From positions 38,714,488-38,778,487 of the forward strand of contig OX381721.1 of assembly GCA_947462335.1 (NCBI GenBank): a DNA stretch of 64,000 bases, read 5' to 3'. Both the position numbers and the translations under genes were made by a program. Below the pieces are notes generated by a model. It saw nothing but the letters and a program-made list of their open reading frames with translations. It was not told the origin of the DNA and made no database searches. The stretch comes from Harmothoe impar. Its lineage: Eukaryota; Annelida; Polychaeta; Phyllodocida; Polynoidae. How positions within the stretch are numbered: position 1 is the first letter of the stretch; each line of letters starts with the position of its first letter. Of this stretch, positions 1-64,000 are shown piece by piece.

Positions 1-660
1 AGGAATGTACATGCAGCAGTTAAGAACCCAAAAGATGTATGCATCATGATAGAATTAATTTTGGCAGGTATATCCTATTTAAACCCTGGCATATAGAGCC
101 TGATAGCAGTATAAGCTCCCTCACTAATAACCTTCTGCATAGAAGAAAAGGGTATCCAACCACCCTGAAGGATCTAAAACATAAACTCTAGCATGTAGGT
201 ATGGTAGAAGCTTGAAAGGCAGTTAATGTGTTAAACCAGTTTTATTATATCCAGTGACAATCATTTCTGTACTTTGAGAAAAATATTTTCAAGTTGAGAA
301 ATATTTCTGGGGAACCCCCCCAAAATATGACGTCATCAAAGGAATCTCCCTAGCAACGGTCACGTGACCTCATTATTTAAGGGTAAATTTCCTTAAATTT
401 CCTAAAATTTTAGGAATATTTCTTTATGGTTGGGGGACTTTTTTATACCCTTTATGTAATGCCAAAGTAAGGGTACCGCCAAAATTATTCCTAACACCAT
501 AAGTTGGGGTCAATATTTGTCTCTGCTTATGTAAGGCACCCCTGGCTGCATGTTACTTTTAAAAGGGGGGGAAGCAGCAAATTTTGAATGAATAATTCAA
601 ACTCCTCTTGAAGAGTAAAAGACGACAAAATACCTGCGCCTTTCTGACAATACACATTGC
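1..660. other. MARS1 intron (partial)
   Basis: No exon or WHEP-like frame seen on either strand. It contains a palindromic TGACGTCA (CREB-type) word at 328-335. Otherwise nothing recognisable. Confidence 0.5.
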
Positions 661-665
661 CTTAC

Positions 666-977
666 CTGTATGCTGACTTGCTCGGTGAGTTGTTTTACCA
701 GGTCTGGTGTCTCCCCTACGGGTGTCGCTGCTGCTGCTACACTCGCTGCTGCTGCCGGGGCCGGTGCCGGTGTCGTCTCTCCTGATGTCGTGGGCGCCTG
801 GTTCTTGCCAGCAGCGGCCTCCTTCCCCTTTTTCTTCTTGCCCCGGCCGTCGGCCCCACTCGGGTCCTGTCCCATGGCCACCGCTAACAACCTCTTGAGG
901 TCCAGCAGTTTGCCGACCTCCGCGTCGATCACGGCTTTGTCTGCCTTAGCGGCTTTCACATCCCGTACTACGTTACC
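666..977 (-). CDS. MARS1: MARS1 exon 23 (second half of WHEP 2, start of WHEP 3)
   Basis: 104 codons: [20 protein letters not shown] then [11 protein letters not shown] completes WHEP 2, followed by a GKKKKGK basic stretch and an Ala/Pro-rich linker, then [13 protein letters not shown], helix 1 of WHEP 3. Donor GTAAGG from 665. The second half of WHEP 3 is not within bases 1-660, so the gene continues past the window edge. Confidence 0.9.
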
Positions 978-3772
978 CTGAAGTGAAGTGAATGGGTGGG
1001 TGAATCTTTGACATAGGCAGTGAACAGTCCACTTACAAACAATTTGACACCCAGTTTAGAAATTAGGGGCACAATAAAATATCCTTGATGGGCAATAAGA
1101 GGCAATATATAGGGTCCCGTATAGTTTTTTACAGTGCATTTTCAATTGGTGGACTTATAGACTTTAGTGTACTCTCCAAATGTCTTAAATTGAGCATAAA
1201 CTGATGATTTACTGAATTCTAAGCAGAATTCTAGGGAATAATGTTTAATAATAAAGCAGGCGGGACAGATGAAGTATGGCTATATTGAACATTCTGATTC
1301 ATTTTGAACCAAATTGATTTTTGAGCCCTAATCATCGGAATGTCACTTTAAGGTTTGCTGATCCCTACACAGCTCATCAACATGGCAAGAAAATCTAGGG
1401 TCGGTAGGTTTGTTTTTTAAACTTTACAAAACAACAACATGAATCTACTAGCCAACCTCTCCGAAGACTCTAAAATTGACCAAATAAAGGGGTAAAATTA
1501 CGAGAATTTCTTAAAAATTGCATAAAAAAACAAAACAACGTAGGGTCGGCCCTATTTTGATAGGATCAGTCGGGTGACCCAAAACAAACCTTTATTCCCC
1601 TTTTCTATGTTTAATAGGATCAGTCGGGTGACCTGAAACAAACCCTTTTCCCCCATATTTGGCCTCACCTGTAAGCTGACTTGCTCCATGAGGGCCTTGA
1701 TGACCTCAGGACTCTCTAGTGGCACGGGGGCGGGTCCTGACGCCTTCTTACCCTCACCTGTTGCCGCCTTCTGCTGGTTACCCTGAGCAGCAATTTAAGT
1801 CTTTGTTTATACATTTTTGATTTTTCAATATATTTTTATTACATTTTAAAGATTTTTTTCACTTTTTTTTTCTTATTTAAATTGAATTCGTTTTTATAAT
1901 CATTTATTTTTAATATATTCAATTTAATGAATTTCAAATTAAGTTTGATGTCAGTGGGCATCTGGTTAGTGGAACAATACATTTGAAAATTGTTTTAGGA
2001 GTCTCATAATTTGTGTTTGTAGACTTCAATATGAATGGGTGTTGAGGTCGGGTGCATTTAAGGTGATGCTAGCGGGCAAAATTAATTTTTTTTTAAATTT
2101 TTGAACTTTTTTTGTCAATGGATTTTGTAGTTCTTTTGTAATTCTTTTTTTTTTACCCAAAGGTTCTAAGTGGACCCTTAACTGATCCGGGGAATTACTA
2201 GAAGAAAAATTCAAAAAAAAATCTCAATTTTAAAAACACTGAGGCGAGTGAAATTCATTGACAATTTTTTTTTCATAAAAAAAAGAACAAACAAGTTTCA
2301 ATTTCTGAAAATAAGGTGCGCATAATCCATTGCCCAACCCCCCCCCCCCCCCTTTTTGCTGTGGCCTTAAAATGCTGCCTTACCTTCTTGGCCTTGGGGG
2401 GTTGCTGTGTGGCGGGGGGAGCAGACACGGCGGCCAGCTGCTTCTTGAGGTCCAACAGTTTGGCCACCTCCATGTTGACCACACCCTTCTCTGCCTTAGC
2501 CGCCTTCAGGGAACGCACCACCTCTCCCTGAATCGTACAGAGTTAAAAGTATCAGCGCACATTACGTACCGTAAAACACCGCCAATAAGCCGAATTTCAA
2601 CGTAATAAGCGCCCTCCCCCTAATAAGCGCCCCCTCCCCTTTTTGGGGCATTTTTAGACTAGAACAAAGGCTCGAAGTTCCCTAATTTTAGAAACTCTTA
2701 TTAAAGTACTTAAAACGCCATAAAAATAATTTTATTAGGGCCCAGGGCGCTTATATCGTTGAATACGGTAAGCCGAATTTTTCCCTTCAAACTCACATTC
2801 GGCTTATAGGCGCGGTTTTGGCAAAAAAAAATTGATAAAATACTTTAGAAAGGTATGAAAACTTAGTCACTAATTTTACGGTATCTGAAGGCCTTATTAA
2901 TTATTTTAACTCACTTTCGGCTTATAGGCGGGGTTTTACGGTGCTTTACAGGATATCTCAAGTTAACAGGGAGTCATCCACAAATAGCCGTAGTCTACCT
3001 CGCAGTAGGACAGATGTCTATATGCTGCTTGCCCAATACAGCAGTGATCAGTGCTCAGATGAGTGATCAAATCTATGAGGTGAGGGATAAGATCGCTACT
3101 GGGGCACGTCCCCTACCCTTTTCGGGGGATAACAATTGAAGTGTTCTTTATTTGCCTGGTCCTAAATACCTGGACTAGTACCATAGTTAGTAGGCAGGGC
3201 CAGACAAACCACGGCCTTTGAATTTGATTTTTCAGACGTGGTTCACTGAGGAGAGATCATAGGGTTTAGCTTAGCTTTAAATACTGCACATATTATCACT
3301 CTGTATTACAACTACTGTGAAAGTACTTTATGTTGCTGGGTATATATTTTCGCGCTTTTTGCGGAAATGTAAAATCCGCGAAATTTTAATATGCTTAAGT
3401 ATGGAATAAAATACCAACAAATTTGCCGATTGTCACTCATCCGCGAAAATTTCAACCCATGAAAATAAGTACTTTGACAGTAATTTTGAGGAGGATGAGA
3501 ATGATGGCGTGAACACCTACCTGTTTAGTGACGGCGTCTGTGAGGGCAGCGATGACGACAGGACTGGCGGCCGGGGCACCCGCTGCTGCCACCTGTGGTG
3601 ACCGGGAGAAACGGGTTAGTTTGGACCTTATGGATGACCCTACAATGCCTTAAAGGCCCAGCGCCCCTATATATAGAGCTGAGTACCTGTCCGGACTGAA
3701 CTCTGACTGTTACTGCACGTGCAGTAAGAACTGCAGGTTTAATGCATAATGCCCTTGGTCAGCATGATGCAG

Positions 3773-3804
<32 letters not shown>

Positions 3805-6800
3805 TGTTTAACGTCCAGATGTACTTCAAGTACCTGACGGGACATATCTCAAGTTGGCAAGGAGTCAGCCACAAATAGTGGTAGTCTGCCTCGCAGTAGT
3901 AGGACAGATATTTATATTTGCTGCTAGCCCAATACAGCAGTGACTGCATCTATGGATGATTGAATCTATGAAATGAATTACCGCATCTATGAGGTGAGGG
4001 AGAAAACCGCTACCGGGGCACATCCCCTACTCTTTTCGAAGGATAGCAAGTGTTCTTTTATTTGCCTGGTCCTACATACCTGGGCTAGTACCATAGCAGG
4101 CAGGGCCAGGCATGATGCAGGAATGCAGCCCTGATGAGTAACTCAGCAGTGCTGCATTCAAGCATCATGCTGACCCTAGAGGGTTGAGACACCCCAGAAG
4201 GGTTGTCAATGCAGCACCAGTGAGTTACTCACCAGGGCTGCATTGGTGCACCTCTCAGCGACATGCTATCCTTTAATTAAAGGGTTTAAAGACGCATAAA
4301 ACTATGCCCCTTTTTTGTCATGATAAAATGAATACAGCGTTGTTGAGCAACTTGCCATGGCTATATTCATGCATTATGACCGACTCTATGGGATTGAAAG
4401 CATCGATGTGATCCCAATACCGCCAAGTTCTTCTACCAAGCTGCATTGGTGTATTATATTTGATGGCATGCATCATTTTTTGACGTTAGAAGTTTTCCAC
4501 TGAACTACTTGATGTTTGTCTGACTCACAGGGCCACACTAAAATAAAAAGTTCGTCTACTGATTTTGATTTTCAAAAATTGGTGAGGGCGGGCGATTTTT
4601 TACTTTTATTTCAAAATATTTTTTTTTGTCTTTCAACCTTTAATTTTTTTTTTTTTTTCAGGCAAAATCGTCTTACTTTTATCAAACACAAATTTCCTGG
4701 CTCCTCAACAAAGAACATGCCATCTAAACAAAATAAAAATAAATTCAATTTTTCAGGAAATGGTGTGGGCGCTGTCCGTAGACACTTTTATTTTCAAAAA
4801 AAAAAAAATCCAAATCCGTAGACCAACTTTTTAATTTGGTGTGGCCCAGTAGATATAAATACAAAAAACACTTCTTACCACGACTTGCTCCCCAGCAAAC
4901 TTCTTCTTTAGTTCTGCGATCTTACAAGGCTCAATCTTCTGGAATAGTGGCGAGGGCTGCAAAACGATTTGAAAAATGATTATTAAACCTCTCTGATGAC
5001 ATCCCTTATGAGACGATCCCTACTTTGAGATAATATCATAAGCAGAATTACGGCCCAATTAAACTAGTTAAACTATAACTTATTTGATAGAAACACCTCT
5101 TTGAGACAATGCTATAAGCGGTTAAAGGTGAATCAAGCCTAAACTCCCCAAAACAAAGGTCAGCTTATCAGGGAGAGGGAGGGGGGATTGTTAAGGTGTT
5201 AAGGTGAGTGATTGGGTTTTTACATGTATGGGGGTGGGGGGGGGGGGATTAAGGCCACTTAAAAATCAATTATCAGCTTTGCGGACACTTCTTGGTAAAA
5301 AATGGTGCGGGAGGGCGCTTTTTAATTTTTTTTGTTACACTTTTTTCTGGGGGGCGGGAGGGCCTTTTTATTTTTTTCTAGAAAATTGATGGTTTGCCAC
5401 TAAAAATTAGGTCTAAAACCCCTTTTAAATTAGGTTTCTACCCTTATTATCAGCGGAAATATTGATCATTTTACAACTTGTCTTAGGAATTACTTTAGGT
5501 GCGGCCATTTTAGGCCATTTTTTTCTCAAAAGATAAAAAAAAGCACCCATGCGGCCCTCTTTAGAGGATGCGGGCGCGGGTGTGGGTGGGTGGGTTTATA
5601 CATGGGGGGGGGGGGGGTGGTTAAGGTGTGGGTGGGTATGTTTATACATGGGGGGGTTTAAGGTGTGGGTGGGTAGGTTTATACATGGGTGGTTAAGGTG
5701 TGAGTGGGTGGGTTTATACATGGGGGGTTAAGGTGTGGGTGGGTTGGTTTATACATGGGGGGGGGGGGGGGGTTCAGGTGTGGGTGGGTGGGTTTATACA
5801 TGGGGGGGGGGGGGTTAAGGTGAGGGTGGGTGGGTTTATACATGGGGGGTTAAGGTGTGAGTGGGTGGGTTTATACATGGGGGGGGGGGGTTAAGGTGTG
5901 GGTGGGTGGGTTTATACATGGGGGGTTAAGGTGTGAGTGGGTGGGTTTATACATGGGGGGTTAAGGTGTGAGTGGGTGGGTTTATACATGGGGGGTTAAG
6001 GTGTGGGTGGGTGGCAGAGCTGCCAACCTCAAAACTTCCAAAATCGTATCTTTTAGGTCATTTTTTGGCAGAAAAGCGTATTTAGCGTACTCCCTTCACC
6101 CCAAAATCGTACTAAAAGCGTACTTTTGATTTAGGATCACTACATTAAATTTAATAAAAACATGACAATTTGTCTTTTCCATTGAGGAATTTCTCCAAGA
6201 ATACAAATGAGCAAAGAAATTTGGGAAAAAAATAATAAAATTGTAAAAAATCTGTACTTTCTCCCAATTTTCTTACTTTGAACAGCTCTGCAGACCTATC
6301 TATTAACTGAGGGACCGTTTTCTGCTAAATCATGTCTAGATAACTCCAAATTATTAGAAATGTTGATTTTAATGATATTCCTTCTCAAAGGGCTGTTTAA
6401 AAAAAAGTAACCTAAAAAAGAATGTTTTTGTTCCTTTCACATTCCATCTCTAGCAACGGTCATTCTAATGCAAGAAATATTAAAGAGGTATATCATAAGG
6501 TCATTTTGGTGTATTATAAATAAAGCTCTGAAGAATAGTTATCAAATTATAGACGATTGAATTTCAGATTTTTGCCTGAAAAGGGGAGGGTGCACAGTAT
6601 CCTTAATTCATGGCCAAATTCGTCCTAGTTGTAATGAAAGAAATAATAAGGACGTAAAAGTGTATTCAATATATGTGAAATAACAGCCATACTGACCAAA
6701 AAGCGTACTAGATACCTAAAATTCGTACTAAATCGTACTCAAAATGCAAAATCGTATTCTGCATCAAAGTGAGGCCAAAAAGCGTACTAATACGCCAAAA

Positions 6801-9800
6801 GCGTACTACCTGGCAGCCCTGGGGTGGGTTTATACATATGGGGGGGGGGGGTTAAGGTGTGGGTGCGTGGGTTTATACATGGGGGGGTTAAGGTGTGGGT
6901 GGGTGGATTTATACATGGGGGTGGGTTTATACATGGGGGATGGGGGGTTAAGGTGAGGGTGGGTGGGTTTATACATGGGGGGTTAAGGTGTGGGTGGGTG
7001 GGTTTATACATGGGGGGGGTTAAGGTGTGGCTGGGTGGGTTTATACATGGGGGGGGGGGGTTATGGTGTGGGTGGGTGGGTTTATACATGTATGAGGTGG
7101 GTGGGTTTATACATGGGGGGGTTAAGGTGTGGGTGGGTGGGTTTATACATGGGGGGGGGTTAAGGTGAGGGTGGGTGGGTTTATACATGCGGGGGTTAAG
7201 GTGTGGGTGGGTGGGTTTATACATGGGGGGGGGGGGGGGGTTAATGTGTGGGTGGGTGGGTTTATACATGGGGTGGGGGTTAAGGTGTGGGTGGGTTGGT
7301 TTATACATGTGGGGGGGGGTCAAGGTGTGGGTATGTGGGTTTATACATGGGGGGGGTTAAGGTGAGGGTGGGTGGGTTTATACATGGGGGGGGTTAAGGT
7401 GTGGGTGGGTGGGTTTATACATGGAGTGGGGGTTAAGGTGTGGGTGGGTGGGTTTAAAATGGGTTAGTTAAGGTGAGGGTGGGTGGGTTTATACATGGGG
7501 GGTTAAGGTGTGGGTGGGTGGGTTTGTACATGGGGGGGGGTTAAGGTGTGGGTGGGTGGGTTTATACATGGGGTGGGGGACTAAGGTGTGGGTGGGTGGG
7601 TTTATACAAATGTGGGGATGGTTAAGGTGTGGGTGGGTTTATACATGGGGGGATTAAGGTGTGGGTGGGTGGGTTTATACATGGGTGGGTGTTAAGGTGT
7701 GGGTGGGTGGGTTTATGCATGGGGGGGGTGTTAAGGTGTGGGTGGGTGGGTTTATACATGGGGGGGGGGGGGGTTCAGGTGTGGGTGGGTGGGTTTATAC
7801 ATGGGGGGGGGGGGTTAAGGTGTGGATGGGTGGGTTTATACATGGGGGGGTGGTTAAGGTGAGGGTGGGTGGGTTTATACATGGGGGGGGGGGGTTAAGG
7901 TGTGGATGGGTGGGTTTATACATGGGGGGGTGGTTAAGGTGAGGGTGGGTGGGTTTATGAATGGGGGGGGGGTTAAGGTGTGGGAGGGTGGGTTTATACA
8001 TGGGGGGGGGGGGTTAAGGTGTGGGTGGGTGGATTTATACATGGGGGATGGGGGGTTATGGTGTGGGTGGGTGGGTTTATACATGGGGGGTTGAGGTGTG
8101 GGTGGGTGGGTTTATACATGGGGGGGGGGTCAAGGTGTGGGTGGGTGGGTTTATACATTGGGGGGGGGTTAAGGTGTGGGTGGGTGGGTTTAAACAGGGG
8201 TGGTTATTGTGTGGGTTGGTGGGTTTATACATAGGGTAGTGGTTAAGGTGTGGGTGGGTGGGTGCGAGGATTAAGGTGAGGGTGGGTGGGTTTATACTCA
8301 CTGTGCCTATCCGGTGTCCGGCCGGCAGGAGACACACAAAGCTCTCTGTGACCTGGTTGAAGTGCTCTGAGAAGTTCACCTGCTGCTGGATGGTGGCGCT
8401 GATGGTTGGCATGTAGGGCTGCACCATCACTGACAGGAGGGCGGCCATGTTGGCTGCTATAGCCACCACCGAGCCTGCACGTGCTCTGAAATAGGACAAC
8501 AATCATGTAACAATCATCACTGACAGGGGGTGGCCATGTTGGCTGCGTGAACCAATCACTGATAGGGGGCGGCCATGTTGGCTGCACGAACCAATCACTG
8601 ACAGGGGGCGGCCATGTTGGCTGCACGAACCAATCACTGACAGGGGGCGGCCATGTTGGCTGCATGAACCAATCACTGACAGGAGGCGGCCATGTTGGCT
8701 GCGTGAACCAATCACTGACAGGAGGCGGCCATGTTGGCTGCGTGAACCAATCATTACAGGAGGCGGCCATGTTGGCTGCATGAACCAATCACTGACGGGA
8801 GGTGGCCATGTTGGCTGCATGAACCAATCACTGACAGGGGGCGGCCATGTTGGCTGCATGAACCAATCACTGACAGGGGGCGGCCATGTTGGCTGCATGA
8901 ACCAATCATTACAGCAGGCGGCCATGTTGGCTGCATGAACCAATCACTGACAGGGGGCCGCCATGTTGGCTGCACGAACCAATCACTGACAGGGGGTGGC
9001 CATGTTGGCTGCGTGAACCAATCACTGACAGGAGGCGGCCATGTTGGCTGCATGAACCAATCACTGACAGGGGGCGGCCATGTTGGCTGCATGAACCAAT
9101 CACTGACAGGGGGCGGCCATGTTGGCTGCATGAACCAATCACTGACAGGGGGCGGCCATGTTGGCTGCATGAACCAATCACTGACAGGGGGCGGCCATGT
9201 TGGCTGCCATGGCTACCACCGTGCCTGCACGCGCTCTGAAGGAGTCATGATTATCAACTTATTTATTTAAAGGCGCACTGAACCCATGACGTCATTTGCG
9301 TACAAAACTCGGTAGGGTTAGGTCCTGGGTTCAGTGCGCCTTTAAAACAAATTGGAACTTTCGAAGACTTCACTGACTGGCAACAAAGAAAATTATGGCG
9401 ATTATTTCATCTTTAGATATGAATATGAGACATTTTTTAACTTTTAAATTTTCCCATCCACCATTGCCACCCAGGACTAGCCTCAGGTGCCAGAGACTCT
9501 CTTACCATGGCCAAATAAACAACAATAAATAAAACGGAATATATATTGAAAAGACGGATGGCGTACTTCTCTGTCTCGTTGCCCTTGACGAGCACCCATG
9601 GTTTGTTGATCTGGATGTACTGGTTACCAAGACGACTGATGCTCAGGATGTTACGGATACCGTCACGTAACCTACATTAGCAAAATGTCAGTTAAATGTA
9701 TTAAACAAGGATGTGATTACTGTATTAGACTTCTTCCTACTTTGTGTCCGCATTTTTGACCACTAGATTCGATCTTTTGGTATTTCACTATCTTAATCTA

Positions 9801-12800
9801 GAGGTGCATTAACTCTTAAACTACTAAAATTTGATCAAAATACTTCTTTTTTATGCGACATGAGGCATGAGGAATTGCACGGTACGGCACGGAATGTCAC
9901 TGGTGCTGCTTAAGTGCATCATGCTGATCCTTCAGCAGTAGTGTCAATATCGTTACAACAATAGTACATACCGTATTCGACTTAATAAGCGCACACCCCC
10001 CTAATAAGCGCACACCTCCCGTTTTCTCATACTAGAAATAACCCAAAAATCTCAATTTTTGACCCCAATTAAACTACTAAAATGTGTCCATAATAATTTT
10101 TTTAAGCGCACTATGCACTTATTACGTCGAATACGGTAGACTCTTTAAGAGCCACATACTGCTTTAATCCTGTGCGTATCACTAAAAGATAACATTTGTC
10201 GTCATGATGCACCAATGCAGCTTCGCTGGTGCTGCAGTGGTGCATCATGATGACCCTTCAGGAGTGTCTCAATCCCGTAGGGGCGGCATGATGCTTGAAT
10301 GTAGCACTGGCTAGTTACTGGCCAGAGCAGAGTTGGGTCTTTAGGCCACACTTTTTTTATTCTTTGGGTTACGGACACCATGAAAAAAAATTGAAGTAGG
10401 GAGGACGAAATTAAAAAAAAAATTTAATGAAATTAAATTTTGTCTTCGCCTATGTTTGAATAGGCGAAGAACTGTTACCCCTTAGCCACTATACTCAAAT
10501 CTGACAGGTAGGTGAAAAATTCCACATTTACCTGGGCGGATTTTCAAGTCATGTGATCTCTTGACCTATAACACTGCATTTAAATTAAATTTTGTCTTCG
10601 CGTTTTACCACCGAAAATCTCTAATAATGATAGCAATATAAATGGAGATTCACAATTTTATTTTCAGTGTGGGGGTTTTCATGGTGGTGCGGCGGGCCCA
10701 TAACCCAAAGAATTTTAAAAAAAAGTGGCCTTAAGAGAGTTGCCCACAGACCTGATTTTCTCGAGGTTGTTGAGGTAGCTGGTGAGTTCCCGTGTGACTA
10801 AGGCCAGGAGCTCCCTGTCCTCCTCGGTTAGCGTCACCTCAGGGACCACCCCCCCAAAGTTGTTAGCCACAAACGCCAGCGCTCTGAAATGTAGAGATGG
10901 ATGACAAGTTTGTAAGGTATTCATCAGTTTATTGCACAGGGACAAAAATGTATGGTTACCATGGCAACTGTCCCAGAGTCAAGCAGTCACTGGTATCACG
11001 TGAGAAGGGAGTGTTGTTACTCAATATCATAAGTCGACCTTACCGTAGATATCATTTTCTATACCAATTGTTTCAATATTCTATGTACTAGGATAAAATT
11101 ATTCAATCCTATACAGTCTAAACTATATTGTTTATCAACAATATTTTTTTTCTGTTGTTGATTGTGTTTGTTGATAAATGTATTTGGGGAATATATTATC
11201 TCTCTCTGAGTCTCCTAATCATTTTAATTAGTTTTGTTGAGAGTGGAACCCATCGCTGGATGAAGTTGCCCAGGTTGTTGCTATACAAGGTTGTTGCTAT
11301 ACAAGGTTGTTGCTATACAAGGCTGTTGCTATACAAGGTTGTTGCTATACAAGGCTGTTGCTATACAAGGTTGTTGCTATACAAGGCTGTTGCTATACAT
11401 GGTTGTTGCTATATAAGGTTGTTTCTATACAATGTTGTTGCTATACAAGGTTGTTGCTATACAAGGTTGTTGCAATACAAGGTTGTTGCTACACAAGGTT
11501 GTTGCTATACAATGTTGTTGCTATACAGGATCTTTGCTATACAAGGTTGTTGCTATACAAGTGGTACCTACCTCTGTATGAATATACCTAGGTTGTTGCT
11601 ATACAAGGTTGTTGCTATACAAGGTTGTTGCTATACAAGGTTGTTGCTGTACAAGGCTGTTGCTATACAAGGTTATTGCTATACAAGGTTGTTGCTATAC
11701 AAGTGGTACCCACCTCTGTATGAAGTTACCCAGGTTGTTCCTATACAAGGTTGTTGCTATACAAGGTTGTTGCTATACAATGTTGTTGCTATACAGGGTT
11801 GTTGCTATACAAGGTTGTTGCTATACAAGTGGTACCCACCTCTGTATGAAGATACCCAGGTTGTTCCTATACAAGGTTGTTGCTATACAGGGTTGTTGCT
11901 ATACAAGGTTGTTGCTATACAAGTGGTACCCACCTCTGTATGAAGATACCCAGGTTGTTCCTATACAAGGTTGTTGCTATACAAGGTTGTTACTATACAA
12001 GGTTGTTGCTATACAAGGTTGTTGCTATACAAGGCTGTTGCTATACAAGGTTGTTGCTATACAAGGCTGTTGCTATACAAGGTTGTTGCTATACAAGGTT
12101 GTTGCTATACAAGTGGTACCCACCGCTGTATGAAGTTACCCAGGTTGTTGAGAAGTTCACTGTTGTTCTTAAGGAGGAAGTCATCCCAGCTGAACGAACT
12201 GTCCTGCAAACATAAACAGATGGGAAATGTGTCAAGTATAATTAGATAACCAATAACATCTTAAAACTTGCAATTAGGCTTACAACGTTACATATTTGAT
12301 TTGATACTTAATTACATTGCAAATACTTATTATAACATACTAATCTGCCCTTATTCACAGAAAGAACAATTTAAAGTACGATTTTTATGGGGTTACGTTC
12401 AGGTGAGTTTATGGGCTGGAGCTTTTGATTCCGGGGGTATTTAGGATAGGATTTGATGCTAGATAGGCCTACTAAGGCGAAATTGAATTATGGAAATATC
12501 ACCAGTCTCCCACTGTAGAACTAGTGAAAACAGGTATGGCCTCACAAAAAGGCCGGTATTGAAAAAGCCAATTACAAAACACCCCTTTTATTGGCTTTGA
12601 ATTTTTTGGGAAAATGTATATGTATAAGAAAATAACAGTGACTAAGCCCAACGAAGCGCATGGCTATCTTATTTTTGCACATATGCTATATAGGCCCATA
12701 GTGGAAAAATAATGAGTGTATTGCAGCCGACAGGATGCCTGTATCCTTTATGTTAAAGATACATTACCACCTAAATCGACCCAAAATCAAGTTATGAAAT

Positions 12801-15800
12801 AAACCCAATATAGACTTGCATTCATCATTTTCTTATCAACTGCCAGGCCCCCTTATCATAGGAAAGCCATCTGTTATGAAATCTAGATGAAACACTGATT
12901 ACAGGGCTCTCTGGTAGACCTATGAATTCACTGTGAGAGCCAATGTGTTTTGATTGTTCATAACGGCCCCCTGCAGGTTTCCCCCATTTCTGCGAGCTCG
13001 CAGTTATATATTTTGCACCCGATTATGGCCAAATTCACTGGTTAAAAGAGAAATAAGAGATTCCAAATTTCTCACATAGACTTACAGGCACTTGATATAT
13101 GGAAACCTGATGAAAATAAAAAGTTGCCCAAAATTAACTGGTAATGTATCTTTAAAGACCCTACCTGAGACTCGGGGCGCAGGAAGAGCAGGTAGAACCT
13201 CCAGATGTCTGATGGGATACCCGTGTCCTGGGCGTCGTTACCAAACACCCCGATACCACGCGACTTGGAGAACTTGGTGTCCTCGTAGTTCAGGTACTCT
13301 ACATGGCAAATGAAAACAGTATGAGGCCAAAAAAAAAGGTGTTTCAGGTCACCCGACCGACCCTATCTAAACAGGGCCGACCCTACGTTTTTTTATGCAA
13401 TTTTGAAGGAATTTTTATAATTTTAGACTTTTTTGGGGTCAAATTTAGGTTTACAAAATTTTTGAAAAAATATTCCAATTTTTACAGTTTTGGGGTATCT
13501 AGAGGAGCTGCAAAAAAAAAAAAAAGTTAAAAAAAAAATCTGACCTACCGACCCTAGAGTTTCTTCCCATGTTACCTGAAACAAACCTTTTTTTTAATTT
13601 GGCCTTAGAAAAGAACGGTCATTATTTGACCCTTTCAAGATGGCATAGTGCACTTTGGTCACCATGATGCATGAATGCAGCCCTAGCGAGTAACTAGCAG
13701 TGCTGCATTCTCGTAGGGTCGGCATGATGCACCAATGCAGTCACGGTGGAGTGACTCACCAGAGTGTCATTGCCCACAAGCCACCCACAGATGGCATCTG
13801 TTAGCGACATGCCATCCTTAAAGGGATAGCAACAGGAGAAGGGATAAAAACAATGTAGACTTCTGTCAGGAGAGGGAGGCTGACAAATCGGTATGCACCC
13901 CTTCTCAATGAAGATACACGCTGCATGAATGCATCACTGGCCATTAACTCGCCAGAGTTGCATTCATGCAACATCATGCCGCCAATAATCAAAGACACTT
14001 GATTTTTGGCGGAAGACTCTAAATATCCCGCAATATCTAGATCTATCGAACCAATCAAATTGTTAACTAGTAGAAATGTGCCTATAATAAATAGTTGTCA
14101 AGCGCACTGTGCGCTAATTACATGGAATACGGTACGCTGGCATTTAACACTTCAAGGACAGCATAATGCCTTAATGCATCATGCCCTTGGTCATCATGAT
14201 GCATGAATGCAGCCCTGACGAGTAACTCGTCAGGGCTGCACCATGTCGACCCTAAAGGGTAGAGACACTCCTAAAGGGTCAGCATGATGCACCAATGCAG
14301 GTTTGGCGAGTTACGCCCCGGGGCTACATTGGGGCATCATGAGGACAGATGTCATCTTTTAGCGACATGACGTCCCTGAAGGGTTAATGGGTTAGGCAAA
14401 AAAAAAGAGTTGTGTTCAAGTAACATGGCACAAAAGAAATAGGGTAGGTAGGTCAAGTTTGTTTTATTTACCAATTTTTTAAAGGATTTGGAGACAAAAT
14501 TCTTACCATTTTCGTATAATTTCAGTAAAGGAAATATTTCAGTAAAAAAGGGTCTTTATTCTGGTAGATGAATAAAGCCTTCCAAATAAATGAATTTGGG
14601 TAGGGCCAAAAAAATAGGGTCGCTAGGGATACCTGAACACAACTTTTTTGTTTTGGTTTTATCAAAACACTGACCTGTGGCAGAGAGGTGGTTGACCATG
14701 GTCCAGTTCTGGTGAGTACCGAGCAGGGTGGAGGGGAAGATGACCGAGTGGAACGGGACGTTGTCCTTGGCCATGAACTGGTACAGAGACACCTGGTCCG
14801 GGTTCTTCCACCACTTCTCCCACTCTGCCGTGTAGTTAGCGGTTATAGACATGTAGCCGATGGGCGCATCGTACCATACGTAGAACACCTATAGAGATAT
14901 ACCGGTTTATTATATAGCGGGTTATACACAGACATAGGGTTATACAGAGTAGCACCATACAGACACCACTTCTCCCACTCTGCCGTGTAGTTAGCTGTTA
15001 TGGACATGTAGCCGATGGGCGCGTCGTACCATACGTAGAACACCTAGAGATATATACCGGGTTATATTATATAGGGTTATATAGAGGTTTATACACAGAC
15101 ATAGGGTTATATAGAGTAGCACCATACAGACACCACTTCTCCCACTCTGCGGTGTAGTTAGCTGTTATAGACATGTAGCCGATGGGCGCATCGTACCACA
15201 CGTAGAACACCTACAGATATACAGGGTTATATTATACATTTGTATAGGGTTATATAGCGGGTTATACACAGACATAGGGTTATACAGAGTAGCACCATAC
15301 AGACACCATCTCTCCCACTCTGACCTGTAGTTACTGTAGACGTATATATTTTCGCGCATGTATATTTTCGCGAATTGACTACAATTTGCAAATTCATGTG
15401 TACTTAAATTCGCGGATTTTGCAATGTTTTAGTAATATGACGATCTGTTCATATTTTCGTGAATTTGAAAATCCGTGAAAATCACGAAAATATGTTCAGC
15501 GCGAATTAAAGTACGTTTACAGTTGTCGTTATAGACATGTAGCCGATGGGTGCATCGTACCACACGTAGAACACCTAGAGGTATATACAGGGTTAGATTT
15601 AGGAAGAGCATTTGGCGTCTTAATGAGGACCAAAAAAAAACTATTTTAAAAAGAAAATTTAGATATTCATCATAAAAAATATTTAAAAATAAATTAAGAA
15701 AAAATTGATAATTGAGGGAGGCTGATGTAGAACTAGACACTGTGTTATCTGGCATGTGGCAGGACTATGGAGACAGACTGTGGGGCAGTTAACTGCTATA

Positions 15801-18800
15801 GATATACTGTAAATGTATTTTATTTCGCGCTGTACATATTTTCGCGGATTTCGCGGATTTTAAAATACGCGAAAATATATACAGAGCGAAAATTTATCCA
15901 ATATAGTCATATAACTGTAATATTTCAATATCAGCGAATTTAAATCCCAGCGAAATTGTACTTTAAAACAAATCCGCGAAAATTTATACCAGCGAAAATA
16001 TGTACGTTTACAGTAGTTATAGGCTATATCGCCTATAGGCGATGATAACGGGAACGATCGTACCAGGGAACGATCATACCATCCGCCCGATCGTACCGCT
16101 TTGCCCCACGTGGGAACGATTGTACCACTTTGTGGGAACGATCTAACCCTATTCCTAACCCTGTACGCATACGTTTAGTCAGTATTATACAAAAGGTGAA
16201 TGCTGAAATGCACGGCAAATCCTTATTGTACACTTGATGTATTATAATTGTATTTATGAAAATCATTTATGAAATAAATACTCTTACAAACTCAAAAACC
16301 CTAACCCTTACCCTATCCATTGAGAATTATAGAGAAGTTCAAGAACTCCATTAAAATTTTTGTATATTTTCATTGCTATTTAGTTGAAATAAGTCCCTTT
16401 AATTATTATGTGAATGATAGTTAATGTTAGAAAGGAAATAGATCATTCCTAATGGGCAAAGGGTGGTACGATCATTCTCCAATGGTGGTACGATCATTCC
16501 TCAAGAGGGCAGTACAATCATTCCCATGCTGGACGATCAGTCCCGATGGGCGTTACAATCATTCCTCAAAATGTGGTACGATCGTTCCGGTACAATCGTT
16601 CCCCTGTACGATCATTCCTGATACCGCTATGGACATGTAGACGATAATAAAGGAAAGCTCTATTCATATTATGCAAATTCTTGCTTTATATTTATCAAAA
16701 CTGCCCTCAGGTCTCTGGGCCTGCAGAAATGAAGCCCGTCCTGCAAAATAACAGATATGCAGGCCGCAAGTCCTGCATAGTACAGAAGTTTTCATGAAGA
16801 CTACTGCACTGGGTATATATTATGTTCTGTGTGCCTCTTAACATTTATTGGGGACCTTATTAATAATAATATCGTTTTAAAGATGAATTCTCCGAGTCTG
16901 ACAAGGAGTTCCTGTCAAATTTCCGCCATTTTTTGAGGCAACGTGTAACGTTGCTGTGCCCTGACGTAGCACACAAATATGCTGATTCTGATGAAATATG
17001 TGTGCAAATTTGTAAATACTCCCGGATGAATCGAGAAATATGTAATTGTCTTAATATATTGAAAATTTTAAAAGCCTAACTTAGCCTAATTTTGCCACAA
17101 TTCGCAATTTTTAGGGGGGGGGGGTCCTATTGAATGCTGTGCTTTACGCCCCACAATAAATTGGCCGAAGATTCTGCGCACAGTGCGCCCTATAGCCTTA
17201 GCAGACTCGGAGAACTAAGTGAAAGGTACCTTCTCAGTGTATCCCTCTAGCGGTACGGGTGTGCCCCACTTGAGGTCGCGTGAGATGCAGCGCGGTTTGA
17301 GTCCGTCCCGCAGCCATGCCTTGGTGATCACCTTACAGTTGGACGTCCAGATACCCGACTCAAACTGCGCGTCCAGGTACTTCTCCAGGTCAGGGGCGAT
17401 CTGTAACATATAGAAATATAGGTTAAGGCAAAGAAAAAGAAGGTTTGTTTTAGGTAACATGGCAAGAAAATGTAGGGTCGGTAGGTCGGATTTTTTTTTT
17501 TAAACTTTTTTTTTTAAAACATGAAACCAGCCGCTCCGAAGACCCTAAAATTGACCAAAAGGTAAAAATACAAAAAATTCTTCAAAATTGCATAAAAAAA
17601 CGTAGGGTCGGCCCTGTTTTGATAGGCTCGGTCGGGTGACCTGAAACAAACCTTTTTCTTTTTTTGGGCTTTACCATGGACATGGTGATTGAAATATAAT
17701 GTATTAACAGCGCCTCAAACTGGGCTAGTTTACTCACCAGGGCTGTATTCATGCATCATGCCTACCGATGAAGGCAGTAGCGTAGGAACAGAGGGTTCAG
17801 AGGAGTGAGGGCCTGAATATGTAGCCCCCCCTCTAAGTTTGCCAAGACCCTATAAAAAGATTCTTTACCCCTCATAGGGTCATACATAGGGGAAAGTATG
17901 GACTAAAGGGGGCTCAAACATATACTTTTCTATACAATAAACGTGCATTAAGCTTGAAGCTGCTTACTGCGCCCCCCCCCCCCCTTCCCCCCACCCAGCC
18001 CAATGAAGATTTGCTTCCTACGCCTCTGTGAAGTAGTGACAAGTCACTGGCCAGTGCTGTATTTTTGATCAGACCTTTGATCAATTTTCCATAGGCCGGA
18101 GATAAATATAAATTTATAGGAAAATCACAGGAAAATCAGTCATATCTACGTGTGTATCAGAGCCTCAAAAAAGTGTTTACGGTCACCCAACTCTACAAAA
18201 AACAGGGCCGAAACTAACTTTTTTGAGGACTTTTTCCGAGATTTTTATCATTTTAAATGTAATTATGGTCTAAATCGTGTAAAATAGAAATTATAAAGGA
18301 AAAAAGTGGGAACAACACCACCTATATTTTTCAGCATGTTTAACTGGAAACACTTTTTCCCGGCCTTATGTATACAATGTACTGGTATATAATGTATATC
18401 ATGTGTATGTACCGTGGGTAGGTCTAAGAAGAGGTGGTCGGTACTGCAGATGATGGGCGTGTTCCCGCATGCCTTACACCGCGGGTTCCGCAGCTCGGGG
18501 GCGTTAATCAGCTTACCACACTTGTCACACTGGTCTCCCCGCGCGTCCTCATACCCACACAACGGGCACGTCCCCTCCACAAACCGGTCGGCTAGAAACC
18601 TGAAAGTTAAAAAGAAAAACATTTTCTTGTGTTTAAAATAAAAAATTGAATTAGGATTGTAAAAGTCAGTTTGGTATACATGTGCATCTAAAGGCCGCGG
18701 GGGGGGGGGGGGGGCGGGCAGGGGTTAAATTATTTTGAATTTAAGTTCGTTTTTTTTTGTTGAAATTTAAAAAAATTTGGGATAAATAAAAATAATGGAT

Positions 18801-21800
18801 AAAAAAAAAAAAAGGGTTGGGTTTGGCATTGGCCGAACATTTAAAGGGGGTTACTTTTTTTTTTTTTTAAATTAAATCACAAAGTCAGTTTAGTATTGGC
18901 CAAACTTCTGAAGGGGGTTATACGCAATATCTCGACAAACTCCTTACAAATGAATCTTTTGGGCTGGGGCACAAGAATAAACAAAAAAACGATTGGGCTC
19001 GGGAGAAGTAAAATAACCATTCCTTTAATTTTCTAGTATTTCTTAAGTTAAAGTAAGGATTGAAAAAGAAGAGTATTTTGTTTATATGAGTTACTTGTCC
19101 CCTCACCTATTGCATTGCACACACTGTAGTTGTTCCACAGAGTCCTTCAGAATGTGGCCGTTCTCGTGCAGCTTCCAGAAGATGTCTTGTGCTATCCTGA
19201 AATACACATTTAGAGATCAGTCTCTGCATGTCTTTTTTCCCCTTTTTTTTTTGTAAATCGTGAAAGATAATACGCATGGGTCAAACTGCTTCCAGCACTT
19301 ACCGTAAATTACCGCGTACTACCTGCATCTCACGTATAACCCGCACCCCTCAGGAGAATCCTATAACTCGTTTTTGAATTTGAAAATTTCTATTTTAGTA
19401 CTATTCTATAGTAATAAAAACCCTTGTATAACCCGCACCCTATATAGGCATGTTTGGTATCAAATGAAAGCTGAGTTCGGTTCGCGTACAACCCGCGGGT
19501 AGTACGCGGGAATTTACGGCAAGTGAAATTTTAAGTCTCTTATCATGAAGACCAATAATCACATCCTTATTTACCTGGATAAGCCACGTGAATCTGAACC
19601 AAATATCTCTTCTAACAAACACTTTTTGACATCGAATATAATTCACGAAATTATCATTCAGCTTTACAAAGTATCTATTCATGACAAACAAACAGGATTC
19701 CCACTATTTTTAAAAATTAGTTTTAAATGCAATTTCACTGAGTTTTAACTGAGAAATTATCCTTTTACCTGATACGTTTAGTACCATAAATTCCCGCATT
19801 TCCTATATATACTACCCAGAATATTTGAAAATCTACCGGTAGTAGTCAAATGGCCCGTTCTGTAAATTTTGCTCAAAATATCTTAAAACTGAATTTAACT
19901 GACATTCTAAAGAAATCTCGAAATTAACTGATAAAATTTGAAAATTCTGTTTTTTTTAACTAACATTTAACGGACTTTTAAAGCAAAATAAATTTAACTG
20001 ACGGGTGGGAACCCTGAACAAAGGAGGGGTAGCCCTACTTAGTTTGTTCCTTAGTGGTGGTGCGTCCAAAGTAGTCAAAGTCGATGTTAAACCACTGGTA
20101 TATCTCGGTGTGGAGCTTGTTGTACTTGTCACAGATCTGTAGTGGGGTGAGACCCTCGGCCATGGCCTTGGTCTCCGTAGCCGTACCGTACTCATCGGTA
20201 CCCGAGATGTACAGCGTGTTGTAACCACGCAGACGGCAGAACCTAATGGTACAATTCAAAGGTTTTTTTTCAAAATAATTGCTTATTATACTGGGTAAAT
20301 CATCTACAAATAAACGAAGCTATGGCCACACAAAATTAAATAGTTGGTCAACGGATATTTCTTTTGATTTACTTATAATGCCTAAAAGTGAAGAGGTGCC
20401 ACTCTTTAGTTGTCAAATTTTTACAGGAAATTAACATGATTTAATACAAAAAGTAGGAATTCCTGCAAAAGCAGTGAAAATGGCACCTCTCTATTTATAC
20501 ATTGCCAATAAAAATATTCAAACTTCAAACTTCAACTTCTTGTCAAAACTAATTGTGCATGTTCGATGTGATTAGTGCCCCTTCACAAATTATTATATGG
20601 AAATCATTTCAGCAGAACTATCTTTCAGTACATTGACAATATCTTCTAGGTACATTATAAAATTGTGAAATATATCAAGAAATGAGTGTCAAACTGAGCA
20701 CCTTTCGACATATACAATGAAAGACCGGAATTACCCGAATCTAAACAAGTAAAAGGGAGGCTAACCGACCTTGCGTAGACGTCGGCACTAAGCACACACC
20801 CGATGATGTTACCCAGGTGCGGCACGTTGTTCACGTAGGGCAGGGCACTCGTCACCAACACGTTCTTACGGCCCTCCTGCGGCAAGCTGTGGAAACAGTA
20901 ATGTTAGGCCACTCAAAAGTAAAAAGTGGTTTCTCATCACCAAGGTCTGAGAAATCTGACGAGGGAGGATTTTTTTTTGATTTTTTTTTTTACTAGTAGG
21001 CCAAAAAGTACATTTTATTGGTTAAGAATTGATTGATTTTTAAAAGTGGGGAAAGCGCAAGTTATTTCTATACCACTGCATTGCTGGCATTATTAGCTTT
21101 AATTTGATACCAAATATGACCAATTTTGTCCATTGTGATGGGGTTTTTCATTAAAATTTGGCAAAAAAAAAAAAGTTTTCCCCAAAACCTGGTTTTTATG
21201 ATGCGCGCGGTGATGAGAAACCATTTTATTTTTTTGAGTGGCCTTATTCAAGTGGATTGGACGGAGGTGTTTACACTCTAGCACTACTCAATCAGAACTG
21301 AATCTTTTTTTTCCCAACGCTGAACTCTACATTCATGGGTCCAGGTTGACTCGGTAAATTATAATTTTTAATTTTCAGAGTCAGAATATCTGCCCTGCAG
21401 ATGACAACCCATACAGTACGGGAGATTATCAATTAATGTTATTCATCTATTTAGTTTTTCAAATCCAAACTCCAAACAGAAGTGAATTTACAACCATCTT
21501 TTAACAGTCTTTATAAAAATACTCTCGACTCAAGTTTCCCAGTGCTCATACAACAAATCAACCAAAATATGTATTATTAGCTGGCCTGTCCTTTAAAAGA
21601 AGTTAAAGAAATAATTGCTTTTAAATGTCATTGAACACATGGCCTGTGTGAAAGACAAAGGGCCTGCAGCACAGCCAACACTACAAAGTGGTTGTATAGT
21701 CTAGTAGCGCACAGACTTACATGGGGTGGACAGGCTTCTCGTGGTGAGGCAGTTTGCTACTACCCGTCGTCCACGCTTCGGTTGCGGAGTTTTTTTCTTC

Positions 21801-24800
21801 TGCGGTGACGGCCGCTTCCTCCTGTAAGCAGGACACGTGGAGATGTATTCAATAGAAACTGTACTTCAATGCCACATGTAATAATATCATAAAGTCTCCT
21901 TTATAATCACTCGTTTTAATTTGATACCAAACATGCCTATTGAGGGTGCGGGTTATAGGAAGTTATTTATTATTAAAGAAGAACACTTATTTAGTTTTGT
22001 CCCAATGGGGGCGTTTTATACAATTTTCTTGAGTCAGCAGTGCCGATTACATGTGGGAATTTGTGATACCTGAAACCTCGCGTATAAACCTAACTCGCGT
22101 ATAAGCCGCACCCCTTACTTTGACAGATTATATAAGCCGCAGAGGAGGTCTGAATATTGTGATTTTTGTACTGTAGTATACTTATAAAAACTCTCGTACA
22201 AGCCGCACCCTATATAGGCATGTTTGGCATCAAAAGAAAGCTGAGTCTGACTCGCGTACTAGCCGCGGCTTATACGCGAGGTTTTTACGGTACTAAACAT
22301 TTCCAGAAGTTAAGGTTGATATCAACCAGGCTTCAGCGTATTACTTTTGAATTTATTTATCCTGGAAATGCATTTTTTTGCTTGTTTTGAATCAACACTT
22401 GAGTGAGGTAGAGTGGGCGTGCAGTGTAGGGATGTCATTGATAACCCCAGAATCGATACACCAACATTTATTCTATTCTGATTATCGCATCGACAAAAGC
22501 ATTATATCGATACAGTATTTGTGGCACGGATAGCCTAGTAATTTGCCTTTCTAAAACTGCAAGAATTGTGTAAATATTTCATCTGGAACTTGCTTTTTAT
22601 TCAGTTTAAATATTGTGTCCTTTGTAGGCCTAAAATATTGGAAGGCAAAATACTTCAGATTGTGCTCAAAGTGCTACCAAATGTTTATCATTATAATCAG
22701 GGGTAGACACTAACGCTGGCCCGGGAGCCAATGGCCCGTAGTTTGAGGGGCGGGCCCGTAGTTTTCTGTAAATGTACACAGCTATGGGCCCGGGTGGCCC
22801 GTAGCTGTGCCCACCCATACTTTCATGGGAATATGGCTGTAAATATTGACATAAACCTATGTCTATTCTGAAAAGTGCATCATGTTATATCGTTGGAAAG
22901 GAAAAATTATGATAAATTCAAATATCTTGCCAAATAAGGCATCCCGTCTGAGGGTACAAAATCCGATTAAACATTAAATCTACATAAACAAGTTCCCAGT
23001 AAACAGAAAACATTATTCAACATTTTATAACGTTATATAACGATTTTCAGAGGCTCTTTACTATGACATGACGTTATATTTAAAGTTTTAAAACTTACTC
23101 GCTGTTACTGACTAATGAACATGGATATTAAGGTATCATGCAGTCCTTAAAGGGTAGTTCCGATGTAACCCACTGAGGCTACGCCTGTGGGTTACGCTGG
23201 AGCAGCATATCAATTCTTGGGGCTCTCTTTGAGCAACCAAATATCGCCGCCAGGTGGCGCCACCGTCTACGGGCCTCCTACGCTTTGCGACCCAGCCTGG
23301 GTCGCATTCACTCCCAACCTTTGCTATGCAGCGGCAGCCCAACCTACACGGAGTAGTAGGTTGGGAAGGCTCAACTATTAAAGGGTTAACATATGTTCAT
23401 GTCAAGTCACCCTTTAGGCTTCTTAAAAAAGTTGTTTCTCATCACCGAGGACTGAAAAATTGGCATTTTGGCAGTTAGAATTTATTGATCTTTAAACGTG
23501 GGGAAGATGTAAGTTATTTCTATCCTATTGCATTACTGGCAGTATTAGCTTTAATTTGATACCAAATATGCCAATATTTCTCCATTTTTAGCATGTTTTT
23601 TCCCCATTGAATAAGCACTTCTTTCTGAGTGGCATTATGCACAACTTTTGAAGTTAGAATTCCCGGGCCCACAGTTTTATCTCCGGGCCCACAACTTTTT
23701 GAGGCTGCGGGCCCGGGTGGCCCATGGTCTAAAATGTTAGTGTCTACCCCTGTTATAGAGATTAGTATGAGGAAAGGAATAAACAGATGAAGATACACAT
23801 TTTCCTAGCAGATATTTACTGTTTTTGTATCATCGAAATAAATCATATATATCGAAAAATCGAGACTAAAATACTGATAATCGAAATCGAAATAAATTGG
23901 ATGTCAATGACATTCCTAGTACAGTGTTTAAACTCTATTTGAGTATCTGACGTTAGAAGTGCTGTGGTTGTGAGAGCCTATACCTTACCTCTGTGGGTGA
24001 CTCTGCGGCAGGCTTGGTGACCTTGTCCAGTCCCAGGAGACGGGCCGTGCTGGCAGCAGCAGAGGGAGGTACGGGGGCCGCACACACCGACACCTACACA
24101 CAACACGGGACTTGTTAACTATGACAATTCACACATAGTGGGGTGGTTGTGGAACTAAAAACAGTTTAACCCTTAAGAATATTGTATAACATTATACGTG
24201 TATTCATTTAAAATGCTTGAATATTATTTCCCTTATAATTCTTTAGGAAGTGTAAATGTACGCATTTTGAAGATGTACTCATTGTGTTAACAGGGTTCTC
24301 CACAGACGTAAAAATCACACCGTAAATTCACCCTAGAAACTGCAACTTGTACGAGAGTCAAAATCTTTAAGCGTTCTCCTAAAGTAGGAGTGTGGCTAAT
24401 ACAAGACAATAGCAATTTTCAGACCCCATGTGCGGCTTAAAACACCTTTTTGATAAAAGATTTATAAAATAAAAATAAAAATATAGCATCCAGCTCTACA
24501 TCATTAGTATAGTAACAGCTTTGTGTACTAGAAGAGTGTGCCTTGGCATAATAGGCAACATTATATGTACCGTATATTATTATGTAAGATTGCCTTTCAC
24601 TAAAATTTCACTAGTTTTGCGCTTTCAAACTTTTTTCTCATCAAAACGGGTGTTTTTAGGCGAATTTCACTCTTTAGGCAATTTCGAACTTTTTTCTCGC
24701 CAAATCAGGTGTTTTTAGGCAAAATTCGCTTTTTTGCGATTTCAAACTTTTTTCTCGCCAAATCAGGTGTTTTTAGGCAAATTTCCCTTTTTTTGCGATT

Positions 24801-27800
24801 TCCAACTTTTTTCTCGCCAAATCGGGTGTTTTTAGGCAAATTTCACATTTTTTGCGATTTCAAACTTTTTTCTCGCCAAATCGGGTGTTTTTAGGCAAAT
24901 TTCACCTTTTTGCGATTTCAGACATTTTTCTCGCCAAATCGGGTATTTTTAGGCAAATTTCACTTTTTTCCGATTTCGAACTTTTTTCTCGCCAAATCGG
25001 GTGTTTTTAGGCAAATTTCACCTTGTTGAAATTTGAACGCGATGTACACATATGTCCTACCCCCACCCCCCCCCCCCCCTCCAACACACACACAGGCAGT
25101 GGCCGCTGCCGTGTCCAGAAACAAGGCAGGGTAACAGAGTGCACTGCCACGAATGACTGACCTTCACCTTGTTTTGCAAAAACAATTCACCAATATAATA
25201 CAGTACAGGTCAGTTATGTAATCCACCCACTTATCCACCTACTTGACAGCTGCTTGCCAGACATGCTGGCATATAGCCAGACATGCTGGCATATACATAT
25301 GCAAAGATCAACAGCTACAAATTCACCTAAATACAAAATATTCTAACTTACATTTTTAAGAAATGATAATGCCCCAATCTTAACTCGCTACTGTAAAAGA
25401 ATCTAAGCAGTATCTATTTAGGAAAGGTGTATAAAATGAGCACAAAAAATACTGAATCCATGACCATGCTCCCCATAGGCTGCAGTGCTATAGCAGTGAT
25501 TTACACCAAAAAAACAGCTGATTTTGCCACAAGATCATGAACTACAACAAAACTATAGACCAAATCATTTCAAGCTGAACCAAAAAGATAGCTGAACATG
25601 TTGAGCACAGAATGGTCTGGAGATAAATTGAAAAATGTCTTTTCATCAATGAGTATTTTGATGAACCAACACACCATATCACGGCAATCTGACTCACAGA
25701 GGACTGACTACATAAGAGAGTGCCTATCTATAGCACTATAGCACTACAGCTCACCAAGGCACACTCTAATAACTTCCTTAATAATTGATGGATTATCAAA
25801 ATTCAAAAACCTATAGATAGCTAAAATGACACCGGCGGCGATTTTGGAGTCATTTGACGCCGGCGGCGGTAAAAAGGACGCCGGCGGCCCGCCGGTGTCA
25901 TTGCAGTGTGGGGAGAACCCTGTGTTAATACTGAGAGAGGAAACTACACCTTTCTCCCTGTTTTCTTTGTGAAGGAACAAAAATTTGAACTTGTAACCAG
26001 GATCAAATAAAAATATATCTAATATAAAAAAAATTGCAGTGTTTTTATGTATAAAGGTCTTTATTCTTGTATGCATGACTATCGCTTGTATGGATCATTG
26101 TCTATACCTCTTTTGAGGACCTTTTCTTGAAATCAAAATTATGAAAATTTCTCCTTTAAGACGACCCATAAAACCTGTCTTATGAGAAAAAGACTATCAG
26201 GGAACTCCCAGGGTTCTAGTACTAAGTAGTCATTTAATGTACGGAGTTTTACAAAAAAAAAAGGGAATTGGAAGTTTTATGGTGGTGTAACAATCAAGGA
26301 TGGTACCCTCTGCAAATTCTTTTAAATTAAGAATATTGTGACAGAGGCGACACAGACTTACTTTAAGGGCCTCCTTGGTGGACTTCTTGTATAGAGCCCC
26401 CACGGCATCCTTAAAGGCGGGTTGTGCAGCGAGTCGGTCAAACCACTGCAGGGTCTTAGGGTACCCGGCCACCAGCGCCTTGGTCTGGTCAGAGCAGTTC
26501 ACGAGGGGGAAGACGGTCGACCAGACCACCACGTCCACCACACTGAGGTTATTTCCCTGAAAGACAACAACAGACATTGACAGTTTAAATTATTATTATC
26601 TTCTTCTTTTTTTTTGATCAGTTTTAATGACTGCCCCCAGCGTTTATATGGGAATATACATGGTTACTCCTCTTGCCACTACATGTTAACCAGTTGGCAG
26701 TTCTGGATACACACACCAGAGGGAGCGTATGCAGCGTCGCTATGACGTGGTTGGTTTGAAAAATTATTCGGTTTTAAAAGTTTACGTGTGTGATATTGTA
26801 ATAAAGGGCAGGTCTTTTAGTTTTAACTACGATTTCTCTCATGAGGGAAGTGGTTGCCATCGTAAGACGTAACATGAAAGTAGGATTTTCAAAGGAAGCT
26901 ACTGGTCACTGTAAAAGAGTAATTCATATTAAAAGATTCACCATGCCTGTATTACATGTTGCATCCTGCTCTTGATGAAAATGACCTGCCCTGCCCTCAG
27001 TCCCTCCCGTCCACTCTCTTTCTCTTCTTCTCATTCGCTCCCTCTTTTTTTCCCTATGCCTCTCCTTCTCCCCACCTCTTACTCTCTCTTCTCCAGAGAG
27101 GCAGAAGAGCCTTGTTTCATCAAATGGTTAGATGTACCGTAAAACCTCCCGTATAAGCCTTACTTGCATATAAGCCGCATCCCTAACTTTGACAGATTAT
27201 ATAAGCCGTAGAGTAGGTCTGAAAAATTGTTAATTTGGTACTGTGGTATACTTTAAAAAACTCTTGTATAAGCCGCACCCTATTTCGCAGGGATCTGATT
27301 CGAAAATTGTAAAACTGTAGGAGAAATTTTAGGTCTCAATATAAGGTATCTGAAAACACTAAATGCAGCCCTCGAGTAAAATGTTGCTTTCCAATCGTCG
27401 CAAGCGGGGGAGGGGGGATGGGTTCTTGGGCATGGCCCCAAGGAAATTTTGAAAATCTAAAAGCCAAATGTTGCATTCTGTCACATATTCTGCTCACCCT
27501 GTGACAGTTTGAGTAACAGACCCCCCCCCCCCCAACCCCCTGAAAAAATATCTCAGTGGATCTGGACAAACCACTAGGGTGGACTTTTTTGCTCAAAAGT
27601 GTAGGAAATCCTACAACTGTAGGAGGAATCACATCCCTCTATAGGCATGTTTGGTATCAAAAGAAAGCTGAGTCTGACTCGGATACAAGCTGCGGCTTAT
27701 ATGCCAGATTTTACGGTATCAGTGTAGATATATTGTATTCAATCTAATAAGCGTACATCCCCTAATAAGTGTACATCCCCTAATAAGTGCACACCTGTGA

Positions 27801-30800
27801 CCCCCCCCCCCCTTTTGGCCGATTTTAAACTACGAAACCCCAAAAATAGTCAAGTCTTGAGCCCAAATTAACCCTTAACTACTAGAAACGTGTTAAGAAT
27901 AATTTGTTAAGTGCAATGCATGCTTATTATGTTGAATACAGTAGAGCGACAGCAAAAACGTTGGGGAAATGTGAAGGAGGATGGACGCTTATTAGAATTA
28001 AAAAAAAAATTTAAAATTTTTTTTTAATAGTTTTAAATGTTTTTTAAGCGCACTGTTGGCTTAGGCCAAAAAAAAAAGAAGATTTGTTTCAGGTCACCCG
28101 ACCGACCCTATCTAAACAGGGCTGACCCTACGCATTTTTTAAATCCAATTTTGAAGACTTTTTAATATTTTTACACTTTTCTTAGGTCAATTTTAGGTTT
28201 ACAAAAGTTTTGAAAAAATCGTCTAATTTAGAGTACCGGTATGTAAAAAAAAAGTAGGAAAAAAACGACCTTTGAGTTTTTTTCCAATGTTGCCTGAAAC
28301 CAACCTTTTTTTAAATTTGGCCTTATTATATCGAATACACCACGTACCAGCATGTACTGAGAGCTGAGTGCTGCCTCCAGTACCTCCAGCTGTGCCTTCA
28401 CGGGGGCCGCCAGGGTATCGTCCAGTTTACCCGCCAGCACCGCCCGATGTACCACCGGCTGAAACATATGGCATCAAGTTCAAGTCCAGGAAAATGTTAT
28501 TGAATACATTATATATACATCTTATACAGTCTTAACCCTTTATGGACGGATGTCGCTAAAGGATGACATTTGTCATCATAATGCACTAATGCAGCCCCGG
28601 CGAGTAACTCGTCGGGGCTGCATTAGTGCATCATGCCAAACCTTCGGCAGTGTCTTAACCCGGTAAGCCCTAAAAAATAAGTTGTGTTGCGGTATCTCGA
28701 CCGACTCTACGTATTTGGGGCCGACCTTAATTTCTTTAGGACGTTTTTTTTTAATTTTGAGAAAATTCATGACATTTTTGGCGATTTTACTATCAAAATC
28801 ACATATTTTGAAAATTGCAAAAAAAAATGAAATTAAAATCTACCTACCGACCCTATTTATTTTTGGCTATTTTACCGGAACACAACATGTCAACAAAACA
28901 ATTATAGGCCTATGTCCGCATGATGCTTGAATGCTGCTTTGGTGAGTTACTCACCAGAGCTGCATTCATTACGAGTCATGAGCCTAAGTAGGTTACATAT
29001 CTGATATCTTAAAGCTCAATTCCCCTTATTAATGGAGATATATGGGGAACAAAAATGTTGCCCATCTTTCAAGCCTGTGAGCGATAATGGGGGGGGGGGC
29101 GTCAAACCATGTTTTTCTCGGGCGTTCTCACGACCTACTTACATGCCGTATTGGTGCAACAGGACGACAAATGTCACCTTTTAACAACACATAGACTTAT
29201 TTTTTCAGGAAAGGAATGTCTATGAAACTCAATCCTTACCAGTAGAGCGGCGTTTCTCCCATTCCAACCACTGGTCGGCTTTCACCGCGTCTCCCTTGTT
29301 GCCGCCCTCAGCAAATATCAAACTGAAACCATTCAATTCCATGAAAATTATCCTTCAGTAAATTCATCAATAAAGAATCAAATGCCTTACTTTTTAATAC
29401 AGAATACTAATCACGAGGGACACCTCAAAATGATGATCAAGAATATAAGATGAGTTAGCGTCAGTTCTTTGAAGTTTGAGGGTTCTGATTACCGTATTCG
29501 CTATAATAGCACTTATAATCAATATTTATGGCATTTTAGTACAAATGTATTTAAGAGTTTAATTCTCTCCCCAAATCGTGATAATTAAGGCTTTCTTCTA
29601 GTTAATTAAATACCTAAAAAGGTGGGGGGGGGGGGGGGGGCGGGCACTTACTAACACTACAGCATTATGCATTGCCGAGTTAATAGCCAGGACTGCATAA
29701 TTTTTTAACAACAGCGCGGGGGGGGGGGGGGGGGGGGGCAACAAAATTTGGACCCCCTTGACCGGGGTGGGGGGGGGGGGGTTTAAAAGAAAATGTAACC
29801 TGTTTTGAGCCAAAAAAGCCTGCGTGTTACTATGGCCTCATAGGGCCTATGCGTGCACACCGTAAATTTCGACCCCCTTGACCGGGGCGCGCCATCCCCC
29901 CTCCTGTTGTTAAAAAAATTACCACTCTCTTTATAGGCATGTAGCTGGATGCATTATCAACCAACTCCCTGGCCTTCATTGCGGAATTCTTAGGGTGCAT
30001 TATGTAACAGCTTGTACCCATCTGACCGCTGGTACCAGTGCTTATCTCGCCAGTTACCGGCTTAAGTAATGGATGCGCCCACAGGACATCCAGCTTGGTC
30101 CCTATAGAGGGTTGACCTACCTGGTTGCGGAGTTAGCAGAGAAGAGCTGGGTGCCTGTGGACGTCACCAGTACCGGGAGACGGCTCCTCACCAGGTACGC
30201 TACCTGCTGGTCTGTGGAGAAGTAATGAACTATTAGAAGTGGTAATAAATACATATTACGTCTGTGATTCCTAGGGGGGAACGGTGCCTTTCATGGTATG
30301 TGTAATATTAGACGAAGGCCAAACACAGTCCTGCAAAGTAGGGATGTCATCGGTATCATAGGTATCAATATATGGACAAGGTTGTACTGGTAAGATATCG
30401 AAACAATAGCCGGTGATCCACTACTGCGAATTTGCTGCGATTCTGCTGCAAATGTAACTCGTGCGAGTACACACGCACCAAACCTTCCAGCAGTGGATCA
30501 GCTGCTGCGAGTCTCTGTGACAACGTCACTGCGACTGCGAGGGACGAGCGACCTGCGACTAAATTCGCAGAAATCAAAAAGTTTTGATTTTTGCGAGTGT
30601 ACTCGCAAGCCTCTCTCGACCGTCGTACTCGCAACAAATTCGCAGCAGTAGATCACTGGCTAATGTGTATTGATACCTCCTAAATCTCAGCTTTCTATAA
30701 ACAGTGAAAGACTTTTTCAGATATTCCTATCTAATTAGAGGCTTAGCTATGGCCTTTTAAGCAACATTACAAACTGCATTTTTCAAGCCACAATATATGC

Positions 30801-32362
30801 CTTTTTATGTTCAATCTACCCTGTATTTGTGATTATGTGACTGTGAAAATACTTAATATAAACTGATATATCTATATATCGACACCAAAATAGTGAGTAC
30901 CGGTAACTGATAAATAATACAATATAACAGGACTTAATACTTTGCAGTATCCGTAGGGAAATCTTATACTTATTACAAGACTGTTTTATTTACTAAATTT
31001 AGTGTATGTAATGTACCAGGTACTGTTACTGTAGTGGCAGACTGTAGTCTACCCTACTCACACTATGCACTACAGACAGAACAGTGTTGCCGAAATAACA
31101 CCGGCACGCCGGCGTAGAACCTTAATGGCCGGCGTAGGGCTTTAGGACGCAGGCCACAATGGGCCTGGCCTGCCATGATCCCAGCTTCCTAATAGTAATG
31201 GTGAAAGAATTTTTCAAATCGGCCATATTTGTAAAATTGAGTATCTTTTCAATTTCTTTTAAGTTTGTGCATAGTACATTTTCTATAAAACAAGTTATAA
31301 TGGAGTTCAGAAGGGACCTTGGAATATCAAAATTTATATGGCCTGCGTGAGAAGGAAATGGCCTGCGTAAGATGCCAAGACGCAGGCCACCTTGGCCTGC
31401 GTTGAAAAAATGTTTTCGGCAACACTGCAGAATAGGCCTACTGAAGTCACTGAAAATTTGTGAAATTGAAAATATCAATATTAATCAGACTTTAAGTTTA
31501 ATTTTAATTACATTATTGATCATGTCTCCAAAGCCCGGGGGGGGGGGATACTTGAACTTTTTCTGATAGTGATATGGGTGTGCGGCTGGACCTATGACAA
31601 CCCTTACCCTTGCTAGGGAGCTTTTGTGTCCAAAACATACCCTTGCTAGAGCACTTTTGGCCCAAAAAATCCTTGTTTTGACGAGAAAAATCACGAAATA
31701 TATACTTAATGGGTCATTTTACAGAGAAATTGTCCTCATGTCTCGGAAATATTCGGGAAAAATAGGAAAAAGGGGTACATTTCGGTGAAAAGCAAAAATG
31801 TGACCCTTGCTAGGGCGATTTTGTTGAAAGTAGACCCTTGCTAGGGACATTTTTCCTTCAAAACAGGACCCTTGCTAGGGAGATTTTGCTGAAAAAGTAC
31901 CCTTGCCAGCTGCACACATGTGTATACAAAATATACCAAGTGCCCCCCCCCCCCCCGGGCTCCAAAAAGTCTTGGCAAAGACTGAAAGTTTGTGAAACTG
32001 TGAAAGACTCGAAGTTCAAACTATGGTCAAAGTTAAAGACTTGAAACTTTGATGGTTTAAAGAACGTCTTTGACACTATAGCTTAGGTCCGGGAGTTGAG
32101 GACACAGTTACACCACCCCAGTGAATCATGACATCATTCTGCGAAACTTGAAAAAAGCCACACTCCCTGTAAATGTGGCAGTGTGTCAGTGTCACTGTAT
32201 CCGTGGCCAGGCTGTTGCCTGAGTGAGCGATAATACGTGAAACATGTCATACTACTCACCCGATGGGTTCACAAGTTTAACCTGGAGATTCTTGTTATTC
32301 ACACTGGCAGCTATGTGTATCTTCAAGCCCTGAAAGTTTCCTTCGTCCGTGTGAAGCTCCAT
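666..32362 (-). CDS. MARS1: Cytosolic methionyl-tRNA synthetase gene, 23 exons seen, 3' end outside window
   Basis: Charges initiator and elongator tRNA-Met with methionine in the cytosol. Exon translations follow animal MARS1 from end to end: GST-like N-terminal domain (exons 1-5), linker (exons 6-7), Rossmann catalytic core with the HIGH-type PHLGN motif (exon 8) and [13 protein letters not shown] (exon 9), zinc-knuckle insertion [17 protein letters not shown] (exon 11), KMSKS-type FSKSRG (exon 14), anticodon-binding helices (exons 15-18), then WHEP domains (exons 20-23). Splice sites were placed by hand and phases agree at every junction except exon 3 to 4. The family is known to join the multi-synthetase complex through its GST-like domain; WHEP domains bind RNA or proteins. 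Human MARS1 has one WHEP domain; here two are complete and a third begins. No in-frame stop was seen, so the gene looks functional. Confidence 0.95.
1669..1782 (-). CDS. MARS1: MARS1 exon 22 (first half of WHEP 2)
   Basis: 38 codons: basic linker [19 protein letters not shown], then [19 protein letters not shown] helix 1. Acceptor CAG at 1783-1785, donor GTGAGG from 1668. Phase 0 at both ends. Confidence 0.88.
2045..2345. mobile_element. Degraded short inverted-repeat element, related to the copy at 61906
   Basis: Shares with 61906-62216 the phrases 'caatggattttg', 'gtgcgcataatccattg' and a 'ctaagtggaccctta' core, in reverse orientation. Both arms are degraded. Confidence 0.5.
2384..2527 (-). 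CDS. MARS1: MARS1 exon 21 (second half of WHEP 1)
   Basis: 48 codons: [20 protein letters not shown] then [14 protein letters not shown], the basic second helix of WHEP 1, plus a Lys-rich tail. Acceptor CAG at 2528-2530, donor GTAAGG from 2383. Confidence 0.92.
2568..2945. mobile_element. Inverted-repeat element, ACCGTAAAAC ends
   Basis: Left end 'taccgtaaaacaccgcc' and right end 'ggcggggttttacggtg' are inverted copies. The inside is rich in 'aataagcgcc' and 'cttataggcg' words. No coding capacity. Confidence 0.6.
2946..3208. repeat. Interspersed repeat, copy 1 of a pair
   Basis: About 260 bp closely resembling 3800-4112. Shared blocks include 'atatctcaagtt', 'cctcgcagtaggacagat', 'caatacagcagtga' and 'gcctggtccta'. 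Perhaps a SINE, but no pol III boxes were recognised. Confidence 0.6.
3317..3481. mobile_element. Inverted-repeat element, ACTGT...ACAGT type
   Basis: Ends 'actgtgaaagtacttt' and 'aagtactttgacagt' are inverted copies; inside are 'tttcgcg'/'cgcgaaa' words. Same family as 15333-15523 and 15806-16014. Confidence 0.6.
3521..3592 (-). CDS. MARS1: MARS1 exon 20 (first half of WHEP 1)
   Basis: 24 codons ending [13 protein letters not shown], helix 1 of a WHEP domain. The domain is split by a phase-0 intron after Gln. Acceptor CAG at 3593-3595, donor GTAGGT from 3520. Confidence 0.88.
3774..4112. repeat. (ATTG)n microsatellite and interspersed repeat copy 2
   Basis: A run of 'gattgatt' at 3774-3803 is followed by a second copy of the ~260-bp repeat found at 2946. 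Confidence 0.65.
4113..4275. repeat. Palindromic AATGCAGCCC family, intron copy
   Basis: Two hairpin units of 'aatgcagccctg..gagtaactc' type followed by their inverse, joined by 'accctagagggttgagacac'. The family recurs at 10200, 13660, 13920, 14180, 28560 and 28915. Confidence 0.6.
4531..4846. mobile_element. GGCCACAC-ended MITE
   Basis: Terminal 'ggccacac' and 'gtgtggcc' with longer imperfect arms ('aagttcgtctac' against 'gtagaccaactt'). Flanked by CAG on both sides (4528-4530, 4847-4849), consistent with a 3-bp target duplication. Noncoding. Confidence 0.65.
4879..4956 (-). CDS. MARS1: MARS1 exon 19 (link to WHEP region)
   Basis: 26 codons, [26 protein letters not shown]; the 'PLFQK' segment follows GHRIGT as in other animal MARS1. 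Acceptor CAG at 4957-4959, donor GTAAG from 4878. Phase 0 at both ends. Confidence 0.9.
5574..8297. repeat. G-rich minisatellite (~37-bp unit), interrupted at 6015-6821
   Basis: Dozens of units built around 'gtgggtgggtttatacatg' followed by a G-run of 4-16 bases and 'ttaaggtg'. The G-run length varies most. The right edge forms the splice donor of MARS1 exon 18. Every strand and frame stays open for long stretches, but the repeated Gly/Trp and Pro/His peptides are repeat artefacts. Confidence 0.95.
6015..6821. mobile_element. Nonautonomous hAT-like element inside the minisatellite
   Basis: Left end CAGAGCTGCCAACCTC and inverted right end CAGGGCTGCCAGGTAG. Flanked on both sides by GGGTGG (6009-6014, 6822-6827), consistent with a target duplication within the array. 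The interior repeats 'cgtact' words and has no transposase. Confidence 0.75.
8302..8485 (-). CDS. MARS1: MARS1 exon 18 (end of anticodon-binding domain)
   Basis: 61 codons: [33 protein letters not shown] and LPAGHRIGT are conserved. Acceptor CAG at 8486-8488. Donor GTGAGT (8301-8296) lies inside the first unit of a G-rich minisatellite, and a 39-bp array seeded from this exon lies upstream. Confidence 0.95.
8497..9204. repeat. 39-bp minisatellite seeded from MARS1 exon 18
   Basis: About 18 units of 36-39 bp, each carrying 'actgacagggggcggccatg' then 'ttggctgcatgaaccaat'. The first part of the unit is the inner part of exon 18 (8427-8460). Several units have a deletion ('aatcattacagg'). Confidence 0.95.
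9191..9240 (-). pseudogene. Truncated duplicate of the 5' part of MARS1 exon 18
   Basis: At the far end of the 39-bp array a second copy of the exon start appears, with its acceptor (TTCAG) and AGCGCGTGCAGGCACGGTGG. It reads like the real exon for about 14 codons, then runs into array sequence. A duplicated exon edge, probably not coding. Confidence 0.8.
9266..9346. mobile_element. 81-bp snap-back element
   Basis: The two 20-base arms ('tttaaaggcgcactgaaccc' and its exact inverse) surround a 41-base loop containing TGACGTCA. Probably a miniature inverted-repeat transposon. Confidence 0.75.
9567..9671 (-). CDS. MARS1: MARS1 exon 17 (anticodon-binding domain)
   Basis: Encodes [20 protein letters not shown] then [19 protein letters not shown]...PW carries tRNA anticodon-contact residues in the family. 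The donor that restores phase with exon 18 is GTACGC (9566-9561), a weak 5' splice site. The reading frame stays open past it to a stronger GTAAGAG site at 9505-9499, but the sequence there no longer resembles MetRS. Confidence 0.9.
9969..10138. mobile_element. Inverted-repeat element, TACCGTATTCGAC ends
   Basis: Left end 'taccgtattcgacttaataa' and right end 'ttattacgtcgaatacggta' are near-perfect inverse copies; 'aataagcgcacac' words follow. A remnant lies near 14100, a diverged copy at 27718-27950. Confidence 0.8.
10200..10330. repeat. Palindromic AATGCAGC family copy
   Basis: Hairpin-type 'catgatgcaccaatgcagc' and inverse with a 'gacccttcaggagtgtctc' bridge, as at 4113 and 13660. Confidence 0.6.
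10344..10730. mobile_element. GGCCAC-ended MITE with TTA target duplication
   Basis: Left arm 'ggccacactttttttattct', right arm inverse 'aattttaaaaaaaagtggcc', both continuing into 'ttgggtta'. TTA on each side (10341-10343, 10731-10733). Inside is a perfect hairpin, 'cttcgcctat' with its inverse, at 10443-10468. TWA duplications suggest a PIF/Harbinger origin. Confidence 0.75.
10752..10883 (-). CDS. MARS1: MARS1 exon 16 (anticodon-binding domain)
   Basis: 43 codons, [20 protein letters not shown] to YLNNLEKI. One base in, two bases out; both shared codons read Arg. Acceptor CAG at 10884-10886, donor GTCTGT from 10751. Confidence 0.95.
11240..12120. repeat. 16-bp minisatellite carrying copies of the MARS1 exon 15 donor
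   Basis: Unit GGTTGTTGCTATACAA repeated about 45 times. Between runs sit five copies (near 11243, 11563, 11702, 11828 and 11922) of the exon 15 end and its splice donor ('gtggtacccacctctgtatg' type). Long frames through it are artefacts of a 16-bp unit with few stops. Confidence 0.95.
12124..12203 (-). CDS. MARS1: MARS1 exon 15 (anticodon-binding domain start)
   Basis: Encodes [20 protein letters not shown] then LGNFIQ, ending in phase 2 (CG) before donor GTGGGT at 12123. The same exon end plus donor is repeated several times in the 16-bp array immediately downstream (11240-12120). Confidence 0.93.
12204..13164. other. MARS1 intron 14
   Basis: AT-rich unique sequence; no repeat, exon or RNA gene recognised. 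Confidence 0.5.
13165..13298 (-). CDS. MARS1: MARS1 exon 14 (KMSKS-type motif)
   Basis: Encodes [20 protein letters not shown] (FSKSRG is the KMSKS-type loop that stabilises the ATP transition state) and [15 protein letters not shown]. Acceptor TAG at 13299-13301, donor GTAGGG from 13164. Confidence 0.97.
13325..13604. mobile_element. GGCCAAA-ended MITE
   Basis: Arms 'ggtgtttcaggtcacccgac' and inverse 'gttacctgaaacaaaccttt' with GGCC ends; inner 'cgaccctat' and 'cgaccctac' words. Copies at 17426-17670, 28064-28322 and a broken one at 1385-1660. Confidence 0.7.
13655..14345. repeat. Three palindromic AATGCAGCCC copies
   Basis: Copies near 13660-13760, 13920-13980 and 14180-14345, each with 'catgatgcatgaatgcagcc' and inverse 'gctgcattcatgcatcatg' style arms. 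Part of the TACCGTATTC-type element remains near 14100. Confidence 0.6.
14393..14657. mobile_element. MITE with GTTGTGTTC ends
   Basis: Left 'gagttgtgttcaagtaacat' and right 'gatacctgaacacaactttt' are inverse arms; inner 'tagggtaggtaggtc'/'tagggtcgctaggg' words link it to the GGCCAAA family. Second copy at 28673-28890. Confidence 0.65.
14675..14888 (-). CDS. MARS1: MARS1 exon 13 (methionine-site region)
   Basis: Encodes [20 protein letters not shown], then [12 protein letters not shown], universally conserved in MetRS. Acceptor TAG at 14889-14891, donor GTCAGT from 14674. The first ~80 bases of this exon, with their acceptor, recur three times in the upstream intron (14965-15573). Confidence 0.97.
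14889..15580 (-). pseudogene. Tandem partial duplicates of MARS1 exon 13
   Basis: Three further copies of the exon's first ~80 bases, each with its TAG acceptor and the [20 protein letters not shown] stretch (start bases near 15043, 15213 and 15573), ~155-bp period with 'gggttatacacagacatagg' spacers. Each copy runs out after EKW with no donor. The third copy is split by a MITE at 15333-15523. Confidence 0.88.
15333..15523. mobile_element. ACTGTA...TACAGT MITE inserted in exon 13 copy
   Basis: Ends 'actgtagacgtatatatttt' and 'aagtacgtttacagt' are inverse; 'ttttcgcg' words inside. It interrupts the third exon 13 fragment, so it arrived after that duplication. Confidence 0.7.
15806..16014. mobile_element. 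ACTGTA...TACAGT MITE, second copy
   Basis: Ends 'actgtaaatgtattttattt' and 'aaatatgtacgtttacagt'; interior rich in 'tttcgcggat'/'atccgcgaaa'. Confidence 0.7.
16025..16640. mobile_element. Element with inverted clusters of GGAACGATCGTACCA
   Basis: The left arm (16040-16150) repeats 'gggaacgatcgtacca' variants about four times; the right arm (16450-16625) repeats the inverse 'tggtacgatcattcc' about seven times. The middle is unique. Confidence 0.65.
17230..17400 (-). CDS. MARS1: MARS1 exon 12 (catalytic core)
   Basis: 57 codons ending [15 protein letters not shown], a conserved MetRS block just before the methionine-site exon. Acceptor CAG at 17401-17403, donor GTACC from 17229. Phase 0 at both ends. 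Confidence 0.96.
17426..17670. mobile_element. GGCCAAA-family MITE, inverted copy
   Basis: Arms 'aaggtttgttttaggtaaca' and 'gtgacctgaaacaaaccttt'; 'gtagggtcggtaggtc' inside. Same family as 13325-13604. Confidence 0.65.
18413..18599 (-). CDS. MARS1: MARS1 exon 11 (zinc-knuckle insertion)
   Basis: 62 whole codons after one shared base. Contains [30 protein letters not shown] and RCKACGN: CPLC, CDKC and CKAC pairs, enough for the two knuckles typical of this subfamily together with exon 10. Acceptor CAG at 18600-18602, donor from 18412. Confidence 0.96.
18600..19106. other. MARS1 intron 10
   Basis: Long G-, A- and T-runs with a partly duplicated 'aagtcagttt' phrase; nothing else recognised. 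Confidence 0.5.
19107..19196 (-). CDS. MARS1: MARS1 exon 10 (catalytic core, first zinc-knuckle Cys pair)
   Basis: Encodes [20 protein letters not shown] then [10 protein letters not shown]; the CVQC pair opens the zinc-binding connective insertion. Acceptor CAG at 19197-19199, donor GTGAGG from 19106. Confidence 0.95.
   Translation of the reverse strand, partial: DSTRHLLEAARERPHSEGLCGTTTVCAMQ
19301..19519. mobile_element. Inverted-repeat element, CCGTAAATT ends
   Basis: Left 'taccgtaaattaccgcgtac' against right 'gtacgcgggaatttacggca'. Interior 'gtataacccgcaccc' words; related to 22073-22291, 27133-27720 and 33910-34100. Confidence 0.7.
20039..20242 (-). CDS. MARS1: MARS1 exon 9 (catalytic core)
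   Basis: Encodes [20 protein letters not shown], then [13 protein letters not shown] and [13 protein letters not shown], all strongly conserved in eukaryotic MetRS. Acceptor TAG at 20243-20245, donor GTAGGG from 20038, phase 2 out. Confidence 0.97.
20243..20769. other. MARS1 intron 8
   Basis: AT-rich; no repeat, exon or RNA gene recognised. Confidence 0.5.
20770..20886 (-). CDS. MARS1: MARS1 exon 8 (Rossmann core, HIGH-type motif)
   Basis: Start of the catalytic domain: [20 protein letters not shown], with PHLGN as the HIGH-type ATP-binding motif, then [10 protein letters not shown]. Acceptor CAG at 20887-20889, donor GTCGGT from 20769, phase 2 out. Confidence 0.97.
20907..21243. mobile_element. 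GGCCACTC-ended MITE with TTA target duplication
   Basis: Left 'ggccactcaaaagtaaaaag', right 'ttatttttttgagtggcc'; 'tttctcatcacc' and 'ggtgatgagaaa' form the inner arms. TTA flanks both sides. Another copy at 61870-62553. Confidence 0.8.
21721..21821 (-). CDS. MARS1: MARS1 exon 7 (linker)
   Basis: Linker exon [20 protein letters not shown] to HEKPVHP. Acceptor CAG at 21822-21824, donor GTAAGT from 21720. Its last two bases (AT) join the first base of exon 8 to read Ile, directly before [10 protein letters not shown]. Confidence 0.82.
22073..22291. mobile_element. Inverted-repeat element with 'tataagccgca' words
   Basis: Left 'cctcgcgtataaacctaact' and right 'gcttatacgcgaggttttta' are inverse. 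Relatives at 27133-27720 and 33910-34100. Confidence 0.65.
22427..23918. mobile_element. TAGGGATGTCATTGA-ended element with nested insertion
   Basis: Left end TAGGGATGTCATTGATAACC; inverted right end reads TAGGAATGTCATTGACATCC. The interior has 'atcgatac' words. It is split by the element at 22698-23752. A half copy starts at 30339. Confidence 0.75.
22698..23752. mobile_element. hAT-like CAGGGGTAGACACTAAC element, nested
   Basis: Left CAGGGGTAGACACTAACGCT and right inverse CAGGGGTAGACACTAACATT. GGCCCGG-rich subterminal blocks on both sides. A MITE remnant lies inside near 23430-23640. No transposase. Confidence 0.75.
23989..24093 (-). CDS. MARS1: MARS1 exon 6 (linker)
   Basis: 35 codons, Ala/Pro/Val-rich linker between the GST-like and catalytic domains (ends [10 protein letters not shown]). 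Acceptor TAG at 24094-24096, donor GTAAGG from 23988. Assigned by strand, phase 0 on both sides and position; the linker itself is not conserved. Confidence 0.8.
24598..25022. repeat. ~60-bp minisatellite, about seven units
   Basis: Unit contains 'ttttctcgccaaatcgggtg' then 'tttttaggcaaatttcac' and 'tttgcgatttcaaac'. Units differ by a few bases. In an intron of MARS1. Confidence 0.9.
25023..26361. other. Rest of MARS1 intron 5
   Basis: Mostly unique sequence. A short hairpin element at about 25829-25901 has ends 'gacaccggcggcg' and 'gcccgccggtgtc'. No exon seen. Confidence 0.5.
26362..26556 (-). CDS. MARS1: MARS1 exon 5 (GST C-terminal domain)
   Basis: 65 codons, beginning [19 protein letters not shown], the GST-C 'SxADxxxW' helix region, and continuing through [13 protein letters not shown]. 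Acceptor CAG at 26557-26559, donor GTAAGT from 26361. Phase 0 at both ends. Confidence 0.92.
27133..27950. mobile_element. Two adjacent inverted-repeat elements
   Basis: 27133-27720: 'ccgtaaaacctcccgtataa' against 'cttatatgccagattttacg', interrupted at about 27300-27640 by unrelated sequence. 27718-27950: a diverged TACCGTATTC-type copy with 'aataagtgtacatcccc' repeats. Confidence 0.55.
28064..28322. mobile_element. GGCCAAA-ended MITE with TTA target duplication
   Basis: GGCC at both ends, arms 'gatttgtttcaggtcacccg' and inverse, TTA at 28061-28063 and 28323-28325. Confidence 0.75.
28348..28458 (-). CDS. MARS1: MARS1 exon 4 (GST-like domain, C-terminal helices)
   Basis: 37 codons, [20 protein letters not shown] and on to SSQYML. 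Acceptor CAG at 28459-28461, donor GTACGT from 28347. Open only in phase 0. Confidence 0.88.
28560..28985. repeat. Palindromic AATGCAGCCCC copies and a GTTGTGTT MITE
   Basis: 28588-28627 is a near-perfect palindrome, 'taatgcagccccggcgagt' followed by its inverse. 28673-28890 has arms 'aagttgtgttgcggta' and 'taccggaacacaac'. Half a palindromic copy at 28915-28985. Confidence 0.65.
29240..29322 (-). CDS. MARS1: MARS1 exon 3 (GST-like domain)
   Basis: Encodes [20 protein letters not shown] and WEKRRST; the QWLEWE motif is a MARS1 hallmark. Acceptor CAG at 29323-29325, donor GTAAGG from 29239. It ends in phase 1, while the next exon found is open only in phase 0. A very short unseen exon or a one-base assembly error is likely between them. 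Confidence 0.88.
29323..30120. other. MARS1 intron 2
   Basis: Contains G-runs of 15-20 bases (29622-29640, 29717-29738, 29766-29780) and a twice-used 'gacccccttgaccggggtgg'-like phrase. No exon seen. Confidence 0.5.
30121..30211 (-). CDS. MARS1: MARS1 exon 2 (GST-like domain)
   Basis: Encodes [20 protein letters not shown] and on to FSANSAT, matching the 'PVL...LFS..A' strand-turn of the MARS1 GST-like domain. Acceptor CAG at 30212-30214, donor GTAGGT from 30120. Phase 1 in, phase 2 out. Confidence 0.9.
30339..30662. mobile_element. Nested inverted-repeat elements
   Basis: A TAGGGATGTCAT end starts at 30339. Inside lies a 256-bp element at 30407-30662: left 'tagccggtgatccactactg' against right inverse 'tagccagtgatctactgctg', continuing as 'cgaatttg'. 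Interior full of 'ctgcgag'/'ctcgcag' words. Confidence 0.7.
31082..31427. mobile_element. hAT-like element, 5-bp target duplication
   Basis: Ends CAGTGTTGCCGAAA and TTTTCGGCAACACTG. CAGAA is present just outside both ends (31077-31081 and 31428-31432). Interior 'gcaggcca' and 'ggcctgc' words; no coding. Confidence 0.8.
31531..31962. mobile_element. Element with AAGCCCGGGGGG ends
   Basis: G-run left end and C-run right end are inverse; the interior repeats 'cccttgctaggg' about six times. Confidence 0.6.
32260..32362 (-). CDS. MARS1: MARS1 exon 1 (start codon, GST-like domain)
   Basis: The ATG at 32362-32360 opens a 34-codon first exon ([18 protein letters not shown]...). Donor GTGAGT follows at 32259. 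It ends in phase 1, and its last G joins AC of exon 2 to give Asp, which supports the join. The N-terminus is poorly conserved in the family, so the start rests on frame and splice phase. Confidence 0.8.
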
Positions 32363-33738
32363 ATTGTTGTTGACTTTGTGAGAATATTAGTAAACAATCA
32401 GGGTGTCTTTCATCACCCGGCGTTTCTGCTGCACGTGTGTACTGGTGTGGGCTGGGGCCCCTGCCGTCCTCCTGCCGTCACTGCGGCAGGCACGGGACGC
32501 CCGCCCGCCCACCTGTCGCAGCTCGCCGACTCAATTCTCGGACAGTTTGCTTTTCCCCTCACTGCTGAGGTCGTCTACCTCAGTTTCTAATGTAAAAACT
32601 CTACAGAATACATTGCCAGGGCCCCTTAGCACAATCTTAAAAATGGGCATTAGCCAAAACCTATTATTTATATATGTTATGGGGGGTCCTTTGTGGAAAT
32701 TCAATGTGCCCAATTCTCGGACACCTTGCCCAGTTCCCGGACAGTCTCCCCTTTTTAAAGATAACTTGGTATGTGGAGACAGCATTACCACAATTATTGT
32801 AGTTTTTAGGTCTAGATGTGTAAAAACAGTTTGCAGGTTGTTTTCTTGGGTTTTATCTGTACTTAATTATTGGCTAGGCCTTGTTTGAAATAGCCATGGT
32901 ACTTTGCCCAATTCTAGGACAGTGCTTTTTAGTATGGTCCGATTCCTGGACAAAATTCAGTGGTTTTGCTACCTTATTTCAGGGCATTGCTCACAGAAGG
33001 CAGCACATATGCCAATATCCCTCAATGACTCACTGGGACCAATGTGACAATTATATATCTGTAACAGACACCAAAATAGAATAAAATAGTTGCTGGAGAG
33101 AGGAGAAAACTTCTTTGGGCCTTAAAATCGTCCGGGAACTGGACCTGTCCGGGAATTGGGCAGTTTACCCTAAGCACTCCACAGTGAAATTCACTGAGTC
33201 ATGAATGGTGAATCTCACCACACGCACTGGCTCGTCTGCCGATTTTGAAAACACAGAGCAGCCGACTCGTACTCATGAACCAGGGGATTAGCGACTTACT
33301 CAGGAATGCTCCGGAGTGAGTGGGCGGCCGGTCGCATGCGGCTAGTTTCCAAACGCGCCCAATGCCTGGAGTAATATACTAGTTACCAAATATTCCGCCA
33401 GCTGGCGACATCGCTGTGATATCGCTGTGTTAGTTTCTAAATATTCCGTCTGGGGGCGATATAGTCGCTTCATCAGATCTTCCCGCCAGCGAAGTCTGAC
33501 TTTGGAATAACCCCGGAGGGTACTCATGATCTACTCATGAGGATGCGGGAATGCGAGTATTTCACACTATAGGCTCCACCCCCAATGCACTCATGTGCAC
33601 TAATGTGTTCCTGAGCCAAGTGTCCATCCTGCTGGGAGTATTCAGTTGCCTCCGCACCCTCGTCGAGCATTATCACTCTCGCCTGCAGGCGTTGTAGAAG
33701 ATTCCCGTCAACGAATTCCTTACCAATTACCAACCGAA
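32363..33738. other. Region between MARS1 and gene A
   Basis: MARS1 and gene A point away from each other, so both promoters must lie here. No TATA box was recognised. 32530-33170 carries inverted 'caattctcggacagt'/'gtccgggaattgggc' repeats, likely a short transposon. The G and C content rises near 32450-32530. Confidence 0.5.
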
Positions 33739-34447
33739 ATGGCCCTTCCTATCACGACTGCGTCTACCTGTCAAGGGGCCTTTAAGGTGCGTAACCCTTT
33801 TCTCATCTACACATAAGTAATTAAAATGCTAACACGACCTTCCCTAGCTCCTCCTCAGTATTCAACGCAAAATGTTATGTTAAGCATGCATTAAATATGA
33901 CCCCAAGCTGCTACTGTAAAAAACTCGCAAATAAGCCTAACTCGCGTATAAGCCACACCCCTAACTCTGACAAATTATATAAGCTTCAGAGGGGGTCTGA
34001 TTATTGCGATTTCGGTGCTGTAGTATACTAATTAAAAGTGTCGTGTAAGCATGTTTGGCATCACAAGAAAGCTGAGTCTTATTCAGATTTTACTGTAATT
34101 TACGGTACTACTTTTTAAGGCATAATTCAGTCGTTGGTCTTTTCATAGTGGTAACTGCTTACCGAAGTCCCATTGTCATTTTTCAGCCGTTTGTCATCGA
34201 CATTGACATGGCTACCCAGGATGTCCTCAAAATCGTGCCCGACGACGAGTTCTTGGTCCTATACATCCCATTCATTGTTCATCGGTTGGGCAAGCGTCAT
34301 TTGACTACCCGCCAGGTTCTTCGTGGATGCCGGAACGTCATGGACTTAATTCGGTCGCGAGCTGCTTGGCTAATAATGGATAGACTCTGTCCTCAATCGT
34401 GGATAGTTTATCATATCTGCGATAAGCGCCGTAGGCCCCTTGTGTGA
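33739..34447 (+). CDS. Small two-exon gene A, unknown function
   Basis: Exon 1, 33739-33786: 16 codons, MALPITTASTCQGAFK, then donor GTGCGT. Exon 2, 34187-34447, after acceptor TTTCAG: PFVIDIDMATQDVLKIVPDD and on to CPQSWIVYHICDKRRRPLV. Total 102 residues, phase-0 intron. AATAAA at 34569-34574 follows the stop. I do not recognise the protein. Exon length, intron place and the 'FK|PF' junction match gene D on the other strand, and the C-terminal W-rich stretch resembles genes B and D. Judged a member of a local family; confidence is limited by short length. Confidence 0.6.
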
Positions 34448-34574
34448 GCCATACTTTCAATGGACCTCCCTGATTGGGGCGGGGCATTACATAAACAGTT
34501 ACTCTTATCGACGTCAATTGCCTTTATCCGGCGTATGCTTAATGTATGCTCAATGTATGTCTGATGCAAATAAA

Positions 34575-35461
34575 GCGTTAAGAAGTAAATTAACACTGAG
34601 AGTACTTTTTTTGTTACACTTTAATTTTTTATCATCATTTTGCTTAAATATTATCATAACATGTATCCTTTAATTGTCGCCCAATCATATGTCATGTCCA
34701 TGCCCCCCACCCCACCCTACTTCCCCTTCCACAGCACATTTGGCAGACTCCCTCAGCACTATAAAATTATCACATGACCATTAATATCAACCTTATGTCC
34801 CCTTCTCCAGAAGCTGCTCTCCAGTTAACCCGTGTGCGAGTAAGGCCTACAGCGCCCCCATCGGCTATTGCTAATGACCCACGGTTGCTACTGCTGCCAA
34901 GCTTTCAGCCTCCGCCATCTTGATTCCGCCTGTATCATATAGCTGTAGTACTGAGGGATGCCATTCAGCCTCTGCACCTGATCAGTCTTCCGCGTACTGA
35001 CTGGTGATACTACAGTACGCCAGACTAGTGTACATCATGTAAATTTGATGGGCCAGTAGCTATATATGTTTAGTTTAGGTACATCACTTACCTAGCTTGT
35101 GGGTTGATGAGCATGTATTGTAAAACTTAGTACACACAGAGGGCTTTTAAACCCCCACATCCCACTTAAAGCTACACAGATAGGCACATACATACATGAT
35201 GGTCGTTCAGCACAAGTGCACTACCAGATCCCCTCCAATAAATTTAAAAGTTGCAATACCTATACTATCAGATTACCCAATATGGTTTATCTATATATTG
35301 TCTAGGTATTCCTAAAATATTGATGGTTGGAGAGGATTTTGCTACAGTCAGCACTTCTTGAAAGATAGGGTGTTTCACGGGAACCTTGTATCCACGGGAG
35401 GACGGTGGTCAGCCTCCTCCAGGCGGGGCAGGGTGACACCCCCTCCCGACAACACACTGAC
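34575..35461. other. Stretch between gene A and the 35.5-kb exon
   Basis: No gene seen. 34898-34922 ('aagctttcagcctccgccat') resembles an exon 2 acceptor of the local family but is followed by stops. Confidence 0.45.
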
Positions 35462-35613
35462 CTTCCTCCAGGGAGGGGGGTGTCCAGTGGTACCGCTTGG
35501 CAGCCCTCCGGTGGTTGCTAGGGGCGGCCACCGCCTGCGGCCTACTCGCACATAGGGCAAGAGTATCTTGAGTGAGCTCCAGTTCTCCTTGCCTCCTTAG
35601 CAAGTCATCATCC
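35462..35613 (-). CDS. Probable internal exon of an unidentified minus-strand gene
   Basis: Open frame between acceptor ATTACAG (35614-35616) and donor GTCAGT (from 35461): DDDLLRRQGELELTQDTLAL then SRPQAVAAPSNHRRAAKRYH and WTPPSLEEG. Phase 1 at both ends. The composition and splice sites look real; the protein is not recognised. It may belong with the exons at 37.6-38.3 kb. Confidence 0.4.
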
Positions 35614-36129
35614 CTGTAATGAAGCATAACGCACAGCTAGTATTACATCACGGATGCACTTCATAGCCTCTTAGTGTAGTGTATCATTCGTTCCCATGCA
35701 CTCAGGCGTCATGGCAACCCTTTTGAGCCCCCCTAGACCCCTTGTAAATGGCCATTTTTAAATTAAATTAGCCTCTATTTTAAAACCCATCACCTAAAAC
35801 TAGTGGTATGCTAAGTCAGAAGCATAGTTCAAGCATACTTATCACCAAATTATTATGTCCCATTACCTTGATATCCTTAATTGATGTCAAAGGTCACGAA
35901 AACAGTTTTGGCTTATCCTGGTTTTTGGAGTGATTTCTACAATATTTTAAGTTCTAAATTAGGGTTTGTGGGACAGGGTAATCCATTGGTGTAGGGATAA
36001 ACTGCCTTGGATGATATGTTATGTATTTCACCCTACAACAAACTATGTCTATTTGTTATTTATAATTAATATTAGTATTTTGTGTGCTTATAGCTCTTAA
36101 TGTGTCATGTCATAAGTCACTCACCTTTA

Positions 36130-36893
36130 TTATCCGATTGTCGTCCCGTCAGCGCCTACCACTGACGTGACTACCCAGCATCCCCTCCTGTTGCCCATCT
36201 TCTCCAGCCGTATGGATCCTCTTTCCCAGCACGTTAGTCCCTGATTCACCAGAGGTCCCCATACCCTCATCCGTCCATCATCTTTCAAACATCTAAGGCG
36301 GATCACATTTATTCTTGCATAAACTTTCCTCAGCAGCCCCAGGATCCGCTCATCCCCACGAGTGAAGTGTACTGCAAACGGCTGTTAAAAAGAGGGGCCA
36401 TCGTGACATCAATAATGCCATGCATTCCCATCATTCAAAAAAATTTATTTATCATTTCAAGAGTGGCCTTTCTTAAATATGTAATTCTTCTGAGAGGTGT
36501 CAGGCCCATGTGAACTACATTGTACCATGCTTATAAATGATAGACAGAGACCATATGGTATTTGCCTTATGCCACAGTACTTATAATCCCGTGAGCATTA
36601 ACATCAACCTCCTCACTAGTGGCCTACATTAAATATGTGATTAAACTCAGAAGCTTCGATCAGGCGGCAAAGCGTCCTTCTCTATGTTAAATATCCACCT
36701 TCTTCCTAAATGCTACAGACTATATACTTGTTGCCTGTGTCAATAACATGTCAATAACTTATCATCTGACGGAATCTCCCCGCAATTGTGATAGTGCATA
36801 AACATATGGCCTTGGGTAATAAATGGCCGTTCATTGTCCTCTCACCTTGAAAATAGCATCCTCGCATACAACTACGTCCTCCTCCGTGTTCAT
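36130..36893 (-). CDS. Small two-exon gene D, paralogue of gene A
   Basis: Exon 1, 36893-36846: 16 codons, MNTEEDVVVCEDAIFK, then donor GTGAGA. Exon 2, 36381-36130, after acceptor TTAACAG: PFAVHFTRGDERILGLLRKV to GCWVVTSVVGADGTTIG and TAA. Total 99 residues. The stop overlaps an AATAAAG signal, so the 3' UTR would be short. The first exon has the same codon count and same FK ending as gene A; the end (GCW......D....IG) matches gene B. Function unknown. Transcribed opposite to A, B and C. Confidence 0.62.
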
Positions 36894-37390
36894 TGTGTTT
36901 ATAAAGTACTCTCCTGTCTCTCTGTTACTCCTACAGCCTGATGTGTGCATCTGACAACCCTTGTACTAAGTTTTTGGAATTCACCACCATCTCCCCGACA
37001 GCTTTTTCCTTAATACCCCCTTCCCATGGGATCTCGTGTCAGTGACTGTATTATAGTGCCTAATGACTGCCCATTTATCTTATTATCTGATCTCGATTGT
37101 TTGTTATGATTCCAGTCCCCCACTATGCGCTATACGGTAGGGGGTGGGGATCACCCTCCAGGGCGCTATATGTTCATATTCGGTGCCCTCCACTTACTAT
37201 GGACCAAAGCCTCCCTTTTCATTATAGCTTGTCAACACATCCTTGTCGTAAATTGAAATTTAAACGTTCCCACTATAGATTAAAGATAACAAAGTATCAT
37301 AACTCTTTTTGGGGTAAAATTTATTCTTGAGTAATAACTTATTTTTCTAATACTATATACATATATACACTGTCGCGTCCACGGGTCCGC

Positions 37391-38325
37391 GTCCACTATG
37401 CCTCCTCTGAAAATTAAAATGCACACAGACATTAAAGTGAGGTTATAACGTCATTTATAGCATTGCTAGTTCTTAGGCATAGCTCTCACTAAATTATTAT
37501 TATTACCACCACTACTCATTCCAATACCTATATTTCCTGGCTCCTATTTCTAACAAAATGGCTAACATGGCTATTCCATAGGTGGGTGAATATTTAATGA
37601 AGTCCATTATGCTTTATTAAAATTCGTACCTAGTGGCGTCCTGCTCCTTCTCGCCATAGCACTTGTAAAAAGTAGGCGCCACTGAAATGTACAAAATTAC
37701 ATTCGCTATAGATTTCTAATAGCTCAATTTGGGTATCCTTACAGTAACAGTATTACACTATTTAGTACATACAGGCAGTATGCACAAATTAAGCCCAACG
37801 TTGAATCTAACATATAATTTACTCTGACAATCATTTATAAATCTTGATTCAATGTTCATCGCCACAGGTTAATGACTTCAATAACCTGTACTGCGTTTTT
37901 TTTTGCATTCCCTCGCCCACGTCCAATACAATACAATCACATGTAATAACCAATACTCACATCGTTAGCAGTACGTATACCACTAGGCCCCACGTGTGGC
38001 CTAAAGCTTGTGTGAGGCGCTCACGGGCTACCTCCCGCCCCAAGTGGCCCAGCGCCTCTCCCACGCCCCTTGCCACTGTAAAAATTAAAATTGAACATGT
38101 ACTGTGTTTACGGCAGTGGGTATATCCGCTTGTCAAATTCTTAATAATTAATTTTTCTTTTCTGATTTGACCTTTTGTCTATGTAAGGGCTATTCATCCA
38201 GTGTAGTAGTGTCTTAGGCTATACCATGGGTTGTAGAAACAATGGAAACTTACACTCCAATAGGTGATTGGCCACGCCCACCTCCCCTTCCTCCTCCTCC
38301 TCCATCTCTATGTCCAAGACTGCAT
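37391..38325 (-). CDS. Partial multi-exon gene E, unknown function
   Basis: Exons read in order: 38325-38254 (AVLDIEMEEEEEGEVGVANH LLE), 38075-37961 (ARGVGEALGHLGREVARERL then GHTWGLVVYVLLT), 37681-37630 (frame with APTFYKCYGEKEQDATR) and about 37406-37391 (GGIVDADPWTRQ). The first junction (T + TG) and the third (AG + A) agree in phase. The second does not, so an intervening exon or another donor is likely. First and last exons are missing. Acidic N-terminal stretch, then an amphipathic helix. No family recognised. Gene D lies just downstream on the same strand. Confidence 0.45.
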
Positions 38326-38683
38326 CTGTAAATACACACATCTTATTTACTCTTATAGACCTTAACAATGTTAATATTAATGGTGCGCCCTTAATGGTAG
38401 GAAATCTTACGGGTAGGGGGTGGGGTGTTACTTGGGCCGAGGCTTCTAAATTTTCAAATCCTCAAAAGTGACTACCTGTATGCGCCGCCACCCCCCCCCC
38501 CCCCCCCCCCCCCCGCCCACCCCACCCCACGACCTGCCAAACCATCACACCTCCCTCCACACAACCCCCTCCCCTCTCATACACGCACCTCCCCCCCTTT
38601 CCCCTGTACCTTAAAACCCGGTTACTTAGGGAGAGTGTGCCATCATACATTGCCTGCCTACATCACCTTCACGAGTATTCACA

Positions 38684-39409
38684 ATGGCCACCAATTTCTT
38701 CAGTAGTCCTGATAGTGAAGATATTAATATGTCTGGTTTTGCGTCAGAAAGTGATGGCGATAGTTTAGCTAGCTCTATCTCTTCTGACCAAAATCAAGAC
38801 GATTCTAGCACGGTTGCCCTACAGGGCTCGGATACAGACGAGGAGATGCCTCCTCTGCTGCCCATCGGCTACATCGATCCTCAACCACTTCAAGACCATT
38901 TCTCGGTATAGTTCCAATTTCCATTTGAATAGGGCTCACACAAATCTAGCGTCTGCCATCTTTGGACACAATTTACTGGGAGTGTAATGCCAGCGACTAA
39001 AATACTCAGAAACAGGGACAACCCTTGTCAAATCATGTGTATTATGTATATGCTCAAATTTGTATGCCATCTATAGTTTTTTCTCAGTAATGTAGTGTCA
39101 TTTGCTATCACTTTGCAGGCCTTTCCCCTCAGACTAGGGCCTTCACTTGAGCATATCCTCGTCCAATCTCCTCACCAAAATACGTTTTACCTAGAGGTTG
39201 AGCTACTTCGAACAGAGGCTGGAATACACAGCGATGTCTACATGGACGTTCGCAATGGCTGCACTCGTGTGCAACCTGGTTGGCGTTTTGGATGGCTGTT
39301 GCTTAAGCCTACCACGCCTGGGTGCTGGCAGTGCATAGCTATCATGGATGCCGACTTCAATTTCATTGGGACCTTACCTTGTCCCTCCTTCAATAGTCGT
39401 GGGATTTGA
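38684..39409 (+). CDS. Two-exon gene B, acidic N-terminus, paralogue of A and D
   Basis: Exon 1, 38684-38905: 74 codons, Ser/Asp/Glu-rich (SSPDSEDINMSGFASESDGD) ending IDPQPLQDHFS, donor GTATAG. Exon 2, 39119-39409, after TTTGCAG: AFPLRLGPSLEHILVQSPHQ to TPGCWQCIAIMDADFNFIG and a short tail. Total 170 residues, phase-0 intron. Exon 2 aligns loosely with gene D (GCW then D and IG). The long acidic N-terminus is special to this copy. No signal peptide or membrane segment. Function unknown. Confidence 0.55.
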
Positions 39410-40262
39410 GATGTTTTGGGTTACTCTAGGTAATATTTCCTCTTACCTAACGCTGATAAAGGGGTCTTTCTTTGACATAAAGCACTGATCAGTGTTTTAA
39501 ACAAAAGGGGGTCTATTTCCTAACAGAGTGAGTGAAAATAGAAAGTAGGTGTCTTTCTTAAAGCATAGTCAGTGAAAAATGGTCACTACCAGCATGTTTC
39601 CCCCGTGATGTTTCGGGGTTTATATCCACTAGATAATACATATACAAAGTATTATTTATGAAAGGCATTATAAATGTATGCATTATAAATGTATGCACAT
39701 CATCTTACCATGGGTATCAAATTGAAATATAACATAACAGTATCTGTATTTGTTAGTTTGTTTTAAGGGGTAAATGTTAATGATATCAGGTGTGGCTTTT
39801 TCTAAAGATGTCTGTCTTCTCTTGAAAATGGGCTACTTTTTGCCTCGAAAATCTGTGAATTTGCCATGAAAAGGGTCCTTTTAAAAGTCAATATTCCTCT
39901 GTTTCGGGGGGTCCTTTTGTAATCCCAGAACGCTAATGGTGTATAAAATGGGCCCTATAAAATGAAGGGAGTGCAGGGGCCGGGCTCCTACCCCCCCCCC
40001 CCCCCCAATCTTACCCCCACCTTCGTCCCGCCCCCAACCCCAATGTCCTCCCCTCCTCCACCCCTGGGCCACCCTTCAACCCCCCCCCCCCCGCCCCCCT
40101 CCCCAGCGTCCACTGTCTCATGCTGTCTGCAGGCAACACACTGTCATAAAGCATTGTACTCGCAAGACGTCCATCCTAGTTCAAATTCCCTGGCCGATCT
40201 TACCTACATCGTACTAGCTTTTCTCTATTACCATAATGCTAACCATAACTGGGTCAGTCGCC
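39410..40262. other. Stretch between genes B and C
   Basis: C-runs near 39990 and 40080 and some repeated 'cattataaatgtatgca'. A plus-strand frame through the C-runs (39962-40282) is Pro-rich and judged spurious. Confidence 0.45.
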
Positions 40263-41273
40263 ATGGAGGTAAGGCCAAATAAAACCTTTTTCTGTTTTTG
40301 AAACATATCATTCTTGAGTAAATAGCCATAGGAGAAAGTTATCCTACATTATGTGCGTCCAGTGCCCGTCCAGTTTCTTATGATGTTCATATCACTTTGT
40401 TATGTTTATCAATGTCGACTTTAATATTAGAATAAATAGCATTGGATGTAAAGATTATTCTGAGCAAATCGGGTCGGGGGAGGGACTCAGTTAATTTCAC
40501 GGCCTTCATTATCATCAAGGCACTCACTGAATACCATCACAAAAGTGATACATAGGGTGTCCACATGTGCCACCATGTAACTTAAGAGTATTTCCCTTTA
40601 ACCATCGCGCCCCTATGAACCTGCCATGTCCATTGTTGTCGTATTGTTTATTTGAGGATATACCCTATGTCATGTCACTAATTTCCATGTCGCATGTTGA
40701 TTTTTACTAAGGGCCATGTCCCCCTGCCAATATTTGTCATAAACTGTAATCATAAAGGGTAGACCACCCGAGCCGCCTCCCAAACGCCGAAAATTGATAT
40801 ATATCGCCATTTATTATAGTCACTTCTACTAAATGTTAAGGGTTAACATGTGTGTTTAAGTGCCATATTTAACCATTTAATGCTATATAGCTATTGCCAA
40901 CGAATCACCCTTTTCGCATGACGACATTTGCCAGCCCATTCATGACTCCGTTCTTTTTATTCAGCCTTTCAGCCTCCACCTGACTACGGCCGAGATGGCG
41001 GCTTTGGAGATACCAATAGTCGGAGACAGCGTGGGTGAAATTCATGTCGACAGGCTGAGAAATTTATGTGGTGTAGCTTCACGTGCTTATCAAGAATTGA
41101 GTGACAACCTATCGCACGTCGCATCTTGGCAAACTGCCGTACTCACGTGGTATACTAGGCTGAACCGCCTATCTCTACATAGTGGACATACCATTGTCGT
41201 TCACAAAGTGGCCATGACCCTTGATACCGCTGCCTTGCCGCCACTACCACCCATTATAATAGATTCCGATTAA
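40263..41273 (+). CDS. Small gene C, likely family member
   Basis: Exon 2, 40965-41273, follows a good acceptor (TTTTTATTCAG) and reads PFSLHLTTAEMAALEIPIVG to PPLPPIIIDSD. A minimal first exon, ATGGAG at 40263-40268 in a strong Kozak context followed by GTAAGG, would add Met-Glu in phase 0 and give the local 'PF' junction; otherwise translation starts at Met 40995. About 104 residues. AATAAA at 41309-41314. Weak resemblance to genes A, B and D: the same start after the intron and a similar length. Function unknown. Confidence 0.5.
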
Positions 41274-41314
41274 TTTTGAATATCAATTAGTATTGAACTT
41301 CAACAGTCAATAAA

Positions 41315-41787
41315 GAACCACTTGAAACATTTTTCGTTGTCTCTAATTGTTATTTGTCTGATCGGGTTACACCAAATTGTGTATAGCTTTTAATAAAAAT
41401 GAGTGGAAGTTATTTAAATACTTGGGCTATATAATTTTTATAATTTCTTAAAATCTCGTAACATGCTATAAGCTCAAAACAGTCTAATGCCAACATATGC
41501 CCTCCCATGGCATTTCCTATGCCTCTATCCACAATGGTTTCATACGGTTTGGAATTTACTTAAAAAATCAACCACTGTCTCAATTTAAGCCTCTAATGTA
41601 AGGCGGTCCTTAGCGCTAGTACCAGTCCAAACCCTTCAACAGAAATCCCCTAAGGCATAACGTAAAAAGCTCCCCCATGCCCTCTTATGGCATACTATCG
41701 CATACTTTATGCTTCAAAAAGTCAAACTCTGCCTTATCCCCCAATTCAGTCCCTAACGTAAAAACCCCTCACCCCCGCTATTACTTC
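41315..41787. other. Spacer between gene C and the Polinton
   Basis: Two loosely repeated phrases ('catatgccctcccatggcat', 'catgccctcttatggcatac'); no gene seen. The last six bases (TACTTC) could be the Polinton target duplication, but the other side is in the N gap. Confidence 0.45.
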
Positions 41788-42180
41788 AGAGTAGTATAGT
41801 ATGTATCGGAACGGGACTATAGTTAAGTACTGTTTATTACTCAATCGACATGCAGCCAATCAGAGGCCTCCATTTGGTCACGTGACCCGTTGCCATGGTA
41901 ACGTGACCTACTTAGGGCTCTCAGCCAATCAGAAGCCAGCATTCTGGGTGACCTACTGACCTACTTAGAAGCTCTCAGCCAATCAGAGGCTGGCATTCTG
42001 GTAACCATGGTAACGTGACCTACTTACGTCACGTGACCTACTTAGGCTCAGCCAATCAGAAGCCGGCATTCTGGTAACTAGGGTAACGTGACCTACTTAG
42101 GGTTTGTTTGTAAACAACACCACGTGGCTTTCTTGTTTGTAAACAACACCACGTGACACGTGACTGTTTGTAAACAAACA
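41788..42180 (+). repeat. Polinton left terminal inverted repeat
   Basis: Inverse of about 51920-52312 with few mismatches. Inside are sub-repeats of 'ctcagccaatcagaagcc', 'gtaacgtgacctacttag' and 'tgtttgtaaacaa'. Factor-type words seen: CCAAT boxes at 41856, 41925, 41979 and 42052; GTTGCCATGGTAAC at 41889; CACGTG several times; TGTAAACA at 42109, 42138 and 42169. Confidence 0.95.
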
Positions 42181-42293
42181 AACAAAAAAAGTTATGTAAC
42201 TTATATATAGAAATAAAAACACAACAAGATAATTTCTTTTCTTTTCATTTTATTCTTTATTTTTTCATTTTCAATCAGAAAAAACACACAAGT

Positions 42294-42593
42294 TTATGCT
42301 TTTTTAGCTTGCTTCTTCGATTTGCAGCAACTCAACAGGCCGCAAAGTCTCACGCCGCCGTCACTCGCACCACCACACCCCGGACGACTTTTCTCCAATA
42401 GACATTGCACGACTTTGGATAAATCCAACACCATTTCGGCAAGGCAGAGAATCTTTGCCTCCATGAAACGGCCGCCATCGCAACAACCCGTCACAACAGC
42501 ATCATCGATAGCTTCTGACTCACGACCCGGTCGCTCAGCTTTGGGCTTTTGCTCATGCGCATGACGCACTTCTTGGGGTTTCTTGTTCGACAT
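42294..42593 (-). CDS. Small Cys-containing Polinton protein, unknown
   Basis: 99 residues, last gene of the leftward series. Basic N-terminus (MSNKKPQEVRHAHEQKPKAE), a central hydrophobic helix (LCLAEMVLDLSKVVQCLLEK), then Cys pairs (LCGLLSCCKSKKQAKKA) that could be a palmitoylation or metal site. It overlaps the protease 3' end by about 100 bases in another frame. AATAAA words follow at about 42252-42262 (minus strand), suiting the 3' end of this transcript. Not recognised; could be accessory or structural. Confidence 0.6.
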   Translation of the reverse strand: MSNKKPQEVRHAHEQKPKAERPGRESEAIDDAVVTGCCDGGRFMEAKILCLAEMVLDLSKVVQCLLEKSRPGCGGASDGGVRLCGLLSCCKSKKQAKKA

Positions 42594-42943
42594 GCTTCAA
42601 TTAGGAAATGAACGCAATGAGGTCCACAGGTGTCAGCAGAAGTGTCTTGTAGTTGAATGCGGTTTCTTTGCCACTTGAACGGAGCAGAGCGTTCCACGAA
42701 AGACAAGAACTCCGCACTCAGCGGCGGTAAGCCGAAGGAATCAAAGTAGTACACTTCACCCGTGCTCGACACGTAAAACGCCACCCAATGCTGACCTGGT
42801 AAATGTTGCGGATCTGTGTTGCTCACGAAACAAGTGTCTTTGATAGGGTGCTTCGGAATAGTGTCACAAGAGAAAACGCCCAGGAAACGATGTTTTGTGT
42901 GAACGTTTTCCTTCAACACTCTGCTTATTTCAAGCGTGTTCAT
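42491..42943 (-). CDS. Adenovirus-type maturation cysteine protease (Polinton PRO)
   Basis: 150 residues from the ATG at 42943, 29 bases after the capsid gene stop; the frame is open further upstream, but that part overlaps the capsid gene. Catalytic set visible: His52 in GQHWVAF, Asp68 in YYFDSFG, Gln97/99 and Cys106 in ADTCGPHCVHFL, the order of C5/Ulp1-type proteases. In adenovirus and Polinton-like viruses this enzyme trims capsid precursors during maturation. Location next to the major capsid gene is usual. All key residues are present, so it should be active. Confidence 0.93.
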   Translation of the reverse strand: MNTLEISRVLKENVHTKHRFLGVFSCDTIPKHPIKDTCFVSNTDPQHLPGQHWVAFYVSSTGEVYYFDSFGLPPLSAEFLSFVERSAPFKWQRNRIQLQDTSADTCGPHCVHFLIEACRTRNPKKCVMRMSKSPKLSDRVVSQKLSMMLL

Positions 42944-42972
42944 ACGATACGCCAAGTACCGCCGTCTTGTCT

Positions 42973-44277
42973 TCAGTTCATGTGGTAGTCGGTGACGGGG
43001 TGTCGATCTCGGGTCAGCTCGACGACGTTGTCGTACACCAAGTAGAGTAGCACCGTTGTTGTCGCTTGTAGCGCCGAGCGGAAACTGACTTCCAACCTCA
43101 GCTGACCCGCTCTTATAAGGTTCACGCGACACCCGTCGTGCGATCTGTCTGGGGTTAAGTCGAGGGGGAACACCGTGTAACCGTTCAGGAATTGTTCGTA
43201 TGAAATACCGCAGGAGCGCGCGCCCTCGTACATCCCCGTTTCCGTGTGTAGCGCCAAGTACTCTCTCACGGCCGCTTTGGTCTTAAAGTCGGGCACGTAG
43301 GCGTCGTTCGGCACTTTCTGATCGTTCACTATCACTTGAAGCGAGCTGATGTCGTAATGCTTCATCTCGAACGGGTTCTTGGTGTAGCTACCGTTGAAGG
43401 CGTCGTGGTCAAGGAAGCAAATCATCATCGACTTGGGAAGCTGGCCTGTGTTGGAGTGCGTGTAGCTGTGATCTCTGTTACCTTGAGGGATGGCGTAGGT
43501 CGTCACCTCCACTCTGTTCACCGGGTAGTCGAAGGGCCCGTGTTCTATCACCGCTCTCTCGTGCGTTTCCGCTACAGCGTCCGCCACCAGCACGCGTCGC
43601 ACGTAGAGCTTTGCTTTGTAGATCTTCAAGCTGTAGCCTCCGTCAGCGGCGCACATCAGATAGAAAGAGGGCGCCGCTTGTTTCAGAGTGAGATTGATTT
43701 CTGTCTCTCCAACGATGAGCTTCGGTTGATGAGCCAGGTCAAAGTGCAGTCGCGCCATCAGCGAAAAGCGCTTGTTGGAGATTAGCTTCTTGCGCGCTTT
43801 GTACCCCGCATTCGCGTCAGTCAACGTGTCAAACTGACCGGGCGTATCTTCATGCCACCCCTGGGCGCTCATGACGCCGTCCTTCACGTCTTTGTTGTAG
43901 TTGAGTAACCCTTCCAAGTAAGCTCGGTAAGGGTAGGTCTCGGTGTTGCCAGACACTTTGAAACCGCCGATGGAGACTTGGACGTCTTTGAAGAGCGAGT
44001 GAGCCAAGTTGTTCACCGGAGCTACCGCGTCGGTGGCCTCGATCGCCGCTCCGTCCTTTAGCACTTGACATTCCAGATGAAGGTAATTCTCGTTCAGGTC
44101 TGTGTACTCTTGCGACTTGTTGATGGTGAAATTTATGTTACCTCCATCCTCTAAAGAGTTTTTTGTTTCTATCCCCAGGAAAGACGACTTTAAGATAGTA
44201 GTCTGAGTCGGCGCTACGGTGTGCAGGTCGAGCTCAGAGAGCGCGCACTCGTTACTGCTCTCGTGTACGTAAGCCAT
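42973..44277 (-). CDS. Polinton major capsid protein (double jelly-roll)
   Basis: 434 residues. The N-terminus (MAYVHESSNECALSELDLHT) and the PVNNLAHSLFKDVQVSIGG and TYPYRAYLEGLLNY blocks are typical of the Polinton capsid family often annotated as 'F54H12.2-like'. The family forms hexon-like trimers that build an icosahedral shell. Length fits. The frame is intact with no stop or frameshift. A TATA-type box (TATAAATAAAAAG, 44339-44327) lies 50 bases before the ATG, so this gene probably has its own late-type promoter. The protease follows directly and may share the transcript. Confidence 0.93.
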   Translation of the reverse strand: MAYVHESSNECALSELDLHTVAPTQTTILKSSFLGIETKNSLEDGGNINFTINKSQEYTDLNENYLHLECQVLKDGAAIEATDAVAPVNNLAHSLFKDVQVSIGGFKVSGNTETYPYRAYLEGLLNYNKDVKDGVMSAQGWHEDTPGQFDTLTDANAGYKARKKLISNKRFSLMARLHFDLAHQPKLIVGETEINLTLKQAAPSFYLMCAADGGYSLKIYKAKLYVRRVLVADAVAETHERAVIEHGPFDYPVNRVEVTTYAIPQGNRDHSYTHSNTGQLPKSMMICFLDHDAFNGSYTKNPFEMKHYDISSLQVIVNDQKVPNDAYVPDFKTKAAVREYLALHTETGMYEGARSCGISYEQFLNGYTVFPLDLTPDRSHDGCRVNLIRAGQLRLEVSFRSALQATTTVLLYLVYDNVVELTRDRHPVTDYHMN

Positions 44278-44326
44278 TGTGTTCTCTCTTCATGCGGCCG
44301 ACAGACTGACGCCGACCGCCTCCAGT

Positions 44327-44339
44327 CTTTTTATTTATA
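44327..44339 (-). promoter_or_regulatory. TATA box of the major capsid gene
   Basis: TATAAATAAAAAG on the minus strand, 50 bases upstream of the capsid ATG. Confidence 0.7.
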
Positions 44340-44356
44340 CCTGAACGCCTAGGCGC

Positions 44357-44785
44357 TTACCGGTCGAATACATCCCCTCTACGTCTCTTGCAAGAGCCAC
44401 CGCCCGTCTGAGGGGAATGCCCACGACGACGTTTCGACCCTTTCTTAGACGCGACAGGCGTCTTTCCTCCCGAGAACGCCGTACTCGCCAGTCTCTTCAG
44501 AGCGCCTGCGCATCGGTCTTTCACGCTGCTCTTTAAAGTCCGACCCGCCAGCACATCTTTAGCTACGCCCACACCGGCGCGGAGCAGCGTTTTTCCCACC
44601 GACTTCAATAGCGGGGTAGCCGAGCGCATCAGACCTAACAGAGCGCCGCCTAAACCGTGCCCGCTCTGGAAAGAGCGCCCGCTGTACACGTTGACGCCGT
44701 TGCCCAGCTGCGCGTTGTAGTAATCGCTGTACCCTCTGCCGACGGTGCGCCTGGGTGGAAAGTACGGAACGCGTTGACGCATCAT
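44357..44785 (-). CDS. Small basic Polinton protein, candidate minor virion component
   Basis: 142 residues, strongly basic. The N-terminal FPPRRTVGRGYSDYYNAQLG, a central GGALLGLMRSATPLLKSVGK TLLRAGVGVAKDVLAG amphipathic Gly/Ala/Leu segment, and a Lys/Arg-rich tail (GSKRRRGHS, CKRRRGDVF) match a protein usually encoded between the two capsid genes in Polintons. A role in DNA binding or membrane disruption, like adenovirus pVI/pX, has been proposed for such proteins; here that is inference. 11 bases separate it from the penton gene. Confidence 0.75.
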   Translation of the reverse strand: MMRQRVPYFPPRRTVGRGYSDYYNAQLGNGVNVYSGRSFQSGHGLGGALLGLMRSATPLLKSVGKTLLRAGVGVAKDVLAGRTLKSSVKDRCAGALKRLASTAFSGGKTPVASKKGSKRRRGHSPQTGGGSCKRRRGDVFDR

Positions 44786-44796
44786 TTTCTTCTCTT

Positions 44797-45915
44797 TCAG
44801 CGCTCAATAGGTCTCAGATGAAGTGTCGCGGTCACCTCGCCTCTACCGAAGGGGATGGAATGACCGGATCGGTCTCTTAAATAGATGCCGACCTCGGTAA
44901 ACCTCTTGGATTTCAAGGGGAAATAATCCAAATGGGGAAAACTGATAGCTTGCACGCCACCTCGACGCTTTCCGCCTCTGTCCACCGCCACGCAGCGCAA
45001 CAGCGGCACTTGCATGTCGCCCACACGTCTCTCCTGGATCATGTCGGTGTATATGTACACAGAGTGCACGTCCCCGTAAACATCCATCGAGTAGGCGCCG
45101 GTAGTCGGCGACGCGAAACACGTCTTCTCTCCGAAGCCTAGAACGCATGCGAGATGCTGACTCAGCAGGACAGCACAGTGTCTCGGCGGTTTGATGGTGA
45201 CGCGTTTCGTCTTGGCGTTGTACGATAAGATCCGCATCGGTTTGAGCAAGAAGCTGTCGCCCTCTAGTCTGTCATCTCGCAACGTCTCACTCAAGCGCTC
45301 GATTAGGGTGTGGTTGCTTCCGGTGAAAATAGGAGGTATCTCGAATATGTTTGGCATGAAACTGCGCACTCCCATGTCCTTCTCCATCTTTTCGATCATC
45401 TGTCTTGCTTGATGGCTGATCGTCTTCTTCTTCACCGCCGGGGACAAGAACTGCTTGTATACGGCATTCGTCTGTCTCAAGTCGACCTCTCTCTTGAACC
45501 TTTTTGTTTCCGGTTTCAATTGCTGCTCTTCCGACGTGTCTGATATCTCTTCCACCGTTACATAGCTCGCTTCCTTCCAGTTCAGCGGGAATTTTGAGCT
45601 GAACGTTAGCTTGCTCAGACCGTTCGCGTTTTTCATTCTCTTCCAGTCTACCTGTGGTTTTTTTCCTTCGGAGAAATTAGTTTCTTTTAAAACCTGGATC
45701 GCCTCCTCTAGCGAACCTTTGGTGCGCAGAGGAACAACGATGATCAAGTCGTCGTCGTGCACGTTAGTCCATTCTGTAGGGAGGATGATCTCAGTCAGAG
45801 CCGCTTCGTACGCTTCGGGCAGAAGGAGCGGCGAGTCGAAGTGAGTTCGGAAAGACGTCAAGCTGTTGTCAGGATAATACTCCATAGAGCTGTTGCTAGG
45901 TAGAGTGATGTTCAT
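44797..45915 (-). CDS. Polinton minor capsid (penton-like) protein
   Basis: 372 residues. The start MNITLPSNSSMEYYPDNSLT, then FRTHFDSPLLLPEAYEAALT EIILPTEW, is the typical opening of the Polinton single-jelly-roll penton protein. The family forms the vertices of the capsid. The C-terminal part (CAVLLSQHLACVLGFGEKTC; VGIYLRDRSGHSIPFGRGEV) fits the same family. Intact frame, five bases from the integrase stop. Identification is by characteristic N-terminus and position, not by structure. Confidence 0.85.
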   Translation of the reverse strand: MNITLPSNSSMEYYPDNSLTSFRTHFDSPLLLPEAYEAALTEIILPTEWTNVHDDDLIIVVPLRTKGSLEEAIQVLKETNFSEGKKPQVDWKRMKNANGLSKLTFSSKFPLNWKEASYVTVEEISDTSEEQQLKPETKRFKREVDLRQTNAVYKQFLSPAVKKKTISHQARQMIEKMEKDMGVRSFMPNIFEIPPIFTGSNHTLIERLSETLRDDRLEGDSFLLKPMRILSYNAKTKRVTIKPPRHCAVLLSQHLACVLGFGEKTCFASPTTGAYSMDVYGDVHSVYIYTDMIQERRVGDMQVPLLRCVAVDRGGKRRGGVQAISFPHLDYFPLKSKRFTEVGIYLRDRSGHSIPFGRGEVTATLHLRPIER

Positions 45916-45919
45916 TTTG

Positions 45920-47056
45920 TTACGTTATTTTTTTGACGGGGATCCACTCGTTGAACTTGTCGTCGTAACCTAACCAACGTACGAAAGCTAACTCTTTACC
46001 GTCGACGGTCTTGCGGCGCAACACCTCGTCTATCAGGTAGTTGTTGTCGTAACGACTCTTGTACACCTTCTGAACCTCTTCCGGGTAGAAGACGCCTTTT
46101 ATCTCCTCGCCCTTGTCGTCTTTCAGCTCGAACCCTCTGCTTCCCAACGTCTTAGCAACGTCGACCACTTCCTCGCGCCAGTTTCCCTCGTACCCTTTGT
46201 CGAAGGCGCCTTTAGTTCTCAACATCCTCACTCTGTCACCCGGAGCGATGACGTCGACGGCGGACGTCTTTGTTTTTTTCTTCTTTTTCCATATTTCGTC
46301 GATTTGTTTGTTAGTTGGGAGATCTTGTCGGTAGAAAACTGTTTCGCTGTTTTCCGAGCTGACTTGAGCCGGCGCCATTTTCAACGTCTTGTGGTGAGTG
46401 CGATTGTAAGAAGACACTACATGGTGCAGCACGTCTACGTAGCGATACGTGCGCTTGTGTGTGAAATAACGCCACAGCTTCTCCTTCAGACTGCGGTTCA
46501 AGCGCTCCACTAGACTAGCTTTGATGTCGTCGTTCTCGCCAGTGAAGAACTCTATGCCCTCGCTCTTCAAGTGATCTTGAAAGATCTTGTTCAAAAACTC
46601 TTTCCCCTTGTCTGTCTGAACAGTGCGCGGTCGTCTCTCGCCAGGGCCTGTCATCTCTCGGAAGGCCTCGGTGACATCAGCGCCGCTCTTGGATTTAATG
46701 GGAACGGCCCACGCGTACCTAGAGAAAACGTCGATCGCCGTCACCACGTACCGGAAGCGGTCGTTGTGAGACGCCAAAGCTTGCATGTCCATCAGATCTA
46801 TCTGCCACTGCTGATCGATTGCGCCGGTTATAGTCTTGTTCCTTGCGAATTTTCTCCGAATGGGTTTATGTTTAGTGTAGGCGTCCAGCGACACTAAAGC
46901 ATCTCGGATGACGGCCGGGTTCAGGTGGCGAAAATGCTGTTTCTGGAGTTTAGTCACGCTAGTGAAACTGGAGGGCGCTTTGACGTCGGTATATCTAGCT
47001 ACTACGCGCTTCTTTTCTTTTTCCTTCTTGGTCAGTCTCTTCACTGGTTTGCCCAT
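45920..47056 (-). CDS. Polinton integrase, retroviral type, with chromodomain
   Basis: 378 residues. rve-fold catalytic triad: Asp87 (WQIDLMD), Asp149 (VQTDKGKEF), Glu184 (SLVERLNRSLKE), with 34 residues between the last two. A C-terminal chromodomain (about 335-378: NYLIDEVLRRKTVDGKELAF then VRWLGYDDKFNEWIP) may read histone marks and guide insertion. No N-terminal HHCC zinc finger is obvious; the N-terminus is Lys/Arg-rich. It joins element ends to host DNA and normally gives 6-bp target duplications. Overlaps the upstream gene by 16 bases. All catalytic residues are present. Confidence 0.96.
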   Translation of the reverse strand: MGKPVKRLTKKEKEKKRVVARYTDVKAPSSFTSVTKLQKQHFRHLNPAVIRDALVSLDAYTKHKPIRRKFARNKTITGAIDQQWQIDLMDMQALASHNDRFRYVVTAIDVFSRYAWAVPIKSKSGADVTEAFREMTGPGERRPRTVQTDKGKEFLNKIFQDHLKSEGIEFFTGENDDIKASLVERLNRSLKEKLWRYFTHKRTYRYVDVLHHVVSSYNRTHHKTLKMAPAQVSSENSETVFYRQDLPTNKQIDEIWKKKKKTKTSAVDVIAPGDRVRMLRTKGAFDKGYEGNWREEVVDVAKTLGSRGFELKDDKGEEIKGVFYPEEVQKVYKSRYDNNYLIDEVLRRKTVDGKELAFVRWLGYDDKFNEWIPVKKIT

Positions 47057-48246
47057 CGCGGGTCTCTTGAGGGCGTGAAAGACGAGCTCGCCGCTAGGCG
47101 GTTGCGCGCTTTCCTTTTCTTACTACGCGGCGCGCTCCTATAGGAAGTCGGAGTTTGGAAAAGTTCACGGTCGTCCTCCTCGTCGTCAGAGGATTGATCG
47201 TCCACCACCTGCAGAGAAGAGTCTGCTGCTGCTACTGCTGCTGCTGCTGCTGCTGCTTCTCCTTCTTCCGATTCGAAGCTCGGTCGTTTCCGACCTCTGT
47301 CAGCAAGCCGTGTGTCCAAACTTTGGCCAGGTCCGCTCGCTTTATACAGATGGTTTCCGATCAAGGCGTCTGTGGTGGGAACCGCTTCGCGCAGCGCTTT
47401 CGTGAACGGCGAGTAGCCCGCCGGTCTGGGCGCCGTCTTCCTGAACCTGGCGGCGTCGTTCAGTAAGTCCACTATGTTGATGCGATGCTCAGGTGGTATT
47501 CTCCGACCCGACATCTCGCGCACCGCCCCGTCCTCGTTCCACTTGATCACTCCGGATTTCTCCAATTGTTTGTACAGCTCCACGGTCCGGCGGCGACTCC
47601 TCTTGGGAACTTGGTTCGCCAACCGCTCGAGTAGGGACGCGCTGGCCTCTTCAGCAGACTGACGGAGGTGAGCCGGGGGCGAAGAAGAGTAGGACGAAGA
47701 GATGTTGCTGTTGTGGGGATTCGCGAGAAAAAATTGCAATCTATTCAACAACCTTCGGTATTTCAACATTTTCTCGCGCGATTCCAAAGTGGGGTCGTTC
47801 AACACTAAATCCAAGTCCCTGTAGATAAACTGTAGCACCTGGTGCAAGGCCGCGTCAGGATGAAGGGACTGCTCTGCCTGCTTGTGGTAATAGGCCATGT
47901 CGGCGGGTAGGCGGGCGGCGGTGGCAGGAGCGGAACTCTCGTTCTTTTCAGTGCGCTCATCAGGAAGAGGAGGAAGGTTTGGAGCAGTAGAAGTACTAGC
48001 AGCAGCGACTGCAGTAGTAGCAGCGCTAGTAGTAGCAGCAGCAGCGGGCACATGATGAAGTAGACCTGCTCGTGATGATTTGTAGAGCGTCTCAGGATCC
48101 ACGAGCGCTAAACGTTTGTAGTGTTGTTGCTGCTCTGAGTCCGTCATGGGGACGCCGGTGGCAATGACGCTGGTGGTGGCGGTAGTGGTGGTGGTGGTGG
48201 TGGTGGTGGTGCTGTCGGCGAGTAGGTGTCGAATGACGTGTCTCAT
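47041..48246 (-). CDS. Conserved Polinton protein of unknown role, with Thr/Ala/Ser repeats
   Basis: Frame of 401 residues. Two segments recur in animal Polintons: KRLALVDPETLYKS near the start, and a C-terminal block (VELYKQLEKSGVIKWNEDGA; IPPEHRINIVDLLNDAARFR; TTDALIGN). Between and after are trinucleotide-derived runs of Thr, Ala and Ser. Met34 (48147) is a better start than Met1: the conserved part begins there and a TATAAAG word (48267-48261) sits too close to the first ATG. The first ATG overlaps the stop of the preceding gene. The role is unknown in the family; a virion or assembly protein is possible. Confidence 0.75.
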   Translation of the reverse strand: MRHVIRHLLADSTTTTTTTTTTATTSVIATGVPMTDSEQQQHYKRLALVDPETLYKSSRAGLLHHVPAAAATTSAATTAVAAASTSTAPNLPPLPDERTEKNESSAPATAARLPADMAYYHKQAEQSLHPDAALHQVLQFIYRDLDLVLNDPTLESREKMLKYRRLLNRLQFFLANPHNSNISSSYSSSPPAHLRQSAEEASASLLERLANQVPKRSRRRTVELYKQLEKSGVIKWNEDGAVREMSGRRIPPEHRINIVDLLNDAARFRKTAPRPAGYSPFTKALREAVPTTDALIGNHLYKASGPGQSLDTRLADRGRKRPSFESEEGEAAAAAAAVAAADSSLQVVDDQSSDDEEDDRELFQTPTSYRSAPRSKKRKARNRLAASSSFTPSRDPRWANQ

Positions 48247-48575
48247 ATACGGAGAATGCTCTTTATAAGCGGTAAGGCCATCCCTATGAGAGCCGGAATG
48301 AGGAAACCTCCCTCTTGTACCAAGACGCGTCTCTTTTTTTTGATGGGCGTAGATTTTTTGCCGACCTCCCTCAACACGTCAGCCGATTCTCGAAGCTTGT
48401 CCAGTTGTTTGTCGCTGAGCGGGATGTTCCCTACCAGTAAATTGTGACAGATCTCACTCAACGCTGCGATCAGCTCGTCGCTTCCAGAGTCTATTAGATG
48501 CGAGCAGTCCTTTGGCGAGCACTTAGCTAAGTGCTTGAGAGTACCAAAGTGTCTTTCGAGTAGATGAGAAGACAT
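48243..48575 (-). CDS. Short conserved Polinton protein with C-terminal hydrophobic tail
   Basis: 110 residues. The middle (LIAALSEICHNLLVGNIPLS) and KKKRRVLVQEGGFLIPALIG near the end are a motif pair found in many animal Polintons. The last ~20 residues (GGFLIPALIGMALPLIKSIL) form a Gly-containing hydrophobic helix, perhaps membrane-active. Nine bases after the ATPase stop, overlapping the next start, so likely on one transcript. Function unknown in the family. Confidence 0.8.
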   Translation of the reverse strand: MSSHLLERHFGTLKHLAKCSPKDCSHLIDSGSDELIAALSEICHNLLVGNIPLSDKQLDKLRESADVLREVGKKSTPIKKKRRVLVQEGGFLIPALIGMALPLIKSILRI

Positions 48576-48584
48576 TTTTTTTTG

Positions 48585-49304
48585 CTACTGCTTTCTGTTG
48601 TTCTTTTTTTTGTCTAGCGGTACGAACACTAGCTGAGAGTGTATGGCCGTCAAAGAGGAGCGTATTCTCAGATCGTCAGGTGTTGACTGCTTGAAGTCCA
48701 GGAGGAGGTATGAGTGAGGTCGCTTGAGTTCATGGGTAAATATACTAGAGAGGGCCGCCGCGTTGGACGGAAACACCTGGCGAGACAGACTAGCTATTTG
48801 CCCCATGTCGCGCGGGTTCTTGAAAACGATCATGTAGTGAGCGTTCAGACTCATAGTTCGAAAGTCGGGTGATTTCTGGAAGAGGTTCTGAGTGATGTAT
48901 ATGACGCTCACGTTCCAGTGATGCGAGTATTTAGTAAAGATGTCGGCTACCACTTGCTGATTGGAACTGCTCATCAGATCGTCCAATATCAGTAGAGTGT
49001 GGGGTCGTACAGCGTCTTCTGCTACTTCCACGTCTCCCGCTATAGACTCTTTGCTAGGAAGACCTTCTCTGAATTCCACACCGTACCGATTTGCCATTTT
49101 TTCAAACAGAGGTTGCCACTCGCCGTAATGGTAAAAAGTCTTTTCCACCGGCGGCGTGACCAAATTGTTCACGTCGCTCAGAAATTGATCCACCAAGCGC
49201 GATTTTCCACAACCCGACGGACCGCTAATGATACAACTAAAGGGTCCTTGTAGTCGAGCGTCGAAATGAATTTCTGTGAAGAGTTTGCTTTTACTACTGG
49301 ACAT
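48585..49304 (-). CDS. Polinton genome-packaging ATPase (FtsK/HerA type)
   Basis: 239 residues. Walker A GPSGCGKS (28-35), Walker B TLLILDDL (103-110) and a sensor-type YITQNLF (136-142), the A32-like arrangement of Polinton and adintovirus packaging ATPases. Thought to pump DNA into the preformed capsid. Length matches the family. A CAATAAAAAGG word (49428-49418) about 115 bases upstream may act as a TATA box. Frame intact. Confidence 0.94.
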   Translation of the reverse strand: MSSSKSKLFTEIHFDARLQGPFSCIISGPSGCGKSRLVDQFLSDVNNLVTPPVEKTFYHYGEWQPLFEKMANRYGVEFREGLPSKESIAGDVEVAEDAVRPHTLLILDDLMSSSNQQVVADIFTKYSHHWNVSVIYITQNLFQKSPDFRTMSLNAHYMIVFKNPRDMGQIASLSRQVFPSNAAALSSIFTHELKRPHSYLLLDFKQSTPDDLRIRSSLTAIHSQLVFVPLDKKKNNRKQ

Positions 49305-49511
49305 TTTTTTTTGTTTTTTTTTCAGGACGCGTCAGAGAGCGGTTGTGTGTCTGACTGTCTGCTGTGTTTCTCACTCGAACGGTCGGTGGTGAATGGTTGT
49401 GGAGAAAAGTCCGCCGACCTTTTTATTGATTCCGGCCGGTGTCACAGTAGCGGCGGCAGAAGTGACTTTTTTTTGCGATAAAATTCTATTTTCACTCAAT
49501 AGTCATAAATG

Positions 49512-49544
49512 TTTGTATCAGACTCCAGAGGAGTCTGATACAAA
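49512..49544. terminator. Perfect 15-bp hairpin after the 216-residue gene
   Basis: TTTGTATCAGACTCC, three-base loop, exact inverse. An AATAAA on the minus strand lies just before it. It sits between the unknown gene's 3' end and the ATPase promoter, so it may mark an RNA end. A repeat relic is also possible. Confidence 0.45.
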
Positions 49545-49566
49545 TATTTATTTTTTTTTAAAAAAA

Positions 49567-49626
49567 GAAGAAGAAGAGGAGGAGGAGGAGGAGGAGGAGG
49601 AGGAGGAGGAGGAGGAGGAGGAGGAG
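49567..49626. repeat. (GAA)n/(GGA)n microsatellite
   Basis: About four GAA then about fifteen GGA units, in the probable 3' UTR of the unknown gene at 49660-50310; followed by a 23-base T run. Confidence 0.9.
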
Positions 49627-49659
49627 ATTAGTTTTTTTTTTTTTTTTTTTTTTGATCAT

Positions 49660-50310
49660 TTAGGCAAAGCTCGTCGCTTTGCCGTTTTTTTTTCTATTTC
49701 TGTGTTGTGACACGATCGTCTCGAAAAAGCAATAAGGCGTGTGAGCGCGGCGGTGACAAATACATATTGGAGCGTATGGTTTAAAATAGTGCGTCCCTAT
49801 CTTCTTCAATTCGGCTGCGTTGCAATATGCGGGATAACAAGTGACGACGTCGAAACGTTTAGAGACCGTGTTCACGTCGGCCACAACGCGCGCCCACCGA
49901 GTGGGAGCTGCAGTCGCTCCCAAGAAACCGATCGGCTTGTCGAATCGTTTCATAGCACTTATTCTCACTTTATAAGAGGAGGCAGGGTGAGGAGAGTAGC
50001 GGCGCTCTTTCTTTTCATGAAACGCCCAACGAGTGGGGGCGCTGAGAGCAGCTGTTATGCAATAGTAGAGTAAATGCTGTTCTGAGAAGACGGCTCTCGG
50101 CCATGTCGCTACGTTTTCCTTTTCCGCTCTTGTATAACGACGATGGCGCTCAGCTTTGCATTTCTCGAGAATTCGGTACGCCTCAAGAGAAGCGTGAACC
50201 TCAACTACGTGACGCTCTCTCCTTTGAGATAAAAAAATAGCCGGGCAGTTGAGGAGAGCGCTTTGTTCGCGCGACCGTCTTTTAGAAACTCGCGCCCTCT
50301 GCAGCGCCAT
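49660..50310 (-). CDS. Unknown Polinton protein, basic, Cys/His-rich end
   Basis: 216 residues from Met at 50310; the frame is open 14 codons further up, but MALQRARVSKRRSREQSALL is the more protein-like start. Two APTRWA repeats (SAPTRWAFHEKKERR and AAPTRWARVVADVN) suggest an internal duplication. The end holds CYPAYCN, CICHRRAHTPYC, possible zinc ligands. A TATAAAAG box (50535-50528) lies about 218 bases upstream, and AATAAA follows the stop. No homology recognised. It is the most upstream gene of the leftward set, a place where an early or replication gene could sit. Confidence 0.65.
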   Translation of the reverse strand: MALQRARVSKRRSREQSALLNCPAIFLSQRRERHVVEVHASLEAYRILEKCKAERHRRYTRAEKENVATWPRAVFSEQHLLYYCITAALSAPTRWAFHEKKERRYSPHPASSYKVRISAMKRFDKPIGFLGATAAPTRWARVVADVNTVSKRFDVVTCYPAYCNAAELKKIGTHYFKPYAPICICHRRAHTPYCFFETIVSQHRNRKKNGKATSFA

Positions 50311-50527
50311 ATTTCTTTCCTCCGAAACAAAAAAGACTGAGTGAAAATACAAATTTAAGAAAACAAAAAGCTCAAAGAAAAAAAATAAGCAATAAGCAGA
50401 CTCAGCTCGAAATTCCCTGCTGGCGTGATGGCGGTGACTGCAGGCGGTGGCGGCGGTCGGCTGGCCGGCGGTGGCGGTGTCGGCGGCGATGGTAGAAGGG
50501 TGTGTGGAAAGAGAGACGCATCTCAGT

Positions 50528-50535
50528 CTTTTATA
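50528..50535 (-). promoter_or_regulatory. TATA box of the leftward unknown gene
   Basis: TATAAAAG on the minus strand; with the plus-strand box at 51041 it frames a ~500-bp divergent promoter region. Confidence 0.55.
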
Positions 50536-51040
50536 GGAGCGGCGAGTCTGACATTTTCAGCTGTCGCATGCTGACCTGCTGCTAGCATAAGAGAAACAAA
50601 AGCCCTAATCACACTTTTCAGCTGGATCCTTCCACCCCGCCAGACATGGATCCCAGATGGGAAGGCGGTTTAAAATTAAATCCGTGTACCGACTGTCATA
50701 CAATAGGGTAATTAGTTGAACGCGTGTTACCTGTATAAAGGATTAACGGGTCATGGGCTCAGCGTGTGTATAGAAAAACAACTACAGGTAGCGTGAACAA
50801 AGCGACCCCCTCCCTTTCTGTCACTCTGTCTGTGACTAGAGGGTGCGCGTGTGGTAAGCGGCTTATATCTAAAGAAAAAAACAAATCACCCTCGCCTGTC
50901 ATCAGCAGACAGCCGGCTGGCGGCTGGAAAATGCGATTAGAGGGATGATGAGCCACGTAGTAAGCGACTTAAGGCTGATCTAAAGACCTGCCGTGAAGGG
51001 GCAGCTGGCCGGTGGCTTGAAAAAAGGCGGGGCGTAAGGG

Positions 51041-51048
51041 TATATAAG
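51041..51048 (+). promoter_or_regulatory. TATA box of the Ala-rich gene
   Basis: TATATAAG, 119 bases before the ATG at 51167; the leader contains an (ACT)n run at 51084-51127. Confidence 0.65.
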
Positions 51049-51088
51049 GGGAGTGAAACCACATTCAGCATCGTCATCATCGTTCACG

Positions 51089-51136
<48 letters not shown>

Positions 51137-51166
51137 GCACCGCGCCTCAATTTGCAGATCCTCGTG

Positions 51167-51802
51167 ATGGAAAGTTGCTACCGTGACATGAAGCGGAATG
51201 ACGAAGCGGCGCGCGAATGTGAAGCTGATGCTGTAGCCTCTGCTACTGCTGCTGCTAGTGCTGCTCAGCGTGCTACTGCTGCATTTACTGCGGCTGTTAG
51301 TGACGCGGGTCGTGATGACGTTGTTGTTGTTGCCGCTGCGGCTGTGACTGCTGCTGTTGCTGCCGCCGATGCAGCTACTCATGCCACCGATGCCGACGCT
51401 GCTGCTGCTGATGCTGTTGCGGCTGCCGATGACGCCGCTGATAACGCTACTAGTGCCCGCTCTGCCGCCCTTGCTACTGTCGCTGCTGCTGTTGTTGCTA
51501 ATGCTCACGCTACTGCTGCTGCCGCTGCTGCTACTGCTGCTACCGCTGCTGCCGAGGCTGCTGCCGCTGCTGCCGATGCTGCTGCCGATGCTGCCGATGC
51601 TGCTGCCGATGCTGATGTTAGCAGTCGCGTCGACAAAGAATCGTCATTTGTCACTCTTAAAGCCGCTCCAGTGGAACGCGCGACGGGTAGTAGGGCTACC
51701 AACGCGACGGCCGGATGGTGCAAATGGTGTCGTCGCTTCTGCTCGTGCGCTTGCTTTTCTTCCGGTCCTACCTGCTGCTGCTACGGTATGATAGTGTTAT
51801 AG
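51167..51802 (+). CDS. Ala/Asp-rich protein with Cys-rich tail, divergent Polinton gene
   Basis: 211 residues from MESCYRDMKRNDEAARECEA. About two thirds is an Ala-rich track with regularly spaced Asp (EAAAAAADAAADAADAAADA), which should form a long helix. A short mixed segment follows, then WCKWCRRFCSCACFSSGPTC CC near the end. GCT/GCC codons dominate, so the track probably grew from a trinucleotide repeat. It is the only rightward gene, with its own TATA box, next to the right terminal repeat. No family recognised; a structural or decoration protein is possible, but a frame kept open by codon repeats cannot be excluded. Confidence 0.55.
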   Translation: MESCYRDMKRNDEAARECEADAVASATAAASAAQRATAAFTAAVSDAGRDDVVVVAAAAVTAAVAAADAATHATDADAAAADAVAAADDAADNATSARSAALATVAAAVVANAHATAAAAAATAATAAAEAAAAAADAAADAADAAADADVSSRVDKESSFVTLKAAPVERATGSRATNATAGWCKWCRRFCSCACFSSGPTCCCYGMIVL

Positions 51803-51919
51803 TGTTTGAATGAGAACGCGCGTAGTTACACATAGACGCTGTTACAGATGTGCTTTTTTATTCGAAAATATAATTTTAACATAAGATGGAACTTGTTGTG
51901 TTTTTTTCTATATATACGT

Positions 51920-52312
51920 TGTTTGTTTACAAACAGGCACGTGTCACGTGGTGTTGTTTACAAACAAGAGAGCCACGTGGTGTTGTTTACAAACAAACCC
52001 TAAGTAGGTCACGTTACCCTAGTTACCAGAATGCCGGCTTCTGATTGGCTGAGCCTAAGTAGGTCACGTGACGTAAGTAGGTCACGTTACCATAGTTACC
52101 AGAATGCCAGCCTCTCATTGGCTGAGAGCTTCTAAGTAGGTCAGTAGGTCACCCAGAATGCTAGCTTCTGATTGGCTGAGAGCCCTAAGTAGGTCACGTT
52201 ACCATGGCAACGGGTCACGTGACCAAATGGAGGCCTCTGATTGGCTGCATGTCGATTGAGTAATAAACAGTACTTAACTATAGTCCCGTTCCGATACATA
52301 CTATACTACTCT
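51920..52312 (-). repeat. Polinton right terminal inverted repeat
   Basis: Inverse copy of 41788-42180 ending AGAGTAGTATAG on the minus strand. One flanking base (t) remains before the N gap. The CCAAT, CACGTG, GTTACCATGG-type and TGTAAACA words of the left copy are nearly all kept. Confidence 0.95.
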
Positions 52313-52313
52313 T

Positions 52314-52513
52314 NNNNNNNNNNNNNNNNNNNNNNNNNNNNNNNNNNNNNNNNNNNNNNNNNNNNNNNNNNNNNNNNNNNNNNNNNNNNNNNNNNNNNNN
52401 NNNNNNNNNNNNNNNNNNNNNNNNNNNNNNNNNNNNNNNNNNNNNNNNNNNNNNNNNNNNNNNNNNNNNNNNNNNNNNNNNNNNNNNNNNNNNNNNNNNN
52501 NNNNNNNNNNNNN
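52314..52513. other. Assembly gap of 200 Ns
   Basis: It begins one base after the Polinton end, so the target-site duplication cannot be checked. Confidence 0.99.
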
Positions 52514-52539
52514 GTGGCAGGGAAAGGGTTAAGTGAACA

Positions 52540-53340
52540 GCTATACATTCATGCATCATGTCTTCTTTACACTAACCCCTTAAGGACAGCTTGTGTGAAC
52601 TAACCCTTTAAGGACAGCACACTGCTTTAACTACACAGTAATACATTCATGCATAATGACTTCTCTACACTAACCCTTTAAGGACAGGGCAGAACTCTTA
52701 CATATTAACCCTTTAAGGATGACATAGTGCTTCAACTGGACAGTGATGCATTTATGCATCATGACTCTTAGACAATAACCCTTCAATGATGGCATAGTGC
52801 TTCAATTGGACAGTGATTCATTATTGCATCATGACTCTTACATATTGACCCTTTAAGGATGGCATAGTTCTTCAACTGGACAGTGATGCATTCATGCATC
52901 ATGACTTCTGTAGACTAAACCTTTAAGGACGCCACAGTACATCAACTAGACAGTGATGCATTCATGCATCATGAGTCTTAGACAATGACACTTTAAGGGT
53001 GCCATAGTGCTTCAACTGGACAGTGATTCATTTATGCATAATGACTCTTACACAGCAACCCTTTAAGGACGGCATAGTGCTTCAACTGGACAGTGATGCA
53101 TTCATGCATCATGACTCTTAGAAAATAACCCTTCAATGATACATTCATGCATCGATCATGACTTGCATCATGACTTCTGTAGACTAACCCTTTAAGGACG
53201 GCACAATACTTCAATTGCACATTCATGCATTCATGCATCATGACTCTTAGACAATGACCCTTTAAGGATGGCATAGTACTTCAACTGGACGGTGATTCAA
53301 TCATACATCATGACTCTTAGACAATAACCCTTTGAGGACA
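52540..53340. repeat. ~82-bp tandem array
   Basis: About ten imperfect units with 'aaccctttaaggatggcata', 'gtgcttcaactggacagtga' and 'tgcattcatgcatcatgact'. Phrases overlap the dispersed palindromic AATGCAGCCC family seen in MARS1 introns. Confidence 0.85.
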
Positions 53341-54111
53341 CTCCCCCCCCCCCCGCCCTGTGCTGCAATCATGCACCAGTAGTGTATCAATTATAATTAT
53401 AGACTAATATATGTGATCCAGAATCCTTGATGGAAGCCGGCCACCACACCTATGGTGTGGATTTCGTAGATCCTATACCTTTAAATCCTAGTGATATAAC
53501 CTAATCAAAGGGGGGGGGGGGATTCCATTAAGAAGGGTATGCCTAATATTCAAAGCAATATATGTACAAATATGTCATATATCAAGCCCCCAAATAGAAG
53601 GCCTTATTTTTTTTTTTTTTTTTTTTTGTAAAAATTCATTGCAGTGTTTATTTGCCTTGATTTTCAATATACAAGTTTTTGGGTCCGCCGTACAGTTAGA
53701 TAAGAATAATGTGTGTATATACTTAGTTCATGTTACAGTGAGTAAGTGGTCGCAACCTCCACGAGGCTAAGAATATGCATTACTTTATTATGAATATGCG
53801 ATTTTATGTCTCTTAGAAGCACAGCCTCCACGAGGCTAATGTATTACTAACTTAATAACAGTAGCTCTTCCTGAATAGGGATGGGGCCCAGGTCTGTCAT
53901 CAAGCTTGCGGCGGACTTTTAGCTGCCCTGTGGCAGTCTATCAACTCCTTAGAACTATATGGATGTACAAGATGAGGGTGAAGCCTGTGATTAAAAATAA
54001 AAGTGCACAATCCTGCCTTGAAGTCTTTGGTGTTCTTTTACTTGCAGCCATCATGAGAGTGTAACTGGTAATTCTTGTCAGGGAAAAACAACTGACATCC
54101 AATCCTCGGGT
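53341..54111. other. 3' flank of the LINE
   Basis: Probably includes the LINE 3' UTR. 'cctccacgaggctaa' occurs twice (about 53756 and 53827) and a variant near 59431. T-run at 53608-53627. No gene seen. Confidence 0.5.
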
Positions 54112-56985
54112 TCATGGGGGTTTCCTGTTCTTGTATCCTTCTAACTGGATGCGTCTCTGTCCTTTCATATACGTCCCCAGCCAATGTTTTATTCTTAACT
54201 TAAAGCTCTCTTTAGAGTCTAGCAACTGAGTAGCAGTTGTTAATTTATTCCATAGAATTTTCCCTCTATACGCTGGCGACTTCTTTAGAAGAGTCAACCT
54301 TGGTTTAGGAAGCTTAAAATTAGACTTATGGTCTCCCCTAGTGCGCTTATTTTTCCCCAAGGGCGGGTTTTTCTTGTGTTTTCTGTAGATGAGAGAGAGA
54401 AGCAGCTCCTTTCTTCTTTGTTTCTGGGTGGGAGCTTCACATAGCTTGTGTAAGTTGGCTGTAGACACTTTACCAATCTTGACGCGCAGTATACAACGCA
54501 ATATTCTATTTTGAGCAGCTTGAAGCTGTTTGCGTAATGTTAAGGATGTGCCGTCAACTAAGAATGAACAGTAGTCAAAGTGTGGGAGTATGGATTGTTT
54601 GAATAAAGTTATAGCAGCATGGACAGGGATTAGGTGCCTGATCTTCCACAGTTTAAAATTTAGAAGATTAATTTTGTTCAGGATCTTCTTAGTATGTTTT
54701 TTGAAGTTAAGGTGCTTGTCCATGATGGCGCCGAGGTAGGTGTAGCTATCAACCCTCTTTAGGGATCTCCCCGAGATCTGAGGTGTCATGTCCGGACATT
54801 TCTTTATTCTTTTATTTGTGGCAAACCACATGAATTTAGACTTGTCTTCATTTATGGTTAATCCTAAGGATTTACATGTATCCCCTAGCTTTGTTAAACC
54901 TCCCTGCAAATCACTTAGGGCTTCTTCAGGAGAGGAGTTTGTACTGTACATAACCACATCATCAGCATACATTTTGATTTTGGCTGTACTTTGAAGTGAT
55001 GCTATTTTATTTACATAGTAAAGAAAGAGGGTTGGGCCGAGGACGGATCCCTGAGGTACTCCAAATTTAACTGTGACAACGTCAGAAAGGTCCCCATTTG
55101 CTAGGGTTTTATGATTTCTTCCAAAAAGATAGGCCTCTAGCCATTTTAACAAGTGAAGATCTGTCTTTCCACTTTTTAGGAGATTTAGTAGCATGGAATG
55201 GGAGACACAATCAAATGCTTTCCGTATATCAATATACGCTGCAGCTACTACCATCTTTTTGTCAAGCGCGTCGTAGATATCCTCTGTAAGATCATATATT
55301 GCCTCGGCCGTGCTGGTATTTTCCTGGAAACCATATTGGTTAGGGGATAGAACTTTATTTACCTTCCATTCTTTCATTAGAATTTTTTGCACTAGTTTTT
55401 CCATGACTTTACTTGGGAAAGGGAGTATCGAAATGGGTCTTAGGTTTGTTACTTTTGATTTACATCCCCCTTTTGGGATGGGGGTAATAGTAGCCTGAAG
55501 CCACTCCTTTGGGAAGGTCCCAGTTCTGTACGAGAAATTAAAAATATGTAAGAATTCATTTAGAGCTCCCTCCATAAGGTCTGTCATAACTGTTGATGAC
55601 ATGTCACTGACCCCTGATGGCTTGCTTTTGTCCAGGTTGTGAGTGATTTCTAGGACCTCTGCTTTGGTGAAGGTTGGTATCTCATTTGACGGCCCTTCGT
55701 AGGTGTCATCAGGAGGGGAATAGGGTGGGTCGAGTGTATTTAGTTCCGCTGCCAGTTTTTTTCCAATTTGACCATAATAATTGTTTATGTAGTTTGCAGT
55801 GTCTTGAACAAATTTTTTGGTGTTATCATCTTTCAGTTTTAGCTTTATTTTGGAGCGTGACGGCTTGATCAGTTTATTCATTTCTCTCCAGAACTTTTTT
55901 GGGTCTTTCTTGTATTTCTCCAGCTTACCTGTGACATAAGCCCCCCGGGCTTTCTTGACACTACAGGTAATTCGAGTTCTAAGATGCTTGGCTGCTTTCA
56001 GGTCTGGAGCATTCTTGTATTTCCTATATCTCCTCATGTGTAGATTTCTTCTATTTATTAACTTCAATGTGTCTGAATCCATCCATTGAGTGTAGTACTC
56101 TTTTACCTGAAAGGTTTTTTGAGGACAGGTGCTGTCCAAGTAAACCCGCGCTTTGCCCATCAAAATTTCAAGTTTTTCATCAATATTTTCAGAGTGATAA
56201 AAATCTGACCATTGTTGATACTTAAGGAATTCCTTAAAATTTTCTCCATTATAGTCTTTGTAGACTCTAGCTTTTACTGTGATTCTCTCAAAAAATTCCT
56301 TTCTTTTTTTCCTTACTACATATACTGGGTGATGGTCCGATAGTAGATCTGGTAGGACTCCTGACATGGCGACATATTTGGAGTCTGTGAGAATGTTGTC
56401 TATAGTGGTCCCACCAGGACATATGGTGCTGGGCCTAGTAACAGTTTTAATCAGCCAATTTAAATTTAGGTCCCTACATAGGTTTTTGACTTTCCGTGTG
56501 CTTGCAGCCTTATTGTTTTTAAAATTGACATTGAAGTCGCCCAGTATCCAATTTTCCCTTTTATTTCCATGGGCCTTGGTGACATGCTTAATAAACTTCT
56601 GTAGCTTACCTTTATGAGGTCGGTACACCGTGGTTATTCTCATTGCTTTGTTTTTTGGGCGATCAATATCTATCACTAGACACTCAATGTGTTTGTTAAC
56701 CTTGGTTAGAGTCTCATGAAGGGTTGCATGTGGGTAATATTTTTCACTTATGTAACATATAAGTCCCCCTGCATGGCTGCTTCTATCAAGTCTGAAATAT
56801 GACTTTCCTTCCCAATTTATTAGACTATCGTCATATCCTTCATGATACCATGTTTCTGAGATGGTTATTATGTCATATTTATTTAAGGCAGCTTTTACAA
56901 GGGGTAGCTTATCATTTAGACTCCTTGCGTTGAGATGGCACATTGAGATTCCCTTGTGTACACTATAAGTCCCAGAACTATCCAT
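54112..56985 (-). mobile_element. Non-LTR retrotransposon ORF2 (Jockey/CR1-like), intact
   Basis: 957 residues without interruption. The N-terminal AP-type endonuclease is seen in CHLNARSLNDK, ITISETWYH, WILGDFNVNF and LSDHHPVYV. Reverse transcriptase: ATITPIPKGG, LRPISILPFPSKVMEKLV, FGVPQGSVLGPTLFLYYVN and the catalytic YADDVVMYS. No RNase H or zinc-knuckle tail seen. The domain order fits the CR1/L2/Jockey group; the exact clade needs a tree. No ORF1 was found upstream, so the copy may be 5'-truncated or of a single-ORF type. An open frame of this length implies recent activity. Confidence 0.95.
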
Positions 56986-57974
56986 TTGGTTGGTTGCTGA
57001 GGTGTGTCATGTGGCTGCTGCTTGTAACCGGCGTCTTCAAAAGTAGAGAGGTGCATATATGAAAAGGCTTGAAAAATATAAACATGATGATCCCTGAGTC
57101 CAGTAATATGGTGCTGGAACCCTGGGTGAAACCTTCCAGGGCCGTAGCCAGCCTTGGTTGTGGGGGGGTGCTCATTTTGGGAAGGGTGGAACTCTTTTGG
57201 CTTTGCCAAAAGTCCGCCCGGGGGGGTATCGCAAGCGCAGCGCTGCGACTAGCTGGGGGGGTCTGGGGGCATGCCCCTCCAGGAAATTTTTGAAAAATAC
57301 ATGTAAAATGGTGCAATCTGAGGCATTCTGAAGAGATAATCCCATGACATTAAACGGAGGAATAACCCTTTTCTCCTTCCTCTCCCCTCTATCCTGTCTG
57401 TCCCCTGACCATTGTTGCCCTGGTATCAAAGTGTATGATGTGGAACAGAAAAAGAAGTTACCAAAAGCACCCTTCATGGGAGACGTAGTGAAAAGTACAT
57501 AGTTGAATTGCATTTATTACATTTATTATTGGTCACATATACATGTGTGAAATACAATTATTTAACCCTCCCACCGCCAGATTTCTCTGTAGTTTCGCCA
57601 AAAATTTGTTTAAAATGCTATTAGAATTGAGCAGCTTATATTGTCCACCCAACTTGGTCCCACCCCTTGGAGTTCCACCCACCCCGATCCCGCCAATTCA
57701 AGTTCTACCCAGCTAACAAAAAAACGTCATCTGACGTTACAATAACGTTTTCTGAAGGTTTGGTAAACGTTATAAAATGACTAAAATATGACGTTATCCG
57801 ACGTTAAAACGTTGACTCTAAATAACGTTATATTAGCGTTATATAAAAACGTTAGGATGTATAACGTTATGACAACGTTATATTACGTTTTTTGGGGTTC
57901 TGAATAGGCCTAAACAAAATCTCCAGGGTACTAATTACACTTCTCCCCTATAGAAGTTCTACAAGTTACTCTCT

Positions 57975-58052
57975 CATCTCCTCAGTGGTGTAGAGGTAAG
58001 GCCTTTGACTCAAACACAGGAGATCCTCAGTTCTAGCCTCAGTGAGTCCCTG
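57975..58052 (+). pseudogene. tRNA-like sequence, forward
   Basis: A-box-like 'tggtgtagaggta' and B-box-like 'cagttctagcctc' 47 bases apart, with tRNA-type spacing. Not a clean cloverleaf, so a tRNA-derived relic. Confidence 0.4.
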
Positions 58053-58082
58053 TATTACGTTTTTGATCATATTGAAAAATAG

Positions 58083-58168
58083 GGCAAGCCAAAATTGTGG
58101 GCTCCAATAGGCTCGAACCCAGAAGGTTAGAATCCATTTACTAACGCCTATACCTCTAGGCCACAGTG
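58083..58168 (-). pseudogene. tRNA-like sequence, reverse
   Basis: Minus strand reads 'gtggcctagaggtataggcg' (A box) and 'gggttcgagcc' (B box), resembling class II Ser/Leu tRNAs. The acceptor stem is not well paired. Faces the copy at 57975. Confidence 0.5.
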
Positions 58169-58469
58169 GCTGTGCATCTATGTGGACTGTAGAACATCTG
58201 CTGAAGATAATGCTGCTAATTAAATAGACCACATGTATTCTAATATTTGGGTCATAAACAATAGCCCTATGGAACGTTAAATAACGTTAAATAACGTTGT
58301 GAATACAAACGTTTTAGGGTTAACCATGTAAGAACGTAAAAATACGTTTTAAATAAAACGTAAAATAATGTTACACATTGAAACGTTTCTGAACGTTTAA
58401 AAACGGTTATTGTTCACTGGGTACCCACCTGTGTCTTGCCCCTTGAAGTTCCATCCACCCAAATACCTC

Positions 58470-58915
58470 CAGGTTGTTTGGAGCACCACCCTCCTGATCC
58501 TGCTTCTTGGAGTTCCACCCATCCAAGTGCTGCTAGTCTGAGTTCCAACCACCCAAATCCCACCATTTGGAGTTCCACCCACAAAGGTTCCACCAAAAAA
58601 TGTGTTCCACCCACCATACTCGCACATCTAAACGAGTTCCACCCACCCCACTCCTGCAACTAAAAGAGTTCCACCCTACCCATTCCTGCAATAAAAAAAT
58701 TCCACCCACCCTACTCCCATAACTATAAGAGTTCCACCCACCCCACAACTAAAAGAGTTCCACCCACCCCACTCCCGCAACTAAAAGAGTTCCATCCTAC
58801 CCATTCCCGCGATAAAAAAAGAGTTCCACCCACCCCATTCCTGCGACTAAAAGAGTTCCACCCTACCCATTCCCGCGATAAAAAGAGTTCCACCCACCCC
58901 ATTCCTGTACCTAAA
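58470..58915. repeat. Minisatellite with 'gagttccacccacccc' unit
   Basis: About twelve units of 30-45 bp, each 'gagttccacccaccc' plus 'attcctgcaactaaaa' variants. Related phrases start already at 57650. Confidence 0.85.
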
Positions 58916-59115
58916 AGTGTTTCCACGTTTTAACAGTTCCATCCACCGTGATGCCACTCCTTGGAGTTCCACCCAACAAAGTCTAATTCTCATATTTCTG
59001 GGAAAAAAAGCCTATGGCTTAGCACGAAAAAATCGTTGGGGGTGGAACTCCTCATCACTATGCTTGCATGGGGGGGTGCTCAAGCACCCCAAGCACCCCC
59101 CCTGGCTACGGCCCT

Positions 59116-59829
59116 GCCTTCTTGCCGAGCCTTACGCAGAACTCTTAGAAGGCCTATGTTGCATATTCTAGATATGCTTTGGAGTTTGTTAGCCATTACA
59201 CAATTTTGTTTTAGGGGAGTGCAACAACTTTGAAAGAAAGGATAACATTTTTGAAGAATTTATTTATTTACTTTAACATGAACATGGTGGGCGTGTGAGA
59301 CCCAATGTAGGAGACTGTAATGAAGTCTTAAAGGATTACTGACCGTCTTATAGGGCACTATACCCTTAAGAAGGCTTTTCATGGCTGCTCATGAGCCATG
59401 AACTGGAGGTGTTGTCGTAGCAGGATTTTTAAACAACAGTCTCCACGAGACTAACTGTGGTGCCTAGCACAATTATAACATTATCCTCGCTCTTTGCATA
59501 AATCTATAAATATGTGTATCTAATAATGAAAAACGCTGGATAAATGTCTCATCTGATCGTTTTGCCAGTAATTCAGCCATAAAACGTACCCTTTTACCAC
59601 CAACATTGTCTAAAAAGCAACCATTTTCAAGGGCCCTCGTGGGGCCTTGCCTAGGGCCCAAAACACCTTTACCTTGGAATCGTGCCCACACATAGTAATC
59701 AATGTTGAGGGAGTGCTCCCCCCACCCCCGAGGGGGTCAGGCATACAACTTCTGATGTATTTTTTAAGAGTTCTAGTTTCCCGCCCTAAAATCTCCAATC
59801 ATTACTCTGGTTACGAAAATGTGCTCGGA
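59116..59829. other. Upstream region of the PWWP gene
   Basis: No gene seen. An E2F-type word TTTCCCGCC at 59777-59785 lies just before the candidate first exon. Confidence 0.4.
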
Positions 59830-59931
59830 GATTTCTGGACGCCCGCACCTGCGCAGTTGAAGAGATCTTCACGTGGCGGCAAGAAGACGAAAAGCAGCAA
59901 AGACGAAAGGGCATCACTCAAAGGTCTTTAC
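59830..59931 (+). CDS. Candidate first exon of the PWWP gene
   Basis: The frame reads WTPAPAQLKRSSRGGKKTKS SKDERASLKGLY and stops at donor GTAAGT (59932). It is in phase 0 and would join in frame to the exon at 62579. Lys/Ser-rich, as is common before PWWP domains. The upstream start codon is not certain; part may be 5' UTR. Confidence 0.45.
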
Positions 59932-60170
59932 GTAAGTAAATCACTTTAATCTGGATGTCATGTCGTGAATGAATGCTACAAAAGATAAACGTCCTCTACA
60001 GGAATACCACGGGATAAAATTACCGGTGTTAGCTCCTTAAAATGTCCACGAAGCGTCCAACCGCTCGAGATGAGACGCTCGGAGTGCGTTCCAATTAGCT
60101 GCCAATTACTAGTAGATAAATAAACCAGATAAAGCCCGGGATAAAGCCCATGCGTTCTACTGAACGGTTG

Positions 60171-60370
60171 CAGTGGCGGATCCAGGAATTTTGGAAACGG
60201 GGGCGCTGCAATACCTACAGCATTCAGGGTGTTGGACCATCTAAATTAAAATGTACAGAAAAACAAGGGGGAGGGGGGGGGGGGGCCCTTCTCTGGAATC
60301 GCCCCTGGTGGGGGCCCGGGGTGGGGGCTCGGGGTGTAATAATGTCAGATCCAGGGGGAGGAAGTTGAGC
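60171..60370. mobile_element. CAGTGGCGGATCCAGG element, copy 1
   Basis: Left end CAGTGGCGGATCCAGGAATT, body matching 61482-61620 ('acagcattcagggtgttgga'), right end degraded near 'gatccagggg'. Confidence 0.65.
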
Positions 60371-60669
60371 TTACCCAACCTAGTAACAACTTAGGGAGTG
60401 GTCTGCAGGAATTCCTACTTATTGTTGGATTTTCTCCCAGCATAACAACATAACATTTTCTGTATTAAATTATGTCCTACCGAAAATCCCGGGCAGAAAT
60501 TTGATCAAAGATCACCTGCTTTTTGTTGACAACTGATTGGCATCTGTGATTTAACAACTGGGTGGGGGGGGGGGGGGGGTTGGATTTTCGCGCCAGCGTG
60601 CGGGAATTTGCCTAATTTGCCCCCCCCCCCCCCCACCTCACCGCTTATCCACTGTCATGGGTATAGACC

Positions 60670-61030
60670 CCTAAAATCGACATGACGACATGGGCATTTC
60701 TTAAAATCGACATGGCGACATGGACATTTCTTAAAATCGACATGGGACATGGCCAGTTAAGTGACATGTGACATGGGCATTTCTTAAAATCGACATGTGA
60801 CATGGGGCTTAGTGACATGGAAAAAGAATCTCGTATAGAGTGAGGTAGGCTACCAAACCCTTTGGTTCTTGTGGGTTTTAAAATTCAAAAAAGTTACGGG
60901 GGCCTTTGGCCCCAACACCCCCATTTATGACTCTCCATATGCCCCTAGATTATTTTCCTTAGTGACACTAGTGACATGGCTATTTCCTTAATGACATGTG
61001 ACATGGCCATTTCTTAAAATCGACATGCGA
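60670..61030. repeat. Dispersed tandem 'cttaaaatcgacatg' repeats
   Basis: At least six units with 'tcttaaaatcgacatg' and 'gacatgggcattt', in two blocks (60670-60815 and 60965-61035). Confidence 0.75.
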
Positions 61031-61189
61031 CATGAGGACCCCCCCATCTACCCCCCCACTGTCGAGAGGGGTCAAGTTGTGGTACACCCGTGGTACACGC
61101 AGTCGCAGACTTTTTCGCCAAAAAGGGGTGACACCTTTTTGCCCCCCCCCCCCCCCCCCCACTCCTCTAGAGGCTCCTGAGAGTGACAC

Positions 61190-61227
<38 letters not shown>
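61190..61227. repeat. (CAGC)n microsatellite
   Basis: Eight to nine 'cagc' units. Confidence 0.95.
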
Positions 61228-61228
<1 letters not shown>

Positions 61229-61481
61229 TTAATCATCAAAGCTCTGGCAATTGTTTAGGCAGCCTGAGGCTGCATAGTTTAATATGACGTGCCCCAGAAT
61301 GTATAGTTGCATGTGTCTGCGATCATATGATCTTGAGATCAAACATCAGCCTGGGTCCTGCATACTGGATGCATGAATGTCCATATACATTGTTCAGTCT
61401 GGTAAGTGGTATATTGTCAAAGACATAAACGATCTGAACATTGATGTTTCTTTAACTCAAAGGAATACCGTAGGTATGGTT

Positions 61482-61620
61482 CAGTGGCGGTTCCAGGAAT
61501 TTCGGAAAGGGGGGGGGGGGGGGGCGCTGCAGTACATACAGCATTGGGGGTGTTGAACCATCTAAATTAAACAGAACAAAAGGGGAGGGGCGCCCCCTGC
61601 GCCCCCTGGATCCGCTCCTG
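61482..61620. mobile_element. CAGTGGCGGTTCCAGG hAT-like MITE, copy 2
   Basis: Ends CAGTGGCGGTTCCAGG and CCTGGATCCGCTCCTG; TGGTT on each side (61477-61481, 61621-61625) is a 5-bp target duplication. Confidence 0.8.
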
Positions 61621-61869
61621 TGGTTTGAGTTGAACTCGCCGCACACTCATCAGCTATTCTTTTGAAAGGTGACAAAATTGTTCTACCAGAAGGTCTGCAG
61701 GACCAAGCTAGAAGATCAAAGGTTTGGTTCCCAGGTATAAATGTAAAGGTGGAAAATGTGATCAAGAATTGTACTGCATGCCAATAATTAATACATTCAA
61801 ACCATGTATAATTGGAACCATTATCAATGTCTGATTTACCCGATGGTCCATGGGAAAATCTGATTGTAA

Positions 61870-62553
61870 GGCCACTCAAAAAAAAAATTGTTTCTCATCA
61901 CCCAGGGCCAGACCAAAAAAAAAAGTTGGTCAATGGATTTTGCGCACCTTATTTCGGAAATGGAAAATTAAGAATTTTTTTTTTTTCTCCAAATTTTCTC
62001 CCAGTAATTCCCCCAGATCAACCAATAAATTTTTATGTTAGGGGTCCACTAAGAACCTTTGGCGGAGGCTGGATAAAAAAAAAATTGTCGCTCGCTCCAG
62101 TTTTCCACCAACAAAATCCATTGACAAAAAAAAATTCTTAAAAAAAAAAAATTCGCTCGCTCGCACCATTTTTTGAAAAGTGAAATCCATTGACCAACTT
62201 TTTTTTTGGTGTGGCCTAGCAGTGAAAAATGTGACGAGGGCGTTTTTTATTTTAATTTTTTTTTTTTACTGGGGGCTGAAATATATAGGAAATTAAGACT
62301 TTCCGGGCACAATTTTCACATTTTAGTAGTTAAGAGTTTGTTGAACCGAAAAAGTTCTTATAATGCAAGTTATTCCTAGCCCTCTGTATTCCTAACAGCA
62401 TAAGCTTTAATTTGATACCAAATATGCCAATATTTGTCTTTTGACCGATTTTTCATGAAAAATCATTTTTAAAAAAACACGAAAGTTTTCCCAAACCACA
62501 ATTTTTATGGTGCGCGCGGTGATGAGAAACAACTTTTTTTTTCCTGAGTGGCC
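61870..62553. mobile_element. GGCCACTC MITE with a second MITE nested inside
   Basis: Outer: GGCCACTC/GAGTGGCC ends with TAA on each side; arms as at 20907. Inner: about 61906-62216, GGCC ends, arms 'aaaagttggtcaatgg' and 'ccattgaccaactttt'. Confidence 0.75.
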
Positions 62554-62578
62554 TAATAAACTCTTATCCCTTTTTCAG

Positions 62579-64000
62579 AGCAGAAAGACAAATGAGTCAA
62601 GAGTCACAATGTTCCTTAAGGACAAACCCGGAGACCCTGCGATGAGTCAGTTATGGCGTGTGGGAGACATTGTCTGGGCCAAGATGACGGGACACCCATG
62701 GTGGCCTGCCTTGGTGTGCCTAGACCCTGTTGATGGCAAGTTCTTCAGGATAAAGACTAGTAAGTCATATTTTGAACATACTTAGTGGCCATGAACCAAT
62801 ACTGTGTTTAAAATTAATAAGAATAATTGCTTCAGCAGGTGGCCAGATGGTGCTATGATGGCCTGTCATTGTCCTGTATACCGTCAGCAAAATGATGCTG
62901 GAAGTATAGTATGTGATGACTTCTCATCATGTTTGGGTTTGACATGTGTATGCCGTCCATTTGTCACATATGACCAAAACTAAAGGTGTTTTTCTATTTT
63001 CTATGTGGAATTTCAATGATTGGCGAGAAGGAATGCATATATTGGGCATATTGTGTCCTCTTTTAACGTTTGTACGCATCTTCAATACCAAAGTCATGTG
63101 AGATGCATGTGTGTCCAAATCTATACCTGTACATTCTATGCTTTATGATTTTCTTTTTCATTTACCTACAAAACTCCTTGTCTTTTTCAGAAACACCGCA
63201 GTACCATGTGTTTTTCTATGGTGAGGTGGTGAGCAGGCGGTGGATCCCAGAGCCTTCCATCATCCCCTTCTCAACCCCATCTGAGTTGGGAGAATATTGT
63301 GCTCAGATGTGTAAGGGTACAACCAATCCCTATATCAAGAAAAAGTTCTCTGCAGTACTGAAGCCAGGTTGTAATTGGTATTGGGACTACGCAATTTTAC
63401 TAGCAGTAGATGTGTCCCATCGAGGAAAACTAGAGCGGCTGAAGCAGTTTCAGTCCTATTATAACTATGATATCAGTACAACCTTTACCTCAAGCACTGA
63501 GCCGCAAATAACACAGAAAACCTCTGAGAAAACCCAAGACAGGGGTGTACTGGTAGAGGTAGGGGTCACTAACTCTCAAATTGGAAGTAATGAACTAAAC
63601 ATAAGTGAGCTACAGAAGCCACATTCGGGCATTAAAGGTCACACAACCAAGGACACAGTGACAAAGGTGCTAGTCAGAGGCACCAAAGATCAAGTGACCA
63701 GGCATGCTGTGCCACATTTGCCAGTGAGAGGCACACACACGACCAAGGACATTGTGACGGAGGTGCCAGTGCCCGACCCTCAAGGTCACACGACCAAAGA
63801 CACTGTGTCTGAAGTACCGGGCCCTCAAATTCATCCATCCAAAGATACTGTTTTGGAGGTGGCAGTACACAGCACCCCAGGTAGCACAATCAAGGATATT
63901 GTGCCACAGGTGTTGGTACAAAGCACCCATGGTCCTGGGACCAAGGATACTGTGTCTGAATTACCTGTCAGAAGTACCCATGGTGACACAACTAAGAGCA
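62579..64000 (+). CDS. PWWP-domain protein, 5' part, runs off the window
   Basis: Exon 62579-62759 (acceptor TTTTTCAG, donor GTAAGT) and exon 63191 onward (acceptor TTTTTCAG). The PWWP domain is split between them: [20 protein letters not shown], then [20 protein letters not shown], and a helical end ([14 protein letters not shown]...LERLKQF). Aromatic-cage residues are present, so binding to methylated histone tails is expected. This shape resembles the first PWWP of NSD-type histone methyltransferases or of MSH6; neither can be chosen here. After it comes a Thr/Lys/Val-rich stretch with imperfect 17-22-residue repeats ([20 protein letters not shown] and similar), open to the window edge. 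The junction (A + AA) reads Lys. Confidence 0.85.
62760..63190. other. Intron of the PWWP gene
   Basis: 431 bases, GT...AG; nothing recognised inside. Confidence 0.75.

What the first reader, a model, noticed from the sequence alone, without database searches (positions are those of the whole stretch)
41788..52312. Intact Polinton with full virion set but no DNA polymerase B
Capsid proteins, protease, packaging ATPase and integrase are all uninterrupted, and the terminal repeats are nearly identical, yet no polymerase frame exists in the 10.5 kb. Polintons are defined by a protein-primed PolB. This one must use a helper element's polymerase or the host's, or one of its unknown proteins. It could be a compact, satellite-like capsid-forming lineage.
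Basis: partly seen in the sequence, partly recalled or inferred. Interest (0 to 1): 0.78.

Follow-up and report, generated by a model that had tools for sequence, protein, structure and literature searches.

The report
Polymerase-less, high-copy capsid-coding Polinton family
This animal genome carries well over a hundred near-identical copies of a 10.5-kb virus-like mobile element that keeps its capsid, packaging, protease and integrase genes but has no recognisable DNA polymerase, so something else probably copies it.

Summary
The element is 41790-52310 (10,521 bp): 392-bp terminal inverted repeats starting AGTAGT (the commonest vertebrate-Maverick terminus) and open frames for ATPase, integrase, capsid proteins, protease and smaller Polinton-type genes. 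No PolB: an Escarpia PolB that finds 10 of 10 PolB loci of this genome (E at most 2.8e-6) has no match in the element (best E 3.3). It is not a lone deletion copy. The same genome (1.51 Gb) shows at least 136 distinct places of the family: 97 scored MCP genes, all open, plus 39 further terminal repeats. Of 20 copies sampled, 19 are 10,393-10,533 bp long with perfect 6-bp target-site duplications. A 216-aa gene of unknown function, with three homologues (79-97%), sits where a PolB-bearing relative has PolB. PolB-bearing Polintons exist in the genome, but 0 of 68 PolB places lies within 25 kb of a listed copy, and MCPs at ten PolB loci are 22-27% identical. Best reading: satellite-like, capsid-coding, Polinton-derived element copied in trans. 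Polymerase-less elements are already mentioned for protists.

The parts
41784..41789 (.). left target-site duplication CTTCAG; right side shows CTT at 52311-52313 before the assembly gap
   Evidence: 6-bp TSDs perfect in 19 of 20 other copies examined
41790..42181 (+). left terminal inverted repeat, 392 nt, starts AGTAGTATAG
   Evidence: end motif (AGT)2 as in PMC8097293 section 7
42491..42943 (-). adenain-like cysteine protease, 150 aa from the first Met after the MCP stop (open frame 42491-43282)
   Evidence: Pfam Peptidase_C5 4.6e-4, just under its cut-off; 36% identical to L001 protease; frame checked
42973..44277 (-). major capsid protein, double jelly roll, 434 aa (F54H12.2-like family)
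44357..44785 (-). small basic protein, 142 aa, in the PW position (between minor and major capsid genes)
   Evidence: homologues in L003 and L004 and in own PolB loci L015 and L018; no match in L001 at E 1e-5
44797..45915 (-). minor capsid (PX/penton-position) protein, 372 aa
   Evidence: 11 homologues; C-terminal part matches L001-L004; own model weak, pLDDT 59
45920..47056 (-). retroviral-type integrase with C-terminal chromodomain, 378 aa
   Evidence: Pfam rve 3.5e-13 (over cut-off), Chromo 9.5e-4 (under cut-off)
47041..48246 (-). large protein of about 401 aa (PZ position by order; start uncertain), conserved C-terminal domain
   Evidence: 35% to L001 and 36% to L002 over about 90 aa
48243..48575 (-). 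small protein of 110 aa (PM position by order)
   Evidence: 32-34% to L001 and L002; also in 6 of 10 own PolB loci
48585..49304 (-). genome-packaging ATPase, 239 aa
   Evidence: Pfam Adeno_IVa2 7.3e-5 (over cut-off), Pox_A32 4.3e-4 (under); 43% to L001 ATPase
49660..50310 (-). 216-aa protein of unknown function, in the place that PolB has in L001 (directly upstream of the ATPase)
   Evidence: homologues P0132-P0134, 79-97% identical, 211-217 aa; no stop or gap in the aligned part (179-216 aa) in 10 of 10 copies
51167..51802 (+). Ala-rich 211-aa frame with Cys-rich tail, only plus-strand gene candidate noted
   Evidence: no Pfam; conservation not tested
51919..52310 (-). right terminal inverted repeat, ends ACTACT

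Best explanation
A stable, recently amplified family of Polinton-derived, virion-gene-carrying elements without PolB, with an unrelated gene in the PolB place. Shown: the PolB-less 10.5-kb unit is itself what multiplied (many near-identical copies, same ends, perfect TSDs). Inferred: the linear DNA is copied from its AGTAGT ends by a protein-primed PolB supplied in trans by PolB-bearing Polintons of the same genome, then integrated by its own integrase, and can be packaged by its own capsid, ATPase and protease; that is, a satellite-like capsid-forming element, comparable in logic to a virophage but with a Polinton as helper.
For: TIR search: 40 scored matches at 705-711 bits, 1760 first-look candidates. 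MCP search: 97 of 97 scored places about 100% identical with open 438-aa frames, 2816 first-look candidates (the best-scoring ones, so chosen for intactness). 10 of 10 TIR-selected (of 40 listed) and 9 of 10 MCP-selected (of 97 listed) copies have the second end at 10,393-10,533 bp with a perfect 6-bp TSD. In the ten TIR-selected copies the stretch from ATPase into u216 matches the window at 97-99%, in one of them with an internal deletion in the ATPase. The genome has many PolB places, among them 28 similarly scoring ones with mostly 1177-1189-aa open frames (two compared are 99% identical), so polymerase in trans is available. Homologues of MCP at 72-94% (six), of the minor capsid protein at 79-98% (two, others 27-61%) and of u216 at 79-97% (three) suggest that the lineage has kept its genes beyond this genome's recent burst.
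Against: No PolB element with this family's TIR was found (no significant TIR match in the PolB loci; no AGTAGT/ACTACT-type pair with TSD in ten PolB neighbourhoods), though those neighbourhoods often did not reach the element ends. The PolB elements seen are distant (MCP 22-27% identical). Arm-specific letters at three TIR sites are kept in 9, 9 and 10 of 10 right arms, which is not what frequent adenovirus-like panhandle repair of the arms would give. No expression, particle or extrachromosomal DNA data.
Confidence: 0.48

Rival explanations
1. The element moves like a cut-and-paste DNA transposon: its integrase excises and reinserts it and host gap repair or S-phase timing doubles it; no viral polymerase is needed and virion genes ride along or serve only cell-to-cell spread.
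For: Very high copy number; integrase intact in the window; arm differences are preserved, as faithful duplex copying would do; Ginger DNA transposons with retrovirus-like integrases are a precedent (recalled, no call).
Against: Capsid, ATPase and protease frames are open in the window, and homologous capsid proteins diverged by 20-28% are still of about full length, hard to explain if only integrase matters. No empty or footprint sites were examined.
Confidence: 0.3
2. The element carries its own, unrecognised replication initiator, the 216-aa protein in the PolB place (or the Ala-rich frame), which recruits host polymerase.
For: u216 has three homologues (79-97%), has no stop or gap in the aligned part in 10 of 10 copies, and lies where PolB lies in L001.
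Against: No Pfam match in the 298-aa frame that holds it, no profile similarity to the L001 PolB (hhalign probability 0.2%); at 216 aa too short for a polymerase; accessory genes flank the core genes in most vertebrate Mavericks (PMC8097293 section 7).
Confidence: 0.17
3. A non-autonomous deletion derivative of a still present PolB-bearing sister family with the same ends, that is, an ordinary transposon deletion product (this can go together with helper PolB in trans, so the odds given here overlap and do not add to one).
For: Gene order otherwise equals that of a PolB-bearing Polinton (L001). Only 97 of 2816 MCP candidates and 83 of 695 PolB candidates were scored, so a rarer sister family could have been missed.
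Against: 0 of 68 PolB places within 25 kb of 137 listed family hits; MCPs of ten PolB loci only 22-27% identical; the PolB place holds a conserved unrelated gene and no PolB remnant that the L001 PolB can find. The clade has six sampled relatives at 72-94% MCP identity, but their PolB status is unknown.
Confidence: 0.2

Closest known systems
Polinton/Maverick elements of animals (adintoviruses), e.g. the contig L001 from an Escarpia symbiont assembly
   Same: Ends (AGT)2//(ACT)2, TIRs of a few hundred bp, 6-bp TSD (vertebrate Mavericks); integrase, protease, ATPase, minor and major capsid genes in the same order ATP-small-large-INT-minor capsid-PW position-MCP-PRO on one strand (L001)
   Different: No PolB; 10.5 kb against 12.7-24.6 kb for intact vertebrate Mavericks; at least 97 copies with an open MCP frame against at most 38 intact elements per vertebrate genome in PMC8097293
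Polymerase-lacking endogenous Polinton-like viruses of protists
   Same: Capsid-coding integrated elements without detectable DNA polymerase; Bellas et al. [quoted passage not shown]
   Different: Those are protist elements, often with helicase domains fused to an unknown domain; here no helicase or primase was recognised by Pfam (an RNA-virus-helicase P-loop model matches the ATPase under its cut-off), and the ends and integrase are of the animal Maverick type
Virophages (mavirus, Sputnik)
   Same: Satellite logic: own capsid, replication helped by another virus (inferred here)
   Different: Mavirus has its own PolB and helicase (PMC11071308 passages); no giant virus is implied here; the MCP only shares the fold
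Meldviruses without recognisable PolB and integrase (PMC11071296)
   Same: Adenovirus-class virion genes without PolB (passages)
   Different: Those lack the integrase as well; this one keeps it and is integrated at high copy

Membership tests
Polinton/Maverick | terminal inverted repeats with (AGT)2//(ACT)2 ends | tested here: met
   392-nt arms starting AGTAGT; motif per PMC8097293 section 7
Polinton/Maverick | 6-bp target-site duplication | tested here: met
   perfect in 19 of 20 other copies, the twentieth without an end in the stretch read; in the window 3 of 3 visible bases, the rest in an N gap
Polinton/Maverick | retroviral-type integrase with chromodomain | tested here: met
   (rve over cut-off; Chromo 9.5e-4, under cut-off)
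Polinton/Maverick | adenovirus-like cysteine protease | tested here: met
   (4.6e-4, just under Pfam cut-off) and 36% to L001 protease in the same place
Polinton/Maverick | packaging ATPase | tested here: met
   Adeno_IVa2 over cut-off; 43% to L001
Polinton/Maverick | double jelly-roll major capsid protein | tested here: met
Polinton/Maverick | minor (single jelly-roll) capsid protein | tested here: inconclusive
   homologue in the right place, but the model is weak (pLDDT 59) and was not fold-searched
Polinton/Maverick | protein-primed PolB | tested here: not met
   no match in the element with a probe that finds 10 of 10 control loci, no Pfam PolB in its frames, no room at the length seen in 19 of 20 other copies
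Satellite/virophage-like element | dependence on a helper for replication | not testable with these tools
   no expression or replication data
Satellite/virophage-like element | own virion genes | tested here: met
   particles themselves not shown

The most novel reading that the evidence does not exclude
An animal 'satellite of Polintons': a lineage that permanently gave up PolB, put a new conserved gene (u216) in its place, makes its own capsids and amplifies to hundreds or more copies on the polymerase of unrelated resident Polintons.
Probability: 0.25. Interest if true: 0.85.

Novelty: new variant of a known kind. Interest (0 to 1): 0.62.

Why it matters
Polintons are called self-synthesising because of PolB. 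A PolB-less relative that keeps the virion genes and is present in at least 136 places beside PolB-bearing ones (68 places among the scored hits) makes a long-standing question testable: whether Polintons can be exploited by satellites of their own, or whether the integrase alone can drive amplification. It also offers one genome in which putative helper and satellite can be followed together.

Tried and rejected
Single deleted copy: rejected. Degenerate PolB in the element: no match (an earlier run, printed only two rows per control and is superseded); u216 against the L001 PolB by hhalign, probability 0.2%. MCP, MCP-alignment and minor-capsid scans of IMG/VR gave no relatives. PHROGs gave transposase-type matches for the integrase and otherwise only weak ones. 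MCP sequence search of the PDB: nothing credible. The minor capsid model was too poor to use. TIR-versus-TIR and TSD scans in PolB loci found no ends. N/S of variants among the window and nine copies in MCP (10:2, all 12 singletons, one of the ten N presumably the stop seen in one copy; expected 2.9) and among five rows in ATPase (7:2, expected 3.0) does not differ clearly from neutral at these small numbers: it reflects decay after insertion and says nothing about selection on the source (rows with gaps or incomplete ends were dropped: 1 of 10 for MCP, 6 of 10 for ATPase). Copy counting by exact pattern did not complete. Apart from the window, 39 TIR-selected and 96 MCP-selected places do not overlap, which hints at many more copies, but both lists are cut at the best scores, so no figure above 136 is claimed. 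Papers searched for PolB-less Polintons; of the papers opened, only Bellas et al. and two preprints speak to it. Two key papers (Jeong 2023, Starrett 2021) are not held, so absence from print is not claimed.
Full report
Observation. The inverted arms, the minus-strand gene set and the absence of PolB are all there. Comparison with other copies trims the element to 41790-52310: its ends read AGTAGT...ACTACT, and the two bases outside on the left are part of the target-site duplication CTTCAG. On the right only CTT is visible before a 200-N assembly gap, consistent with the same duplication. The element is richer in G+C (45-56% per kb) than most of its flanks (mostly 34-48%; a repeat-rich stretch at 7-9 kb reaches 56-57%).

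A PolB-bearing yardstick. A scan of bacterial genome contigs found four loci that are most simply read as animal Polintons contaminating MAGs. L001 (Escarpia tubeworm symbiont assembly) carries a 1409-aa PolB frame, open at the contig edge (DNA_pol_B_2 2.9e-9), directly upstream of the ATPase and then the window's genes in the same order; seven of them match by tblastn, while the PW-position protein does so only by place. In the window the PolB place holds u216, a 216-aa protein with three database homologues of nearly equal length at 79-97% identity and no similarity to that PolB. It has no stop or gap in the aligned part (179-216 aa) in 10 of 10 other copies; in one the alignment stops 7 residues short of the C-terminus.

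The family. The window lies in a 1.51-Gb genome of 736 contigs. The left arm has 40 scored matches at 705-711 bits with 1760 first-look candidates. The MCP has 97 scored matches, all about 100% identical with open frames, and 2816 first-look candidates; these are the best-scoring ones, so intactness is partly selected. The two lists share only the window itself, and no two listed arms lie within 12 kb of each other, giving 136 distinct places as a lower bound; the MCP copies spread over 21 contigs. Of ten copies chosen by arm (plus-strand ones among the 40), ten end at 10,393-10,533 bp with perfect 6-bp TSDs. Of ten chosen by MCP (minus-strand ones among the 97), nine do so at 10,496-10,528 bp and one has no end in the 300 bp read. 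In the ten arm-chosen copies the MCP is 96.6-99.8% identical to the window, uninterrupted and full-length in 8 of 10 (one has a 42-nt in-frame deletion, one a stop); the ATPase is uninterrupted over the aligned part in 8 of 10. Variants counted among the copies are singletons with an N:S ratio not clearly different from neutral, as expected for recent insertions from few sources. Three left/right differences between the arms are kept in 9, 9 and 10 of 10 right arms.

PolB elements in the same genome. PF03175 gives 129 matches (83 of 695 candidates scored), collapsed by hand to 68 places, among them 28 similarly scoring ones with mostly 1177-1189-aa frames and others mostly of about 1400-1570 aa. 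None of the 68 lies within 25 kb of any of the 137 listed family hits. Ten PolB neighbourhoods contain Polinton genes, but with MCP only 22-27%, integrase 30-34% and ATPase 31-37% identical to the window, and without a significant match to its TIR. The ends of these elements were mostly outside the stretches read, and no TSD-flanked AGTAGT-type pair was found. A tree of 42 MCPs (window, 32 of the 120 listed homologues, L001 and eight of the ten PolB loci) sets the window and six database relatives (72-94% identical), with a sister group P0007-P0010, apart from L001 and seven of the eight own PolB-linked MCPs; the eighth (L015) joins the window's side by a very long branch and its place is unsure. 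Whether P0001-P0010 have PolB is unknown.

How it most likely works. Shown: a PolB-less unit has multiplied recently, with Polinton ends and TSDs. Inferred: copying is done in trans. Polintons of the same genome supply a candidate polymerase; the virion genes, kept in relatives that have diverged by up to a quarter, suggest that packaging matters to the lineage. The main rival is integrase-driven cut-and-paste with host repair, then an unnoticed PolB-bearing sister family, then a self-encoded initiator such as u216.

What is known. In intact vertebrate Mavericks PolB is part of the conserved gene set, sizes are 12.7-24.6 kb, copy number reaches 38 intact elements per genome, and (AGT)2 ends are commonest (PMC8097293, passages and section 7). 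Bellas et al. note that many protist elements lack a detectable polymerase (PMC10120064, passages); polinton-like viruses mostly lack pPolB and the rve integrase and have other replication proteins (PMC11071308, passages); a preprint reports virion-gene genomes lacking PolB and integrase (PMC11071296, passages). The element fails the PolB criterion and is therefore filed as a Polinton-derived variant, not as a Polinton in the strict sense.

Noticed in passing
window 54112-57006 (-): Uninterrupted 964-aa frame of a non-LTR retrotransposon (RVT_1 1.3e-34, weak endonuclease match).
   Followed up: no
window 52314-52513 and 52694-53338: A 200-N assembly gap touches the right end of the element, followed by a 70-bp satellite array.
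   Followed up: partly
window 51167-51802 (+): Ala-rich frame of 211 aa with a Cys-rich tail, the only plus-strand gene candidate noted, downstream of a TATA-like stretch.
   Followed up: partly
L015-L018, L055-L058: The 1177-1189-aa PolB family seems to lie in a unit of more than 24 kb shared at 97-99% between two chromosomes; at the upper end of or above the sizes given for vertebrate Mavericks.
   Followed up: partly
L001-L004: Contigs filed under bacterial MAGs carry animal-type Polinton genes, probably host contamination.
   Followed up: partly
L050 (right arm of the copy at C4:7739946): One copy has left-arm letters at two of the arm-specific sites of its right arm, possibly a case of arm homogenisation.
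   Followed up: no
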